From: Bacteroidota bacterium
GTDB taxonomy: Bacteria > Bacteroidota > Bacteroidia > Flavobacteriales > Flavobacteriaceae
Reading direction: 5' to 3'
DNA: 64,000 bases
Assembly: GCA_027621505.1 (NCBI GenBank)
Contig: JAQCBK010000002.1
Coordinates: 25,632-89,631 of the forward strand
Position numbers and translations under genes: made by a program. Under the pieces are notes generated by a model. The model did not search any database and was not told the origin of the DNA. It saw only the letters and a program-made list of their open reading frames with translations. The number at the start of each line of letters is the position of its first letter. Position 1 is the first letter of the stretch. Below are positions 1-64,000 of this stretch, piece after piece.

Positions 1-338
1 TCCACTTTGAAAGTACCGATCATATTTTGCTCTGTTCCAAAAGTAAGCTCTGCAAACTCTCCAGGATTCCCTCCAAAAAACTCGGCAGGAACCAAAGAAA
101 CGGGCATTTCCAGAAAATTTTGATAATTGACTTCGGAGCTGATTTGTGGCAGCCCAGAGGCGATGGTCATCCATCGCTCTTTTTTGGATTTTTGAATCTC
201 CCGATCTGCATTGATGATCGAACGGTTGTGCGTCAAACCATATGCAACCGCCTCCTCCAAACTGAGTGATTCGGGCAGTTCTTGAGCTCGAGTCAAACCA
301 GAGAGGAGGGCTAAAAACAAAATTAAATGAATCTTCAT
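1..338 (-). CDS. TolC family outer membrane efflux protein (partial, N-terminus only, runs off the left edge)
   Basis: Minus-strand translation from the ATG at 338: MKIHLILFLALLSGLTRAQELPESLSLEEAVAYGLTHNRSIINADREIQKSKKERWMTIASGLPQISSEVNYQ. Signal peptide plus typical TolC start. Confidence 0.85.
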   Translation of the reverse strand, partial: MKIHLILFLALLSGLTRAQELPESLSLEEAVAYGLTHNRSIINADREIQKSKKERWMTIASGLPQISSEVNYQNFLEMPVSLVPAEFFGGNPGEFAELTFGTEQNMIGTFKV

Positions 339-342
339 GGGG

Positions 343-942
343 TTAAACCTTTTTGTTGTATTCTTCTAAAAAATTCAAACCTTTGGGAGTCACAATGGCC
401 CTAAGGTGATAGTCTATGTATCTTCCGATGATGAGATCGATATCATAATCTTCAGGGGGAAACAATTCTATATCTCTCAATCCCCTGAAACCGTTGAAAT
501 AGATTCTTGTGATGAATTCAATGTCTATATCTGTCCGGAAGAGCCCAGAATCCATCCCTTTTTGGAGGTTCATTTTAAAAGTATCCCCAAGGGCTGAGAG
601 CTCTTTTTTTCTGACTTCTGCATAAATGGATGGATAATATTTTTGCAATTGATATTGTGGAGATTTGTCTTTGTTGCCCAACACCTGAACTGCAATTTGT
701 TTGATTTCATAAAGTGCCTCAATGGGATTGTCCATACATGACTGAACGGCTATGATTTTGTTTTTTATTTCTTCAAAAACATGCATTACCGCTGATCGAA
801 CTAAGGAAGTTTTATCGTTGAAATAGGTATAAATCGTCTTTTTGGAGATACGCATGTGTTCTGCAATATCGTCCATGGTAACCGCTTTATAGCCGTATTG
901 TAGGAACAGTAAAGAAGCCGATTGTACGATTTCCTTTTCCAT
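343..942 (-). CDS. TetR/AcrR family transcriptional regulator
   Basis: MEKEIVQSASLLFLQYGYKAVTMDDIAEHMRISKKTIYTYFNDKTSLV is a TetR HTH. ATG at 942 preferred over the ORF-track start at 984. Confidence 0.9.
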   Translation of the reverse strand: MEKEIVQSASLLFLQYGYKAVTMDDIAEHMRISKKTIYTYFNDKTSLVRSAVMHVFEEIKNKIIAVQSCMDNPIEALYEIKQIAVQVLGNKDKSPQYQLQKYYPSIYAEVRKKELSALGDTFKMNLQKGMDSGLFRTDIDIEFITRIYFNGFRGLRDIELFPPEDYDIDLIIGRYIDYHLRAIVTPKGLNFLEEYNKKV

Positions 943-1060
943 AGCAATTTTTTGCAAACTTATAACAGAAAACTTTATAAACAAAAAAAGTTTCCAAAGT
1001 TTACATCTTTTTTACATTAGTTTAACTTAGGCGCTGTATTTTTAACAAAATTCAATCGCT

Positions 1061-2038
1061 ATGAATCTTTTCAAGGCCTATCAAACAGCATTTGAGTCTG
1101 CACTTGAAGATTTCAATCAAGTCCAAACACCGGAAAACCTTTACCTTCCTATGAAGTATCTTTTGGACTTGGGAGGAAAAAGAATCCGGCCTTTTTTGAC
1201 CTTAATGGCAGCTGAAGCCTATGGTATTGGTGTAAAAGAGGCCATGGGCGCCGCAATGGCTGTGGAGGTGTTTCACAATTTTACCCTCATGCATGATGAC
1301 ATTATGGACAAGGCTTTTTTGCGTAGAGGGGAGACCACAGTACATGAAAAATGGGATGTGAATACCGCCATATTGTCTGGTGATGCCATGCTTATTAGAG
1401 CTTATCAATCACTGGAGGATTATCCTCAGCCTATTTTTAAATCATTGACCCGTTTGTTGAGCAAAACCGCCATTGAGGTATGTGAGGGGCAGCAATACGA
1501 CATGGATTTTGAGACCAGTCTGGGCGGTTCCCAAGAAGAATACTTAGAAATGATCCGACTGAAAACGGCGGTTTTGGTGGGCTGTGCACTGCAAATGGGC
1601 GCCATCTTGGGAAATGCCAGTAAGGAAGATCAGCAGTCCATTTATGATTTTGGCATACAGTTGGGGCTGGCTTTTCAGCTACAGGACGATTACCTCGATA
1701 CTTTCGGAGATCAAAAAACTTTTGGAAAAAAAATTGGGGGAGATATTATCGAGAATAAAAAAACCATTTTGTACCATTTGGCCATAAAACACGGAAATGA
1801 AATTCAAAGCCAAACGTTGCAAACCTTATTATCCTTCAAAAACAGGAGCAGTGAAGAGGAAAAAATAAAAAAAGTAACGGATTTATTTGAAGTTACTATG
1901 GCCAAAGATACCACCAGAGATTTGATTCAACACCATTCAGATTTGGCCGCCACTGAATTGGAAAAACTGACCATTACAGCCGAACAAAAAAAGCGCTTAC
2001 TATCCCTTAAAGACTGGTTGATGCAAAGGGCCTCTTAA
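1061..2038 (+). CDS. Polyprenyl synthetase family protein
   Basis: GGKRIRPFLTLMAAE, LMHDDIMD and QLQDDYLDTFGD motifs (both Asp-rich motifs). Confidence 0.93.
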   Translation: MNLFKAYQTAFESALEDFNQVQTPENLYLPMKYLLDLGGKRIRPFLTLMAAEAYGIGVKEAMGAAMAVEVFHNFTLMHDDIMDKAFLRRGETTVHEKWDVNTAILSGDAMLIRAYQSLEDYPQPIFKSLTRLLSKTAIEVCEGQQYDMDFETSLGGSQEEYLEMIRLKTAVLVGCALQMGAILGNASKEDQQSIYDFGIQLGLAFQLQDDYLDTFGDQKTFGKKIGGDIIENKKTILYHLAIKHGNEIQSQTLQTLLSFKNRSSEEEKIKKVTDLFEVTMAKDTTRDLIQHHSDLAATELEKLTITAEQKKRLLSLKDWLMQRAS

Positions 2039-3168
2039 AAAAGTCTTTTCCAAAGTGCTCCTACAAATTGCAGTACATTAAAGGATCGCATGATCAGGAT
2101 TTCTTGACCAATAGCGCTTTTTTCATTCAAGAATTTAAAGATGTTTTCGGGCTTGTTTTTTTGGAACATTCTTCTAAACAGATCAGCGCCATTGGCATTG
2201 TATTTACTCAGAACATCAATAAAAAGTAAATCATAAAACCAAAACCGATCTCTTTTACTGAATTGGTTCAAAGGTTGCCCCTTTTTGAGAAATTCAACCA
2301 AGGCTTTGGTTTTTTCATTGATGCGCTGAAAGGTATATCCTGTACTGGCCTTGGTCCATCCTCCTGCCGTCCCGATGTGTAATAACTTGGGACTGTTTTT
2401 TAGATCAAATCGATAGCAGGTCATGGGGATTTTACCTTCCTCTTCCTCCAATATTTCATATCCTCCGGTTGGGAGTTGTTTGAGAAATGCAGCGATGGCA
2501 CTTACATATTCTTTATGGTCCAATGGATTTTCAGAAAAAAGAGTGTATTCCAATAAAGCCTTCTTGGGGGTCAAAGGCAATAAATACATAAACCGTGTAT
2601 TCCCTTTTTGAGGCACTTTAAAATTCATGAATTCGATTTTGTCAGGATCAAAACAAGCTTTTTGGGTTTGAACGATTTGCCCCACAAAGTGTTGTAACAA
2701 GACCGGATATTTTTGTTGTTGGTATAGGCTTTTGGGATCGAAAATACTGGAAAATATCTTATCCCCATGATAGGATTGCACATCAGTGGTAACTTCATTT
2801 TCAGAGATTTCACAAACCTTTTCTCTGATTTGCGTCAGTGGTTTGAATGAAGCCAGCTGATTTTTCATGTATTGATAAAAATCAATACTTCGGATCATTT
2901 TGTATTGAAAGGGATCCATCTCAAAATCCATTTCAAAATCATTTGCGCCAAAATAGGCTTTACTCCATTTTTTGTAAACGATTGGTTCCAAATCACTTTC
3001 CCCAGATTCCCAAAAGCACCAAGTTTTATCATTGGTATTTTTGCTTTCTTTTTCAATCAGCAGTATCCTTTGATTTTTAAAAAAGGGATCATTGCACATC
3101 CTGAATGTCAGGAGTAATCCCGATGCACCTCCGCCACAAATAATATAGTCGTAATGATTTTTATTCAT
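2035..3168 (-). CDS. crtY: Lycopene beta-cyclase family protein
   Basis: N-terminal dinucleotide-binding motif DYIICGGGASGLLLTFRM, NDKTWCFWE, and HIGTAGGWTKASTGYTF; typical CrtY-type cyclase. Confidence 0.85.
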   Translation of the reverse strand: MNKNHYDYIICGGGASGLLLTFRMCNDPFFKNQRILLIEKESKNTNDKTWCFWESGESDLEPIVYKKWSKAYFGANDFEMDFEMDPFQYKMIRSIDFYQYMKNQLASFKPLTQIREKVCEISENEVTTDVQSYHGDKIFSSIFDPKSLYQQQKYPVLLQHFVGQIVQTQKACFDPDKIEFMNFKVPQKGNTRFMYLLPLTPKKALLEYTLFSENPLDHKEYVSAIAAFLKQLPTGGYEILEEEEGKIPMTCYRFDLKNSPKLLHIGTAGGWTKASTGYTFQRINEKTKALVEFLKKGQPLNQFSKRDRFWFYDLLFIDVLSKYNANGADLFRRMFQKNKPENIFKFLNEKSAIGQEILIMRSFNVLQFVGALWKRLF

Positions 3169-3253
3169 TGCCCACCAAAATTAGTCAATCCCTTTAACTG
3201 TCAATGAATTTAATCGATTTTATCTATATTTGTGGGCGATTTAGCCCATCAAA

Positions 3254-4069
3254 ATGGATGCAATTATTGCTTTTTTTTCCAATATCAGTCCAGTAAAAGG
3301 AGCATTTTACGCTACGGTTTTCACTTGGTTGTTGACTGCAATGGGAGCCGCCTTTGTTTTTTTATTTAAAACCATGCATCGTGGATTTTTGGACGGTATG
3401 TTGGGATTTACCGGGGGCGTTATGGTTGCTGCCAGTTTTTGGAGTCTTTTGGCTCCTGGGATTGAAATGTCTCCCGGCGAGGGTTTTGTAAAAGTCATTC
3501 CCGCTGCGGTAGGTTTTGGATTGGGAGCTCTTTTTATTTTTGCATTAGATAAAATCTTACCCCATATTCATATCAATTTTAAGGATTCCGAAGGGATCAA
3601 AACCCCTTGGCACAAAACTACTTTATTGGTATTGGCCATCACCCTGCACAATATACCAGAGGGTCTTGCTGTAGGAGTTCTTTTTGGAGGTGTTGCCGCT
3701 GGAATACCCGAAGCTTCCATCGGAGGAGCTGTTGCTTTGGCCATTGGAATCGGTATTCAAAACTTTCCTGAGGGAATTGCTGTTTCCATGCCACTCAGAA
3801 GGCAGGGAGCAAGTAAATTCAAGAGTTTTTGGTACGGTCAGTTATCCGCCATTGTCGAGCCATTAGCTGCAGTTTTGGGCGCTATAGCGGTAACTTTTTT
3901 CACCCCGCTTTTGCCTTACGCTTTGGCCTTTGCTGCAGGGGCCATGATTTTTGTCGTCGTGGAAGAGGTCATCCCCGAAACCCAACAAGACCGATACACA
4001 GACATTGCCACCCTTGGTTTTATCGGAGGATTTATTGTGATGATGACCTTGGATGTGGCCTTAGGCTGA
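3254..4069 (+). CDS. ZIP family metal transporter
   Basis: TLHNIPEGLAVGVLFGG and IGIGIQNFPEGIAVSMPL motifs; multiple TM segments. Confidence 0.93.
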   Translation: MDAIIAFFSNISPVKGAFYATVFTWLLTAMGAAFVFLFKTMHRGFLDGMLGFTGGVMVAASFWSLLAPGIEMSPGEGFVKVIPAAVGFGLGALFIFALDKILPHIHINFKDSEGIKTPWHKTTLLVLAITLHNIPEGLAVGVLFGGVAAGIPEASIGGAVALAIGIGIQNFPEGIAVSMPLRRQGASKFKSFWYGQLSAIVEPLAAVLGAIAVTFFTPLLPYALAFAAGAMIFVVVEEVIPETQQDRYTDIATLGFIGGFIVMMTLDVALG

Positions 4070-5113
4070 TTCGTCTTTATTGAAATTTTTCCAGCCTTGT
4101 GCTTCTATTGGAATCGATTGACCCAGTCCTGTAATCATATTACAGGCTTCTTTTTGATCTGTAAAATGGCCAATGGTGGTCAGCAATGGATGCCCTTTGA
4201 TTTTGTCGTAATCCTCAGTTTTGATGGCCATCAGTAATTCGTAGTCTTCCCCCCCATTGAGCAGGGCTGTGATGCTGTTCATTTTAAATTCCTCTGCTGT
4301 ACTGGAAGTGGATGGATCACAAGGAAGCTTTTCTTCATACAAGTCGCAGCCTACTTCAGAAGCTTTACACAAATGAAGGATTTCAGAGGATAGCCCATCA
4401 CTGATGTCGATCATGGCGTTGGGTACAATCGCTAATTCTTCTAGTAGTTCAACAATATCCTTTCTCGCCTCTGGTTTTAATTGTCTTTCAATACAGTAAG
4501 AGTAGAGGGCCAAATCAGGTTGATTGTTAGGGTTGACTTTAAATACTTCCTTCTCCCGTTCCAGCACTTGCAAGCCCATATAGGCACCTCCCAAATCTCC
4601 ACTCACAACCAATAGGTCGTTCGGTTGGGCTCCAGACCGATAGGTAATTTTTTCATTTTCGACTTGCCCCATTGCCGTAACTGAAATGATAAGACCCGAT
4701 GAACTGCTGGAAGTATCCCCTCCTACCAAATCGACCTTGTAGTTTTTACAAGCCAATTTGATTCCAGCATACAATTCCTCCAAAGCCTCCAAGGGAAAAC
4801 GATTGGATACCGCAATAGACACCGTTATCTGGGTGGGGTAAGCATTCATCGCATAGACATCAGAAAGGTTGACCATTACAGACTTATAACCCAAATGCTT
4901 CAATGGGACATAAGACAAATTAAAGTGAATGCCTTCGATCATCAGATCGGTTGTCACCACCGTATGCCCCTCTGTAAAATTCATTACCGCAGCATCGTCT
5001 CCCACCCCCTGAAGGGTAGAAGGTTGAACCAATGGGAAAGATTTTGTCAAATGATCGATCAGACCAAACTCTCCCAATTGGGAAAGGGGGGTGGTGTTTT
5101 TATTTTCAAACAT
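4061..5113 (-). CDS. thiL: Thiamine-phosphate kinase
   Basis: LSQLGEFGLIDHLTKSF, GVGDDAAVM, TTDLMIEGIHFNL, NGGEDYELL. Confidence 0.93.
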   Translation of the reverse strand: MFENKNTTPLSQLGEFGLIDHLTKSFPLVQPSTLQGVGDDAAVMNFTEGHTVVTTDLMIEGIHFNLSYVPLKHLGYKSVMVNLSDVYAMNAYPTQITVSIAVSNRFPLEALEELYAGIKLACKNYKVDLVGGDTSSSSSGLIISVTAMGQVENEKITYRSGAQPNDLLVVSGDLGGAYMGLQVLEREKEVFKVNPNNQPDLALYSYCIERQLKPEARKDIVELLEELAIVPNAMIDISDGLSSEILHLCKASEVGCDLYEEKLPCDPSTSSTAEEFKMNSITALLNGGEDYELLMAIKTEDYDKIKGHPLLTTIGHFTDQKEACNMITGLGQSIPIEAQGWKNFNKDESA

Positions 5114-5201
5114 TGGTTAAAATTACTAAGATTTCAATCAATCTCCTTTAACTTGAATAATTTAGTTTATATTGTATTTCTTATGTCCTAAATTTGATAC
5201 C

Positions 5202-6473
5202 ATGAACTCTAAAATCCTAAATTCAATTCTGATTTTAATTTTGCTGTTCCTCTCTTGTCAAAAAGAGTCAATTTCTCAGAATGATGATGCCCCTTCTGAT
5301 ACTTCAACAGAACAAAATCCATCGGGAAACAACACAAGCGTTTTAAGTAGCGTGTTTGACTTACCATGTGTAAATGGTTTTGCGGGGACATTTCCTTGCA
5401 AGGGTTATGATCTGTTAGCGCACATCAACCTCCCCTCTTTCGAAGGAAATGAGGGAAGCGACTCATGGGGCTGGACGGATCCAAAGACTCAAAAAGAGTA
5501 TGTGTTGATGGGATTGGACAACGGAACGGCTTTTGTTGACATCAGCGAACCCACAAAACCCATTTTCATAGGGAAATTGCCTACTGCATCAGTGGAAAGC
5601 TCTTGGAGAGACATCAAAGTATATAACAATCACGCCTTTATCGTCAGTGAAGCTTTGGATCATGGCATTCAAGTTTTTGACCTTACCCGTTTAAGGGAGG
5701 CTCAACCCAAACAAAATTTTACCGCAGACAGGGTCCTTAAAACCATACCTACCGCCCACAATATGGTCATCAACCCAGACAGTGGCTATGGATATGTGGT
5801 GGGAACCGATAGAGGAAACAAATATATGGGAGGTACACATTTCCTCGACCTTAATGATCTACAAAACATCAGATTTGTGGGGGGGTATGCTGAAGGAGGA
5901 TACAGCCACGACGCTCAAGTGGTCAATTACAAAGGGCCAGATCAGGACCATACGGGTAAAGAAATTTTCTTGGGAGCCAACGAAAGCCGACTGGTCATTG
6001 TAGATGTCACCGATAAAGAAAATCCAAAAGCCATTTCTGAAATAAATTATCAAAATAGCCATTACACCCATCAGGGCTGGTTCGATAAAAATCAAAGATT
6101 TTTTTTCCTAGGGGACGAACTGGATGAATCAAAAATAGGGGGTAAGACGAGAACATTGGTTATTGACCTCAGAGATCTGGATCAACCCATACTTCATCAT
6201 GCCTATTATGGCCCAACCAATGCCATTGATCACAATGGTTATATCAAAGACGATTTGTTTTATTTGGCCAATTATTCAGCCGGTGTAAGGATCATATCCA
6301 TTGCAGATTTGGAAAACAAAAACATGACAGAAATTGGTTTTTTCGACACCTTTCCTGAAAATAATTCCACAATTTTCAATGGTGCTTGGAACGTTTATCC
6401 TTTTTTCGAAAGTGGAGTGATTGCGATTAGCGACATTAACAGGGGGTTGTTCCTCATCAAAAAATCAGAATAA
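5202..6473 (+). CDS. Choice-of-anchor B (LVIVD-repeat) family lipoprotein
   Basis: Lipobox ILLFLSCQ and LVIVD-like repeats (AFVDISEPTKPIFIGKLPT, LVIVDVTDKENPKAISEINY). Confidence 0.8.
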   Translation: MNSKILNSILILILLFLSCQKESISQNDDAPSDTSTEQNPSGNNTSVLSSVFDLPCVNGFAGTFPCKGYDLLAHINLPSFEGNEGSDSWGWTDPKTQKEYVLMGLDNGTAFVDISEPTKPIFIGKLPTASVESSWRDIKVYNNHAFIVSEALDHGIQVFDLTRLREAQPKQNFTADRVLKTIPTAHNMVINPDSGYGYVVGTDRGNKYMGGTHFLDLNDLQNIRFVGGYAEGGYSHDAQVVNYKGPDQDHTGKEIFLGANESRLVIVDVTDKENPKAISEINYQNSHYTHQGWFDKNQRFFFLGDELDESKIGGKTRTLVIDLRDLDQPILHHAYYGPTNAIDHNGYIKDDLFYLANYSAGVRIISIADLENKNMTEIGFFDTFPENNSTIFNGAWNVYPFFESGVIAISDINRGLFLIKKSE

Positions 6474-6475
6474 AA

Positions 6476-7816
6476 TTGTCGAAAAAAAGTCTTCTTCTAT
6501 TTTTAGCATTACTCTTCTGGGCATGTTTACCTGATTCCATCAACAACACAACTCAGCGACCTTATTTTTCAGGGATATTGACCGATGTTTATCTATTCGG
6601 GGGAAGCAAGGAAGACGTAGGAAGAGAGATGATCGAACTTCGATCAGGGGGCTTTGCGATGGTGGGCAGTACCCAAAGCACCGATGGAGATTTTAGTGAT
6701 CGAAGTACGGAGGATTGGGATTTGTTTCTAATGAAATTCAATGAGGAAGGGGAAATCCTTTGGAGCAAAACTTACGGAGGAAGTGCAGAAGATTTTGGTT
6801 TTTCTTTGGTTGAAACACCTGAGGGAGGCTTTGTTATGGTGGGCTACAGTAACAGCATGGACGGGGATGTTCCCCCAACCAAAGGCTATCATGACCATTG
6901 GATCATTAAGGTAGATGCTACGGGCAAGCTACTTTGGAAGAAATCTTTTGGATATTCAGGACACGATCACGCCTACAATGTCATCGCCACCCAAGACGGA
7001 GGATATTTTTTCAATGGTTTTCTCGATGTAACAGCTTCCAGCGGACAGGGAAACACTGGTAAATCCGCCAAGGCTGCGCGCCATGGCGTAGGAGAATTTT
7101 GGTGTCACAAAATGGACAACAATGGCAACATCCAATGGCAAAGGTATTTTGGCGGTACCAACAACGACCGCTCCTATGATGCCATACAAACCACCGCTGG
7201 AAACTTTCTATTGGTTGGGACCTCAGAAAGCGACGACCTTGATGTGAGTAATCCCAAAGGCAATTATGATATATGGGTAGTCATGGTGTCTCCTTTCGGT
7301 GAATTGCTCTGGGAAAAATCCTTTGGTGGGAGCTTGGTGGATGAGGCCTCAAGGGTAATTGAGGATGCGTTTGGGAATTTCAGAATCATTGGCAATTCTC
7401 ACAGCACAGATGGAGATATTTCCAACCCCAAGGGTCAGTCAGACATATGGCAGATCACCCTCAACAAAAATGGCCAATTGATTGGGAGCTACAATTTTGG
7501 GGGGAGCGATTTTGACAAAGGTACCGACATTGGCGAATCGCGATGGGGTTCTATTTTTATCACAGGTCATTCCAGAAGCTTTGATGGAGACATGGAGGAT
7601 AACCAAGGAGAAAACGATCTGTTCTTAAAATATTTTCCAGCCAATGGAATGGAAAAATTTAATCTTACTTTGGGGGGAGAAGGGGAAGATTTTGCCTACG
7701 ATCTTTTGGTTCAAAATAAAGGCAGCGTATGGGTCACAGGTCAATCGTTCAGTAAAAACCCCCCTTTCGAAAAAAATAAAGGCAAGGGAGATATATTATT
7801 GGCCAAGTGGCAATGA
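6476..7816 (+). CDS. Secreted/lipoprotein with seven GGSxxD beta-propeller-like repeats
   Basis: Repeated GGS.xD...GGF..VG.S.S.DGD.S...KG..D.W..K....G.L.W.KSFGG units. TTG start in the ORF track. Confidence 0.7.
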   Translation: MSKKSLLLFLALLFWACLPDSINNTTQRPYFSGILTDVYLFGGSKEDVGREMIELRSGGFAMVGSTQSTDGDFSDRSTEDWDLFLMKFNEEGEILWSKTYGGSAEDFGFSLVETPEGGFVMVGYSNSMDGDVPPTKGYHDHWIIKVDATGKLLWKKSFGYSGHDHAYNVIATQDGGYFFNGFLDVTASSGQGNTGKSAKAARHGVGEFWCHKMDNNGNIQWQRYFGGTNNDRSYDAIQTTAGNFLLVGTSESDDLDVSNPKGNYDIWVVMVSPFGELLWEKSFGGSLVDEASRVIEDAFGNFRIIGNSHSTDGDISNPKGQSDIWQITLNKNGQLIGSYNFGGSDFDKGTDIGESRWGSIFITGHSRSFDGDMEDNQGENDLFLKYFPANGMEKFNLTLGGEGEDFAYDLLVQNKGSVWVTGQSFSKNPPFEKNKGKGDILLAKWQ

Positions 7817-7879
7817 TATAAGTCGATAGAGCCATAATCAGAATTGATAGTAAAACCACCCCTTTACAAGGAAATACGC

Positions 7880-7887
7880 TATATTTG
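7880..7887 (+). promoter_or_regulatory. Putative -7 element (TATATTTG) of the SUF operon promoter
   Basis: TATATTTG matches the Bacteroidetes TAnnTTTG -7 consensus 28 bp upstream of the ATG at 7916. No well-spaced -33 element seen. Confidence 0.45.
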
Positions 7888-7915
7888 TGAATATTTTAAA
7901 CATTTGTTATTTCAA

Positions 7916-8245
7916 ATGATCAAAGTATCACCTAATGCTCAAGAAAAAGTAGCGCAATTGATGCGTGAGGAAGGTTACAATCCCGTCCAAGATTTCGTCC
8001 GTGTAGGGGTGAAAAGTGGAGGGTGCTCTGGACTTTCCTATGATTTGAGTTTTGATAACAATAAATCAGAACAAGACCGCTTGTTTGAAGACAATCAGGT
8101 GCGGATCTTGGTGGATAAAAAAAGCTTGCTTTATTTGATGGGAACTACCCTAGAATATTCAGGAGGGCTCAACGGCAAGGGATTTGTATTCAATAACCCC
8201 AATGCAGAGCGAACCTGTGGTTGTGGGGAAAGTTTTTCTCTCTAA
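7916..8245 (+). CDS. sufA: HesB/IscA/SufA family Fe-S cluster assembly accessory protein
   Basis: [16 protein letters not shown] and [14 protein letters not shown] (C...CxC). First gene of the suf operon. Confidence 0.9.
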
Positions 8246-8253
8246 AAATTATT

Positions 8254-9699
8254 ATGGCTTATACCGAAGAGGAACTAAAAAAAGAACTGGAAACCAAGGA
8301 GTACGAATACGGCTTTTACACCGATATCGATGCTGAAACTTTTCCTGTGGGCCTAAATGAAGAGGTCGTTCGGCGGATTTCTAAAAAAAAGAATGAACCT
8401 GAATGGATGACCGATTGGCGTTTAAAGGCATTCGAGGCTTGGAAAAACATGGACGAACCTGAATGGGCCAATGTAAAATACAAAAAACCCAACTATCAGG
8501 CCATCTCCTACTACTCGGCTCCTAAGAAAAAAGACCAATACAAAAGCCTGGACGAAGTTGACCCCGAGTTACTCAAGACCTTTGAAAAATTAGGGATTTC
8601 GTTGGACGAACAAAAGAAACTGGCTGGAGTAGCGGTAGACATTGTTATGGATTCCGTTTCCGTAGCGACCACTTTTAAGGAGACCCTTGCCGAAAAGGGA
8701 ATTATTTTCTGTTCCATTTCCGAGGCCATTCAAGAACATCCTGAGCTGGTTCAAAAATACATCGGAACCGTGATTCCGATACAAGACAATTATTTTGCTG
8801 CTCTGAACTCTGCTGTTTTTTCCGATGGGTCTTTTTGTTACATTCCCAAAGGCGTTCGTTGTCCCATGGAATTGTCCACTTATTTCAGAATCAATCAAGC
8901 TGGAACGGGTCAATTTGAGAGAACCCTTGTCATTGCAGATCAATCCAGTTATGTGAGTTATCTTGAAGGGTGTACAGCTCCCTCCAGAGATGAAAACCAA
9001 CTCCATGCTGCAGTAGTTGAACTGATTGCCTTAGACAATGCAGAAATCAAATACTCCACGGTACAGAATTGGTTTCCAGGCGACAAAAACGGTAAAGGAG
9101 GGGTGTATAACTTTGTGACCAAAAGAGGGATTTGCCACAAAAACTCCAAAATATCTTGGACACAAGTTGAAACCGGATCAGCAGTAACCTGGAAATATCC
9201 CTCATGCATTCTTAAAGGCGACAACTCCATTGGGGAGTTTTACTCTATTGCCTTGACCAATAATTTCCAGCAAGCGGATACTGGAACCAAGATGATCCAT
9301 TTGGGTAAAAACACCAAAAGCACCATCATTTCAAAAGGAATATCTGCTGGAAAATCTCAAAACAGCTATCGTGGTCTTGTCCAAGTGCATCCGCGGGCAA
9401 CCAATGCCAGAAACTTTTCACAATGCGACTCTCTTTTGATGGGCAACCAATGTGGGGCACATACATTCCCCTACATTGAGGCAAGAAACAAAACAGCACA
9501 AATCGAACACGAGGCCACCACCAGCAAAATAGGTGAAGACCAAATATTTTACTGCAACCAAAGGGGAATTGACCCCGAGAAAGCCATCGCATTGGTGGTC
9601 AACGGTTTCAGCAAAGAAGTACTGAACAAGCTGCCCATGGAATTTGCTGTGGAAGCTCAAAAATTATTAGAAATTTCCCTTGAGGGATCAGTAGGATAA
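8254..9699 (+). CDS. sufB: Fe-S cluster assembly protein SufB
   Basis: SufB core: [58 protein letters not shown]. Confidence 0.97.
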
Positions 9700-9709
9700 A
9701 ATTATACTT

Positions 9710-10456
9710 ATGCTAACCATAGAAAATCTTCATGCAAAAGTAGAAGGAAAACAAATTCTCAACGGTATAGACTTAGATGTCAAAGCAGGAGAAGTACACG
9801 CCATTATGGGTCCCAACGGATCTGGAAAAAGCACCCTTTCATCTGTTATTGCAGGACATCAAGGCTATGAAGTCAATGAAGGCACCATGCTGTTGGAGGG
9901 AGAAAATATGGCCGATCTATCCCCTGAGGAACGTGCCCATAAAGGCATTTTCCTTTCTTTTCAATATCCCGTGGAGATTCCAGGGGTGAGTGTTACCAAC
10001 TTCATCAAGACTGCCATCAATGCCTCCCGAAAAGCCAAAGGGTTGGAAGATATGGCGGCCAATGAGATGCTCAAAAAAATCAGAGAAAAGTCTTCCTTAT
10101 TGGAGATCGATTCTCGATTCCTTTCCCGTTCATTGAACCAAGGTTTTTCAGGGGGTGAAAAAAAGCGAAACGAAATTTTCCAAATGGCCATGTTGGAACC
10201 CAAGCTTTCCATACTCGATGAAACCGATTCTGGTTTGGACATCGACGCCCTTAAAATTGTAGCCAATGGAGTCAACAAATTGCGATCCAAAGACAACGCC
10301 ACCATTGTGATCACTCATTACCAGCGTTTGTTGGAATACATAGTGCCAGATTTTGTCCATGTATTGTTTGATGGAAAAATCGTGAAATCGGGAACCAAAG
10401 ATTTGGCATTAGAATTAGAAGAAAAAGGATACGATTGGATCAAAGAAATGGCATAA
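9710..10456 (+). CDS. sufC: Fe-S cluster assembly ATPase SufC
   Basis: ABC ATPase: MGPNGSGKSTLSSVIAG, FSGGEKKRNEIFQM, LSILDETDSGLDIDALKIVANGVN. Confidence 0.97.
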   Translation: MLTIENLHAKVEGKQILNGIDLDVKAGEVHAIMGPNGSGKSTLSSVIAGHQGYEVNEGTMLLEGENMADLSPEERAHKGIFLSFQYPVEIPGVSVTNFIKTAINASRKAKGLEDMAANEMLKKIREKSSLLEIDSRFLSRSLNQGFSGGEKKRNEIFQMAMLEPKLSILDETDSGLDIDALKIVANGVNKLRSKDNATIVITHYQRLLEYIVPDFVHVLFDGKIVKSGTKDLALELEEKGYDWIKEMA

Positions 10457-10461
10457 GCCCT

Positions 10462-11778
10462 ATGGAGTTTAAGGAAAAATTATTGGCCTCCCATTTGGCT
10501 TTTGAAGAACAGATCGATTTCTCAGATCCCGTCCATCAAACCCGATTGGAATCCCTCAAAACCTTTGAAAAAAAAGGTTTTCCTTCTCGCAAGGATGAGG
10601 CTTGGAAATACACTTCCCTCAATGCCTTGACCCGACAGGACTATGCCCTTTTTCCCAAAACCGAAACCACCATTGAACTGAAGAAAGTAAAGAAGTATTT
10701 TCTTTATGAAATCGATACTTACAAAGTGGTTTTTATCGATGGGGTGTACAGTCCATTCCTTTCCGATACCACCCACGACGGCCTAGACGTATGTTTGATG
10801 TCTGCTGCCTTGTCCAAGGCAAAATACAGGAAACTCATTGACACCTATTTTAATAAGACTACTGACAAAGAAGACAGCCTCACTGCCCTCAATACCTCCT
10901 ATTCCCAAGAAGGAGCTTATGTTTACATCCCCAAAAGCGTAGTCGCCGAAAAACCCATTGAGGTCATTCACTTCTCCACAGGAAAAGAAAAAGCCCTCTG
11001 GCTCCAGCCCCGAAACCTGATCGTGGTGGATCAAAATGCTCAAGTTCAAATCATCGAACGTCACCAGAGCCTTAAGTCTCATGATGTGGTCACCAATGCG
11101 GTAACAGAAATTTATGCCCATCAAGATGCTTTTGTCGATTACTACAAAATTCAAAACGACCTCCCCACCGCATCACTCATCGACAACACCTACATTGCCC
11201 AGGAAAAAAACAGCAGTGTAAGTGTCCATACTTTTTCTTTAGGGGGAAAACTCATCCGAAATAATTTGAATTTCTACCTCAACGGACAACACTGTCATTC
11301 CACCCTTAAGGGAGTGACCCTATTGCAAGATCAACAACACGTTGATCACTACACCTTGGTTGATCATGCTTCACCCAATTGCGAGAGCCATCAAGACTAT
11401 AAAGGAATATTTTCTCAAGGTTCTAGAGGCGTATTCAATGGGAAAATCTACGTGGATCAATTGGCCCAAAAAACCAATGCCTTCCAACAGAATAACAACC
11501 TGCTGTTGGACGACCAAGCCACCGTTAACACCAAACCTCAATTGGAAATTTTTGCCGATGATGTAAAATGCTCCCATGGTTGCACAGTGGGACAATTGGA
11601 TGAAGACGCACTCTTCTATCTTCAATCCAGAGGAATTCCCAAAAAAGAAGCCAAAGCATTGATGACCTACGCCTTTGCCAATAATGTATTGGAAAGCGTG
11701 GAATTACCCATTTTGAAAAAGAGAATCAATAAATTGATTGCTGAAAAACTTGGGGTCAACCTTGGATTTGATTTATAG
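10462..11778 (+). CDS. sufD: Fe-S cluster assembly protein SufD
   Basis: GVFNGKIYVDQLAQKTNAFQQNNNLLLDDQATVNTKPQLEIFADDVKCSHGCTVGQLDEDALFYLQSRGI. ATG at 10462. Confidence 0.96.
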   Translation: MEFKEKLLASHLAFEEQIDFSDPVHQTRLESLKTFEKKGFPSRKDEAWKYTSLNALTRQDYALFPKTETTIELKKVKKYFLYEIDTYKVVFIDGVYSPFLSDTTHDGLDVCLMSAALSKAKYRKLIDTYFNKTTDKEDSLTALNTSYSQEGAYVYIPKSVVAEKPIEVIHFSTGKEKALWLQPRNLIVVDQNAQVQIIERHQSLKSHDVVTNAVTEIYAHQDAFVDYYKIQNDLPTASLIDNTYIAQEKNSSVSVHTFSLGGKLIRNNLNFYLNGQHCHSTLKGVTLLQDQQHVDHYTLVDHASPNCESHQDYKGIFSQGSRGVFNGKIYVDQLAQKTNAFQQNNNLLLDDQATVNTKPQLEIFADDVKCSHGCTVGQLDEDALFYLQSRGIPKKEAKALMTYAFANNVLESVELPILKKRINKLIAEKLGVNLGFDL

Positions 11779-11782
11779 CCCT

Positions 11783-12994
11783 ATGGACGTTCAAAAAATA
11801 CGCAAAGATTTCCCCATCCTCAGTCGGGAAGTAAATGGCCGACCCCTCGTCTATTTTGACAATGCTGCTACCTCTCAAACCCCTTTACAGGTCATTGATG
11901 TAATCACCGATTATTATAAAAACTATAATGCCAACATCCACCGCGGGGTGCATGCACTAAGTCAAGAGGCCACCGACGCCTATGAAGCGGCTCGTCAAAA
12001 AATCCAGAAGCACTTCAATGCTGCACACCCCTTCGAGATTATATTTACTTCGGGTACTACACACTCTATAAATATAGTTAGTAATGGGTATGCCCAGTCT
12101 CTGCAAAAAGGAGACGAGCTCATTGTATCAGCCTTGGAGCACCATTCCAATATCGTCCCTTGGCAAATGCTGTGTGAAAAAACAGGAGCAATCCTCAAAG
12201 TCATTCCGATGAACCAGCAGGGAGTATTGCTCATGGAGGAATACGAAAAACTACTGTCCGACAAAACAAAATTGGTATTTGTCAACCATGTTTCCAACGC
12301 CCTTGGAACGGTCAATCCCATTAAGGCAATCATTGAGAAAGCCCATGCCGTTGGTGCCCAGGTTTTGATTGATGGGGCGCAGGCCTCCCCTCATATTCGA
12401 GCCGATGTCCAAGCATTGGATGTGGACTATTATGTAACCTCTGCACACAAATTGTGTGGCCCTACCGGTATCGGGATGCTCTATGGAAAAGAATCCGCCC
12501 TCAAGCGCTTGCCCCCCTACCAAGGGGGAGGGGAGATGATCGCCGAAGTGACTTTTGAAAAAACTACCTATGCCGACCTGCCCCATAAGTTCGAAGCTGG
12601 GACCCCCAATATTGCCGGGGGGATTGCTTTTGGCGCCGCCCTTGATTATATCAATAATATCGGGATGGATCAAATCGCTGCCTATGAAGAGGAGCTCTTG
12701 CAGTATGGCACCGCTGCTTTAGAAAAAATACCGGGCCTCAAAATCTATGGTACGGCACCCCAAAAAACAGCGGTCATTTCCTTCAATGTAGAAGGCATTC
12801 ACCCCTACGACATTGGGAGCATACTGGATAAATTGGGGATTGCTGTCAGAACAGGACACCACTGCGCCCAACCCATTATGGACTACTATCAAATTCCAGG
12901 AACGGTCAGGGCTTCTTTCTCCTTTTACAATACCTTTGAAGAGATCGACAGCATGATAGTAGCCCTTAAAAAGGCGCTGGAGATGTTACAATAA
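11783..12994 (+). CDS. sufS: Cysteine desulfurase SufS
   Basis: YVTSAHKLCGPTGIGMLYG (PLP-lysine region) and RTGHHCAQPIMDYY. ATG at 11783. Confidence 0.96.
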   Translation: MDVQKIRKDFPILSREVNGRPLVYFDNAATSQTPLQVIDVITDYYKNYNANIHRGVHALSQEATDAYEAARQKIQKHFNAAHPFEIIFTSGTTHSINIVSNGYAQSLQKGDELIVSALEHHSNIVPWQMLCEKTGAILKVIPMNQQGVLLMEEYEKLLSDKTKLVFVNHVSNALGTVNPIKAIIEKAHAVGAQVLIDGAQASPHIRADVQALDVDYYVTSAHKLCGPTGIGMLYGKESALKRLPPYQGGGEMIAEVTFEKTTYADLPHKFEAGTPNIAGGIAFGAALDYINNIGMDQIAAYEEELLQYGTAALEKIPGLKIYGTAPQKTAVISFNVEGIHPYDIGSILDKLGIAVRTGHHCAQPIMDYYQIPGTVRASFSFYNTFEEIDSMIVALKKALEMLQ

Positions 12995-13010
12995 ATCATT
13001 AATTTTGAAT

Positions 13011-13436
13011 ATGGAATCCATCAGTGCAGCCCAAGAAGAAATTGTAGACGAATTTGCCATGTTCGATGATTGGATGCAACGCTACGAATACATGATTGAG
13101 CTGGGGAAATCCCTACCCTTGATTGACCCCCAATACAAAACTGACGACTACATCATCAAGGGTTGTCAGAGTAAAGTTTGGGTACATGCCGACCTGGAAA
13201 AGGACAAACTGGTATTTACTGCCGATAGTGATGCCATCATCACCAAAGGCATTATCGCCATTTTGATTCGGGTGTTTTCCCATCAACACCCCGATGCCAT
13301 TCTGGAAGCAGATACCTCTTTTATCGATCAAATTGGATTAAAAGAACATTTGTCTCCCACACGTGCCAACGGCTTGGTTTCTATGATCAAACAACTGAAA
13401 ATGTACGCCATAGCCTTTAAAACCCAACTCAATTAA
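13011..13436 (+). CDS. sufE: SufE family sulfur acceptor
   Basis: RYEYMIELGKSLP...DDYIIKGCQSKVWV; in the suf operon. Confidence 0.93.
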   Translation: MESISAAQEEIVDEFAMFDDWMQRYEYMIELGKSLPLIDPQYKTDDYIIKGCQSKVWVHADLEKDKLVFTADSDAIITKGIIAILIRVFSHQHPDAILEADTSFIDQIGLKEHLSPTRANGLVSMIKQLKMYAIAFKTQLN

Positions 13437-13438
13437 TC

Positions 13439-13765
13439 ATGTCAGAAGAAATCAACAAAACCACTGAACTGGGAGATAAAATTGTCGGGGTACTCAAAAC
13501 CATTTTTGACCCGGAGATTCCCGTGGACATTTACGAACTGGGATTGATCTACGACGTTTTTGTCAACGAAGATGCCGATGTCAAAATACTCATGACCCTC
13601 ACTACCCCCAACTGTCCTGTGGCGGAAACACTCCCGCGTGAGGTCGAAGAAAAAGTCAAGTCCCTCGATGAGGTCAAAGACGCCGAGGTAGAGATTACTT
13701 TTGATCCTCCCTGGTCTCAAGACCTGATGAGTGAAGAGGCCAAACTGGAATTAGGAATGCTTTAA
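13439..13765 (+). CDS. DUF59 / MIP18 (SufT-like) family protein
   Basis: DPEIPVDIYELGLIYDV, TTPNCPVAETLPREVE, TFDPPWSQDLMSEEAKLELG. Confidence 0.9.
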   Translation: MSEEINKTTELGDKIVGVLKTIFDPEIPVDIYELGLIYDVFVNEDADVKILMTLTTPNCPVAETLPREVEEKVKSLDEVKDAEVEITFDPPWSQDLMSEEAKLELGML

Positions 13766-13766
13766 G

Positions 13767-14276
13767 ATGACTGATCCCATTGTCAATCGAGTGGCCGAAA
13801 GTGCCTTAATTACCTTTGATCTCGAAAAACTTTACCAAATCGGAAACCGTCAAACCATTGACTTATCCCAGTGGTTGGAGCAGGGGCTCCTCCTGAAAGA
13901 AAAAGAATTCAGGGCCCAGCTAAAGGCCCACGATTGGAGTGCCTACCAAGATCAATTCATTGCCCTGCATTGCTCTACTGAGGCCATTTTACCCGCCTGG
14001 GCTCCCCTTTTGGCGATGACCCATCTGCAGCCCTATGCACGAAAAGTAGTTTTGGGGTCTTTAAATGACCTGGAAGTTCAACTCTTTGCAGAGGAAATCC
14101 AACTTCTGGATGTTACCCCCTACAAAGACCAACCGCTGATCATCAAAGGCTGCAGTGACAAAACCGTCCCTCAAGATGCCTATGTGCAATTGATCGCCAA
14201 ATTACAACCGGTGGTCAAAAGTCTTTTTTACGGAGAAGCCTGCTCTTCCGTTCCCCTTTTCAAAAAAAAGAAATAG
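13767..14276 (+). CDS. DUF2480 family protein
   Basis: Conserved Bacteroidetes SUF-operon neighbour; VAESALITFDLEKLY, QPLIIKGCSDKTVPQDAYVQL. Confidence 0.75.
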   Translation: MTDPIVNRVAESALITFDLEKLYQIGNRQTIDLSQWLEQGLLLKEKEFRAQLKAHDWSAYQDQFIALHCSTEAILPAWAPLLAMTHLQPYARKVVLGSLNDLEVQLFAEEIQLLDVTPYKDQPLIIKGCSDKTVPQDAYVQLIAKLQPVVKSLFYGEACSSVPLFKKKK

Positions 14277-14300
14277 TTACTTTTGGGTAAGCCGTAACTT

Positions 14301-15578
14301 TTGAAAGACAACAAAAAAGTATTGATCTTTACCTATTACTGGCCCCCTTCTGGAGGCTCAGGGGTTCAGCGGTGGACCTTTTTTGCCAAATACCTCAAGG
14401 CCTTGGGTTGGGAACCCATAGTGATCACTGTCGATGAAAAACAAGCGGCCTATCCTGTATTGGACTCCGGTCTTTTGAAAGAAATTCGGAACATTGAGGT
14501 GGTAAGAACCGACACCAAAGAACCTTTAAGAATCTATTCCCGAATCCTTACCGGATCCTCAAAAAAAGGCATCCCCCAGGGATCGGTCCCCAAAAGAGGA
14601 TGGTTCTCCAAAACTGCGGCTTTTATTAGGGGGAACTTTTTTATCCCCGATGCACGGAAAGGGTGGAACCCTTATGCCTTAGCTGTAGCAAAAAAATACA
14701 TTCAACAAGAAGGCATCCAAAAAATAATCACCACAGGCCCGCCCCATTCCACCCATTTGTTGGGGCTTCAACTCAAAACCCAATTTGGCATCCAATGGTG
14801 GGCTGATTTTCGGGATCCCTGGACCGATATTTTTTACAACAAAGACCTTTATCGCTCATCTTGGGCTCAAAAAAAAGATGCCCGTATGGAATGGAAAGTT
14901 CTTCACAACGCCAATGGCATTTTTACTACGGTTGGGGGAAGTTTGGTTCGAAAACTCCAGGCCAAAGCCTCCGATCAAAAATTCCATGTGCTGCCCAATG
15001 GCTTTGATGAGGCGCTCCTGTCTTCCGTTCCCAAAACCAAAAACGACATTTTTCATGTGGTCTATACCGGATTGTTGACCGACAACCAAGATTATCTCTC
15101 CCCAATGGAGTTGCTCAATGGTTTGGCCGATCAACACCCCATTGTACTTTCTTTGGCGGGCAATATCTCCGCTGAAATCATTGATAAAATCAAAAAAGCA
15201 GCCCCCAAAATCCAAATTGACTATAAAGGATACCTCAGTCATGTCGAGGCCATTGCACTGATAAAAAGTGGAGATTTATTACTTAATTTTATCTTCAGGG
15301 GAGCCGACCAAGACATGATTTCTGGTAAACTTTTGGAATACCTTGCTTCAGAGGTGCCGGTACTCTCAGTGGGAGATCCTAATTCGGAAGCTGGAAGATT
15401 GTTGGATCAAGCCTCTTTTGCTCAGATGATCGATGCCCAAAACACCACCGCCCAAAAAAGCTTTATCAAAAAGGCCATTCAACAAAAAGGAAAAGCCATC
15501 AATATACTACCAGACATCCAAAAATGGACTCGGGAAAACATTACTGTATTGCTGAACGATGTTTTGGGGGGCAAATAG
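14301..15578 (+). CDS. Glycosyltransferase (GT4-like)
   Basis: YYWPPSGGSGVQRWTFFAKYLKALGWEPIVIT and C-terminal GT-B features (GKLLEYLASEVPVLSVGDPNSEAGRLL). TTG start. Confidence 0.8.
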   Translation: MKDNKKVLIFTYYWPPSGGSGVQRWTFFAKYLKALGWEPIVITVDEKQAAYPVLDSGLLKEIRNIEVVRTDTKEPLRIYSRILTGSSKKGIPQGSVPKRGWFSKTAAFIRGNFFIPDARKGWNPYALAVAKKYIQQEGIQKIITTGPPHSTHLLGLQLKTQFGIQWWADFRDPWTDIFYNKDLYRSSWAQKKDARMEWKVLHNANGIFTTVGGSLVRKLQAKASDQKFHVLPNGFDEALLSSVPKTKNDIFHVVYTGLLTDNQDYLSPMELLNGLADQHPIVLSLAGNISAEIIDKIKKAAPKIQIDYKGYLSHVEAIALIKSGDLLLNFIFRGADQDMISGKLLEYLASEVPVLSVGDPNSEAGRLLDQASFAQMIDAQNTTAQKSFIKKAIQQKGKAINILPDIQKWTRENITVLLNDVLGGK

Positions 15579-15587
15579 CATCAGTTT

Positions 15588-15926
15588 TTAATCGATAAAA
15601 TCTTCCCTCACGGGACTAAAGGCATCGATGAGTTCCCCTTCTTCCAAACATACCGCACCGTGAAGGGTATTGGGTGGAACGTAAAACGCATCCCCTTTTT
15701 CCAATTTTTGGGTCAGGCCGCGAATGGTAATTTCAAACACACCCGATGCAACCAGGGTCGATTGGGAATGCGGATGCTCGTGTTCGGCTCCTATTCCTCC
15801 TTTTTCAAAATGGACTTGAACCAACATCAATTGGCCGTCATAGCCCAAAATTTTTCTTTTGATACCGGGTTCTACTTCTTCCCAATCCGATCGGGAAGTT
15901 TTTAAAAATATTTCGCTTGATTTCAT
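15588..15926 (-). CDS. Cupin domain-containing protein
   Basis: VHFEKGGIGAEHEHPHSQSTLVASGVFEITIRG...GDAFYVPPNTLHGAVCLEEGELIDAFSPVREDF. Start placed at 15926 to avoid overlap with nadD. Confidence 0.88.
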   Translation of the reverse strand: MKSSEIFLKTSRSDWEEVEPGIKRKILGYDGQLMLVQVHFEKGGIGAEHEHPHSQSTLVASGVFEITIRGLTQKLEKGDAFYVPPNTLHGAVCLEEGELIDAFSPVREDFID

Positions 15927-15936
15927 TTTTATGGAA

Positions 15937-16515
15937 TTAAAGGTTGAGATTGAATTTTTGAATATAATCTTGAATGGGTGCACTAAGCCAACCGTCTATA
16001 GCTTCATTTTTTTTCATCGCGTCTCGAATTGCAGTTGCTGAAATTTCGATCAGAGGCGCATCAAAAAAATGAATCTTGGGATGATCCAATAGCTTGGAGC
16101 GCTCAGTGGTTTGCGAACGGGGGTAAACAAAAATTTCAAAACCCTCCAAAATTTGTTGGTAAGACCGCCAACGCTCTAAACCTGAAAGATTATCCGCTCC
16201 CAAAAGTAGGGTAAATTGATGGTCGGCGTATTTTTTTTTCAGATAAACAAGGGTATCTATGGTATAATTGGGCTGGGGTAAATTGAACTCATCATCGCAG
16301 GCTTTGAGTTTTGGCTTCCCCTCAATGGCCAGTTGAACCATGGCCAAACGGTGGTGATTGTCCATCAAATCTGTTTGCTGTTTGAATGGACTTTGAGGGC
16401 TGACCACCAGCCAAACTTCTTCCAAGGGAGTGGATTCAGCAAAAAATTCGGCCACCGCCAGATGTCCCCCATGAATGGGGTTAAAAGAACCAAAAAACAG
16501 ACCGATTTTTTTCAT
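15937..16515 (-). CDS. nadD: Nicotinate-nucleotide adenylyltransferase
   Basis: IGLFFGSFNPIHGGHLAVAEFF, LLLGADNLSGLERWRSYQQIL, IEISATAIRDAM. Confidence 0.95.
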   Translation of the reverse strand: MKKIGLFFGSFNPIHGGHLAVAEFFAESTPLEEVWLVVSPQSPFKQQTDLMDNHHRLAMVQLAIEGKPKLKACDDEFNLPQPNYTIDTLVYLKKKYADHQFTLLLGADNLSGLERWRSYQQILEGFEIFVYPRSQTTERSKLLDHPKIHFFDAPLIEISATAIRDAMKKNEAIDGWLSAPIQDYIQKFNLNL

Positions 16516-16518
16516 TTC

Positions 16519-17091
16519 CTATGCTGAGTCCACAAATGCTTTGACCCGCTCAAAGAGTTCTTTCTTGGCATTTTCCAAATCATCGTTGACCACAATTACA
16601 TCAAACTTGGAAGCGGATTCCATCTCCATTTGGGCTTTGGCAATTCGCTCCTGAATTAGGGCCTCACTTTCGGTTCCTCGAGCACCGAGTCGTTCCTCCA
16701 AGACCTTCAAACTCGGCACTTGAATAAAAATAGATAAGGTTTGTTCGGGGTATTGGGATTTGATATTCAGACCTCCCACCACATCGATATCAAAAACAAT
16801 ATGTTGTCCGGCAGCCCATTTGTTTTGAAGTTCAGAACGCAGGGTACCATAAAATTTATCGGGATATACCTCTTCATATTCGACAAAGGCTTTTTCCTCA
16901 ATTTTTTTTTTAAAGGCTTCAGGGCTAAGGAAATGATAGTCAATACCCTCCTGTTCCACACCCCTTGGTTGGCGAGAGGTCGCCGATACAGAAAAAGCAA
17001 GGGGAAGATCATTTTCCAGCAATGCTTTGACCAGGGTGGACTTTCCACTTCCCGATGGCGCTGAAATGACAATGAGTTTCCCTTCTTTCAA
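16519..17091 (-). CDS. gmk: Guanylate kinase
   Basis: LIVISAPSGSGKSTLVKALLE and SVSATSRQPRGVEQEGIDYHFLS. Confidence 0.97.
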   Translation of the reverse strand: MKEGKLIVISAPSGSGKSTLVKALLENDLPLAFSVSATSRQPRGVEQEGIDYHFLSPEAFKKKIEEKAFVEYEEVYPDKFYGTLRSELQNKWAAGQHIVFDIDVVGGLNIKSQYPEQTLSIFIQVPSLKVLEERLGARGTESEALIQERIAKAQMEMESASKFDVIVVNDDLENAKKELFERVKAFVDSA

Positions 17092-17949
17092 TTATAGTAC
17101 GTTGAGTAATTGCTCCTTTATTTTTTCCAGTTCATCTTTCATTTGGATGACCAGTTTTTGAAGCCCAGCATGATTGGCTTTGGACCCGATGGTATTGATC
17201 TCTCTCCCCATTTCTTGTGCGATAAAACCCAGTTTTTTTCCATTGGAAACTGGGTTCTCCACTGTTTTTCTAAAGTAGTCGATGTGATTTTTCAGTCGAA
17301 CTTTTTCCTCTGTGATATCGTATTTTTCTATATAATAAATCAACTCTTGCTCAAATCTATTTTGGTCAATTTCAACTTGGAGGGTTTCCAAAGCCGTTTT
17401 AAGTTTCTCTTTGATTTTGGTATTCCTTTCTGGATCAATTGTTTCTATGGCTGAAGAAAGCTCCTCCAGATTATTTAACCTTTTTTTGAATTCTTTTTCC
17501 AGTATTTTTCCCTCATCGGAACGGAAAACACTAAGGGCGGTGATGGCCGTTTTCAGCAGTGACTCAATCATCTTGATTTCCGCTTCCTTAAAATCTTCCA
17601 CCTCTGCCTTGAGGGTGTCCGGAAGTTTTAGGGCCAATTTGAGCAACTCCAATCGATCTGCATCCACGATGCCTCTCAGTTGCTCTATATATGCGTTAAC
17701 CGTGGGTGCATGGATGGTTTTGGCTTGGGAGTCCCCCAGTTGCTCTACATTGAGATGAAGATCTACCTTTCCCCTTTTGAGTGCCTCTCCAAGAATTTTT
17801 TTCAATTGAATTTCAATTTCCCTCACCTGGGCAGGCAATCGGGCATTAAGTTCCAATCCCTTGCTGTTGAGTGAACGCAATTCCAGTATGTAGTTTTTAT
17901 TTTCGAATTGTATTTCGGCCTTACCATAGCCGGTCATCGATTGAATCAT
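17092..17949 (-). CDS. YicC/YloC family endoribonuclease
   Basis: MIQSMTGYGKAEIQ N-terminus; C-terminal KLGFIAQEMGREINTIGSKANHAGLQKLVIQMKDELEKIKEQLLNVL. Confidence 0.95.
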   Translation of the reverse strand: MIQSMTGYGKAEIQFENKNYILELRSLNSKGLELNARLPAQVREIEIQLKKILGEALKRGKVDLHLNVEQLGDSQAKTIHAPTVNAYIEQLRGIVDADRLELLKLALKLPDTLKAEVEDFKEAEIKMIESLLKTAITALSVFRSDEGKILEKEFKKRLNNLEELSSAIETIDPERNTKIKEKLKTALETLQVEIDQNRFEQELIYYIEKYDITEEKVRLKNHIDYFRKTVENPVSNGKKLGFIAQEMGREINTIGSKANHAGLQKLVIQMKDELEKIKEQLLNVL

Positions 17950-17955
17950 AGGGTG

Positions 17956-18681
17956 CTACAGTTCCCGGATTTTGATGTTGCGATAGCTGACACCATCACC
18001 GTGATCTTGCAATCCTATTTTTCCTGTTTTGAACTTGGCAAAATCCTTCCAATCCTTAAATTTAGAATCTGCCACCAGCGCATCCCATTCTGGGCCAGTC
18101 AGCGGAAAAGTTACGATTTCTACATCGTTGAGTTTCACACTGCCCTTGTTGGTTTTGTAATTGATAGAAACAAAAAAATGATTCCATTCTCCCGCGGGCT
18201 TACACACCTCCTCTGAGGGCTGTACCATATCGTAAAGAGCTCCCGCTTGGTGGAAATTGGGTTTTTTAAAGGAGTCTGGGTGGCGTTCATTGTCCAATAC
18301 CTGGATTTCAGGGCCTGTTTGATAAGGGGTTTTGTAATCCTCTCCTTCTCTCACCCCCCAAAAAATTCCACTGTTTCCTCCTTCGACTATTTTCCATTCC
18401 ATGGAAAGTTCAAAGTTGGTAAACTCCTTGTCAGTTACAATGTTGTTGCCTTTTCCGCTTCCGGTTCCATCGGGCAATACCATTGCACCGTCTTCAATGA
18501 TCCATGCAGCACTCATCTCGGAGCTGTTGAATTGATGCCAGCCTTTGAATGAGACTCCATCGAATAAGTCCACCCACTCTTTTTGTGCAACAGGAGCTTC
18601 GGTGGTGGTTGTTTTCTTTTTAGGGGTTTCTTTGCAGGCCACACTTAAAGAGACCAGCCCGATAAATAATATTTTTTTCAT
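17956..18681 (-). CDS. DUF1080 / 3-keto-disaccharide hydrolase-like lipoprotein
   Basis: Lipobox SVAC; WVDLFDGVSFKGWHQF, GGNSGIFWGVREGEDYKTPYQTGPEIQVLDNERHPDS, KTGKIGLQDHGDGVSYRNIKIREL. Confidence 0.88.
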   Translation of the reverse strand: MKKILFIGLVSLSVACKETPKKKTTTTEAPVAQKEWVDLFDGVSFKGWHQFNSSEMSAAWIIEDGAMVLPDGTGSGKGNNIVTDKEFTNFELSMEWKIVEGGNSGIFWGVREGEDYKTPYQTGPEIQVLDNERHPDSFKKPNFHQAGALYDMVQPSEEVCKPAGEWNHFFVSINYKTNKGSVKLNDVEIVTFPLTGPEWDALVADSKFKDWKDFAKFKTGKIGLQDHGDGVSYRNIKIREL

Positions 18682-18692
18682 TTACCGTGTTT

Positions 18693-19745
18693 TTAAAGAT
18701 TAAGAATTTTTTTAAGATGATTTTCGTCGATTTCGGAACCAGCAAAGTCATCGAAGGTTTTTTGAGTTGCTTCAATGATGTGGGACTGAATAAAAGGCGC
18801 TCCCTCTCGTGCCCCTTGCTCCGGGCTTTTGATGCAGCATTCCCATTCCATAACAGCCCAAACGTCACAGCCGTATTCGGTCAACTTGGTAAAAATAGTT
18901 TTAAAGTCGATCTGTCCATCACCAGGAGAACGATAACGCCCTGCCCGGTCAATCCAATCACCATAGCCTCCAAAGGCTCCTTTTTTTCCAGTGGGCTTAA
19001 ACTCCGAATCTTTGACGTGGAAAGATTTAATGAATTCGTGATAGTGATCGATGTATTCGATGTAATCTAATTGTTGCAGAACAAAGTGACTCGGATCATA
19101 AAGAATATTGGCTCTTTTGTGATTTCCAGTGGCTTCCAAAAAGCGTTCAAAAGTAACCCCGTCGTGGAGGTCTTCCCCGGGATGAATTTCGTAGCAAACG
19201 TCAACGCCGTTCTCATCAAAGGTGTTGAGAATGGGCAGCCATCTGTCCGCCAATTCTTTAAATCCCATTTCTACTAATCCCTCGGGGCGTTGTGGCCAAG
19301 GATGCCAAGTGTGCCACAACAAAGCACCAGAGAAGGTCGCGTGAGCATTGAGCCCCAATCGGTTACTTGCTTTGGCCGCTTTTTTAAGGGTTTCGATGGC
19401 CCATTGTGTTCTCGCCTTGGGATTGTTTTTATAGGCATCAGGAGCAAAGTTGTCAAACATCAAGTCATAAGCTGGATGAACGGCCACCAATTGTCCCTGA
19501 AGGTGAGTGGAGAGCTCTGTGATTTCCAGGCCATAGGAATTGATTTTCCCTTTGAGTTCATCGCAATAGGTCTGACTTTCGGCCGCTTTGTCCAAATCGA
19601 TCAGAAAACTTTCCCAAGTAGGAATTTGAATCCCTTTGTAACCCAAATCGGCAGCCCACTGGCACATGCCTTCAAGGGAATTAAAGGGTGCTTGTTTATC
19701 GACAAACTGCGCCAAAAAAACCGCAGGCCCTTTTATGGTTTTCAT
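18693..19745 (-). CDS. Sugar phosphate isomerase/epimerase family (xylose isomerase-like TIM barrel)
   Basis: MCQWAADLGYKGIQIPTW, ENGVDVCYEIHPGEDLHDG, GDGQIDFKTIFTKL. ATG at 19745 (MKTIKGPAVFLAQFV). Confidence 0.88.
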   Translation of the reverse strand: MKTIKGPAVFLAQFVDKQAPFNSLEGMCQWAADLGYKGIQIPTWESFLIDLDKAAESQTYCDELKGKINSYGLEITELSTHLQGQLVAVHPAYDLMFDNFAPDAYKNNPKARTQWAIETLKKAAKASNRLGLNAHATFSGALLWHTWHPWPQRPEGLVEMGFKELADRWLPILNTFDENGVDVCYEIHPGEDLHDGVTFERFLEATGNHKRANILYDPSHFVLQQLDYIEYIDHYHEFIKSFHVKDSEFKPTGKKGAFGGYGDWIDRAGRYRSPGDGQIDFKTIFTKLTEYGCDVWAVMEWECCIKSPEQGAREGAPFIQSHIIEATQKTFDDFAGSEIDENHLKKILNL

Positions 19746-20884
19746 TGATTTTCCATGCTTACCCATACGTTTCCTTTTTTATTGGATTCAACTGTTTTTT
19801 CTATAAATAACATACCCCTAACGCCTTCATAGAGGGTTGGAAATTCTCCATTGTAAGACTTTTCCTCCCTCAGGGCCTTGGCTACGCCTTTATAGATGTT
19901 CCCCATGGCATCAAAAATTCCTTCGGGGTGTCCCGCAGGCAATTTGGTACCGTCCAGAGAAACATCCGTATTGTAAGCGGCGTTTCCGGGTTTGATCAGT
20001 CTTCTCGGTTCGTCGTCCTTGAGGTGGTACAAGTAATTGGGATTTTCTTGTTCCCATTTCAGGGCTCCCTTTCGACCAAAAATGGCTACACTGATATTGT
20101 TTTCATCCCCTGTAGCAATCTGACTGGCGCGTAACAATCCTTTAACCTTGTTTTCCATACGGATCAAAATCGAACCATCGATATCAAGGGGGTTGTCATC
20201 ATAAAGCGTGTTGAGGTCGGATAACAATTCTTTGACCTCCATACCAGTAACATACTCTACCATATTGAAAATGTGTGTGCCGATGTCCCCAATACAGGAA
20301 CTGATTCCCGCTTTTGTGGGATCCAATCGCCAAACTTTACTTCTCTTTTCTTTATCGTGGATTACGGGGTTGATCCATCCTTGATAATATTGCAAATCCA
20401 CTTTGTGAATATCACCAATCACCCCTTTGGCGATCATATCTTTCATTTCTCGTACCATGGGGTAACCCGTATAGGTATAGGTCACTGCAAAAATGGCGTT
20501 GTGCTTTTTTTGGAGGGCTTGCAAATCCAGAGCCTCTTCCAGCGAGGTGGTCAAAGGCTTTTCACATATAACATGAAACCCATTTTCCAAAAGTTTTTTG
20601 GCCATAGGATAGTGTAGGAAATTGGGGGTCAAAACAGAGACCACTTCAATCCTTTCACTTTCGGGTTTGGCAGACTCTTCCGCAACAAAAGCATCAAAAT
20701 CCTTGTAAACCCTATCTGTATTTACACCGATTTGTTTCGCAAATTTTGTGTTTTGTTCGTAATCGGGATTGAAAACCCCCCCCACGATCTCATAGCGGTC
20801 GTACATGTGGGAAGCCACGCGATGCAAAACACCGATCAGTGAATCTCCTCCGCCTCCCAATACGCCCAGTCGAATTTTACTCAT
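19742..20884 (-). CDS. Gfo/Idh/MocA family oxidoreductase
   Basis: RLGVLGGGGDSLIGVLHRVASHM, VVSVLTPNFLHYPMAKKLLENGFHVICEKPLTTSLEEAL. Confidence 0.92.
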   Translation of the reverse strand: MSKIRLGVLGGGGDSLIGVLHRVASHMYDRYEIVGGVFNPDYEQNTKFAKQIGVNTDRVYKDFDAFVAEESAKPESERIEVVSVLTPNFLHYPMAKKLLENGFHVICEKPLTTSLEEALDLQALQKKHNAIFAVTYTYTGYPMVREMKDMIAKGVIGDIHKVDLQYYQGWINPVIHDKEKRSKVWRLDPTKAGISSCIGDIGTHIFNMVEYVTGMEVKELLSDLNTLYDDNPLDIDGSILIRMENKVKGLLRASQIATGDENNISVAIFGRKGALKWEQENPNYLYHLKDDEPRRLIKPGNAAYNTDVSLDGTKLPAGHPEGIFDAMGNIYKGVAKALREEKSYNGEFPTLYEGVRGMLFIEKTVESNKKGNVWVSMENQ

Positions 20885-21113
20885 TTGTTTTTTTTTACTG
20901 TTTGAGTAAAAATAGGATTAATTTTTCAAAAGTAAAATGGAAAACAATTACAATAAACATCCCTAAATCAAAAACATAATGCAGACAATGAATCCAAAAA
21001 GGGTTTCATAATTCATGATCTATTTTAAATAAATAATTCATTTTTTTTTGTCGATTGTGCCCCAAAAAGATATTTTTACAAAAAGAATAGAATTTTAATC
21101 TCAAATAAAATAT

Positions 21114-22805
21114 ATGATTGATAGTTACGATGCTATTGTTGTAGGCACAGGAATTAGTGGTGGATGGGCCGCCAAGGAATTATGTGAAAAGGGACTCAAG
21201 ACCTTGGTTTTGGAAAGAGGCCCCATGGTGCAACACCCAGTGGACTACAAAACCGCTAATATGGACAAATGGGATTTTAAAGGGGGAGACAAGATCACCC
21301 AAGAAATCAGAAAACGTCAGCCAAAGCAGAGCCGAACCAATTATGTAAATACAGAATCCACCACTCATTTTTTTGTGGACGATAACAAACACCCCTACAA
21401 CGAAAACAAGCCTTTTGATTGGATCCGTGGCTATCATGTTGGAGGACGTTCCTTGTTATGGGGAAGGCAAAGTTACCGCATGAGTGACTTAGATTTTGAA
21501 GCCAATGCCAAAGACGGCATAGCAGTGGACTGGCCCATTCGTTATAAAGACCTTGCACCTTGGTACAGCTATGTGGAAAAATACATTGGCATTAGCGGAG
21601 AAAAATTAGGATTGCCCCATTTGCCCGATAGCGAGTTTCTTAAACCTATGGAACTGAATTGTGCAGAAGATGAATTAAAAAATGCAGTTGCCAAAAAATT
21701 CACCGACAGGCTTGTTACTATTGGTAGGGTAGCACATATTACAGAAGGCACCAAACCCGGTTTGGGACGTAACAGTTGTCAGTACAGAAACCGCTGTCGC
21801 AGAGGATGCCCCTTTGGAGCCTACTTTAGCAGTAACTCCTCCACTTTACCCGCCGCAGAAGCAACGGGAAACATGACCCTTAGAACCAACGCTCTAGTCA
21901 ATGAAGTGATTTATGATGCCGATAGCAAAAAAGCAACAGGGGTGAGGATGATCGATGCCCAAACCAAAGAGGTATTTGAGTTCAAGGCCAAAGTCATTTT
22001 TCTTTGTGCTTCAACAGTCGCCTCTACCTCTATTTTGATGCAATCTACCTCTGATCGTTTTCCCAATGGAATGGGGAATGACTCAGGTGAATTGGGACAC
22101 AACTTGATGGATCATCACTTTAGATTAGGCGCCAATGCCTGCGTAGAGGGATTCGAGGATAAATATTACACGGGTAGAAGACCCAACGGAATTTACATCC
22201 CCCGTTTCAGAAATATCGGTGGAGCCACCAATCGCAAAGACTTCATCAGAGGATATGGATACCAAGGAGGAGCGAGCCGCGGTGATTGGACTCAGATCGT
22301 CAGTGAAATGGGCTATGGAGCAGGACTAAAAGAGGCTGTGATGCAACCTGGTGGATGGCAAATTGGCATCAACGGATTCGGAGAGACCCTCCCTTATCAC
22401 GACAATAAAATGTATCTTGATTACGATAAAAAAGACGAATGGGGACTCCCTACAGTCACTTTTGATGCCGACATTAAAGAGAACGAAAAAATCATGAGAA
22501 AAGACATCATGAACCAAGCTGCGGAAATGTTTGATGCAGCCGGTTTCAAAAACATACAAACCTTCGATAAGGGGTATTCTATGGGGCTGGGAATTCATGA
22601 AATGGGGACGGCCAGAATGGGCCGAGATCCCAAAACTTCTGTGCTGAACAAGTACAACCAACTCCACGCCGTATCCAATGTATATGTCACCGACGGTTCT
22701 GGTATGACCTCTGCAGGGAATACCAACCCATCCTTGACCTATATGGCCCTTACAGCCAGAGCCGTGGATCATGCCGTCAAAGAACTAAAAAAAATGAATC
22801 TATAA
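21114..22805 (+). CDS. GMC family oxidoreductase (large subunit of a gluconate dehydrogenase-like enzyme)
   Basis: YDAIVVGTGISGGWAAKELCEKGLKTLVLERG, RNRCRRGCPFGAYFSSNSSTLPAA, MGLGIHEMGTARMGRDPKTSVLN, YVTDGSGMTSAGNTNPSLTYMALTAR. No signal peptide seen. Confidence 0.93.
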   Translation: MIDSYDAIVVGTGISGGWAAKELCEKGLKTLVLERGPMVQHPVDYKTANMDKWDFKGGDKITQEIRKRQPKQSRTNYVNTESTTHFFVDDNKHPYNENKPFDWIRGYHVGGRSLLWGRQSYRMSDLDFEANAKDGIAVDWPIRYKDLAPWYSYVEKYIGISGEKLGLPHLPDSEFLKPMELNCAEDELKNAVAKKFTDRLVTIGRVAHITEGTKPGLGRNSCQYRNRCRRGCPFGAYFSSNSSTLPAAEATGNMTLRTNALVNEVIYDADSKKATGVRMIDAQTKEVFEFKAKVIFLCASTVASTSILMQSTSDRFPNGMGNDSGELGHNLMDHHFRLGANACVEGFEDKYYTGRRPNGIYIPRFRNIGGATNRKDFIRGYGYQGGASRGDWTQIVSEMGYGAGLKEAVMQPGGWQIGINGFGETLPYHDNKMYLDYDKKDEWGLPTVTFDADIKENEKIMRKDIMNQAAEMFDAAGFKNIQTFDKGYSMGLGIHEMGTARMGRDPKTSVLNKYNQLHAVSNVYVTDGSGMTSAGNTNPSLTYMALTARAVDHAVKELKKMNL

Positions 22806-22816
22806 ACGAACCAACT

Positions 22817-23413
22817 ATGGACAGAAGAAAAGCGTTAAGAACAATAGGTTTTGGAACCACGGCCATTACCGTTACCCCCACGGTAGTCGGTATGCTTCAA
22901 GCTTGCCAAAGTCAAACCAACACTTTTACACCGATTCATTTTTCAAAAGAGAATTTTTCGGTTCTATCTCAATTGATGGATCTTATCATTCCGGAAACAG
23001 ACATTCCTGGGGCCATTGATTTAAAATTACCAGAATTTTTGGATGGCTTTATTGATGTCGTTATGAATGAGAAAGCAAAGCAAAAGGTCACCGAAGGTTT
23101 GGATCAGTTCATCGCAGTTTCGCTCAAGGATACTGGCAAAAGCAGTGCCGCTAGGCTCGATCGTTCCGACTTGGATGCTCAATTGGCCAAGTACCTAAAA
23201 GCAGATCAGCAGCAACAAAATTCGGCGCAAGACGACAAAGCGTATCAAAGCGCCTCTGCTTTTGCAAATCAACTGCGGAGTATGACCATCAACGCCTTTA
23301 AAACCAATGAGTACATCGGTGAAAATGTAATGGCCTACGCTCCCATTCCAGGAGAGCAAAAAGGATGTGTCGATTTGATGGAAGCTACTGGGGGAAAAGC
23401 TTGGTCGCTATAG
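22817..23413 (+). CDS. Gluconate 2-dehydrogenase subunit 3 family protein
   Basis: MDRRKALRTIGFGTTAITVTPTVVGMLQACQ (twin-arginine/lipobox-like leader); FSVLSQLMDLIIPETDIPGAIDLKLPEFLDGFIDVVM. Immediately follows the GMC gene. Confidence 0.9.
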   Translation: MDRRKALRTIGFGTTAITVTPTVVGMLQACQSQTNTFTPIHFSKENFSVLSQLMDLIIPETDIPGAIDLKLPEFLDGFIDVVMNEKAKQKVTEGLDQFIAVSLKDTGKSSAARLDRSDLDAQLAKYLKADQQQQNSAQDDKAYQSASAFANQLRSMTINAFKTNEYIGENVMAYAPIPGEQKGCVDLMEATGGKAWSL

Positions 23414-23890
23414 TGTCCTGAAATATTCTGCCAGGGCGCGGGCTTCCTCTTCCTTTAGATTTTGGTTGAGCATCATCACATTGTTGTATTCCTTAAGCAA
23501 TGCGATGGCAGTCTCGTCCTTCTGTAACATCTCCGTAGGGTTGAGGATCATGTTCATCACCCAAGCCGGATTTCTGCGTTCATAAATCCCCTGCATGGCT
23601 GGCCCGATCAATTTCCGATTGGCCATATGGCAAGCCGTACATTTTTGGGTAAAAATCGCCGACCCTTTCTCGGCCAATTCTGAGTCGACAGCAGCCTCAA
23701 AAACCATTGATTTTATGGGTCCAATCCCTATACTTTCTGTATTGACAGCTGTCTTTTCAATCTGCTTTTTTTCAACCTTTTCTTCCGTGGGAGTCCGCTT
23801 GTACTCAAAAGATTTTTTCTTTTCTTCTTTTTTGGGGCCGCAGGCGGTCAGCAAAGCCAAAACAAATAAGAGTGTTATGGGTTTTTTCAT
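23408..23890 (-). CDS. c-type cytochrome lipoprotein
   Basis: Lipobox LLTACG; CTACH haem motif (GSAIFTQKCTACHMANRKLIGPAMQGI). Confidence 0.92.
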   Translation of the reverse strand: MKKPITLLFVLALLTACGPKKEEKKKSFEYKRTPTEEKVEKKQIEKTAVNTESIGIGPIKSMVFEAAVDSELAEKGSAIFTQKCTACHMANRKLIGPAMQGIYERRNPAWVMNMILNPTEMLQKDETAIALLKEYNNVMMLNQNLKEEEARALAEYFRTL

Positions 23891-23965
23891 GAAGGGGTTT
23901 TTTGATAACTGCTTACGAAAATACTAAAGAATGAAGAATTTGCCTTAACGGCCATTCAATTTTTT

Positions 23966-24895
23966 TTACTCTGGATGGGGTAGGGCCACTTTTGTGGATT
24001 TTTTGGAAACCAAATAAACCCCCCACATGATCAGCAAACAAGCAAAAAACTTGACCCCGTCCAGCACATCATTTCCTGTATAGACTGCATATCCAATGGC
24101 AATCACGGGTTGTGCGTAGGCAAAGGCCCCTACTGTGGAAGCTTGTAAATTCCTCAGGGCATACAAGTTCAGCAAGTAAGTGGAAAAGGTCGTACCCAAA
24201 ACCACATAGGCAATCCGCCAAAACGCATCGAAGGGTAGGGTCGCCCAGGCGATCTCACTGAATTCCTCCAACGTGATCGGAAATGTGAGGACAAAACCTA
24301 TCAAAAACAACCACTTCATCAGCGTAACCGTTTGATATTTTTCCGACAAAGGCTTGATCACGATCATAAAAGCAGAAAAGAAAACAGAATTTACCATAAA
24401 CAAAATATTACCCACAAGAACATTGGGGGCATTAGCCGTATTTTCGATGCCATAGAGCACCAACATAATCGCACCAGCAAAACCTAAGGTAATCCCCAAA
24501 AACTTTCGTAAGCCGATTTTTTCTCTCAAAAACAAATAAGAAAGCAAAAGAATAAGGATGGGGTTGGTGGTAGCAAAAATTCCACTGTTGACTGGCGTGG
24601 AAAGTTCCAGTCCTTTAAAAAAAGTAAGCATGTTGATGCACATTCCCATCAAGGCAGCCAAAAACAATCTTAGGTAATCACCGCGATCGATTTTTTCTTG
24701 GGGGAGGAACAAACTGACCAGCCAAAAAAGCAGTGCCGCTCCAGCGGTGCGGATAAAAATAAAACCAAATGCCCCCACATAAACCGGCATCACCACCTTG
24801 GCTATGGTATGGTTGAGACCATAAATCATGGTGGCTCCAGTAGCCGCCAAAAGCGCCCAATTCCTAGTGTTCATCCAAGCATTTTTTGGCATCAT
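23966..24895 (-). CDS. EamA/DMT family transporter
   Basis: About 10 TM helices, two EamA-like halves (TTNPILILLLSYLFLREKIGLRKFLGITLGFAGAIML). Confidence 0.9.
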   Translation of the reverse strand: MMPKNAWMNTRNWALLAATGATMIYGLNHTIAKVVMPVYVGAFGFIFIRTAGAALLFWLVSLFLPQEKIDRGDYLRLFLAALMGMCINMLTFFKGLELSTPVNSGIFATTNPILILLLSYLFLREKIGLRKFLGITLGFAGAIMLVLYGIENTANAPNVLVGNILFMVNSVFFSAFMIVIKPLSEKYQTVTLMKWLFLIGFVLTFPITLEEFSEIAWATLPFDAFWRIAYVVLGTTFSTYLLNLYALRNLQASTVGAFAYAQPVIAIGYAVYTGNDVLDGVKFFACLLIMWGVYLVSKKSTKVALPHPE

Positions 24896-25220
24896 TCACT
24901 GTAGATTTGCTGTTGCCTACAAAGACTTGTGATTTGTAGAGCAAAACCGGACGTTTCAGAAAAGTATAGTGATCCAAAAGCAAGGCTTTAGCATCCTCTT
25001 CAGTCAATGCTTTGGGATCAATTCCCCTTGTTTTAAACAATTGAGCACGCTTGTTGATCAGGGACTCATAGCTACCAGTGGCCGTAAACAAAACCGACAA
25101 CTGTTCCTCTGTCAGCGGGTCTTTTTTGATATCGATCAAGGCCACCTCCTCCGAAAGGTCTAGGGTTTCCAAAATCCTTTTGCAGGTCGAACAACTGCTC
25201 AAATAAAGAAAAGCGTCCAT
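24864..25220 (-). CDS. Arsenate reductase / Spx-like thioredoxin-fold family protein
   Basis: MDAFLYLSSCSTCKRILETL (CxxC) and LLDHYTFLKRPVLLYKSQVFVGNSK. Confidence 0.82.
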   Translation of the reverse strand: MDAFLYLSSCSTCKRILETLDLSEEVALIDIKKDPLTEEQLSVLFTATGSYESLINKRAQLFKTRGIDPKALTEEDAKALLLDHYTFLKRPVLLYKSQVFVGNSKSTVNDAKKCLDEH

Positions 25221-25341
25221 AATCAACAATATCCAATGCAAAGAAATATCATTTATGTCGATAAATAAAGCCTTTTAATCTGGCATTTATACTAATTTTT
25301 TTTAATTACTTTTACGGTAGTTTAAAGCCCCAAATCTAACT

Positions 25342-25455
25342 ATGAGACTTCACCGTTTCAACACCTTGCTTTTTTATTTGCTTAATAGCCTTCTGTATAC
25401 ATCAGTTAAGCTACTCCCAGCCCTAGTTCAATATGTTTCACTTCCTAGTCAATGA
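25342..25455 (+). CDS. Small ORF (37 aa), hydrophobic; possible leader peptide
   Basis: ATG AGA CTT CAC...CAA TGA = MRLHRFNTLLFYLLNSLLYTSVKLLPALVQYVSLPSQ. Its TGA overlaps an ATG at 25452 of the next ORF. Not in the ORF track (short). Confidence 0.3.
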   Translation: MRLHRFNTLLFYLLNSLLYTSVKLLPALVQYVSLPSQ

Positions 25456-25475
25456 AGACAAACCTCCCCAAAGAA

Positions 25476-26216
25476 ATGAAAAAAATTTTGCCCCTGATTT
25501 TCTTTTTATTGACCATTTCGGTGGTTTCGGCCCAGGTCAAAATAGGAGATGCTCCTAAAAAAATAAATCCCAATGCTCTTTTGGAATTGGAAAGCCAAAA
25601 TAAGGGCATGTTGATCCCTCGCATGACCACCGCACAAAGGGATCGTGCTTTTACCCTAGACGTCCCCAACGGCTTGATGATTTTTAACACCGATGAAAAA
25701 GCAGTTCAAGTCTGGTTGTCTGATAGTGCCCAATGGCAAAGCCTGATTGTTCCTGAAGATAAACCCCAGCAAATCTCATTGGAAAACCACATACTGAGAC
25801 TATCCGATGGTGGTACTGTTGACCTCAGCCCCTACATTGACACTGATACGGATACCGACACCGATGACCAGCAAGTGCCTGGTATAGTAACTTCTTATGG
25901 AAGCACCTTAGCCGAACTAAAAGTAAACGTTCAGCAGGCCTATACGGATTATTATGATTTGGCGGTAGAATTAAAAGAAGATTATGCCACCAAATTAGAG
26001 GCAACTCCAAAATTTACATATCTATTGAATCTGAAAAATATTTTTGAGTTGCTGCCGGAAGTAAAAATTTCGAATATTGCCGAAAAAGCAAATATCAATC
26101 CCTCATTGTTGCGACAGTATAAAACTGGCAAAGCAGAGGCATCTGAGGAACAGGCCAAAAAGGTATTAAAGGCCATACACCAATTAGGCGAAGAACTTTT
26201 GTCTGTTTCTTTTTAA
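25476..26216 (+). CDS. Chimeric protein: secreted Bacteroidetes surface-type N-terminus fused to a HicB-antitoxin-like HTH C-terminus
   Basis: MKKILPLIFFLLTISVVSAQ signal peptide, DTDTDTDTDDQQ linker, then YLLNLKNIFELLPEVKISNIAEKANINPSLLRQYKTGKAEASEEQAKKVLKAIHQLGEELLSVSF, which resembles the C-terminal half of Bacteroidetes HicB-like DNA-binding antitoxins. Confidence 0.6.
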   Translation: MKKILPLIFFLLTISVVSAQVKIGDAPKKINPNALLELESQNKGMLIPRMTTAQRDRAFTLDVPNGLMIFNTDEKAVQVWLSDSAQWQSLIVPEDKPQQISLENHILRLSDGGTVDLSPYIDTDTDTDTDDQQVPGIVTSYGSTLAELKVNVQQAYTDYYDLAVELKEDYATKLEATPKFTYLLNLKNIFELLPEVKISNIAEKANINPSLLRQYKTGKAEASEEQAKKVLKAIHQLGEELLSVSF

Positions 26217-26258
26217 GTAGCACCCATTATTTAAAAACCACTGGCACCTGACCGCTGT

Positions 26259-26306
26259 CGTGCCTCTTGTTGGCGCAAGCACCTGTGCTTGTCTCCTAAC
26301 AGCACG
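26259..26306. repeat. Long imperfect palindrome (potential cruciform/RNA hairpin)
   Basis: CGTGC-ctct-TGTTGG-cg-CAAGCAC-ct-GTGCTTG-tct-CC(t)AACA-GCACG; arms pair over about 18 bp. Confidence 0.7.
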
Positions 26307-26364
26307 CCAGGGGTCTACCTTTCTCCAAAATCCCATACCTTTGCAGAAATTAAAATCGACTGCA

Positions 26365-27519
26365 ATGCCAAAACAATTGCGATTTAACAGTGCTACCATC
26401 CACGGAGGCCAGGAACCGGACAAGGCCTATGGTGCGGTAATGCCACCCATTTACCAAACCTCTACCTATGCCCAAACCACCCCTGGTGGGCATCAAGGCT
26501 ATGAGTACAGCCGAACGCACAACCCCACCCGTACGGCTTTGGAGCGCTCCATGGCCAGTATCGAAAATGCAAAATACGGCTTGGCCTTTGCCTCTGGTAT
26601 GGCCGCCATGGATGCCGTTCTTAAACTTTTTCAACCAGGAGATGAAATCATCTCCACCGATGACCTCTATGGCGGATCTTACCGATTGATGACCCAAATC
26701 TTTCAAAAATATGGATTAAAAATCCACTTTGTCAACATGGAAAAGGCCAGTACTGTGACCCAATTCCTCAACGACAAAACCCGTCTCATCTGGATCGAAA
26801 CCCCCACCAATCCCATGATGAAGGTGGTGGACATCCGTGCCGTTACGGCCTTGGTCAAAGACCATAAGGCTTTGGTGGCTGTGGACAATACTTTTGCCTC
26901 TCCCTACCTCCAACAGCCGCTTGAGTTGGGAGCAGACATCGTGCTCCACTCCGCAACCAAATACCTCGCTGGACACAGCGATACCGTTCTCGGACTCCTG
27001 GCGGTCAACGACGATGAACTCCAAGAACAACTTGCCTTTATCCAAAATTCCAGCGGTGCCGTCCCAGGACCCATGGACTGCTTCCTTACCCTCAGGGGCA
27101 TCAAAACCCTTCACCTGAGGATGCAAAGACATTGTGAAAATGGAGCTGCTGTGGCCATCTACCTCCAACAGCATCCCAAAATTGAAAAGGTTTATTGGCC
27201 TGGATTTGTAGATCATCCCAACCACGAAGTGGCCAAAATACAAATGAAGGCCTTTGGGGGCATGCTCTCCTTTGTCCCTCAGGGAGGCGCTTTGCAAAGA
27301 GCTATAAATATAGTTAATAACCTAAATATCTTCACCCTGGCAGAATCCCTCGGGGGCGTTGAAAGTTTGGCTGGCCATCCGGCTTCCATGACCCATGCCG
27401 CTATCCCCAAAGCAGTTCGCGAAAAAAATGGGGTAGTCGATGGATTGATCCGCCTCAGTGTGGGGATTGAAGACGTACAAGATCTGATCGAAGATTTGGA
27501 TCAGGCCATCGGTGTCTAA
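26365..27519 (+). CDS. Cystathionine gamma-synthase/lyase family PLP enzyme
   Basis: GYEYSRTHNPTRTALE, FASGMAAMDAVLKLF, VLHSATKYLAGHSDTVLG, ESLGGVESLAGHPASMTHA. ATG at 26365. Confidence 0.93.
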   Translation: MPKQLRFNSATIHGGQEPDKAYGAVMPPIYQTSTYAQTTPGGHQGYEYSRTHNPTRTALERSMASIENAKYGLAFASGMAAMDAVLKLFQPGDEIISTDDLYGGSYRLMTQIFQKYGLKIHFVNMEKASTVTQFLNDKTRLIWIETPTNPMMKVVDIRAVTALVKDHKALVAVDNTFASPYLQQPLELGADIVLHSATKYLAGHSDTVLGLLAVNDDELQEQLAFIQNSSGAVPGPMDCFLTLRGIKTLHLRMQRHCENGAAVAIYLQQHPKIEKVYWPGFVDHPNHEVAKIQMKAFGGMLSFVPQGGALQRAINIVNNLNIFTLAESLGGVESLAGHPASMTHAAIPKAVREKNGVVDGLIRLSVGIEDVQDLIEDLDQAIGV

Positions 27520-27530
27520 TTGTCCCGTCT

Positions 27531-28289
27531 ATGGAACTCCCTAAAAACAAAAAAATTTATTTTGCCTCCGACAACCACTTGGGTTTGCCCAATGCAGATG
27601 CGAGCCGGGAACGGGAAAAGCATTTTGTCTCCTGGCTGGAGAACGTACGAAAGGACGCTGCAGCGATTTACCTCTTGGGTGATCTTTTTGATTTTTGGTT
27701 TGAATACAAGACCGTGGTTCCAAAAGGCTTTGTAAGGGTACTGGGCAAATTGGCCGAGCTGTCCGATACCGGCATTCCCATCACTTTTTTTGTCGGCAAC
27801 CACGACCTATGGATGCGGGATTATTTCCAAAAAGAACTGGGGGTTACCGTCCACCACCACCCCATCACTTTGACCATCGGCACTGCCCGTTTTTTGATCG
27901 GACATGGCGATGGATTGGGCCCGGGGGACAAAGGCTACAAACGGATGAAAAAGTTGTTTACAAACCCCCTTTCAAAGTGGCTTTTTCGCTGGTTGCACCC
28001 CGATTGGGGCGTCCGATTGGGGCAATACCTTTCCCAAAAAAACAAACTGATTTCTGGGGAGGAAGACGTCCAATTTTTGGGGGAGGACAAAGAGTGGTTG
28101 GTAACCTATTCCAAAAGAAAACTCCAAAAAGAACATTTCGATTATTTTGTTTTTGGTCATCGCCACCTGCCCTTGGAAATCAAATTGACCGAAAAATCTA
28201 AGTACATCAATTTGGGGGATTGGATTACCCACAACACCTATGCCGAATTTGACGGTAAGCAATTGGTTCTAAAAACATGGAAAAAGTAG
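27531..28289 (+). CDS. lpxH: UDP-2,3-diacylglucosamine diphosphatase-like metallophosphoesterase
   Basis: IYFASDNHLG, YLLGDLFDFWFEYK, FFVGNHDLWM, FLIGHGDGLGPGD, FVFGHRHLP. Confidence 0.85.
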   Translation: MELPKNKKIYFASDNHLGLPNADASREREKHFVSWLENVRKDAAAIYLLGDLFDFWFEYKTVVPKGFVRVLGKLAELSDTGIPITFFVGNHDLWMRDYFQKELGVTVHHHPITLTIGTARFLIGHGDGLGPGDKGYKRMKKLFTNPLSKWLFRWLHPDWGVRLGQYLSQKNKLISGEEDVQFLGEDKEWLVTYSKRKLQKEHFDYFVFGHRHLPLEIKLTEKSKYINLGDWITHNTYAEFDGKQLVLKTWKK

Positions 28290-28293
28290 ACCC

Positions 28294-29508
28294 ATGATCG
28301 AAGCCAAATCGCTGACGCTCGAGAAAACCGTGATTGTAGGCATCATCAATAGTCATCAAGATGAACTGCAGTCCAAAGAATACCTAGAGGAATTGGCTTT
28401 TTTGGCCCTTACCGCTGGAGGTCAGGTGCTCCAACGCTTTGTTCAGAAAATGCAAACCCCCAACCCCAAGACCTTTATCGGCTCGGGTAAAATGGCTGAG
28501 GTTGAGAATTTTGTCTCAGAAAATGAGGTCACCACCGTTGTATTTGACGATGAACTGACCCCCGCCCAACAGGGAAATATCGAAAAGATTTTGCGTTGTA
28601 AAATCTTGGATCGTACGGGTTTGATCTTGGATATTTTCGCCCAACGCGCCCAAACCAGTTATGCCCGTACCCAGGTAGAATTGGCCCAATACGAATATTT
28701 ACTCCCTCGATTAAAGGGACTTTGGACCCACTTGGAACGCCAACGTGGTGGGATCGGAATGCGAGGACCGGGGGAAACGGAAATCGAAACCGACCGGCGG
28801 ATCGTGAGGGATAAAATTTCGTTACTCAAGAAAAAACTCACCACCATCGACAAACAAATGGCCACCCAAAGGGGCAATCGCGGTGCCTTGGTAAGGGTTG
28901 CTTTGGTGGGTTATACCAATGTGGGTAAATCTACCCTGATGAATGTCATTGCCAAAAGCAAGGTCTTTGCCGAAAACAAACTTTTTGCCACACTCGATAC
29001 CACCGTAAGGAAAGTGGTGATTGGTAATTTGCCTTTTTTACTGAGCGATACGGTAGGGTTTATCCGCAAGCTGCCTACCCAATTGGTGGAGTCTTTTAAA
29101 AGCACCTTGGACGAGGTACATGAAGCCGATTTGTTGTTGCATGTGGTGGACATTTCCCATCCCAATTTTGAGGAACATATTGAGTCCGTCAATCAAATCT
29201 TGGGAGAAATCCAAAGTCAGGACAAACCGACCTTGATGGTCTTTAACAAAATTGACGCCTACCAAGCCGAACCCTGGGACGATACCGACTTGATCGCCGA
29301 GCGGACTGCAAAGCATAACAGCCTCGAGGAATGGCAATCCACCTGGATGCATCGCATCAACGACCGAGCCCTTTTTATCTCGGCCATCAACAAAGAAAAC
29401 CTGCAGGCTTTTCGCGAAAGGGTCTATTCTGAGATCCGAAAGATCCACATCACCCGTTTTCCCTTCAACCATTTTTTATACCCTGAGGGATTGGACGGGA
29501 CACTATAG
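28294..29508 (+). CDS. hflX: GTPase HflX
   Basis: GPGETEIETDRRIVRDKI, ALVGYTNVGKSTLMNVI, SDTVGFIRKLPTQLVESFKSTLDEV. Confidence 0.96.
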   Translation: MIEAKSLTLEKTVIVGIINSHQDELQSKEYLEELAFLALTAGGQVLQRFVQKMQTPNPKTFIGSGKMAEVENFVSENEVTTVVFDDELTPAQQGNIEKILRCKILDRTGLILDIFAQRAQTSYARTQVELAQYEYLLPRLKGLWTHLERQRGGIGMRGPGETEIETDRRIVRDKISLLKKKLTTIDKQMATQRGNRGALVRVALVGYTNVGKSTLMNVIAKSKVFAENKLFATLDTTVRKVVIGNLPFLLSDTVGFIRKLPTQLVESFKSTLDEVHEADLLLHVVDISHPNFEEHIESVNQILGEIQSQDKPTLMVFNKIDAYQAEPWDDTDLIAERTAKHNSLEEWQSTWMHRINDRALFISAINKENLQAFRERVYSEIRKIHITRFPFNHFLYPEGLDGTL

Positions 29509-29979
29509 TTTTTGGAGATAGGCCTCCATCTCTTGGATCATAAGTCCAGTGACGCCTTTCAGGGCGATGGTGCCCTTTTTGTCAATGATCATATGGGTGG
29601 GAAATCCCATGATTTTGTTGTCTTGAATCATTTTTTGTCCCCCTTCCTTGCCTGAAATATGATGGTAGTCAAAGGCTTGTTTTTTTAAAAATTCAGCCAC
29701 TTGAGACTTTCGGTCAAAAGTCACGGCCAAAAAGACAATGTCCTCTCGCTGACTGTATGTTGCTGCCAAGCGATTCAGATCGGGAATTTCCTCTATGCAG
29801 GGTGCGCAACGTATAAACCAAAAATTGATGACTACGGTTTTACCGAGCAGATTTTGGTTGGTGTATTGTTTGCCATCCAAAGATTTGAGAACAAAGGGCA
29901 AAGCTTTTTTGCCGATGGCTTCCTCCCCACTAATTGAAAAATCATCCAAGGGCGGGTGAGGCGGTAAATTTTCCATCAT
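29503..29979 (-). CDS. TlpA/redoxin-like thioredoxin-fold domain (C-terminal part of a split gene)
   Basis: KTVVINFWFIRCAPCIEEIPDLNRLAATY. Lacks a signal peptide. ATG overlaps the upstream stop (ATGA). Confidence 0.85.
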   Translation of the reverse strand: MMENLPPHPPLDDFSISGEEAIGKKALPFVLKSLDGKQYTNQNLLGKTVVINFWFIRCAPCIEEIPDLNRLAATYSQREDIVFLAVTFDRKSQVAEFLKKQAFDYHHISGKEGGQKMIQDNKIMGFPTHMIIDKKGTIALKGVTGLMIQEMEAYLQKL

Positions 29980-30296
29980 TTTTTTTCTGCCTCAGACAGC
30001 TCAAAGAACACCATTGCTTTGGGCACCCCTTCGGCATCGGCATAGGGCAGGGGAGAAAAATTCAAATAGGTATTTTCATCTGTCAAAAAAGTGTCATTCT
30101 TTTCCAGCTTTTGACCACTTTCCCTGTAAGCCGGCAGCGCTTCAAAGTGGATTTCTTCTGTAAAACCCATCAGGCTTGTCATGTCCATTTTTTGGAGTCC
30201 AGGCAAGAACGGAAGGGTTTTAGGGGCAGATTCCAAGAATTGCGCTTGGCAGATCGTCAAGCCCAATAGGACCAAAAGGGGGGTGATGTGTTTCAT
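29976..30296 (-). CDS. Secreted N-terminal part of a redoxin-family protein (ends at A8 run followed by TGA)
   Basis: MKHITPLLVLLGLTICQAQ signal peptide; ends ...VPKAMVFFELSEAEKK*. In -1 frame it continues MMENLPPHPPLDDFSISGEEAIGKKALPFVLKSLDG. Confidence 0.7.
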   Translation of the reverse strand: MKHITPLLVLLGLTICQAQFLESAPKTLPFLPGLQKMDMTSLMGFTEEIHFEALPAYRESGQKLEKNDTFLTDENTYLNFSPLPYADAEGVPKAMVFFELSEAEKK

Positions 30297-30308
30297 AGTT
30301 GTTGGGCG

Positions 30309-30509
30309 TTAGGGAAGGGTGCTGATGATACCGCTTCCAGATACTTGATGGTTCATTTGATTGGGATTTCCTTTGAAGCGAATATTACCCGAACCACTGA
30401 TTTTGGCTTTTAAGGAATGTTGGGCCACCACCCTGGCACTGCCAGAACCTGAGATTTTGATCGCTGTATTTTGGCTTTCCATATGCTCACTGTTCAATCG
30501 GGCGCTACC
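30309..30509 (-). pseudogene. C-terminal remnant of a GIN-domain (DUF2807, head-GIN) protein
   Basis: Minus frame GSARLNSEHMESQNTAIKISGSGSARVVAQHSLKAKISGSGNIRFKGNPNQMNHQVSGSGIISTLP. Homology begins abruptly at about 30509, with a stop just upstream. Confidence 0.75.
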
Positions 30510-30636
30510 GGGGGATTATGATCTAAAGGATTTTAAAAATCAAAAAGTACACTTCGGATTTCGATATACCGGGAGTGGAAAATCAACCTATGATGCGACT
30601 TTTTTTGTAGATGATATTCGGGTGATGGATCAATAA
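30510..30636 (+). pseudogene. C-terminal remnant of a choice-of-anchor J / DUF5017-like protein
   Basis: GDYDLKDFKNQKVHFGFRYTGSGKSTYDATFFVDDIRVMDQ* with no upstream coding sequence in frame. Confidence 0.65.
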
Positions 30637-30658
30637 TCAGTTAGGTTTTTAGTTATGA

Positions 30659-31246
30659 TCAATCATCAAATTCAATTTGATCGGTCTTGTAGATTAGATT
30701 TTTTTGGAGGGTACCTAGGTAATGCCCTTTAAGAATTTTCCCATCTTCGGTTGTAAAATTAAATTTTAAATCGGCCAAATCTTGTTTTTGCAGAACGGTC
30801 ACCTTCCCAGCCAACAGAAGCGGGCCATCGTCCTCTTCATAGTGGATCAAACCGTTTTTTTCATCCCAGTCAAGGTTGTAGAAGCCTAAAGCAACGTCCC
30901 CTTCTTTATAAGGAGGGCGCAGGTTGATAAAATGATCGCCATTGACCAGATCCTCATTTTTTTGACTGTAGATGATAAAGCCCATCAATGTTCCTCTCCC
31001 TTTGATTTTTAACTCTCGATTGCTATCCGTATCAAAGGACAAACCTTTGGAACTAAAGAGCAGGGCTTTCATATTGTTCAGTGTTGAATTGTCCTCCAGC
31101 TTTACAAAAGCAGCTTTTTCGATGGAATGTTTTTTGCCGTCAATATCAAAGAAATTGTTAGTAGCGGAATTGCTTTCGGTTTTCTGACAGCATGCAAATA
31201 ATAATACGACCCAGGCAAAGCCCAGGTTGAAATAAGTAGGTTTCAT
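30659..31246 (-). CDS. Hypothetical lipoprotein
   Basis: MKPTYFNLGFAWVVLLFACCQ lipobox; 195 aa. Confidence 0.65.
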   Translation of the reverse strand: MKPTYFNLGFAWVVLLFACCQKTESNSATNNFFDIDGKKHSIEKAAFVKLEDNSTLNNMKALLFSSKGLSFDTDSNRELKIKGRGTLMGFIIYSQKNEDLVNGDHFINLRPPYKEGDVALGFYNLDWDEKNGLIHYEEDDGPLLLAGKVTVLQKQDLADLKFNFTTEDGKILKGHYLGTLQKNLIYKTDQIEFDD

Positions 31247-31322
31247 TTGGTTTTAGTTTTAGGTTATATAAAATTATAAAAACCTATCTTATTTTTTGAA
31301 ATTCAAATGTTAAAACTATCGT

Positions 31323-32459
31323 CTAATTGTACTTAATTTTTCTTAAGATGCGTTGGGTATCCTTATAGGTTTCGTATACAGATTCCCCTTGTCGTCGCAA
31401 AAACTCTTGGGCGTGTAACAGTTGTTTTTTGGCTACTGAAATATTGTTGAGATAGCAGAGCATATAGCTTGGAGCGAGTTGGTAAAGGTCTTCTTGCTCT
31501 GCGGGATTCAGTGCAGCCCCTTTTTCCAATTTTTTTATCAGCGCATTGTTGGCATTCAGGCGGTGAAAAAGACTTTTTTTCTCTAACTCGGGGGGAGAAA
31601 ACAACAGGCGGGTTTCCATTTGATAAGAACCATTTTCGTTAAAAATGATTTTGACTTCTTCTAGGGGGAAGAATTTTTCCAGCTCGTTGATATTGAGTTT
31701 TACATATTCGGTAATAATGAATTCATTTTCTGTCCAGTGAATTTCTACCTCGTCTAAGTTGGAGTAGAACAGCTTGACTTGTTCGTTGATCAATTCGATG
31801 TCAACCCTTGAGTAATAGGTTTTGTTTTTGTTTTTTTTTTCCATGCCAGCCCAACACACCACAAAAACTTCTTTAAAAACCTTGTATTCTTTAACCAAGT
31901 CTTCTCCGTGGCCTCCCAGAAAATCAATCACCCCGTCCAGTGTAAGTTGAATGTTGTTTTCTGCGTGCTTTTCAATTTTGGAAACCAAAAGACTGTTGTT
32001 GTCCTCGATCTTGATATCGAAGGTTTTGGGTAGGGAGATACTGCCTTCTCTCACAAAAACGGTACCCCCGTAATACTTCCAAATGTTTTTTCTGATGGAG
32101 GTCAATGCTGCATTGGGCATAATCGTAACCAGTCCTACCACTTTTCCTACAGCTAAGTTGGGAAAATGAATGTTTTCATAGGACACCCTAGGAGGATTTT
32201 CCAAATAAGCATTGATGAGGTTTTGAAGTTTGCTATCATCAAAAAAATCGACACCCACAATTTCATTTTGCTGGTCTTCCACTCCTATCACAATGTAGGA
32301 ATTGTTTTTAGGGTTGCTGTTGGACAAGGCGCAGATGTGCTTGAGGAATTTGGCTTTTCCCTCTTTGGAACTCAAATTGATTCGCAGCTTTTTATCGTAA
32401 AAGCTGTTTTCATCATTCTGAGACAATAAGTTTTTGATCAGCAGCCGTTTGTTGATCAT
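31323..32459 (-). CDS. AlbA_2/Schlafen-like ATP-binding domain protein
   Basis: RINLSSKEGKAKFLKHICALSNSNPKNNSYIVIGVEDQQNEIVGVDFFDDSKLQNLI and GTVFVREGS. Confidence 0.7.
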   Translation of the reverse strand: MINKRLLIKNLLSQNDENSFYDKKLRINLSSKEGKAKFLKHICALSNSNPKNNSYIVIGVEDQQNEIVGVDFFDDSKLQNLINAYLENPPRVSYENIHFPNLAVGKVVGLVTIMPNAALTSIRKNIWKYYGGTVFVREGSISLPKTFDIKIEDNNSLLVSKIEKHAENNIQLTLDGVIDFLGGHGEDLVKEYKVFKEVFVVCWAGMEKKNKNKTYYSRVDIELINEQVKLFYSNLDEVEIHWTENEFIITEYVKLNINELEKFFPLEEVKIIFNENGSYQMETRLLFSPPELEKKSLFHRLNANNALIKKLEKGAALNPAEQEDLYQLAPSYMLCYLNNISVAKKQLLHAQEFLRRQGESVYETYKDTQRILRKIKYN

Positions 32460-33208
32460 GGCTTACGGTGATTCACATAGGTATTGGCTTGGGCATTGGG
32501 CAACAGGAGCAGATCGGCGATGTTGACATGCTCTGGGGCTTTGGCCATATAACAAATGACATCCGCAACATCTTGGGCGCTTAAAGGTTTTAACCCCTCA
32601 TATACCCGGTTGGCTTTTTGCTGATCTCCTTTAAACCTCACCACCGAAAATTCAGTATCGACCAAACCAGGGTGAATGGCACTTACTTTAATACCCATGG
32701 GGTTCAAGTCGATTCGCAACCCTTGTGAAAAAGCATCTACGGCATATTTGCTACTGCAATAAACACTTCCATTGGGATAGACCTCTTTTGCGGCAATCGA
32801 ACCCAAGTTGATAATATGTCCCGATTTTCGTTCAACCATGGATGGAAGTACAGCTTTGGTGACATACATTAGCCCCTTGACATTGCTATCGATCATGGCT
32901 TCCCAGTCTCTGAGGTCGGCTTCATGTACAGGGCTCAAGCCGTGAGCATTTCCCGCATTGTTGATTAAAATGTCAATGGATGAAAAAGCTTTGGGCAGGG
33001 AATGGATCTGATCAAAAACCGCTTTTTTGTCTGCCACATCAAAAACCAATACATGGGAGGGAACCTTCAAAAGGTTTTGCAAGGCCTTTAGCCGACTTTC
33101 TCTGCGACCACACAAAATCAATTGTACTCCTTCTGCTGCAAACGCCTCGGCTGTCGCCCAACCAATGCCACTGCTGGCTCCTGTGATCAAAGCAATTTTT
33201 CCTCTCAT
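32456..33208 (-). CDS. SDR family NAD(P)-dependent oxidoreductase
   Basis: ALITGASSGIGWATAEAFAAEG, ILINNAGNAHG, YCSSKYAVDAFSQGL. Confidence 0.95.
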   Translation of the reverse strand: MRGKIALITGASSGIGWATAEAFAAEGVQLILCGRRESRLKALQNLLKVPSHVLVFDVADKKAVFDQIHSLPKAFSSIDILINNAGNAHGLSPVHEADLRDWEAMIDSNVKGLMYVTKAVLPSMVERKSGHIINLGSIAAKEVYPNGSVYCSSKYAVDAFSQGLRIDLNPMGIKVSAIHPGLVDTEFSVVRFKGDQQKANRVYEGLKPLSAQDVADVICYMAKAPEHVNIADLLLLPNAQANTYVNHRKP

Positions 33209-33411
33209 ATCTTTTTGTGAAGCGGATTTAATTTAACCTCGGCTTCTCTTTCAGAACTTTTGAATTTCTATTAAATTAGCCCTCCCAAATTAGTAATGAA
33301 TAAGGGGGTAATGAAACCACTTCAGCTCTTATTTTTAACCAATTATTAACAAGTCATGAAAAAAATATTTTTCAATTTTGCTCCCCCGTTTAATGTTTTA
33401 ATAGATACAAG

Positions 33412-34419
33412 ATGGAAGAAATGATGAATAAGACCGTTGACATTAAAGCAATCAATGAAAAGATTGAGAAAGAGAGTGCCTTTGTCGACCTTTTAACCAT
33501 GGAGATCAACAAGGTTATCATCGGTCAAAAGGAGATGGTAGAACGCCTGCTCATAGGCCTATTAGGTAGAGGGCATATCTTATTAGAGGGGGTTCCTGGA
33601 TTGGCAAAGACTTTAGCGATCAACACGCTTAGTCAAGCCGTGAAAGGGGTATTCAGCCGTATACAGTTTACTCCCGATTTACTTCCTGCCGATGTGGTGG
33701 GCACCATGATCTACAACATCAAAGAAAACGATTTCACCATCAAGAAAGGGCCTATTTTTGCCAATTTTGTTTTGGCTGATGAGATCAATAGGGCGCCCGC
33801 CAAAGTTCAGTCGGCCCTGTTGGAAGCCATGCAGGAAAAGCAAGTCACCATTGGTGATACTACTTTTAAACTCAATGCCCCTTTTTTGGTCATGGCCACC
33901 CAAAACCCCGTGGAGCAAGAAGGAACCTACCCCTTGCCTGAAGCACAGGTAGATCGATTCATGCTCAAAACCATCATCGATTATCCCAAGCTGGATGAAG
34001 AACAACTCATTGTTCGCGCCAACCTAGCCAATGCACAAGAAAAAGTTAAAGCGGTGGTAACCCCCAAGCAAATTTTGACAGCCCAGTCCACGGTGAGAGA
34101 AATCTACATGGATGAAAAAATTGAAAAATACATTCTCGATTTGGTCTTCGCCACCCGATATCCCGAAAGATACAATCTGTCTTCCATCAAACCATTGATC
34201 GGATTTGGCGCCTCCCCCAGAGGAAGTATCAATTTGGCCACCGCCGCTAAATGTCATGCCTTCCTCAAACACAGAGGTTATGTCATTCCCGAGGATGTTC
34301 GGGCTGTGATTTACGACATCCTCAGACACCGTATTGGGCTTACATATGAAGCTGAAGCTGAAAACGTAACTTCAGAAGACTTGATCAGTCAAATCATCAA
34401 TGAGGTAGAGGTTCCATAG
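33412..34419 (+). CDS. MoxR family AAA+ ATPase
   Basis: GHILLEGVPGLAKTLAINTLSQ, FVLADEINRAPAKVQSALLEAMQEKQVTIG, ATQNPVEQEGTYPLPEAQVDRFM. Confidence 0.96.
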   Translation: MEEMMNKTVDIKAINEKIEKESAFVDLLTMEINKVIIGQKEMVERLLIGLLGRGHILLEGVPGLAKTLAINTLSQAVKGVFSRIQFTPDLLPADVVGTMIYNIKENDFTIKKGPIFANFVLADEINRAPAKVQSALLEAMQEKQVTIGDTTFKLNAPFLVMATQNPVEQEGTYPLPEAQVDRFMLKTIIDYPKLDEEQLIVRANLANAQEKVKAVVTPKQILTAQSTVREIYMDEKIEKYILDLVFATRYPERYNLSSIKPLIGFGASPRGSINLATAAKCHAFLKHRGYVIPEDVRAVIYDILRHRIGLTYEAEAENVTSEDLISQIINEVEVP

Positions 34420-34455
34420 GAACATCCTTATTTTTTCCCCTAAAGTCAAGCATTC

Positions 34456-35322
34456 ATGGATACCAAGGAACTCCTAAAAAAAGTCCGTAAGATTGAAATC
34501 AAAACCCGTCGCTTGAGCGATAACATCTTTGGAGGGGAATACCACAGTACCTTCAAGGGAAGGGGAATGACTTTTAGTGAGGTAAGACAATACCAATATG
34601 GAGATGATGTGAGAAGTATTGACTGGAATGTGACGGCCCGATACAATGAACCTTTTGTAAAAGTGTTCGAAGAAGAAAGAGAGCTCACCCTGATGTTGAT
34701 GATTGACATCAGTGGCTCTGAGTCCTTTGGTACACAGGGGCAGTTCAAAAGAGAGGAATTGACCGAAATTGCGGCGACCCTCTCCTTTTCTGCCATGCAA
34801 AACAACGACAAAGTAGGCTTGATCCTTTTCTCCGATCAAGTAGAATTGTTTATTCCTCCCAAAAAAGGACGATCACATGTGCTGCGGATCATCCGTGAGC
34901 TATTGGAATACCAACCCCAGAGCAACAAAACCAGCATAAGTAATGCTTTGGAATTTTTGTCAGGCGTAATGAAAAAGAAGGCCATTGTCTTTATGATGTC
35001 CGATTTTTTGGACAGTGGTTATGAAAAAACACTCCGTATTGTTGCCAAAAAACACGACCTGACTGGCATCAGAATCTACGACCGATATGAGGAAGAAATG
35101 CCCAATATCGGATTGGTTCCCATGTTGGACAACGAAACAGGTCAAATGGCTTGGATCAATACCCAATCCGCAGGGGTTCGTAAATCCTATGCGGAACACT
35201 ACCGTAAATCCGTAAGTGAGTTCGAAAACCTGTTTCATAAAAATGGTGCTGGAACATTGCACAGTCGTTTGGACGAAAGTTATGTGAAAAAATTGTTGAA
35301 CTATTTTAAATCCCGTGGCTGA
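34456..35322 (+). CDS. DUF58 domain-containing protein
   Basis: EYHSTFKGRGMTFSEVRQYQYGDDVRSIDWNVTARYNEPFVKVFEEERELTLMLMIDISGSESFG. Confidence 0.95.
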   Translation: MDTKELLKKVRKIEIKTRRLSDNIFGGEYHSTFKGRGMTFSEVRQYQYGDDVRSIDWNVTARYNEPFVKVFEEERELTLMLMIDISGSESFGTQGQFKREELTEIAATLSFSAMQNNDKVGLILFSDQVELFIPPKKGRSHVLRIIRELLEYQPQSNKTSISNALEFLSGVMKKKAIVFMMSDFLDSGYEKTLRIVAKKHDLTGIRIYDRYEEEMPNIGLVPMLDNETGQMAWINTQSAGVRKSYAEHYRKSVSEFENLFHKNGAGTLHSRLDESYVKKLLNYFKSRG

Positions 35323-36957
35323 ATGAACAAAAAGATTTTGTTGCTATGGGCTTGTCTTTTCTCCACCCCCCTCCTCTTTGCCCAATTGGATTTCGACTTG
35401 AGGGTGGCGGTGGACACCACCAAAATGCGGATCGGTGAGAAAATAGAATATACCCTTCAACTCAAGGCCGATTCAACTGCACAAGTCACTTTTTCCGAAC
35501 AACCGTTTTTTGCCCCTTTTGAGATTTTGGAGGAAAGTCCTATCGATACCCTCAGAGCCCAAAGCCATTATTTGTTTACCAAAAAGTATGCCCTGATCCA
35601 GTTCGACTCTGGAGCCTACTGGTTGCCTCCCCAAAAAGTAATGGTCAATGGCTTTTCCAAAATTTCAGATTCCCTTTTGATTCAAGTAGCTACCGTCCCA
35701 GTAGATACCCTCAAACAAAAACTCTTTGATATCAAGCCTGTTGCTGAAGTAGTGCAAAACTTCGATAACCTCAAAAGAAGTTTAATCTTCGGCACATTGG
35801 CCGTGCTGTTGGTCGTAGGGCTGATTTATGCTTTTTTCTTTGCCAAAAAAAGAATGGAAGAACGCCAAAAAAAACTCCCCCCTTTTGAGCGTGCCATCGA
35901 GGAATTAAAGGCTTTGGAAACCATTACCCCAACAGTCCAAGAGGAGTTCAAACAATACTATTCTCGATTGACCGATGTGGTGCGGCGTTATTTGGAAGAA
36001 GAGGCGAAAATATCAGCTTTGGAAAGTACCACCGATGAACTGTTATTGAAATTAGAGGCCCTCAAACAAACGGGTAAGTTGGAATTGGGGCGGGAAACCA
36101 TAAAGAATCTCAAATCAGTTTTACAAACGGCCGACTTGGTAAAGTTTGCCCGATCTATTCCCGAGTTGGGGACGACTTCCCAAGATAGGGTATTGGTTGA
36201 AGAGGTGGTCATTGAAACCAAAGAAGCCCTGCCAGAACCCACCCCCGAGGAGATCAAAGAGCGGGAGGAGTACCGCCAATTGCTTGCCAAAAAGAGAAGA
36301 AAAAAACAATTACAATGGAGCTTGGCATCTCTAGGGATCTTGACCCTTCTCAGTATAAGCATTGCCATTTTACGCTACGGCTATTATCCCGTTCAAGACA
36401 CTTTATTGGGTTACCCCTCCATCAAACTAAAAAATGGAACTTGGGTGAACAGTCAATACGGAACACCACCGGTTAAAATCAGTACTCCAGAAGTCTTAAG
36501 AAGGGTGAAATCTGAAAAAGGAGGTGCCTTGCGCTTTTCCTCTGGTAACTACGATGCACCGTTTTATATTGATTTGGTTTTTACCCAAAAGCCTCCGAAG
36601 CAAGAAGGAGAAAAGGCCCCCTCCAAAGAGGAACAGGAAGCACAACAAAAACAAAAAATTCAAGAACTCGTTAATGAGATCATTAACGATTTTCAGTCCC
36701 GAGGGGCCGTCAATATCTTGATCAAGGAGGAGGAAATTACCACCCTTTCGGGCTTGCCTGCCCTTAAGATTTTCGGAACGCTCGATTATCCCAAAAAAGG
36801 AAAAGACAAAAGGGTGCGTTGCAATTACATAGCGCATGTATTTGATTTTGAACAGGGAGGCATCCATCTTACCTTACTCTACGAAAAAGAGGATCGATAT
36901 GGGGGGGAAATTGAAAAAAGGGTGATCGATAGCTTTGAACTGATAAAAGAATTGTAG
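35323..36957 (+). CDS. Bat-operon membrane protein (DUF4381/BatD-like with extra C-terminal domain)
   Basis: Signal peptide, N-terminal beta domain, TM at LIFGTLAVLLVVGLIYAFFF, helical region FKQYYSRLTDVVRRYLEEE, second TM at WSLASLGILTLLSISIAILRYGY. Confidence 0.7.
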   Translation: MNKKILLLWACLFSTPLLFAQLDFDLRVAVDTTKMRIGEKIEYTLQLKADSTAQVTFSEQPFFAPFEILEESPIDTLRAQSHYLFTKKYALIQFDSGAYWLPPQKVMVNGFSKISDSLLIQVATVPVDTLKQKLFDIKPVAEVVQNFDNLKRSLIFGTLAVLLVVGLIYAFFFAKKRMEERQKKLPPFERAIEELKALETITPTVQEEFKQYYSRLTDVVRRYLEEEAKISALESTTDELLLKLEALKQTGKLELGRETIKNLKSVLQTADLVKFARSIPELGTTSQDRVLVEEVVIETKEALPEPTPEEIKEREEYRQLLAKKRRKKQLQWSLASLGILTLLSISIAILRYGYYPVQDTLLGYPSIKLKNGTWVNSQYGTPPVKISTPEVLRRVKSEKGGALRFSSGNYDAPFYIDLVFTQKPPKQEGEKAPSKEEQEAQQKQKIQELVNEIINDFQSRGAVNILIKEEEITTLSGLPALKIFGTLDYPKKGKDKRVRCNYIAHVFDFEQGGIHLTLLYEKEDRYGGEIEKRVIDSFELIKEL

Positions 36958-36960
36958 ACC

Positions 36961-37965
36961 ATGTTTGAGGGCATTTATTTTGCAAATCCGGATTATTTGT
37001 GGTTGTTCATCAGCCTTCCCATTTTGGTGGGTTGGTATGTGATGACCAGAAGAAAAACCCAGCCGGTATTGAAAATCTCTTCCCTTAAAGGTTTTCAGGC
37101 CAATTCTGGTTTTCTGAGCCGATTGCAACCCTTGTTGTTTGTGATGCGAATGCTATCCTTGGCCCTGGTCATCTTGGCTTTGGCTCGGCCTCAAACCATG
37201 GACGTTTCTACCCGTACCAAAACCAACAAGGGAATTGACATCATCATGGCCATTGATATCTCGTCTAGTATGTTGGCAGAAGATCTCAAACCCAACCGCT
37301 TGAGCGCGTTGAAACGTGTAGCAGCTTCTTTTATTGACGATCGGGTGAGTGATCGGATCGGCTTGGTCATCTATGCTGGAGAGAGTTACACCAAGACGCC
37401 CATTACCAGTGATCGTGCCATCGTTAAAAATGCATTGGGAGGAATCCAATTTGAGGGATTGATCGAAGACGGAACTGCTATCGGCATGGGATTGGCCACT
37501 GCTGTCAATCGTTTAAAAGACAGCCGTGCCAAAAGCAAGGTCATCATATTGCTCACCGATGGAGTGAACAACTCTGGTTTTATCGACCCAAAAATTGCGA
37601 GTGAGTTGGCCGTGGAATACGAAATCAAAACCTATACCATTGGCTTGGGGAGTAACGGCACCGCAAGGGCACCCGTGGGGCTGTTGCCCAATGGTAAATT
37701 TCAGTATGGGATGACCAAGGTGGAAATTGATGAGGAATTACTCCAAACCATTGCCAAAAATACCGGGGGATTGTATTTCCGAGCCACCGATAACAAAAAG
37801 TTGGAGGAGATTTATGATGAAATCAATAAGCTGGAAAAGACCGAGATTGAGGAGTTTAAGTATTACAATTACCAGGAAAAATTCAGGCCATTGATTCTGT
37901 TGGCATTGACTTTGCTGTTTATAGAATGGCTGTTGAGAAACACCCTTTTTAGAAGTTTTATTTGA
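36961..37965 (+). CDS. batA: VWA domain protein BatA
   Basis: GIDIIMAIDISSSMLAEDLKPNRLSALKRVAASFI, ILLTDGVNNSG, DEINKLEKTEIEEFKYYNYQE. Confidence 0.9.
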   Translation: MFEGIYFANPDYLWLFISLPILVGWYVMTRRKTQPVLKISSLKGFQANSGFLSRLQPLLFVMRMLSLALVILALARPQTMDVSTRTKTNKGIDIIMAIDISSSMLAEDLKPNRLSALKRVAASFIDDRVSDRIGLVIYAGESYTKTPITSDRAIVKNALGGIQFEGLIEDGTAIGMGLATAVNRLKDSRAKSKVIILLTDGVNNSGFIDPKIASELAVEYEIKTYTIGLGSNGTARAPVGLLPNGKFQYGMTKVEIDEELLQTIAKNTGGLYFRATDNKKLEEIYDEINKLEKTEIEEFKYYNYQEKFRPLILLALTLLFIEWLLRNTLFRSFI

Positions 37966-37966
37966 T

Positions 37967-39001
37967 ATGTATCAGTTAGACGCACCATTTTATTTTTATC
38001 TGTTGGGAATCGTCCCCCTCTTTTGGGGGGCATACCTTTTGGTAGCAAGGTGGAAGCGACTTACTCAAAAACAATTTGCCCAGGTGGGCTTGATGGAAAA
38101 ACTAAGTCCCAACCGGTCAAGGTTTAAACCGGCTTTTAAACTGATCCTTTTAAGTCTTGGATTTGCCTTATTGATTTTGGGCTTGGTCAATCCAAAAATT
38201 GGAACCCAATTGGAAACAGTAAAACGAGAGGGCGTGGACATTGTTTTTGCCATTGACGTATCCAAAAGCATGCTGGCAGAGGACATCGCTCCCAATCGAT
38301 TGGAAAAGTCCAAGCGTTTGGTCTCGGCCATCATCAATCAATTGGCGAGTGACCGTATTGGCATTATCGCTTATGCTGCACAAGCCATTCCCCAATTGCC
38401 CATCACCACCGACTACGGTGCTGCCAAAATGTTTCTGCAAGCCCTCAATACCAATATGCTATCCTCTCAAGGGACTGCACTGGATGCTGCCTTGGATTTA
38501 TCGGGAACCTATTTTGATGATGAGGATCAAACCAACCGTGTGGTGTTTTTGATTTCGGATGGTGAAGATCACTCCGAGGAGGGAAGTGCTGCTGCCCAAA
38601 GGGCATCGGACATGGGCATTCGAATTTTTACATTTGGCGTTGGGACAGATGAGGGAGCTCCCATTCCCATCAAAAGGAAAGGAGTGATAGAATCCTACAA
38701 AAAAGATATGGAAGGAGTCACAGTCATCACCAAAAGAAATGCCCTCATCTTACAAGAAATTGCCGAGGCAGCGGATGGTGAATATATCGACGGAAATGAT
38801 ACCCAAGTGGTGTTAGATTTTGTAGCTGAAACCCTTAAGAATATGGACAAAAAAGAATTTGAAGCCAAAAAATTTGTCAGTTATAAAGATCAGTTTCAGG
38901 CTTTTCTTTTTGCAGGATTCCTGTTAATTTTGTTGGAGATGTTTCTTTTCGAAACCAAAACCAAATGGATAGAACGTCTAAATTTATTCAACGAAAAATG
39001 A
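37967..39001 (+). CDS. batB: VWA domain protein BatB
   Basis: GVDIVFAIDVSKSMLAEDIAPNRLEKSKRLVSAIINQL, FLISDGEDHSEEG. Confidence 0.9.
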   Translation: MYQLDAPFYFYLLGIVPLFWGAYLLVARWKRLTQKQFAQVGLMEKLSPNRSRFKPAFKLILLSLGFALLILGLVNPKIGTQLETVKREGVDIVFAIDVSKSMLAEDIAPNRLEKSKRLVSAIINQLASDRIGIIAYAAQAIPQLPITTDYGAAKMFLQALNTNMLSSQGTALDAALDLSGTYFDDEDQTNRVVFLISDGEDHSEEGSAAAQRASDMGIRIFTFGVGTDEGAPIPIKRKGVIESYKKDMEGVTVITKRNALILQEIAEAADGEYIDGNDTQVVLDFVAETLKNMDKKEFEAKKFVSYKDQFQAFLFAGFLLILLEMFLFETKTKWIERLNLFNEK

Positions 39002-39819
39002 GGGTCAAGCCAACTTTTTATTGTCTGTTTTTTCTGTTGATGGCTTTGCCAATGGTTGCTCAGGAAGCCGAGGTTACCAATCATATTTTTGATGGAAACG
39101 AACAGGCATCGGCTGAGCTTTTTGTCGAGGCTGAAATGTCCTACAGAAAAGCACTCTCCAAAGCCCCCGAAAAGCCAGAGGCCCTCTACAATTTGGGAAA
39201 CACACATTTCAAAGAACAAGATTATGAAGAGGCCAAGCAACGCTTTTTTCAAACCCAAAAAATTGCGGAAAACAAATCCAGCAGGCATCATGCCCTCCAC
39301 AATTTGGGGAATGTCTTTATGAAGCAAAAGGATTACGCCAAAGCTGTGGAAACCTACAAGGATGCTTTAAGAAATAATCCAGAGGATGAAGAAACCCGGT
39401 ACAATTATGCCCTTGCCAAAGAGCTCTTAGAAAAAGAGCAGGAGCAACAACAAAATCAAGATCAAAACGATCAAAACGATCAGCAGGATCAAGAGGATCA
39501 AAAAGATCAGGACAACCAAGACGACAACAAAGAGGGAGATCAAGACAAAGATTCTGGCAAAGAGGACGAGAATCAAGAGGGAGACGAGGGAGAGGACGAG
39601 GAAGATAAAAAAGATGAAGGCGATCAAGAAAAAGAGAATCAACCTCAAGAAGGAGATCAAGAAAAAGAACAGCCTTCACAACCCCGACAAACAGAGCTTT
39701 CTCCAGAGCAGGTTCAAAGTTTACTGGAAGCCATGAGCAATCAGGAAAAGAAGGTTCAAGACAAGGTCAATGCCGAAAAGGTTCAGGGAACCCCGGTCAG
39801 AGGTCAAAAAGATTGGTAA
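38998..39819 (+). CDS. batC: TPR protein BatC with acidic/polyampholyte low-complexity tail
   Basis: ATG at 38998 (ATGA overlap with batB). TPR motifs ALYNLGNTHFKEQDYEEAKQRF and ALHNLGNVFMKQKDYAKAVETYKDALRNNPEDEETRYN; D/Q/E/K-rich tail. Confidence 0.85.
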   Translation: MRVKPTFYCLFFLLMALPMVAQEAEVTNHIFDGNEQASAELFVEAEMSYRKALSKAPEKPEALYNLGNTHFKEQDYEEAKQRFFQTQKIAENKSSRHHALHNLGNVFMKQKDYAKAVETYKDALRNNPEDEETRYNYALAKELLEKEQEQQQNQDQNDQNDQQDQEDQKDQDNQDDNKEGDQDKDSGKEDENQEGDEGEDEEDKKDEGDQEKENQPQEGDQEKEQPSQPRQTELSPEQVQSLLEAMSNQEKKVQDKVNAEKVQGTPVRGQKDW

Positions 39820-39825
39820 GTATTA

Positions 39826-41595
39826 TTGATGAAAAACAGAATTCTTCCCTTTATTTTTTTTGTGCTGAGCCTCACACTGTCGATGGCCCAAGGGGTGAGT
39901 TTTGAGGCCAAGCTCAGCAAAAGAACACTGGGGCTGAACGAGCGTTTGCGTGTGGATTTTGTGATGAATGAAAATGGAGATAATTTTACTCCCCCCAGTT
40001 TTTCTGGATTTCGCGTGGTAGGAGGACCCAATCAGTCCATCAGTAATTCGTGGGTCAATGGAAAGCGTAGTTTTTCCAAAACCTACACCTATTTTTTGAC
40101 CCCTACCCAAAAAGGAGCTTTATCGATAGATCAGGCCACCATCAAAATCGATGGGGAGATTTATAAAACCACACCACAAAAAATTACTGTAACAGAAGCC
40201 GTTGACATTCCCAGGGATCCCAATAGCCCTGAGTATTTGATCGATGACAACCTTCATCTGGTTGCCGAAATCTCCAACCCTCGACCTTATGTCAACGAGG
40301 CCATTACCATCGTCTATAAATTGTATTTCAGGAATCCATTGAGGATTTCGGACGCACGGGCAGTGGAGAATCCTAAGTTTGCCGATTTTTGGAGCCATAA
40401 CATCGACATTCCTCAGCTTAAGGTTGAGGACGGAACCTATAAGGGAGAGCCCTATAAGATGGTGGTTTGGAAAAAAAGCGTATTGTATCCTCAGAAAACA
40501 GGAAAGCTGTCCATCGAACCGCTAAGCCTCAACTTGATCATCGATTTACCCTCCAACCGCAGAGATTTTTTTGGCAATAGAATCCTACAACAATCCTCCA
40601 GAACGGTCACCGCAGGAAGAAGAACCATCAATGTCAAAGCCTTACCCGAAAAGGGAAAACCCGCCAATTTCTTTGGGGCAGTGGGACAGTTTGATTTTGA
40701 TGCGCTGATCAATAAAAATGCCCTTAAAGCTACCGAGTCCTTCGAGATCAAACTCAAGGTAAGCGGCAAGGGGAACCTCAAACTTTTTAATTTACCACAA
40801 TTGGTACTGCCCAATACCTTGGAAATTTTTGAGCCCGAGCATACCGAAAATGTCGTAACGACCCTATCGGGAATGCAGGGAAGCATTGAGGACAATTATA
40901 CCATCGTCCCCCGTTTTCAGGGGAAATACCCCATATCGCCAGTGGCCTTTTCCTATTTTGACCCGAAGAAAGAGCAGTATTTTACCCTTCGGTCCCGTGA
41001 ACAAATAGTCGATGTGTACGGTGGGCCTTTGGCCAATAATTCTGATGATAATTCAACCCCTCTTGCGGCCAAGCAACTCTTGTCCAATACCGATGAGTCC
41101 TTCCGATTCATCAAACTCAATCCCAATCTTGAACCCATTGTTAAAAAAGCATTTTGGAACAGCAAACTGTTTTATGGCCTAATCACGGCTCCGTTCTTTT
41201 TATTGCTTGGCTTTGTACTATTCTTAAAGCGCAATCAGCGTATTTCCAACGATGTTGAAGGCTCCCGACTGCGTTTGGCCAATCGATTGTCCAAAAAATA
41301 TTTGGGAGAAGCCAAAAAGAATTTAAAAAATAAAGCGCTTTTCTATGATGCATTGGAAAGGGCCTTGTACAATTACCTCAAATCAAAGCTCAGGATAAAA
41401 ACCGACGACTTCAGTAAATCCCGAATCGCCGAGATTCTGGTCAAAAGAAACCTTACACAAGAGGAAATAAAATCATTCCTTTACCTTTTGGAAAACTGTG
41501 AGGTAGCCCGTTACTCTCCAGCCACGGATGCCAAGATGCAACAAGATTTTGATCAAGCACTTGCTGTAATATCTAATATCGATAAAAAAATATGA
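39826..41595 (+). CDS. batD: BatD family protein
   Basis: SFEAKLSKRTLGLNERLRVDFVMNENGDNFTPPSFSGFRVVGGPNQSISNSWVNGKRSFSKTYTYFLTPTQKGAL. Confidence 0.93.
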   Translation: MMKNRILPFIFFVLSLTLSMAQGVSFEAKLSKRTLGLNERLRVDFVMNENGDNFTPPSFSGFRVVGGPNQSISNSWVNGKRSFSKTYTYFLTPTQKGALSIDQATIKIDGEIYKTTPQKITVTEAVDIPRDPNSPEYLIDDNLHLVAEISNPRPYVNEAITIVYKLYFRNPLRISDARAVENPKFADFWSHNIDIPQLKVEDGTYKGEPYKMVVWKKSVLYPQKTGKLSIEPLSLNLIIDLPSNRRDFFGNRILQQSSRTVTAGRRTINVKALPEKGKPANFFGAVGQFDFDALINKNALKATESFEIKLKVSGKGNLKLFNLPQLVLPNTLEIFEPEHTENVVTTLSGMQGSIEDNYTIVPRFQGKYPISPVAFSYFDPKKEQYFTLRSREQIVDVYGGPLANNSDDNSTPLAAKQLLSNTDESFRFIKLNPNLEPIVKKAFWNSKLFYGLITAPFFLLLGFVLFLKRNQRISNDVEGSRLRLANRLSKKYLGEAKKNLKNKALFYDALERALYNYLKSKLRIKTDDFSKSRIAEILVKRNLTQEEIKSFLYLLENCEVARYSPATDAKMQQDFDQALAVISNIDKKI

Positions 41596-42359
41596 GAAAG
41601 TTGGTGTTGTTTTCGGTCGTGGTCCTACTGTTTCAAACATCGGTTTTGGGACAGGAAAATAAAACGGTTTTTGAAAATGCAAATACCGCCTACAATGCCG
41701 GTCAGTTTGAACAGGCGGTGATGCTTTACAAGGAGATATTGGAAAGCGGTCAACACAGCGCAGCACTCTATTTTAATTTGGCCAATGCCTACTACCGTCT
41801 CAATCAGGTAGCGGAAAGTATTTTTTATTTTGAAAAGGCAAAGCAACTGAACCCAACCGATGAGGACATCATCATCAATGGGGCTTTTGCACAGAATATG
41901 GCTATCGATGCGATTGAAGTTTTGCCCAAATCTCAAATCACCCAATGGGAGGAAAAGGCCATGGGTCTTTTTTCTCAAGAAGGCTGGGCGTATTTTGCTG
42001 TTTTTTTGGCTTGGATGCTGGCATTGTTTTGGGCCCTCTATTTGAAAAATAGAATTCCACTCTTAAAGAGATCCTTTTTTGTTGCTGCCCTTACTGTGGC
42101 ATTGCTGTTTTTGGGTACTTTGTCTATTGCTGTGGTCAAGTTTTCCAGAAATAACGAGCTTAACTATGGCATCCTTTTCAACAAAAAAATTGAAGTCTCA
42201 GCTGAGCCCAATTCCCGGTCAGAAGCATTGTTTTTGTTGCATGAGGGCACCAAAGTAGAGTTATTGGATCAACTCCAAGAATGGCAAAAAATCAGAATTG
42301 CCAACGGTTCAGAGGGCTGGATAAAAGAGGGGACCATTAGAAGTTTAAAAAACAATTAA
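41592..42359 (+). CDS. batE: BatE: TPR plus SH3-like domain protein
   Basis: ENANTAYNAGQFEQAVMLYKEILESGQHSAALYFNLANAYYRLNQVAESIFYFEKA; C-terminal SH3-like WQKIRIANGSEGWIKEGTIRSL. Confidence 0.87.
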   Translation: MRKLVLFSVVVLLFQTSVLGQENKTVFENANTAYNAGQFEQAVMLYKEILESGQHSAALYFNLANAYYRLNQVAESIFYFEKAKQLNPTDEDIIINGAFAQNMAIDAIEVLPKSQITQWEEKAMGLFSQEGWAYFAVFLAWMLALFWALYLKNRIPLLKRSFFVAALTVALLFLGTLSIAVVKFSRNNELNYGILFNKKIEVSAEPNSRSEALFLLHEGTKVELLDQLQEWQKIRIANGSEGWIKEGTIRSLKNN

Positions 42360-42871
42360 ATAAGGTCTTTTGGGAGGTCTTCTGACCATTCGCTTCCCCA
42401 GCTAAAAAGGTATTCACCGATTGCTGTAATGGGTTCGTAGAGGAGGGAATTTTCCATGGTTTCGGCATCGACTATGGGAACCCATGCATCGAGTTGATCG
42501 AAAAAGAAAAGCGCAACACTCATCAATACCGCCCATTTTATAACCCCAAAAAAAGCACCTAAAAATTTATTGAACAAACCCAATGAAGCTTGTCGGATGA
42601 CCTTGGTCAGCCCCTTTGCGAGCAGTGAAATGGCATAGACAATCACAATGAATACCAACAGATAGGATACGGTTTGGACTGCTAAAGGATTCCAATCGAC
42701 AAATCCTTTGACCAAATCGGCAACAAAATCCGAAAAACGCAGGGCACCAATCAAACCCAGAAACAAAGCCCCCAAGCTGGCGACTTCGATAATTAAACCT
42801 TTGGAAAAACCTTTTAAAAAGCCGAAACCCAAGGCAATAGCCAGCACAATATCCAATGCATTCATGCTCAC
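42356..42871 (-). CDS. CvpA family protein
   Basis: MNALDIVLAIALGFGFLKGFSKGLIIEVASLGALFLGLIGALRFSD. Confidence 0.92.
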   Translation of the reverse strand: MSMNALDIVLAIALGFGFLKGFSKGLIIEVASLGALFLGLIGALRFSDFVADLVKGFVDWNPLAVQTVSYLLVFIVIVYAISLLAKGLTKVIRQASLGLFNKFLGAFFGVIKWAVLMSVALFFFDQLDAWVPIVDAETMENSLLYEPITAIGEYLFSWGSEWSEDLPKDLI

Positions 42872-43071
42872 GAAATTACTTTTTTTTTGTGAATCGTTTG
42901 CTAGGATTCATTGAAAAGGGAGTGGCGAAGAGGGGCTTTGAAAGATTGTTTTTAAACGGATAAACATCTACAAATATAGTAAATAAATTAAGTAACTTGA
43001 ACGACCCAATGGCTGTGATTTGGGAGCTCCCTTTTTTGGGAAGCATGCACCATAATTTATTTTAAAGCCAG

Positions 43072-43079
43072 TATCTTTG
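43072..43079 (+). promoter_or_regulatory. Putative -7 element TATCTTTG
   Basis: TATCTTTG immediately upstream of a GTG start at 43083. Confidence 0.4.
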
Positions 43080-43082
43080 GGG

Positions 43083-43451
43083 GTGCAAAAAAGTCAAAGC
43101 AGAGATCAAAAGTTAAAAGAACGTTGGGATCATCTAATCAGCCTACTGAGTGATCGATTCTCCGACGGAGAAGCATTGGACGTTGAAGGGGTATTGTATT
43201 TGGTAGGTTTGCAGGAACTGGGGCAGGTGCATCGTAAAATGAAAAAAGACGACAATGTCAACCTGATTCACATCGGCATATGTACTGTTCTTGAACCTTT
43301 TGGTTACTACCGCTTCGATTATTTTGACGAGGAGGGATGGCCTCATTTTGAATTGATAGAAGCATTGCCACCACTTAAGCCAGGGGAGCAATCCCTATTG
43401 ATGAAAGAAGCCTTGGTAACATATTTTTTAAGCCGCGAGTTAATTCAATAA
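43083..43451 (+). CDS. Conserved hypothetical protein
   Basis: QKSQSRDQKLKERWDHLISLLSDRFSDGEALDVEGVLYLVGLQELGQ. GTG start at 43083 (or TTG at 43077). Confidence 0.75.
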   Translation: MQKSQSRDQKLKERWDHLISLLSDRFSDGEALDVEGVLYLVGLQELGQVHRKMKKDDNVNLIHIGICTVLEPFGYYRFDYFDEEGWPHFELIEALPPLKPGEQSLLMKEALVTYFLSRELIQ

Positions 43452-43456
43452 ATTTT

Positions 43457-43464
43457 TACTTTTG
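43457..43464 (+). promoter_or_regulatory. Putative -7 element TACTTTTG of pheS
   Basis: TACTTTTG ending 4 bp before the ATG at 43469. Confidence 0.45.
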
Positions 43465-43468
43465 ACAC

Positions 43469-44485
43469 ATGATTGATAAGATAAACGAAAATCTTGCCTT
43501 AGTGAATGCTTTTGAGGCGAAGTCCAAAGAAGAAATAGAAGCTTTTAGACTTCAGTATCTCGGAAAAAAGGGGATGATGAACGATTTTTTTGCTGCGTTT
43601 AAAGAAGTGTCTCCACAAGACAAAAAAGAATACGGACAAGCCTTGAATAAGCTTAAAAATGCAGTCACCGAAAAAGTCAAATCGCTTCAACTTAATGCTG
43701 TTGACAACCCTTCAAAAGGAAACTACGGTGATTTATCGAGACCGGCTTATCCCTTAGCATTGGGTTCAAGACATCCCCTTTCGCTGGTCAAAAACAGAAT
43801 TGTGGAGATCTTTTCTCAAGTTGGGTTTAATATTTCTGAAGGCCCAGAGATCGAAGACGATTGGCACAATTTTACAGCACTCAATCTCCCAGAGTATCAT
43901 CCCGCACGTGACATGCAGGATACTTTTTTCATACAAACCGATCCCGATATTTTACTCCGTACCCATACTTCATCGGTTCAAGTTCGATACATGGAAAAAA
44001 ATCAGCCTCCAATACGAACCATTTCGCCCGGGAGGGTATTCAGAAATGAAGCCATCTCAGCAAGGGCACACTGCATCTTCCATCAAGTAGAGGGTTTGTA
44101 CATTGACAAAAATGTGTCTTTTGTAGACCTTAAACAAATCTTACTCTATTTTACCAAAGCCCTTTTTGGAAAGTCAAAGATCCGATTGCGACCCTCTTAT
44201 TTTCCTTTTACAGAGCCCAGTGCTGAGGTTGATATATATTGGGGATTGGAAACAGAGACCGATTATCGCATCACCAAAGGAACAGGTTGGCTGGAAATCA
44301 TGGGTTGTGGAATGGTGGATCCTAATGTTTTAAAAAACTGTAATATCGATCCCGAGGAGTATTCAGGCTATGCCTTTGGGATGGGGATTGAGAGAATTGC
44401 CATGTTATTATATCAAATTGGTGACATTCGCTTATTTTTTGAAAATGACGTCCGTTTTTTGTCTCAGTTTCAGTCTGAGCACTAG
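43469..44485 (+). CDS. pheS: Phenylalanine-tRNA ligase alpha subunit
   Basis: [71 protein letters not shown]-like motif. Confidence 0.97.
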
Positions 44486-45519
44486 TCTAATTGTTTGGTC
44501 AATTTTTTAAAAACCCTCTCTGGGTTTTTGTTTTGGTAAAGGATTTGGTGAACGGCGTCAAGAATGGGGACTCTGGTTTTGTATTTTAGGTTGATCATTT
44601 TGGCTGACTTGGTGGCATAAAATCCCTCAGCCACCATACTCATTTCCATTTGAGCCGCTCTCACGGTATAGCCCTTTCCAATCATATTACCAAAAGTTCG
44701 ATTCCGACTAAAAACAGAATAGCCTGTAACCAGAAGATCACCGAGATAGGCGGAATTGTTGATGTTGCGTTTCATTTTGTAGACATCTTTGATAAAGCGT
44801 TTCATTTCTCGAATGGCATTGCTCATCAGTACGCTTTGAAAATTATCACCATAACCCAGTCCGTGAGCAATACCGGCAGCAACGGCATAGATGTTTTTGA
44901 GCATGCTGGCGTATTCCGTACCGATAATGTCGTTGGAGGTCTTGATGCGGATGTATTCCGTTTTAAGCATGGCGGCTGTGGCTTTGGCCCATTTACTTTC
45001 CATACAAGCGATGGTCAAATAGGACAGCCGTTCCATCGCCACTTCTTCCGCATGAGAAGGACCAGAAATCACACCAATGCGCTCTAAAGGTACCTTAAAT
45101 TGGTGGTTAAAATATTCCCCAACGATCATCATACTTTCTGGTACCACCCCCTTGACAGCCGAAAAAATGAGTTTGTTATCAATGGGTTGGTTTAATTTTT
45201 CAAATTCTTGGTGTAAAAATGCAGAAGGGATGGCAATGATCAACAGCTCTGCTGTGGAAACGATTTCATTTATGTCCGAACTGATCCTAAGTCGCTTGAC
45301 ATTCAAATGTGTAGAGCGGAGATAGTTGGGATTGTGGTGGTGTTTGTTGATAAATTCCACATGCAGTGGGTTTCTGACAAACCAGCCCACCTTTCTCTTG
45401 TTTTCGGTTAGAATCTTGATGAGTGCAGTGCCCCAACTTCCCCCTCCCAAGACGGCTACTTTAAGCTTGTTTTTTAGGATCAAATGGGAAAGGGTAGGCT
45501 TTTTGGAAGGTATTTTCAT
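44482..45519 (-). CDS. gpsA: NAD(P)H-dependent glycerol-3-phosphate dehydrogenase
   Basis: [90 protein letters not shown]. Confidence 0.96.
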
Positions 45520-45532
45520 GGGGTATTCCCTA

Positions 45533-45970
45533 TCATAACCAAGTGTCCCAAGGGATTCTGCTCAGCAGTAATAGGAGTCCAAATCCATAAAATAAAGCAA
45601 TTCTGAGAAACTTCTTCCCAGGATCACTCTGACGTTTGTGAAGCGACCACCCCATGGTTATTAGAACAATGGCTAATATATTGGTGATAGGGTGTTCTAC
45701 CAAATACAAACGTGCTTGAGCGTCTTTCATAACGCCTCCCACACCCATGTCAGACCACTGGTCGAACCAAGGGGAAACGAAATATAAAATCAATCCAATC
45801 AAAAGTTGAATATGGGAGAAGATCAAACCAAAAAGGGACAATCTTAAATCTTTAGACTCAAAATCTCTTCCCTTAATTTTTCCACCAATAGCATTAAGGA
45901 TACCGAGAATTAAAACCAGTAAAACCAAATAGGCCCAATAGGAGTGAATATTTTTTAATAGCGAATACAT
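45533..45970 (-). CDS. Small 4-TM membrane protein (cytochrome B-like hypothetical)
   Basis: MYSLLKNIHSYWAYLVLLVLILGILNAIGG...VEHPITNILAIVLITMGWSLHKR. Confidence 0.7.
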   Translation of the reverse strand: MYSLLKNIHSYWAYLVLLVLILGILNAIGGKIKGRDFESKDLRLSLFGLIFSHIQLLIGLILYFVSPWFDQWSDMGVGGVMKDAQARLYLVEHPITNILAIVLITMGWSLHKRQSDPGKKFLRIALFYGFGLLLLLSRIPWDTWL

Positions 45971-46037
45971 GCCTTAATTTTTTCTGAAATATACGATATT
46001 CTTATCATCATTTGATGCTCCGATTTCAAGAATGAGA

Positions 46038-46484
46038 TCACATCATGGCATTGTAATAAGAGGGATTCCCTGTTACTTCCTCTCCCAGCCAATCTGGACG
46101 TGGAAATGAAGTGTCCTCAGAGGGGAGCTCAATCTCAGCCAAAATTAAATTTTTGTCATGGGTCAAAAATTCATCTACTTCAAAAGTGAAATTTTCAAAA
46201 GGGACGATATGTCTAATTTTTTCGATGGGTTGGTTTAAGGTCAACGCCATCAACTGTTGGGCGTCCTCTAGCGGAATGGCTTTTTCCCATTCCAACCGAC
46301 GGGTTCCTTCGCTATTGCTTTTTCCTTTGATCGTTAACCAACCCTGATTATTGATGATTCTCACCCTTACGGTTCGTTCGGGGTCCTTGTTGAGATAGCC
46401 CTGAATGATGCGATGACTTTGGATGGCTTCGTCCTTGAAAGCTTCGTTTTTGACCAAAAATTTTCTTTCTATTTCAGTTTTCAT
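46038..46484 (-). CDS. CYTH domain-containing protein
   Basis: MKTEIERKFLVKNEAF, GYLNKDPERTVRVRIINNQGWLTIKGKS. Confidence 0.95.
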   Translation of the reverse strand: MKTEIERKFLVKNEAFKDEAIQSHRIIQGYLNKDPERTVRVRIINNQGWLTIKGKSNSEGTRRLEWEKAIPLEDAQQLMALTLNQPIEKIRHIVPFENFTFEVDEFLTHDKNLILAEIELPSEDTSFPRPDWLGEEVTGNPSYYNAMM

Positions 46485-46542
46485 GGGTTATATAAGATAC
46501 CGATGCTTGAAATGAGCTTTGAAAACCTTTAATAAGGGTTTT

Positions 46543-47970
46543 TTAGATTGTGGATACCCTCAAGGTGTTTACCATTCCTTTTTTGACGATGGGCATTGCG
46601 GTCAGGTTCACCAATAGGTCACCCGTGTTTACAAAGCCCGATCTTTTGGCGATTTCATTGATTTCTTCAACGGTTTTATCCGTGCTTTCAAAACTGTCAT
46701 AATAAAATGCTGTAACCCCCCAGATCAAGTTGAGTTGAGTGAGAATTCTTTTGTTGGAGGTAAATACCAAAATATGGGAGTTGGGTCGCCAAGCTGAAAC
46801 TTGGAAAGCAGTATATCCACTGTTGGTCAAGGTACAAACGGCTTTGGCCTGTACATCATTGGCAATCTGAACGGCGTGGTAACATACCGATTTTGTAATG
46901 AACCGCTTGGTTTTGATGTTGGGTGGTTTTTGGGGGATCGAAATGAGTTCCGAATCTTCTACACTTCGAATGATCGAACTCATGGTTTGTATGACCTGAA
47001 TGGGATATTTTCCAACGGAGGTCTCGCCCGATAACATCACAGCGTCAGCACCATCCATTACCGAATTGGCAACATCGTTTACCTCAGCTCTTGTGGATGT
47101 AAGGCTATCAATCATGCTTTCCATCATTTGGGTAGCGATGATAACAGGGATCCTTGCCTTTTTTGCAAGTTTGACCATTTCTTTCTGAACCAGTGGTACC
47201 TCGGCAGGAGGGATTTCAACTCCTAAGTCTCCTCGGGCAACCATCAAACCATCACAATAGGAAATAATTTTATCAATATTTTCTATTCCTTCTGGTTTTT
47301 CGATTTTTGCAATGATCGGTATTTTGTGATCGGAATTTTTTTCAATCAAATTCCTTAGGTCTATAATATCTTCACTATTTCTAACAAAAGACAGTGCGAT
47401 CCAATCCACATCTTGTTTGATGGCAAACTTTGCATCAAGAATATCTTTTTCAGTAAGAGCAGGAAGAGAAATATTAGTATTGGGTAAGTTCACCCCTTTT
47501 TTAGATTTTAACTTTCCCCCTTGAATGACCTTCGCTTCGACTTTGGCTTTTTTGTCTGTGGAAATTACCTCAAAAATGAGCTTGCCGTCGTCCAGCAAAA
47601 TTCGCTCCCCCGGTTCAACATCTTTGGAAAAATTGTCGTAATTCATGTGCACCTTTTCCTTGTTGCCAACAAAGGGGGGGCCATTGAGAAAAAATATGTG
47701 ATCGCCCGGTTCGACAACGGTCTCCTCCTCAACTTTTCCAACCCTCAGTTTTGGACCTTGCAGGTCGGCAAGTATGGAGGTGTTGGCATTGAGTTTTTTA
47801 TTAAGTTGACGAATCATTTTGATTCTTTTTTCAACCTCCCCATGCTCAGCATGTGAAAAATTGATTCGGAATACATCCACGCCACAAAGTATCATCTCCT
47901 CCATCACCTCAACTTTTTCTGTTGCCGGACCAAGGGTAGCTACAATTTTGGTTTTTTTTCTTTTACTCAT
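46543..47970 (-). CDS. pyk: Pyruvate kinase
   Basis: TKIVATLGPATEKVEVMEEMILCGVDVFRINFSH, IPIIAKIEKPEGIENIDKII, MVARGDLGVEIP, PVIIATQMMESMI. Confidence 0.97.
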   Translation of the reverse strand: MSKRKKTKIVATLGPATEKVEVMEEMILCGVDVFRINFSHAEHGEVEKRIKMIRQLNKKLNANTSILADLQGPKLRVGKVEEETVVEPGDHIFFLNGPPFVGNKEKVHMNYDNFSKDVEPGERILLDDGKLIFEVISTDKKAKVEAKVIQGGKLKSKKGVNLPNTNISLPALTEKDILDAKFAIKQDVDWIALSFVRNSEDIIDLRNLIEKNSDHKIPIIAKIEKPEGIENIDKIISYCDGLMVARGDLGVEIPPAEVPLVQKEMVKLAKKARIPVIIATQMMESMIDSLTSTRAEVNDVANSVMDGADAVMLSGETSVGKYPIQVIQTMSSIIRSVEDSELISIPQKPPNIKTKRFITKSVCYHAVQIANDVQAKAVCTLTNSGYTAFQVSAWRPNSHILVFTSNKRILTQLNLIWGVTAFYYDSFESTDKTVEEINEIAKRSGFVNTGDLLVNLTAMPIVKKGMVNTLRVSTI

Positions 47971-48440
47971 CCATCTAAATTTAGACCAAAGTCAAGATTT
48001 GATTGACTTGTATCCGCAAGAAAACGGTAGTTAATTTGTTGAATAGATCCCATTTTTTCCAATAAAATCTGAGTTTCAACCCCCGAATCAATTCTCACGA
48101 TATAGTCTGTATCTTTTAAATCCTTAACCAAAGATAATTCTTTTGTTTCAGGTATCTCGAATAAGCTGCTTTCCATTTTGTTATCATTTTGTAAGACCAA
48201 ACAGCGATTGGAAAACAGCCACACTTCTATACCATTGGCCTTGTCGATCCACTCATAACGGTCAAATGGATGATTTCCAATTTTCACCGCTTCACTTTCA
48301 TTTGATCGAATAAAGCCACAACCGCAATGAAGATTGAGTAGGTAGGCCATCAGGTAACTTTCACAACTGCTGTGGATTGCAATCAGCGAATAGTCCTCTG
48401 CGGGAATTTCGTCAAGCAGGTAATGCTTAATTTTAGTCAC
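47967..48440 (-). CDS. IPExxxVDY family protein
   Basis: DEIPAEDYSLIAIHSSCESYLMAYLLNLHCGCGFIRS; between rnc and pyk, the usual Bacteroidetes context. Confidence 0.75.
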   Translation of the reverse strand: MTKIKHYLLDEIPAEDYSLIAIHSSCESYLMAYLLNLHCGCGFIRSNESEAVKIGNHPFDRYEWIDKANGIEVWLFSNRCLVLQNDNKMESSLFEIPETKELSLVKDLKDTDYIVRIDSGVETQILLEKMGSIQQINYRFLADTSQSNLDFGLNLDG

Positions 48441-49171
48441 TACAACTTGTTTTTGATATTCATGATGTGGAAAGCCCTACGGGCCGCCTTTTCCTCCGAT
48501 TTTTTCTTCGAAATGCCTCTGGCCTTTACCAGCTGTTTTTCGTCCAGGTAGATTTGTGTGGTGTAGTTAAAATCGGGGTCAAGTCCTTGGTCTACATCTG
48601 TTTTAAAACGGATATTCTTCTTGGTTTTTTGTCCCCATTCCACCAGTGAACCTTTGTAGCTGAGAATGCTATGTTGAATTTGATCCACATCGACAAACGC
48701 CTTTAAAATCTTGTTCAATATAAAATAACTACAAATTTTATATCCTCTGTCGATAAGAACGGCTCCAATCAATGCTTCCAATAGATTACCGTGGATGTTT
48801 TTCCCAAAATTTACTTTGTTTTCAAGTTCTAGGAATTCTAAAAGCCCCATTTTCTCTCCAATTTGATTGAGGTTTTCACGGCTTACAATTTTGGCTCGGT
48901 ACTTGGTCAATGTCCCTTCTCTTGCATAGGGAAATTTTTCATATAAATAAGAAGAAACGACTATGCTGAGCATGGCGTCCCCCAGAAACTCAAGTCTTTC
49001 GAAATTAATCAAATGGCCCTCGCCATCTTTTAAATTCAGTGATCGATGGGTAAATGCAGTTTGGTAAATGTTTTTATTGAAAACTCTAAGCGAGGTAATT
49101 TTCTTTAATTTTTTAAAAAACACCTTATCTTTTTTTGCCCTAGGCTTCAGGAAGTGGCTTAAAAAGTTCAC
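48440..49171 (-). CDS. rnc: Ribonuclease III
   Basis: NFERLEFLGDAMLSIVVSSYLYEKFP; C-terminal dsRBD (GISKKKSEEKAARRAFHIM). Confidence 0.95.
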   Translation of the reverse strand: MNFLSHFLKPRAKKDKVFFKKLKKITSLRVFNKNIYQTAFTHRSLNLKDGEGHLINFERLEFLGDAMLSIVVSSYLYEKFPYAREGTLTKYRAKIVSRENLNQIGEKMGLLEFLELENKVNFGKNIHGNLLEALIGAVLIDRGYKICSYFILNKILKAFVDVDQIQHSILSYKGSLVEWGQKTKKNIRFKTDVDQGLDPDFNYTTQIYLDEKQLVKARGISKKKSEEKAARRAFHIMNIKNKL

Positions 49172-49179
49172 ATTTTGGC

Positions 49180-50430
49180 TTAAGTAATTTTTTTGAAAAT
49201 AACGCAGGCGTTATGGCCTCCAAAACCAAAGGTATTGGACAAGGCTACATCAACGGCTCTTTCTTGGGCTTGGCCAAAAGTAAAGTTAATTTTAGGATCC
49301 AGTTTTTCATCGGCAGTGTGGTGGTTAATGGTTGGAGGGACTTTGCCGTGATGAATTGCCATGATGGAGGCGATGGCCTCAATCGCTCCAGCGGCACCCA
49401 ACAAATGTCCTGTCATGGATTTGGTTGAATTGATATTGATGTGGTAGGCGTGTTCACCAAAAACGCTTTTCACAGCATTGGTTTCGGCGATATCTCCTAA
49501 GGGGGTTGAGGTTCCATGCATGTTGATGGCATCAACATCTTCTGGTTTTAGTCCAGCATCATTTAGACAATTGACCATTACTTTCTTCGCTCCCAAACCT
49601 TCGGGGTGGGGGGCGGTCATATGATGGGCATCAGCGGAGAGTCCCCCTCCTGCCAGTTCTGCATAGATTTTGGCGCCTCTGGCCTTTGCGTGGTCATATT
49701 CTTCGAGAATCAAGGCACCTGCTCCTTCTCCCAAGACAAATCCATCCCTGTCTTTGTCGAAAGGTCGAGAAGCGGTTTTGGGATCATCGTTTCTGGTGGA
49801 TAATGCATGCATAGCATTAAATCCTCCTATTCCAGCGATGGTAACCGCAGCTTCAGAACCGCCGGATACAATGATATCGGCATAGCCCATTCTGATATAA
49901 TTCAACGAATCAATCATGGCGTTTGAAGAAGAGGCACATGCTGAAACGGTAGCAAAATTTGGCCCCCTCAAGCCGTATTTCATGGAAATGATGCCCGGTG
50001 CGATGTCGGAGATCATTTTGGGAATAAAAAAGGGATTGAAACGAGGGGATCCGTCTCCACTTGCAAAATTGAGTACTTCGTTCTGAAAGGTTTCCAGCCC
50101 TCCTATGCCTGCTCCCCAAATGACACCAATTCGGTCGAGATCCTCTTTTTCAAAATCCAACCCTGAATCTTTTACAGCTTCTTCTGAAGTAACCAGAGCA
50201 TACTGGGTGAAACGATCACATTTTCTAACTTCTTTACGATCCATGAAGTCCAAGGGGTCAAAATCTTTGACTTCACAAGCAAACTGGGTTTTGAACTTGG
50301 AGGCATCAAAATGGGTGATTGGGGCGGCACCACTGGTGCCAGACAATAAACCCTCCCAATAAGTAGGGAGGGTGTTTCCTATAGGAGTTAAGGCCCCCAA
50401 TCCGGTAATTACTACGCGTCTTGGTTTCAT
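49180..50430 (-). CDS. fabF: Beta-ketoacyl-[acyl-carrier-protein] synthase II
   Basis: RRVVITGLGALTPIGN, TVSACASSSNAMIDSLNYI, INMHGTSTPLGDIAETNAVK, SNTFGFGGHNACVIFKK. Confidence 0.97.
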   Translation of the reverse strand: MKPRRVVITGLGALTPIGNTLPTYWEGLLSGTSGAAPITHFDASKFKTQFACEVKDFDPLDFMDRKEVRKCDRFTQYALVTSEEAVKDSGLDFEKEDLDRIGVIWGAGIGGLETFQNEVLNFASGDGSPRFNPFFIPKMISDIAPGIISMKYGLRGPNFATVSACASSSNAMIDSLNYIRMGYADIIVSGGSEAAVTIAGIGGFNAMHALSTRNDDPKTASRPFDKDRDGFVLGEGAGALILEEYDHAKARGAKIYAELAGGGLSADAHHMTAPHPEGLGAKKVMVNCLNDAGLKPEDVDAINMHGTSTPLGDIAETNAVKSVFGEHAYHININSTKSMTGHLLGAAGAIEAIASIMAIHHGKVPPTINHHTADEKLDPKINFTFGQAQERAVDVALSNTFGFGGHNACVIFKKIT

Positions 50431-50442
50431 TTAAGCCTGATT

Positions 50443-50676
50443 TTACTTCGCTTGCTCAATAAATTGAATGGCTTGACCTACTGTTGAAATGTTTTCAGCT
50501 TGGTCATCTGGAATCTGAATGTCAAATTCTTTCTCGAACTCCATGATAAGTTCCACGGTGTCCAAAGAATCGGCACCTAAATCGTTAGTGAAATTGGCAT
50601 CGGTAACAACTTCGTTCTCGTCTACACCTAATTTGTCAACGATAATTGCTTTTACTCTTGATGAAATATCAGACAT
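50443..50676 (-). CDS. acpP: Acyl carrier protein
   Basis: [31 protein letters not shown]. Confidence 0.97.
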
Positions 50677-50817
50677 AATCAATTTTGTTTATAAATTACT
50701 GTGGACAAAAATATAAAACTTTAAGTCAAAACACTATCGCACTTATAAAATATAACTTTTCTTTGTGAAGGGGTTGATTATAAATCAATCCAAATAACCC
50801 GTTATTCTTTATATCTA

Positions 50818-51405
50818 GTGAAATTTATGGGGAAAAATTCGGTAAAAAAAATTGTGCTGTTTGCTTCTGGTTCAGGAACCAATGTGGAAAATATCATTCG
50901 CTTTTTCATGTCTGACCCATTGATTAAGGCCTCTATGGTTTTTACCAACAACCCCAATGCAGGGGTCATTCAAAGGGTACAATCCTTGAATGTTCCTGCC
51001 ATTGTATTCAATAAGACCGAATTGACCAACGGACAATTACTGGCTCAACTCAAATCATCGATGCCTGATTTAATTGTTTTGGCTGGGTTTTTATTAAAAA
51101 TTCCCCCCGAATTTGTCCATACGTTCAGTGGGAAGATCATCAATATCCATCCTTCCCTGTTACCCAAACATGGAGGAAAAGGAATGTATGGAGCACATGT
51201 TCATCAGTCTGTCAAAACTGCAGGAGACAAAGAGACTGGAATCACCATTCACTTTGTCAACGAACACTATGACGAAGGATCAATAATTTTTCAATCCAAA
51301 GTTCCCGTTGACGAGCGAGATAGTCCAGAGGAAATTGCCAAAAAAGTCCATGAATTGGAATACCAATATTATCCGAAAGTCATACAAAATCTTTTGAATT
51401 CATAA
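50818..51405 (+). CDS. purN: Phosphoribosylglycinamide formyltransferase
   Basis: IVLFASGSGTNVENIIRFF, IINIHPSLLPKHGGKGMYGAHVHQSV, ETGITIHFVNEHYDEGSIIFQ. Confidence 0.95.
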   Translation: MKFMGKNSVKKIVLFASGSGTNVENIIRFFMSDPLIKASMVFTNNPNAGVIQRVQSLNVPAIVFNKTELTNGQLLAQLKSSMPDLIVLAGFLLKIPPEFVHTFSGKIINIHPSLLPKHGGKGMYGAHVHQSVKTAGDKETGITIHFVNEHYDEGSIIFQSKVPVDERDSPEEIAKKVHELEYQYYPKVIQNLLNS

Positions 51406-51894
51406 ATGTCGGAAAGGATCAATATATATACTGATGGTTCCTCTTTGGGAAATCCGGGGCCAGGAGGCTATGGAATTATTATGGAATGGGAGGGAATGGA
51501 TCACATGAAAGAATTTTCTGAGGGATTTCGTTTGACGACAAACAACAGAATGGAATTATTGGCAGTTATTGTTGGGTTGGAGACCTTAAAAAGGCACCCG
51601 ATGGAGGTTACGATTTATTGTGACTCGAAATATGTAGTCGATGCCGTTGAAAAAAAATGGGTATTCCAGTGGGAGAAAAAGGGCTTTAAAGACAAAAAGA
51701 ATCCAGATTTATGGCAACGCTATCTTAAGGTCCATCGAAAACACAAGGTTAATTTCATATGGATCAAGGGGCACAACAATCACCTCCAAAACGAGAGGTG
51801 TGACCATTTGGCTGTTGGCGCCGCCAAACAACAAGATTTAAAAATCGATCGAGTTTTTGAACAAGATCACCATAAAAAAACCCTTCTTGATTGA
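51406..51894 (+). CDS. rnhA: Ribonuclease H
   Basis: INIYTDGSSLGNPGPGGYGIIMEWEG, TTNNRMELLAVIVGLETL, IWIKGHNNHLQNERCDHLA. Confidence 0.95.
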   Translation: MSERINIYTDGSSLGNPGPGGYGIIMEWEGMDHMKEFSEGFRLTTNNRMELLAVIVGLETLKRHPMEVTIYCDSKYVVDAVEKKWVFQWEKKGFKDKKNPDLWQRYLKVHRKHKVNFIWIKGHNNHLQNERCDHLAVGAAKQQDLKIDRVFEQDHHKKTLLD

Positions 51895-51930
51895 TAAAAA
51901 ATACGATCATAAATCTTTTATCAAATTGCA

Positions 51931-51959
51931 TTTGAGCCATTTGAAGTTTATTATTTTTG
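51931..51959 (+). promoter_or_regulatory. Putative Bacteroidetes promoter (TTTG-N17-TATTTTTG)
   Basis: TTTG at 51931-51934, TATTTTTG at 51952-51959, ATG at 51964. Confidence 0.5.
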
Positions 51960-51963
51960 TCTT

Positions 51964-52893
51964 ATGAACCATAAACTGCTTGTTGTGGGGACCATGGCTT
52001 ACGACGCCATTGAAACCCCCTTTGGAAAAGTGGATAAAATTTTGGGTGGAGCCGCCACTTACATTGGCCTTTCTGCTTCACGGTTCTCCCTAGATTGTGC
52101 AATCGTATCGGTAGTAGGAGAAGATTTCGAAGAGGAACATCTGTCCCTATTGAGAGACAGGGGAGTGGATTTGTCGGGCGTTGAAATCGTAAAAGGAGGC
52201 GCCACCTTCTTCTGGAGCGGAAAGTACCACAATGATCTCAACACCAGAACCACACTGGATACCCAATTGAATGTGCTGGAAAACTTTAACCCCAAAATAC
52301 CAGACCACCTCAAAACGCCAGACATTGTCATGTTGGGAAATTTGTCTCCCGATGTTCAGCTAAAAGCCCTAGATCAGTTGGAGTCTAAGCCAAAGTTAAT
52401 TGTATTGGATACCATGAATTTTTGGATGGAGCACTTTAGGCCTGCACTGGATAAAGTGATCACAAAGGTGGATGTCATATCAATAAATGATGAGGAAGCG
52501 CGTCAATTGACCGGTGAGTATTCTTTGGTCAAAGCAGCGGGTGAAATTCAAAAGATGGGGCCAAAATATGTGATCATCAAAAAGGGTGAACACGGGGCAT
52601 TGCTTTTTCATGATAAAGAAATTTTTTGTGCACCTGCCCTCCCTTTGGAGGAAGTTTTTGATCCTACGGGTGCTGGAGACAGTTTTGCAGGAGGATTTAC
52701 AGGATACCTTACTGAAACTGGGAACATTTCCTTTAACAACATGAAATTGGCCATCATTTACGGCTCTGCCATGGCCTCTTTTACCGTGGAAAAGTTCGGT
52801 ACGGAAAAACTTGTCAATTATACCCCGTCCATGATGATGGCTCGTTTAAGAGCTTTCAAAGAATTAACTACATTTGAGATCGAGATTGAATAA
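51964..52893 (+). CDS. PfkB family carbohydrate kinase
   Basis: GGAATYIGLSASRF and FDPTGAGDSFAGGFTGYL. Confidence 0.93.
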   Translation: MNHKLLVVGTMAYDAIETPFGKVDKILGGAATYIGLSASRFSLDCAIVSVVGEDFEEEHLSLLRDRGVDLSGVEIVKGGATFFWSGKYHNDLNTRTTLDTQLNVLENFNPKIPDHLKTPDIVMLGNLSPDVQLKALDQLESKPKLIVLDTMNFWMEHFRPALDKVITKVDVISINDEEARQLTGEYSLVKAAGEIQKMGPKYVIIKKGEHGALLFHDKEIFCAPALPLEEVFDPTGAGDSFAGGFTGYLTETGNISFNNMKLAIIYGSAMASFTVEKFGTEKLVNYTPSMMMARLRAFKELTTFEIEIE

Positions 52894-52904
52894 AAAATAT
52901 CACA

Positions 52905-54803
52905 ATGAGTGACGCCATCAAACATGAATGTGGAATTGCAATGATCCACTTGAAAAAGGATCTCCAGTATTTTAAAGAAAAATATGGAACCGCAATGTTT
53001 GCCATTAATAAGATGTATCTGATGATGGAAAAACAGCACAATCGTGGTCAAGATGGTGCAGGTTTGGCTTGTGTTAAATTGAACATGAAACCGGGTCAGC
53101 GATACATTGCAAGGGCCCGCTCCAACGGACAACAGCCCATTCAGGAAATTTTCAAAAAGGTTAACAAAAGTGTGCAACAGGCTTCAGAAAAAGATCCTGA
53201 CTTGTTAAATAATGTAGATCAATTTAAGGAAGAGGTTCCCTATGCAGGAGAGTTGATGCTCGGACATTTGCGCTACGGAACATTTGGTAAGAACAGTATC
53301 GAAAGTGTTCATCCTTTTTTGAGACAAAACAATTGGATGCATCGTAATTTGATTGTAGCGGGAAACTTTAACCTTACCAACGTAAATGAGCTTTTTGACA
53401 CCTTGGTTGAACTGGGACAACATCCAAAAGAAAAAGCCGATACCATTACGGTAATGGAAAAGATAGGTCACTTCCTCGATGATGCTGTAGCAAAAATTTA
53501 TAAAAAATTAAAAAAAGAGGGTTTCAATAAAGCCGATGCCTCCCCCCAAATTGCCGAGCGATTGAGTATGAAAAAGGTTTTGCGTAAAGCCTCAAAAAAA
53601 TGGGATGGAGGGTACACCATAGCTGGATTACTAGGCCATGGTGAGTCTTTTGTGTTCCGTGACCCAGCTGGAATAAGACCTGCCTATTACTATGATGACG
53701 AGGAAATATTGGTGGTGGCTTCGGAACGACCTGCCATTCAAACGGTTTTCAACGTTCCCTTTGATGACATACAAGAATTGCCTCCTGGATATGCTTTGTT
53801 GACAAAAAAATCAGGGGCGGTTAAGCTCAGTGAAATACAACAGCCTGTCGAACGAAAGTCTTGCTCTTTTGAGAGGATTTATTTTTCAAGAGGTGGAGAT
53901 GCTGAAATTTATAAAGAAAGAAAAAAATTGGGGAGCCTGCTTTTTCCTCAAATCCAAAAGGCCATCCAAAACGATTTGGAGAACACGGTTTTTTCTTTTA
54001 TTCCTAATACAGCAGAAACTTCTTTTTACGGATTGTTGGGAGCCGTGCAGGACAATATCGTTCAATCCCTAAAGAACACCATTCTCAGTGAAAAAAAGCA
54101 CAGTAATGAAGAATTGGAAAAGCTGTTCTCCCTTCGGCCTAGAATTGAAAAAATCGCCATTAAGGATGCTAAACTCAGAACGTTTATTACTGAGGATGTT
54201 AGCAGAGACGATTTGGTTGCCCATGTCTATGATGTAACCTATGGTGTGATCAAACCTACAGACCACTTGGTTATTATTGACGATAGTATCGTCCGGGGAA
54301 CAACTTTGCAAAAAAGTATCTTGAGAATGCTGGATCGATTGAACCCAAAAAAAATCATCATTGTTTCCAGTGCTCCTCAGATTCGATATCCTGACTGTTA
54401 TGGCATTGATATGGCCAGAATTGATAATTTTATTGCTTTCAAAGCAGCCATAGCACTCCATGAAGATCAAAAAACCTTGGACGCCACCTTGGAAACTGTA
54501 TACAGGAATTGCAAACAAAATCAGGAACTCCCCATTGAAGAAGTAGAGAATTGTGTTAAAGCCTTGTACGAACCTTTTACTGATGAGCAGGTATCCGCCA
54601 AAATTGCTCAGATTCTGAAAGGGGAGAATATCAATGCAGCCGTTGAGGTCATTTTCCAAACCATAGAAGATTTGCATGAAGCTTGCCCCAAAAATTTGGG
54701 GGATTGGTATTTCTCTGGAAATTATCCTACCCCAGGTGGGAATAGAGTCGTTAATCGAGCATTTATGAATTTTTATGAAGGAAAATCCGTAAGAGCTTAC
54801 TAA
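52905..54803 (+). CDS. Amidophosphoribosyltransferase-like protein (long PurF paralogue type)
   Basis: HECGIAMIHL, QHNRGQDGAGLA, LMLGHLRYGTFG, PRPP motif HLVIIDDSIVRGTTLQKSI; 632 aa with large insertions. Confidence 0.88.
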   Translation: MSDAIKHECGIAMIHLKKDLQYFKEKYGTAMFAINKMYLMMEKQHNRGQDGAGLACVKLNMKPGQRYIARARSNGQQPIQEIFKKVNKSVQQASEKDPDLLNNVDQFKEEVPYAGELMLGHLRYGTFGKNSIESVHPFLRQNNWMHRNLIVAGNFNLTNVNELFDTLVELGQHPKEKADTITVMEKIGHFLDDAVAKIYKKLKKEGFNKADASPQIAERLSMKKVLRKASKKWDGGYTIAGLLGHGESFVFRDPAGIRPAYYYDDEEILVVASERPAIQTVFNVPFDDIQELPPGYALLTKKSGAVKLSEIQQPVERKSCSFERIYFSRGGDAEIYKERKKLGSLLFPQIQKAIQNDLENTVFSFIPNTAETSFYGLLGAVQDNIVQSLKNTILSEKKHSNEELEKLFSLRPRIEKIAIKDAKLRTFITEDVSRDDLVAHVYDVTYGVIKPTDHLVIIDDSIVRGTTLQKSILRMLDRLNPKKIIIVSSAPQIRYPDCYGIDMARIDNFIAFKAAIALHEDQKTLDATLETVYRNCKQNQELPIEEVENCVKALYEPFTDEQVSAKIAQILKGENINAAVEVIFQTIEDLHEACPKNLGDWYFSGNYPTPGGNRVVNRAFMNFYEGKSVRAY

Positions 54804-54985
54804 TGAGACATATAATTTTTTTTAATTAAATCAAAAATTATTTATCTATATAGATGGCTTTCGAGCAAATTACCTTTATCAGAAAAAAGTGTATTTAAAC
54901 GTTTTATTGTTCGATGCCTGACCCATTCATCTACTTTTACATCACCAGAACATAAGTAGGTTAAGTTCATGGTAAGATTTGGGGC

Positions 54986-55018
54986 AAAAAGGGAGGATTT
55001 ATCCTCCCTTTTTATTTT
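54986..55018. terminator. Bidirectional intrinsic terminator
   Basis: AAAAAGGGAGGATTTATCCTCCCTTTTTATTTT: 8-bp GC-rich stem, T-tract on both strands; between convergent purF-like and sodB. Confidence 0.85.
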
Positions 55019-55043
55019 TACTAAGTTCACCCCGTTAAATCTC

Positions 55044-55652
55044 TTACTTGTTTTGCCCATACAATTCACTCACTTTTTCCCAGTTGATTACATTAAAAAA
55101 CGCACTGATGTAATCTGGTCTTCTGTTTTGGTAATTTAAATAGTAGGCATGCTCCCACACATCAAGTCCAAGGATAGGAGTTCCTCCACATCCGATACCT
55201 GGCATCAACGGATTGTCCTGGTTAGCAGAGGAACAAACTTCTACTTCACCTCCTTTGTGAACACAAAGCCATGCCCATCCTGAGCCAAACCGGGTAGCAG
55301 CTGCTTTCGAAAAAGCCGTTTTAAAATCGTCAAATGTTCCATAAGCGGCATCGATGGCCTCGGCCAAGTCTCCTGAAGGAGTTCCTCCTCCATTGGGGCT
55401 CATTACTTCCCAAAACAAGCAGTGATTGTAGTAACCTCCCCCATTGTTTCGTAGGGCTGCATTGTTCATGTCCATCTTTTCCAAAATGCTTTCAATACTG
55501 TCGGATGCCATAGCTGATCCTTCCAAAGCTGCATTGAGGTTGGTCGTGTAACCATTGTGGTGTTTTCCATGGTGGATCTCCATGGTTTTTGCATCGATAT
55601 GCGGTTCTAACGCATCGTTTGCATACGGTAATTGTGGTAATTCAAAAGCCAT
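55044..55652 (-). CDS. sodB: Superoxide dismutase (Fe/Mn)
   Basis: [38 protein letters not shown] and [33 protein letters not shown]. Confidence 0.97.
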
Positions 55653-55747
55653 AATGTTTTTTTGTTTTCAACAAAAGTAGAATTTCTTTTATGGTTTCCG
55701 TAAGGGATGACAACGAAAAAAACTAAATTTAATGATTATATAAGGTC

Positions 55748-58700
55748 ATGAAATCGAGTGCTTTTCAAATCATAAATGCTGCGGCTGGCTCTGGGAAGAC
55801 TTACTCTTTGGTTTATGCCTACCTGCAAAAATTACTATCCACCAACCGAGACGACGGCTACAAAAATATGTTGGCCTTGACCTTTACCAACAAGGCGGTA
55901 AACGAGATGAAGTTTAGGATTTTGAATAGCCTTTATCTTTTGGCCCATAAAATCGATGATGAAAAAATCAAACACATTTGCTCAAGTCTGACCAGTGACC
56001 TGGAGATTGATATCTCCACACTTCAAATCAAGGCGGAGAGAATGTTGAATAAAATCCTTCATGAATATGCTGCTTTTGAAGTCATTACATTGGATAGTTT
56101 TACCCATAAAATTATTAAGAGTTTCGCCAAAGACCTAAGAATCCCTGCCAGTTTTGAGGTTACCTTAGATGGTGATTTGCTGTTGGAGGAAATGACAGAA
56201 AATCTTTTGGATCAAGCTGGAATCGATCCCAGCTTAACCAAAATATTGGTCGCATTTAGTTTGAGTAAAACGGAGGAGCTCAAGAGCTGGAACATTGGCC
56301 AAGACCTGTTTGAATTTTCAAAATTATTGCTCAACGAGAACGATCGTTTGCCCCTGTCTCAACTTAAAAATATTGACCCCCGAGTTTTTGAATCACAAAA
56401 AAAGGATTTTATTGTATTACAGTCCAAGCTGGTAAATGAACTTCAGGCCATGGGTCGAGAAACATTAGAACGCATCAGAGATCAAGGGATAAGTGCTGAA
56501 GACTTTTCTCGCAAGACCCTTTATACTCATTTTGAGAAAGTGGCCAACGGAACGATTGACGGACTTTATGGGAACCAACTCGAAGACAATTTAAAAGCAG
56601 GGGAACGCATCTACACCCAATCTCTGGAGGACGATAAAAAAAACAAGATTGATGGTTTAATTCCCCAATTGCTGGAGGATTTTTTACAAATCAAACGAAA
56701 AGTAGGCCGACTGCTTTTGCTGAAGAGCATCATCAGTCAATGGACGCCTTTGTCTTTGATCGGTTGGATGGAGAAGGGCCTATCGGAACTACAGCTTCCA
56801 GAAAATCGCCTCCTGCTCAGTAGGTTCAACGAGATGATAGATAAAGAAATATCTGGACTTGATGCTCCTTACCTCTATGAGCGACTGGGCGAAAAATACC
56901 GTTATTATTTTATTGATGAATTTCAGGATACTTCAAGGTTACAATGGAAAAACCTGATTCCTCTCATCTCCAATGGCCTTCAAAGTCTGGACGAGGATCA
57001 TCAATCAGGTTCTCTGCTTTTGGTGGGTGATCCCAAACAAGCCATTTATCGCTGGAGAGGGGGGGACAATGAACAGTTTTTACGTCTTTTAAATAAAGAA
57101 AGCCCTTTTCAATGGTTGCCCGATATCAAGCTTCTGTCCAAAAATCATCGCAGCCGTAAGGCCATTATCGATTTCAACAATCAGTTTTTTGCATGGGTAG
57201 CCTCTGTTTTAGACGATCCCGAGCAAAAAGCAATTTTTGAGCAACAGACCCAACAGCAATTCAATGACAAAAATGGAGGACAGGTGACCATTCAATTCAT
57301 TGAAAAAGGCAATCATAAAGAAAGTACCTTTCCTGAGTATCAACAGCAAACGATCCATGCACTTGAAAAAGCGAGATCGAATGGGTTTTTGTGGGAGGAT
57401 ATGGCCGTATTGGTCAGAAAAAAAGAACATGCTGTTTTTGTGGCAGCAGCCCTTCAATCGGAAAATATTCCTTTTATATCCTCCGAGTCGCTATCGCTGG
57501 CAAGTTCCACCAAAGTGAGTTTTCTTGTTCATCTGATCCATCTGGCCACAAATCCTGATGATCAAGAGCAAAGAAAAAACATCATCGAATTTTTATGGAT
57601 TCAAAATCAACCTTCAGCTGATTTTCATTCCCTATTGAGTGATATGGTCTTTCTTCCATTTCCGCTGTTCCAAAAAGAACTAAACCAGCGATTTAAGGTT
57701 TCCTTTGACTTTGAACTTTTTTCAAAAAAATCCATTTATAATGCTATCGAGTATGCCATTCATGCCTTTGGATTGAATCAAAAAATGGAAGCCCATTTAA
57801 ATGCCCTTTTGGATGATGTTTATGAATTTAGCATCAGAGAAGACGGAAGTTTTTTAAGTTATCTACACCATTGGGAAGTTAAGGGAAATCATCAAAAAAT
57901 TATTATCCCTGAGGGGACCAATGCAGTAAAAATCATGACCATCCACAAGGCCAAGGGGCTTGAATTTCCTGTGGTAGTTTTTCCTTTTGCATCAGAGGAT
58001 TTGGTTTCTTCTCGTATTCGAAAAGTTTGGTATCCCATTAAAAATCAATTTGACACTTCCTTTGAATGGGGAAGGGTACATTTCTCCAGCAAGTTAAATT
58101 ATCTGGGGGATGAGGGCTCTGATTTTTATCACCGAGAGGTGCTGGCAGCCCAAGGCGATTCCCTAAACACACTTTATGTAGCCATGACCCGTGCCATTTC
58201 TCAAATGTATGTCATTTGTACCCTCGAAGCCAAAAAGAGCCAGGTGGACAAAAGCTATGCGACCTTGCTGAACCATTTTGTTTGGAATAAAAACCAAGAA
58301 CCTCAAATTGAAAGTCCTTTTTTGTGGGCTGGATCGGAAAATATTCAAATTACTCGTCCTCGGTCAAGTATTAAAACCATTGAACCGAATTTCGTCATCT
58401 GTCCTCATTGGCAACAAAGACTATGGGTTCAGATCAGCCCCAAAAACGATGAGGCCTCCATTGCTGCCCGTCACGAGGGCAGGTTGGTTCATGCTTTGAT
58501 GGCAGACGTTTATCATTCCAATGACGTCCCCAATGTAATCAATGAGGCACTGAACAATGGGACCATCGCCGAAGAGGAATACCAACATTATCAACAGTTG
58601 ATGAAAAATATTGTGGAGCACCCGCTCTTGTCTCCTTTCTTCGCAGCGGAATCAAAAGTTTTGAACGAAAAAGATATTTTAATTCCCGGGCAGTCTTTTG

Positions 58701-58891
58701 TCCGTCCGGATCGGATTGTAAAAAATGAAGAGGGGTGGGTTATTATTGATTATAAAACGGGAAAGGAACGTGAACGTGACCACAAACAAATCAAACAATA
58801 TGCCGAGCTAATTGAAGAAATGACTCAAGAGAAATCAAAATGTTATTTGGTTTATATCGGCCAAGAAACCATTGTAAAAAAAGTCGCATGA
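55748..58891 (+). CDS. UvrD/RecB-like helicase-nuclease (AddA-like)
   Basis: Walker A INAAAGSGKTYSLVYAYL; FIDEFQDTSRLQW; GDPKQAIYRWRGGD; KIMTIHKAKGLEFPVVVFPF; nuclease motif GWVIIDYKTGKE. Confidence 0.93.
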   Translation: MKSSAFQIINAAAGSGKTYSLVYAYLQKLLSTNRDDGYKNMLALTFTNKAVNEMKFRILNSLYLLAHKIDDEKIKHICSSLTSDLEIDISTLQIKAERMLNKILHEYAAFEVITLDSFTHKIIKSFAKDLRIPASFEVTLDGDLLLEEMTENLLDQAGIDPSLTKILVAFSLSKTEELKSWNIGQDLFEFSKLLLNENDRLPLSQLKNIDPRVFESQKKDFIVLQSKLVNELQAMGRETLERIRDQGISAEDFSRKTLYTHFEKVANGTIDGLYGNQLEDNLKAGERIYTQSLEDDKKNKIDGLIPQLLEDFLQIKRKVGRLLLLKSIISQWTPLSLIGWMEKGLSELQLPENRLLLSRFNEMIDKEISGLDAPYLYERLGEKYRYYFIDEFQDTSRLQWKNLIPLISNGLQSLDEDHQSGSLLLVGDPKQAIYRWRGGDNEQFLRLLNKESPFQWLPDIKLLSKNHRSRKAIIDFNNQFFAWVASVLDDPEQKAIFEQQTQQQFNDKNGGQVTIQFIEKGNHKESTFPEYQQQTIHALEKARSNGFLWEDMAVLVRKKEHAVFVAAALQSENIPFISSESLSLASSTKVSFLVHLIHLATNPDDQEQRKNIIEFLWIQNQPSADFHSLLSDMVFLPFPLFQKELNQRFKVSFDFELFSKKSIYNAIEYAIHAFGLNQKMEAHLNALLDDVYEFSIREDGSFLSYLHHWEVKGNHQKIIIPEGTNAVKIMTIHKAKGLEFPVVVFPFASEDLVSSRIRKVWYPIKNQFDTSFEWGRVHFSSKLNYLGDEGSDFYHREVLAAQGDSLNTLYVAMTRAISQMYVICTLEAKKSQVDKSYATLLNHFVWNKNQEPQIESPFLWAGSENIQITRPRSSIKTIEPNFVICPHWQQRLWVQISPKNDEASIAARHEGRLVHALMADVYHSNDVPNVINEALNNGTIAEEEYQHYQQLMKNIVEHPLLSPFFAAESKVLNEKDILIPGQSFVRPDRIVKNEEGWVIIDYKTGKERERDHKQIKQYAELIEEMTQEKSKCYLVYIGQETIVKKVA

Positions 58892-58916
58892 GCGTCCATC
58901 AGACCAAGATCAGCCT

Positions 58917-61646
58917 ATGAGAACTTTTTTGGACGAAATAGCCGAACAAATTTTTAATACGAAAACCCCTCTAGAGTTCATCAAAATAATTGTACCCAGT
59001 CGCAGGGCAACCCTATTTTTAAAAAATGCTTTGGCCCGTCAAATTCAAAAACCCACTTTTGCTCCAGAAATTCAAAGTATTGAAGATTTTATAGAGGAAT
59101 TATCTGGATTAAAAAAAGTCCCTCAAGTGGATCTGATCTTTGAATTTTATGATGTTTATCGTTCCGTTAATAAGGAGAAACAATCGGATTCATTTGATCA
59201 ATTTTTGGGTTGGGCCAACGTCATTCTCTCTGATTTTAATGAGATGGACGCTCATTTGGTAGCGACCAAAAGTTTTTTTGATTTTCAGTTTTCATTACAG
59301 GAGATGACTCAGTGGACCAAAGATGAAAATCAGACCCAAATCGTCCTAAACCACTTGCAGTTTTGGCGCATCATGCCCAAACTTTACAAGGGCTTGAACC
59401 AACGCTTGATGGAAAAACAACAAGCCACACTGGGTTATATGTTTAGGGAGGCGGTTGCCAATTTGGAGTTTTACATGAACCAAACCTCAAAACAACATTT
59501 CTTTGTAGGATTCAATGCGCTAAATACAGCAGAATCTCAAATTATTCAGGAGTTTTTGTCGAGGAATAAGGGATCCGTTTACTGGGATATCGACAGTCAA
59601 TTCTACAAAGACCCCTTTCATGCAGCGGGGAAGTTTATTCGACACTATCACAAGGATTGGAAATCTTTGCGTTCCCAAAAAGTATCATTTGAGGAACATT
59701 TTTCTAAGCCCAAGCTCATTGAGATCATTGGAGTGACCAAAAACATTGCCCAAGCTAAATATGCCAGCCAACTGGCTATCGATTTACACCAAAAATACCC
59801 AAATGAGAAAACAACTGTTGTTTTGGGTGAGGAGTCCCTACTGGTTCCTGCCATCTCCTCCATTGAAGACCCCGAAGTGACTTGGAATGTAACCATGGGA
59901 TATCCCCTAAAAGATACAACCGCAACCAATTTTTTTGAAGTTTTTTTTCATTTACACCACCAAGTAAGAAAGGGAGCTTTCTTTTTTAAGCATCTAAAAA
60001 AACTGCTTTTCACATCTTTCTGCCGTGAGTTGTTCCAATTTCATCAATTGGATTTGGAGGAAAATTTAAATGATATGGTCTCAAAAAATCTAAATTTCAT
60101 TCCGCAAGAAAAGTTGTATCATACGAAAGACCTTGCAAGTATTGATGCTTGTTTTTTTGCTCCAGTAGGGGACATAGACATTTTTCTAAAGCGGCTTACT
60201 CAAATTTGTAACCATTTCATTTTGTTTTTGGAAAATTCAAAAGACAAAGGGGCGGTTTTGCATTTAAATTATTTCCAAAAATTTAAATCCCTTTTTAACC
60301 GTATTCAGGGATTGAATCAAAAACAACCTTTTATCGATCAGCTTTCCCTTCTGATCTTGGTGTTCAGAGCACTTATTAAAGAAGAAAAAATTGATTTCCT
60401 TGGAGAGCCATTAGAGGGCATACAGTTCATGGGCTTACTCGAAACCCGTCTATTGGATTTTGATAATGTGATCATCACCAATCTCAATGAGGGGATTTTA
60501 CCAGCAGGGAAAAACAACAACTCCTTCCTCCCTTTTGATTTAAAGAAAAAATTTAAGTTGCCTACCTTTTTGGAAAATGATGCCATCTACACCTACCATT
60601 TTTACCGCTTGCTGCAAAGGGCCAAAAGGGTATATTTACTTTACAATACCCAAAGCGATGGATTGAACTCAGGAGAAATGAGTCGCTTTTTGTATCAGCT
60701 AAAATATTTGAAGCAACACCCTCAACCCGTAATGGAAAAGCTGGTGGGATTGAACTATAATCCTCCTCAGACTCCCATTTCTGAAATTAAAAAAACAGAG
60801 GAAATCATGGAGCGTCTCAATGCCATTGCTGAGAAAGGTTTTTCTCCCTCTTCTCTTTCGCTCTACCTAAGAAACCCGCTAACATTCTACTACCAAAGGG
60901 TATTGGGAATCCAACAAAACAATAGGATGGAATCCATCATCAATCCAATGGACAAAGGAAATTTGGTTCATGGAGTTCTAGAGCAACTCTACCTTCCCTA
61001 TCAAAACCAAAATCTGACGTTGACGGATTTCGATCAAATGAAAAAACAGGTTGCAATGGTTTTGGAGGAACATTACCGAAAGATTTACCACGGGACCCCA
61101 AAAATAATCGGGAGAAATCACATCATTTTTGAAGTGCTAAAAAAATCGATCATGGATTTTCTGACATTGGAGGAACAAGCAGTCAAGCAGGGAAATCAGA
61201 TCAAAATATTGTTCTTGGAGCACCAATTTGAACAGATCATCCACCCTCCCAACATCGACTTTCCAGTGAAGCTTGTTGGTGTGGTAGATCGTATTGATCT
61301 CTACAATGGCCAACTCAGAATCATTGACTACAAAACAGGAATGGTGCAGCCCAAGCAATTGAAACTGCCCCACTGGGAAGTGTTCCATGAGGACACAGAT
61401 TTTGCCTATTTATTTCAGATTCTGCTCTATTCCTATGTTCAGAAACCATTGATCTCTCAGTATCCGGGTGCAAATGCAGGGATTATTTCGCTCAGAAACC
61501 TCCCAGAGTACTTTATGCCTTTCACCACAAAAAACAATCCCAATCAGTCATTGAATCCGGAAAATCTGGATCGTTTTGAAGTAAAATTATTCGATATTAT
61601 TGATCAAATATTTGATTCCAAATTGAATTTCATTGACAAAGGCTGA
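58917..61646 (+). CDS. PD-(D/E)XK nuclease family protein (AddB-like)
   Basis: VPSRRATLFLKNALARQ; C-terminal FSPSSLSLYLRNPLTFYYQRVLGI, GNLVHGVLEQLY, VGVVDRIDLYNGQLRIIDYKTG; follows the AddA-like gene. Confidence 0.9.
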   Translation: MRTFLDEIAEQIFNTKTPLEFIKIIVPSRRATLFLKNALARQIQKPTFAPEIQSIEDFIEELSGLKKVPQVDLIFEFYDVYRSVNKEKQSDSFDQFLGWANVILSDFNEMDAHLVATKSFFDFQFSLQEMTQWTKDENQTQIVLNHLQFWRIMPKLYKGLNQRLMEKQQATLGYMFREAVANLEFYMNQTSKQHFFVGFNALNTAESQIIQEFLSRNKGSVYWDIDSQFYKDPFHAAGKFIRHYHKDWKSLRSQKVSFEEHFSKPKLIEIIGVTKNIAQAKYASQLAIDLHQKYPNEKTTVVLGEESLLVPAISSIEDPEVTWNVTMGYPLKDTTATNFFEVFFHLHHQVRKGAFFFKHLKKLLFTSFCRELFQFHQLDLEENLNDMVSKNLNFIPQEKLYHTKDLASIDACFFAPVGDIDIFLKRLTQICNHFILFLENSKDKGAVLHLNYFQKFKSLFNRIQGLNQKQPFIDQLSLLILVFRALIKEEKIDFLGEPLEGIQFMGLLETRLLDFDNVIITNLNEGILPAGKNNNSFLPFDLKKKFKLPTFLENDAIYTYHFYRLLQRAKRVYLLYNTQSDGLNSGEMSRFLYQLKYLKQHPQPVMEKLVGLNYNPPQTPISEIKKTEEIMERLNAIAEKGFSPSSLSLYLRNPLTFYYQRVLGIQQNNRMESIINPMDKGNLVHGVLEQLYLPYQNQNLTLTDFDQMKKQVAMVLEEHYRKIYHGTPKIIGRNHIIFEVLKKSIMDFLTLEEQAVKQGNQIKILFLEHQFEQIIHPPNIDFPVKLVGVVDRIDLYNGQLRIIDYKTGMVQPKQLKLPHWEVFHEDTDFAYLFQILLYSYVQKPLISQYPGANAGIISLRNLPEYFMPFTTKNNPNQSLNPENLDRFEVKLFDIIDQIFDSKLNFIDKG

Positions 61647-61697
61647 TAAATTTAGTATTCAATTTTTTATTCAATATATTTAAAAAAATATTTTACG

Positions 61698-62549
61698 ATG
61701 AGTGAGTCAAATGGTAGCAAAGAAGAAAGGGGGATCAAGAAAGAGAAGCTCAATTGGTTCCTGCGGATAATTACGCTGGGTGACCGTTTTTCTATTCAGG
61801 ATTTCTTCGATCGAGTCAAAAAAGGCTTCGTTGAGTTTTTGATCGTATTTTTTGGGGTATTGGTTTCTTTTGGAGTGGAAAGTCAAGGAGAGGATTTTGG
61901 GGACAGAGAATCCAATATTGATAACCTTATTGGTTTGAGAGACGAGATGAAGGACATACAGCAGTACACCCAAATTTATATAGAGGAGAATACTTGGATC
62001 AGAGCACTGTACACCAAACTTTATGATCAATGGGAAGAAAACAGAGATAGTGTTTTCTTATTCATAGATGAGACCGATGGGCAACCCTATTCACCACTCT
62101 CTTTTTATAATAATTACAATCCGTTCAATCCGCCACGTGTAGTTTATGAAGCCATTAAACTGGACGGAACTTTTAGGTTTTTAGGTTCTGATGTGGGGCG
62201 CTTGGTTAACAACACTTACGATGGTACTGATTTAAAGTATTTGATGTTGAATACAGATCGTGAGGAAAAAGTGTATGTTGATCAATTCGAGTCTCAAGTG
62301 GCCAATAAGTGGATTTTTGATTTGGATAAAATAGATTTATATGATACCGACTTTTGGGTCAAAAATCGAAAATACTTCCAGAGAGAGAAATTTTTGAAAT
62401 ATAACCTATTCAAACGTTTGGGACTGTGGCAGCAAATTTCGGAGCAGCTTGTAGATTACGATGCCACACTGGAGCGTAACATAAAAAAACTTGATTCTGT
62501 GATCCAAACCAAAGACGATGAATTTGTATTTATCTATTGGTGGTTCTAA
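61698..62549 (+). CDS. Hypothetical membrane-anchored protein (DUF6090-like)
   Basis: Single TM FVEFLIVFFGVLVSFGVESQGEDFGDRESNIDNLIGLRDEM. Confidence 0.55.
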   Translation: MSESNGSKEERGIKKEKLNWFLRIITLGDRFSIQDFFDRVKKGFVEFLIVFFGVLVSFGVESQGEDFGDRESNIDNLIGLRDEMKDIQQYTQIYIEENTWIRALYTKLYDQWEENRDSVFLFIDETDGQPYSPLSFYNNYNPFNPPRVVYEAIKLDGTFRFLGSDVGRLVNNTYDGTDLKYLMLNTDREEKVYVDQFESQVANKWIFDLDKIDLYDTDFWVKNRKYFQREKFLKYNLFKRLGLWQQISEQLVDYDATLERNIKKLDSVIQTKDDEFVFIYWWF

Positions 62550-64000
62550 GCTTTTTCAATCAAGCCAGCAACTAACTTTCCTGAAATCAAAGCGGGAGGC
62601 ACACCAGGTCCAGGTACGGTTAATTGACCTGTAAAATATAAGTTTTTTACTTTTTTACTTTTGAGCTTAGGCCTGAGAAAGGCCGTTTGCATGAGGGTGT
62701 TTGCCATTCCGTAAGCGTTCCCTTTATAGGAGTTATAAACCGAAATAAAATCATTCACACAAAAAGAATCTCTAAATAGGATTTCATCTTTTAGTTGTTG
62801 ACCGGTCAAGTTTTCCAAACGTGCTATAACGATATCAAAATAATGATTCCGCAATGCATCAGTATCCTCCAGTCCAGGGGCAATTGGGATCAAAATAAAA
62901 CAGGCTTCTTTTCCTTTAGGAGCCATATCAGGGTCTGTAGTGGAAGGGAAGTTGGCATAAAACAGGGGTTCCTCAGGCCACTGTGCAGTGTCGTAAATGG
63001 TTTCGGCATGGGCATCAAAGTCCACATCGAAAAACAAGGTGTGGTGGGAGACATTTTTCACCTTTTTGTTTAATCCCACATAAAAGAGCAGGGAGGAGGG
63101 GGCAAATGTTTTTTTGTCCCAAAAGGCTTCACTGTAGGCCCTTAGTGGTTTTGGAATCAAGGTTTCGGTGTGGTGGTAGTCAGCCCCACTTAAAACGACA
63201 TCGGAAAATATACTTTCTCCATTAGTTTTGATTCCAACAGCTTTTTTGTCTTGAACGATGATCTCGTCAACGGAAGCGTTGACGTTGATTTGAACCCCCA
63301 AGCTTTCTGCCAACCGTACCATTCCTTTTACGATGCTGTACATACCATCTTTGGGATGCCAAGTGCCCAAACCGAAATCCGCAAAATTCATAAAATTGTA
63401 AAAAGCAGGGGTGTCGGCAGGTTTGGCCCCCAAAAACAAAACGGGAAACTGGAGAATCTGTGTCAGTTTTGGATTTTTGAAGTCCCTTGTAACCTCTCTT
63501 TTGATGTTAGAAAAAAAGTACCCTATTTTATTGATGGTTTCGGGGGTCACCAGTTCCAAGGGGGAAACCCCTGGACGATAAACCAGTTTATCAATGGCAA
63601 TTTTATAATTATCGGCAGCTTTGTCGATGAATTTTTTAAGCTTGGCGGCGCTTCCAGGTTCGACTGCTTCAAATGAAGCGTAAATTTTTTCTAAAGAATC
63701 ACCAATACAGATGGAATCATTTTTTCCAAAGTAAACCTGATATCCAGGGTCTAGCCGTTCTAATTTATAGTAATCACTCGCAGATTTTCCAAAATCACCA
63801 AAAAATTTCTCAAAAACATCGGGCATCCAATACCAGGACGGCCCGATATCAAAAACAAAGCCCTCTTTTTTTAACTGACGGGCGCGCCCTCCGGGGGTAC
63901 TGTTTTTCTCAAAAACTTGAACCTTATGTCCAGATTGGGCAAGATAACAGGCTGCTGACAAAGAGGAAAATCCAGAACCGATAATGCTAATATTCTTTTT
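62546..64000 (-). CDS. crtI: Phytoene desaturase family protein (partial, extends past the window edge)
   Basis: KKNISIIGSGFSSLSAACYLAQSGHKVQVFEKNSTPGGRARQLKKEGFVFDIGPSWYWMPDVFEKFF; C-terminal NLYFTGQLTVPGPGVPPALISGKLVAGLI. Confidence 0.92.
   Translation of the reverse strand, partial: KKNISIIGSGFSSLSAACYLAQSGHKVQVFEKNSTPGGRARQLKKEGFVFDIGPSWYWMPDVFEKFFGDFGKSASDYYKLERLDPGYQVYFGKNDSICIGDSLEKIYASFEAVEPGSAAKLKKFIDKAADNYKIAIDKLVYRPGVSPLELVTPETINKIGYFFSNIKREVTRDFKNPKLTQILQFPVLFLGAKPADTPAFYNFMNFADFGLGTWHPKDGMYSIVKGMVRLAESLGVQINVNASVDEIIVQDKKAVGIKTNGESIFSDVVLSGADYHHTETLIPKPLRAYSEAFWDKKTFAPSSLLFYVGLNKKVKNVSHHTLFFDVDFDAHAETIYDTAQWPEEPLFYANFPSTTDPDMAPKGKEACFILIPIAPGLEDTDALRNHYFDIVIARLENLTGQQLKDEILFRDSFCVNDFISVYNSYKGNAYGMANTLMQTAFLRPKLKSKKVKNLYFTGQLTVPGPGVPPALISGKLVAGLIEKA

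Follow-up and report, generated by a model that had tools for sequence, protein, structure and literature searches.

In the spacer between an arsC-like gene and a cystathionine gamma-synthase/gamma-lyase-like gene, this Flavobacteriaceae genome carries an open reading frame (ORF) that is, judged by homology, the N-terminus of a secreted surface protein followed, in the same frame, by the C-terminal part of a HicB antitoxin (Table 1; the window is the whole 64,000-nucleotide stretch of DNA analysed). An earlier note on the window had proposed such a chimera, and homologues have now been found for both of its parts. An in-frame ATG at 25452, upstream of the start listed, would extend the ORF by 8 residues. 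Pfam and NCBIfam searches with the whole chimera gave sub-threshold matches only, and AlphaFold, run on it without an alignment, returned a pLDDT of 43, too low to be of use.

Table 1. Features of the chimeric ORF and its surroundings, in window coordinates.
Feature	Position	Strand	Remarks
arsC-like gene (Spx/ArsC family by motif), 118 aa	24864-25220	-	Conserved left neighbour; orthologue in 21 of 22 genus genomes, adjoining downstream gene
Conserved left spacer edge, outside insert	25241-25283		77% identity to G016 spacer (L036), weak; same TGCAAAGAAATG motif in many genus spacers
Insert, ~1.03 kb, approximate extent	25284-26318		Found only in this genome; flanking homology stops at both points
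Chimeric ORF, 246 aa	25476-26216	+	Single open frame, no internal stops
Surface-protein head	25476-25871	+	Signal peptide and LLELES...GMLIPRMTTAQRD module, ending DTDTDTDDQ; 48% identity, residues 1-121, to 552-aa genus homologue
GAYACN micro-repeat (DTDTDTDD)	25839-25868	+	Surface side only; absent from HicB relatives
Truncated HicB antitoxin	25872-26216	+	β3, helix α1 (HicA-binding helix in solved HicABs), β4 and complete C-terminal helix-turn-helix (HTH), without β1-β2; aligned with 20 HicB relatives
Internal start GTG, only plausible one	25875-25877	+	At head of HicB part; no ATG in tail
Hairpin, long, near-perfect, no T-run	26250-26316	+	Just 3' of chimeric ORF, right end of insert; fold z -3.6; single copy in genus; no terminator call
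Cystathionine gamma-synthase/gamma-lyase-like gene	26365-27519	+	Conserved right neighbour; 73-90% identical orthologues in genus

Genomic setting of the insert

The assembly (1.85 Mb in 100 contigs, 86% complete) was compared with 21 further genomes from its genus. Counting this one, 21 of the 22 have the two flanking genes side by side, and the spacer between them measures 107-410 bp in most of the others; one genome has 767 bp of unresolved content there. Both spacer ends in the present genome still resemble those of its relatives. Three genus spacers (L043, 527-1399; L044, 526-1374; L049, 599-1447 reverse-complement) hold, on the opposite strand, a gene whose product is secreted, measures 282-290 aa and contains DISxWDTSxVxxM repeats; the spacer thus tolerates insertions. 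The hairpin at the insert's right edge was considered as a dispersed repeat, which its single copy in the genus rejects, and as an integron attC site, which was rejected by eye since the order of its arms is the wrong way round. The sole Rfam match, RAGATH-25, fell far below the cut-off, the hairpin itself having no match.

A surface-protein head without its body

The earlier note took residues 1 to ~130 for the start of a Bacteroidota secreted or surface protein, a reading that the genus homologues bear out: up to residue ~125, the head is 42-48% identical, over ~120-150 residues, to the N-termini of surface proteins whose full-length forms comprise 552, 555 and 688 aa (G004, G010 and G001). 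Beyond the shared N-terminus, these homologues have repeat regions, in which YadA-head or collagen-like matches occur, and then coiled C-termini. In the chimera, the conserved N-terminal module is present, the repeat region and C-terminal domain are absent, and HicB sequence stands in their place after residue ~131. The signal peptide, assigned by eye, is plausible; no Pfam or HicA match was found in the head. A similar DTDTDSQ motif occurs further along the 552-aa homologue, and the aspartate-threonine repeat of the chimera is therefore assigned to the surface side.

The full-length homologues lie between apbE and a methyltransferase gene that adjoins map, and in these relatives the surface gene and its neighbour are both complete, with a PorP/SprF-like gene between them. 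At the map/apbE locus of the genome studied here (G000, contig C78:10500-15772; L182, 2229-3789), all that is left of the surface gene is its C-terminal half. It runs, out of frame, into a neighbour that is itself truncated, having lost a C-terminal region which by its motif, ITPNGDGKND, is a T9SS-type sorting domain. A moved 5' piece would link this beheaded gene with the surface head of the chimera, if both halves came from one gene; upstream of the chimeric ORF, no PorP/SprF or other gene debris was found.

An incomplete HicB tail

The resemblance of the last ~110 residues to HTH-bearing HicB antitoxins, suggested in the earlier note, was likewise upheld. Homology spans the whole tail, which is 50-54% identical over ~110 residues (at best 54% over 111) to five Flavobacteriaceae HicB proteins of 134-138 aa, encoded at loci of Salegentibacter spp. 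(L069-L072) and of a Flavobacteriaceae metagenome-assembled genome (L068). Identity is 24-36% with the HicB proteins that Porphyromonas phages, unannotated gut phages and a Parabacteroides plasmid encode. Aligned with 20 relatives, the tail lacks the first ~25-27 residues of HicB and has everything from β3 to the natural C-terminus; it is thus an incomplete HicB. It had been proposed that the first β-strand was lacking, of which the truncation stands but the count does not: two strands, β1-β2, are gone. The C-terminal HTH domain, predicted to bind DNA, retains a fully conserved core (NPSLLRQY) and a helical fold. AlphaFold2, given the alignment of HicB relatives, modelled the tail with confidence (mean pLDDT 90.7), and the nearest PDB structures, at weak E-values of 0.08-0.1, are XRE-type HTH proteins, with E. 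coli HicB3 (6u0i) ranking second.

Third-position GC content (GC3) is 33% in the tail versus 46% in the window, which puts the tail among the lowest 3% of pieces of its size, while that of the head is typical for the window, which points to different origins of the two parts. Moreover, no HTH-type HicB was found in the other genomes of the genus, and the tail accordingly looks imported. Elsewhere, Salegentibacter tibetensis has a broken copy of the same type of HicB (L089, 2891-3171), its frame interrupted after 50 residues.

The join

Homology to HicB begins at the motif QVPG in protein (residue ~133, codon at 25872) and at 25878 in DNA, i.e., just 3' of the GAYACN repeat encoding DTDTD and not within it, where the fusion point had first been placed. 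The idea that this repeat served as a shared recombination site was also rejected, the HicB relatives having no such repeat at the corresponding place. At the join, those relatives read ACN-CAA-AAY versus GAC-CAG-CAA in the chimera; thus, at most a few bases are shared, and no long word is common to the surface and HicB sides. The frame runs intact through the join up to the natural HicB stop.

These features bear on whether the junction at ~25870 is an error of what is a metagenome-type assembly, one that brought together two genuine loci or a collapsed stretch, an explanation that we regard as unlikely. It would be in keeping with the fragmentation and incompleteness of the genome, with the repetitive nature of surface-protein modules, with the occurrence of the fusion in one genome only and with the beheaded surface gene at the C78 locus. 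However, the outer flanks of the insert are the conserved neighbours of the spacer, which makes a single mis-join of distant loci unlikely and would call for a collapse or at least two errors, and the two sides lack the long shared word noted above.

HicA and the possibility of a free tail

The five closest intact HicB relatives have HicA directly upstream, as do the annotated phage and plasmid records among the relatives of the tail; by HicA profile, the same holds in at least 81 of 110 loci, a minimum figure, since many of them are incomplete at their ends or lie on the other strand. At the chimera, the adjacent hicA toxin gene is absent, as the earlier note had stated: the profile found no match on either strand of 24801-27600, and a hidden HicA remnant near the chimera was rejected over the same interval. 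The sole HicA found in the genus belongs to an intact hicAB pair on contig C30 of this genome (L178, 1444-2045), the HicB of which has a C-terminus that is not of the HTH type. This pair was considered as the source of the tail and rejected, its HicB being of a different kind by sequence.

The internal GTG, the one plausible candidate for an internal start, sits exactly where HicB homology starts and could give a 113-aa cytoplasmic HTH protein, complete with the HicA-binding helix, that would serve as a regulator or a trans-acting antitoxin. We give this very little credence. The conserved HTH and α1, the confidently predicted fold and the HicA encoded elsewhere in the genome would suit such a protein, yet of the three strands with which the partial RNase H fold begins it would lack two, the HicA in question is paired with an adjacent HicB of a different type, and no promoter signal above chance was seen.

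Distribution of the fusion

A HicB joined to a surface head was found in this genome only, among 80 named HicB loci, 398 order-level genomes and 395 class-level genomes; a conserved fusion is thereby rejected. Across the named loci and the ~790 genomes, tail-type HicB is otherwise free-standing, broken or fragmentary, or fused to HicA. A tabulation of loci from match coordinates is unreliable for order-sample loci matched on the reverse strand; these are covered by open-frame lengths, which reach at most 188 aa, this genome excepted. Two HicB frames stood out by their length in the class sample and were rejected as surface-head fusions, both being HicA-HicB fusions: in these two genomes of one family (L184, 236-859; L185, 224-835), a HicA-like part, diverged, and HicB form a single chain of 203-207 aa.

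This distribution weighs on a further reading, namely that the chimera is a working secreted protein in which the HicB/HTH part provides a fold or an oligomerisation end. The intact frame and plausible signal peptide would fit, as would the dimerisation of HTH parts in HicB (PMC10865869). On the other hand, no second case exists in the samples surveyed, the C-terminal part that ends the full-length genus homologues is absent and codon composition differs between the halves. We therefore hold it to be highly improbable.

Discussion

We consider the chimera to be most likely a lineage-specific gene remnant, i.e., the scar of a recent illegitimate recombination, and probably non-functional. In the sequence of events that we envisage, a hicAB module of Salegentibacter type would have been imported, as composition and its absence from the genus suggest, and DNA carrying a surface-gene start, which does lie there today, together with a hicAB operon would have ended up in the spacer. 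Illegitimate end joining would then have deleted what followed the surface-gene start, the whole of hicA and ~25 codons at the 5' end of hicB, with the observed in-frame survival being a matter of chance. The product, if made, would be exported via its putative signal peptide, and an exported HTH could meet neither DNA nor HicA. Antitoxin function would thus have been lost, leaving the chimera decaying or neutral. With export, the missing β1-β2 and no toxin to neutralise, it most likely has no function as an antitoxin or regulator.

An intact frame and a conserved HTH core nevertheless exceed what would be left in an old pseudogene; the fusion is hence either recent or kept, and this counts against the interpretation as a scar. 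Retention could mean that the exported leader and truncated HicB serve a new extracellular or periplasmic role of the HicB part, with its HicA-binding helix and dimerising HTH, or that the internal GTG yields an orphan HTH regulator; we think it very doubtful that either is the case.

Set beside known systems, the chimera shares with the HTH-bearing HicB of hicAB modules its tail sequence, its HTH and its stop position, but differs in lacking β1-β2 and hicA and in bearing a secreted surface head. With the LLELES...RMT surface proteins of Bacteroidota it has in common the signal peptide and the first ~125 residues, whereas HicB replaces all that would follow DTDTDTDDQ. Class 11 fused HicA-HicB proteins, a recurrent type of fusion with HicA as partner, likewise place an HTH-bearing HicB inside a fusion protein (PMC10865869). 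The chimera, by contrast, has no N-terminal HicA domain; its HicB part is attached to an unrelated export module, in a fusion of which no other example was found.

As a probable scar, the chimera would add another case in which surface-gene modules and toxin-antitoxin debris are shuffled in Bacteroidota genomes. To annotate the ORF plainly as an HTH or antitoxin product that bears a signal peptide would mislead. Were the protein functional, it would represent the reuse of an antitoxin fold outside the cytoplasm.
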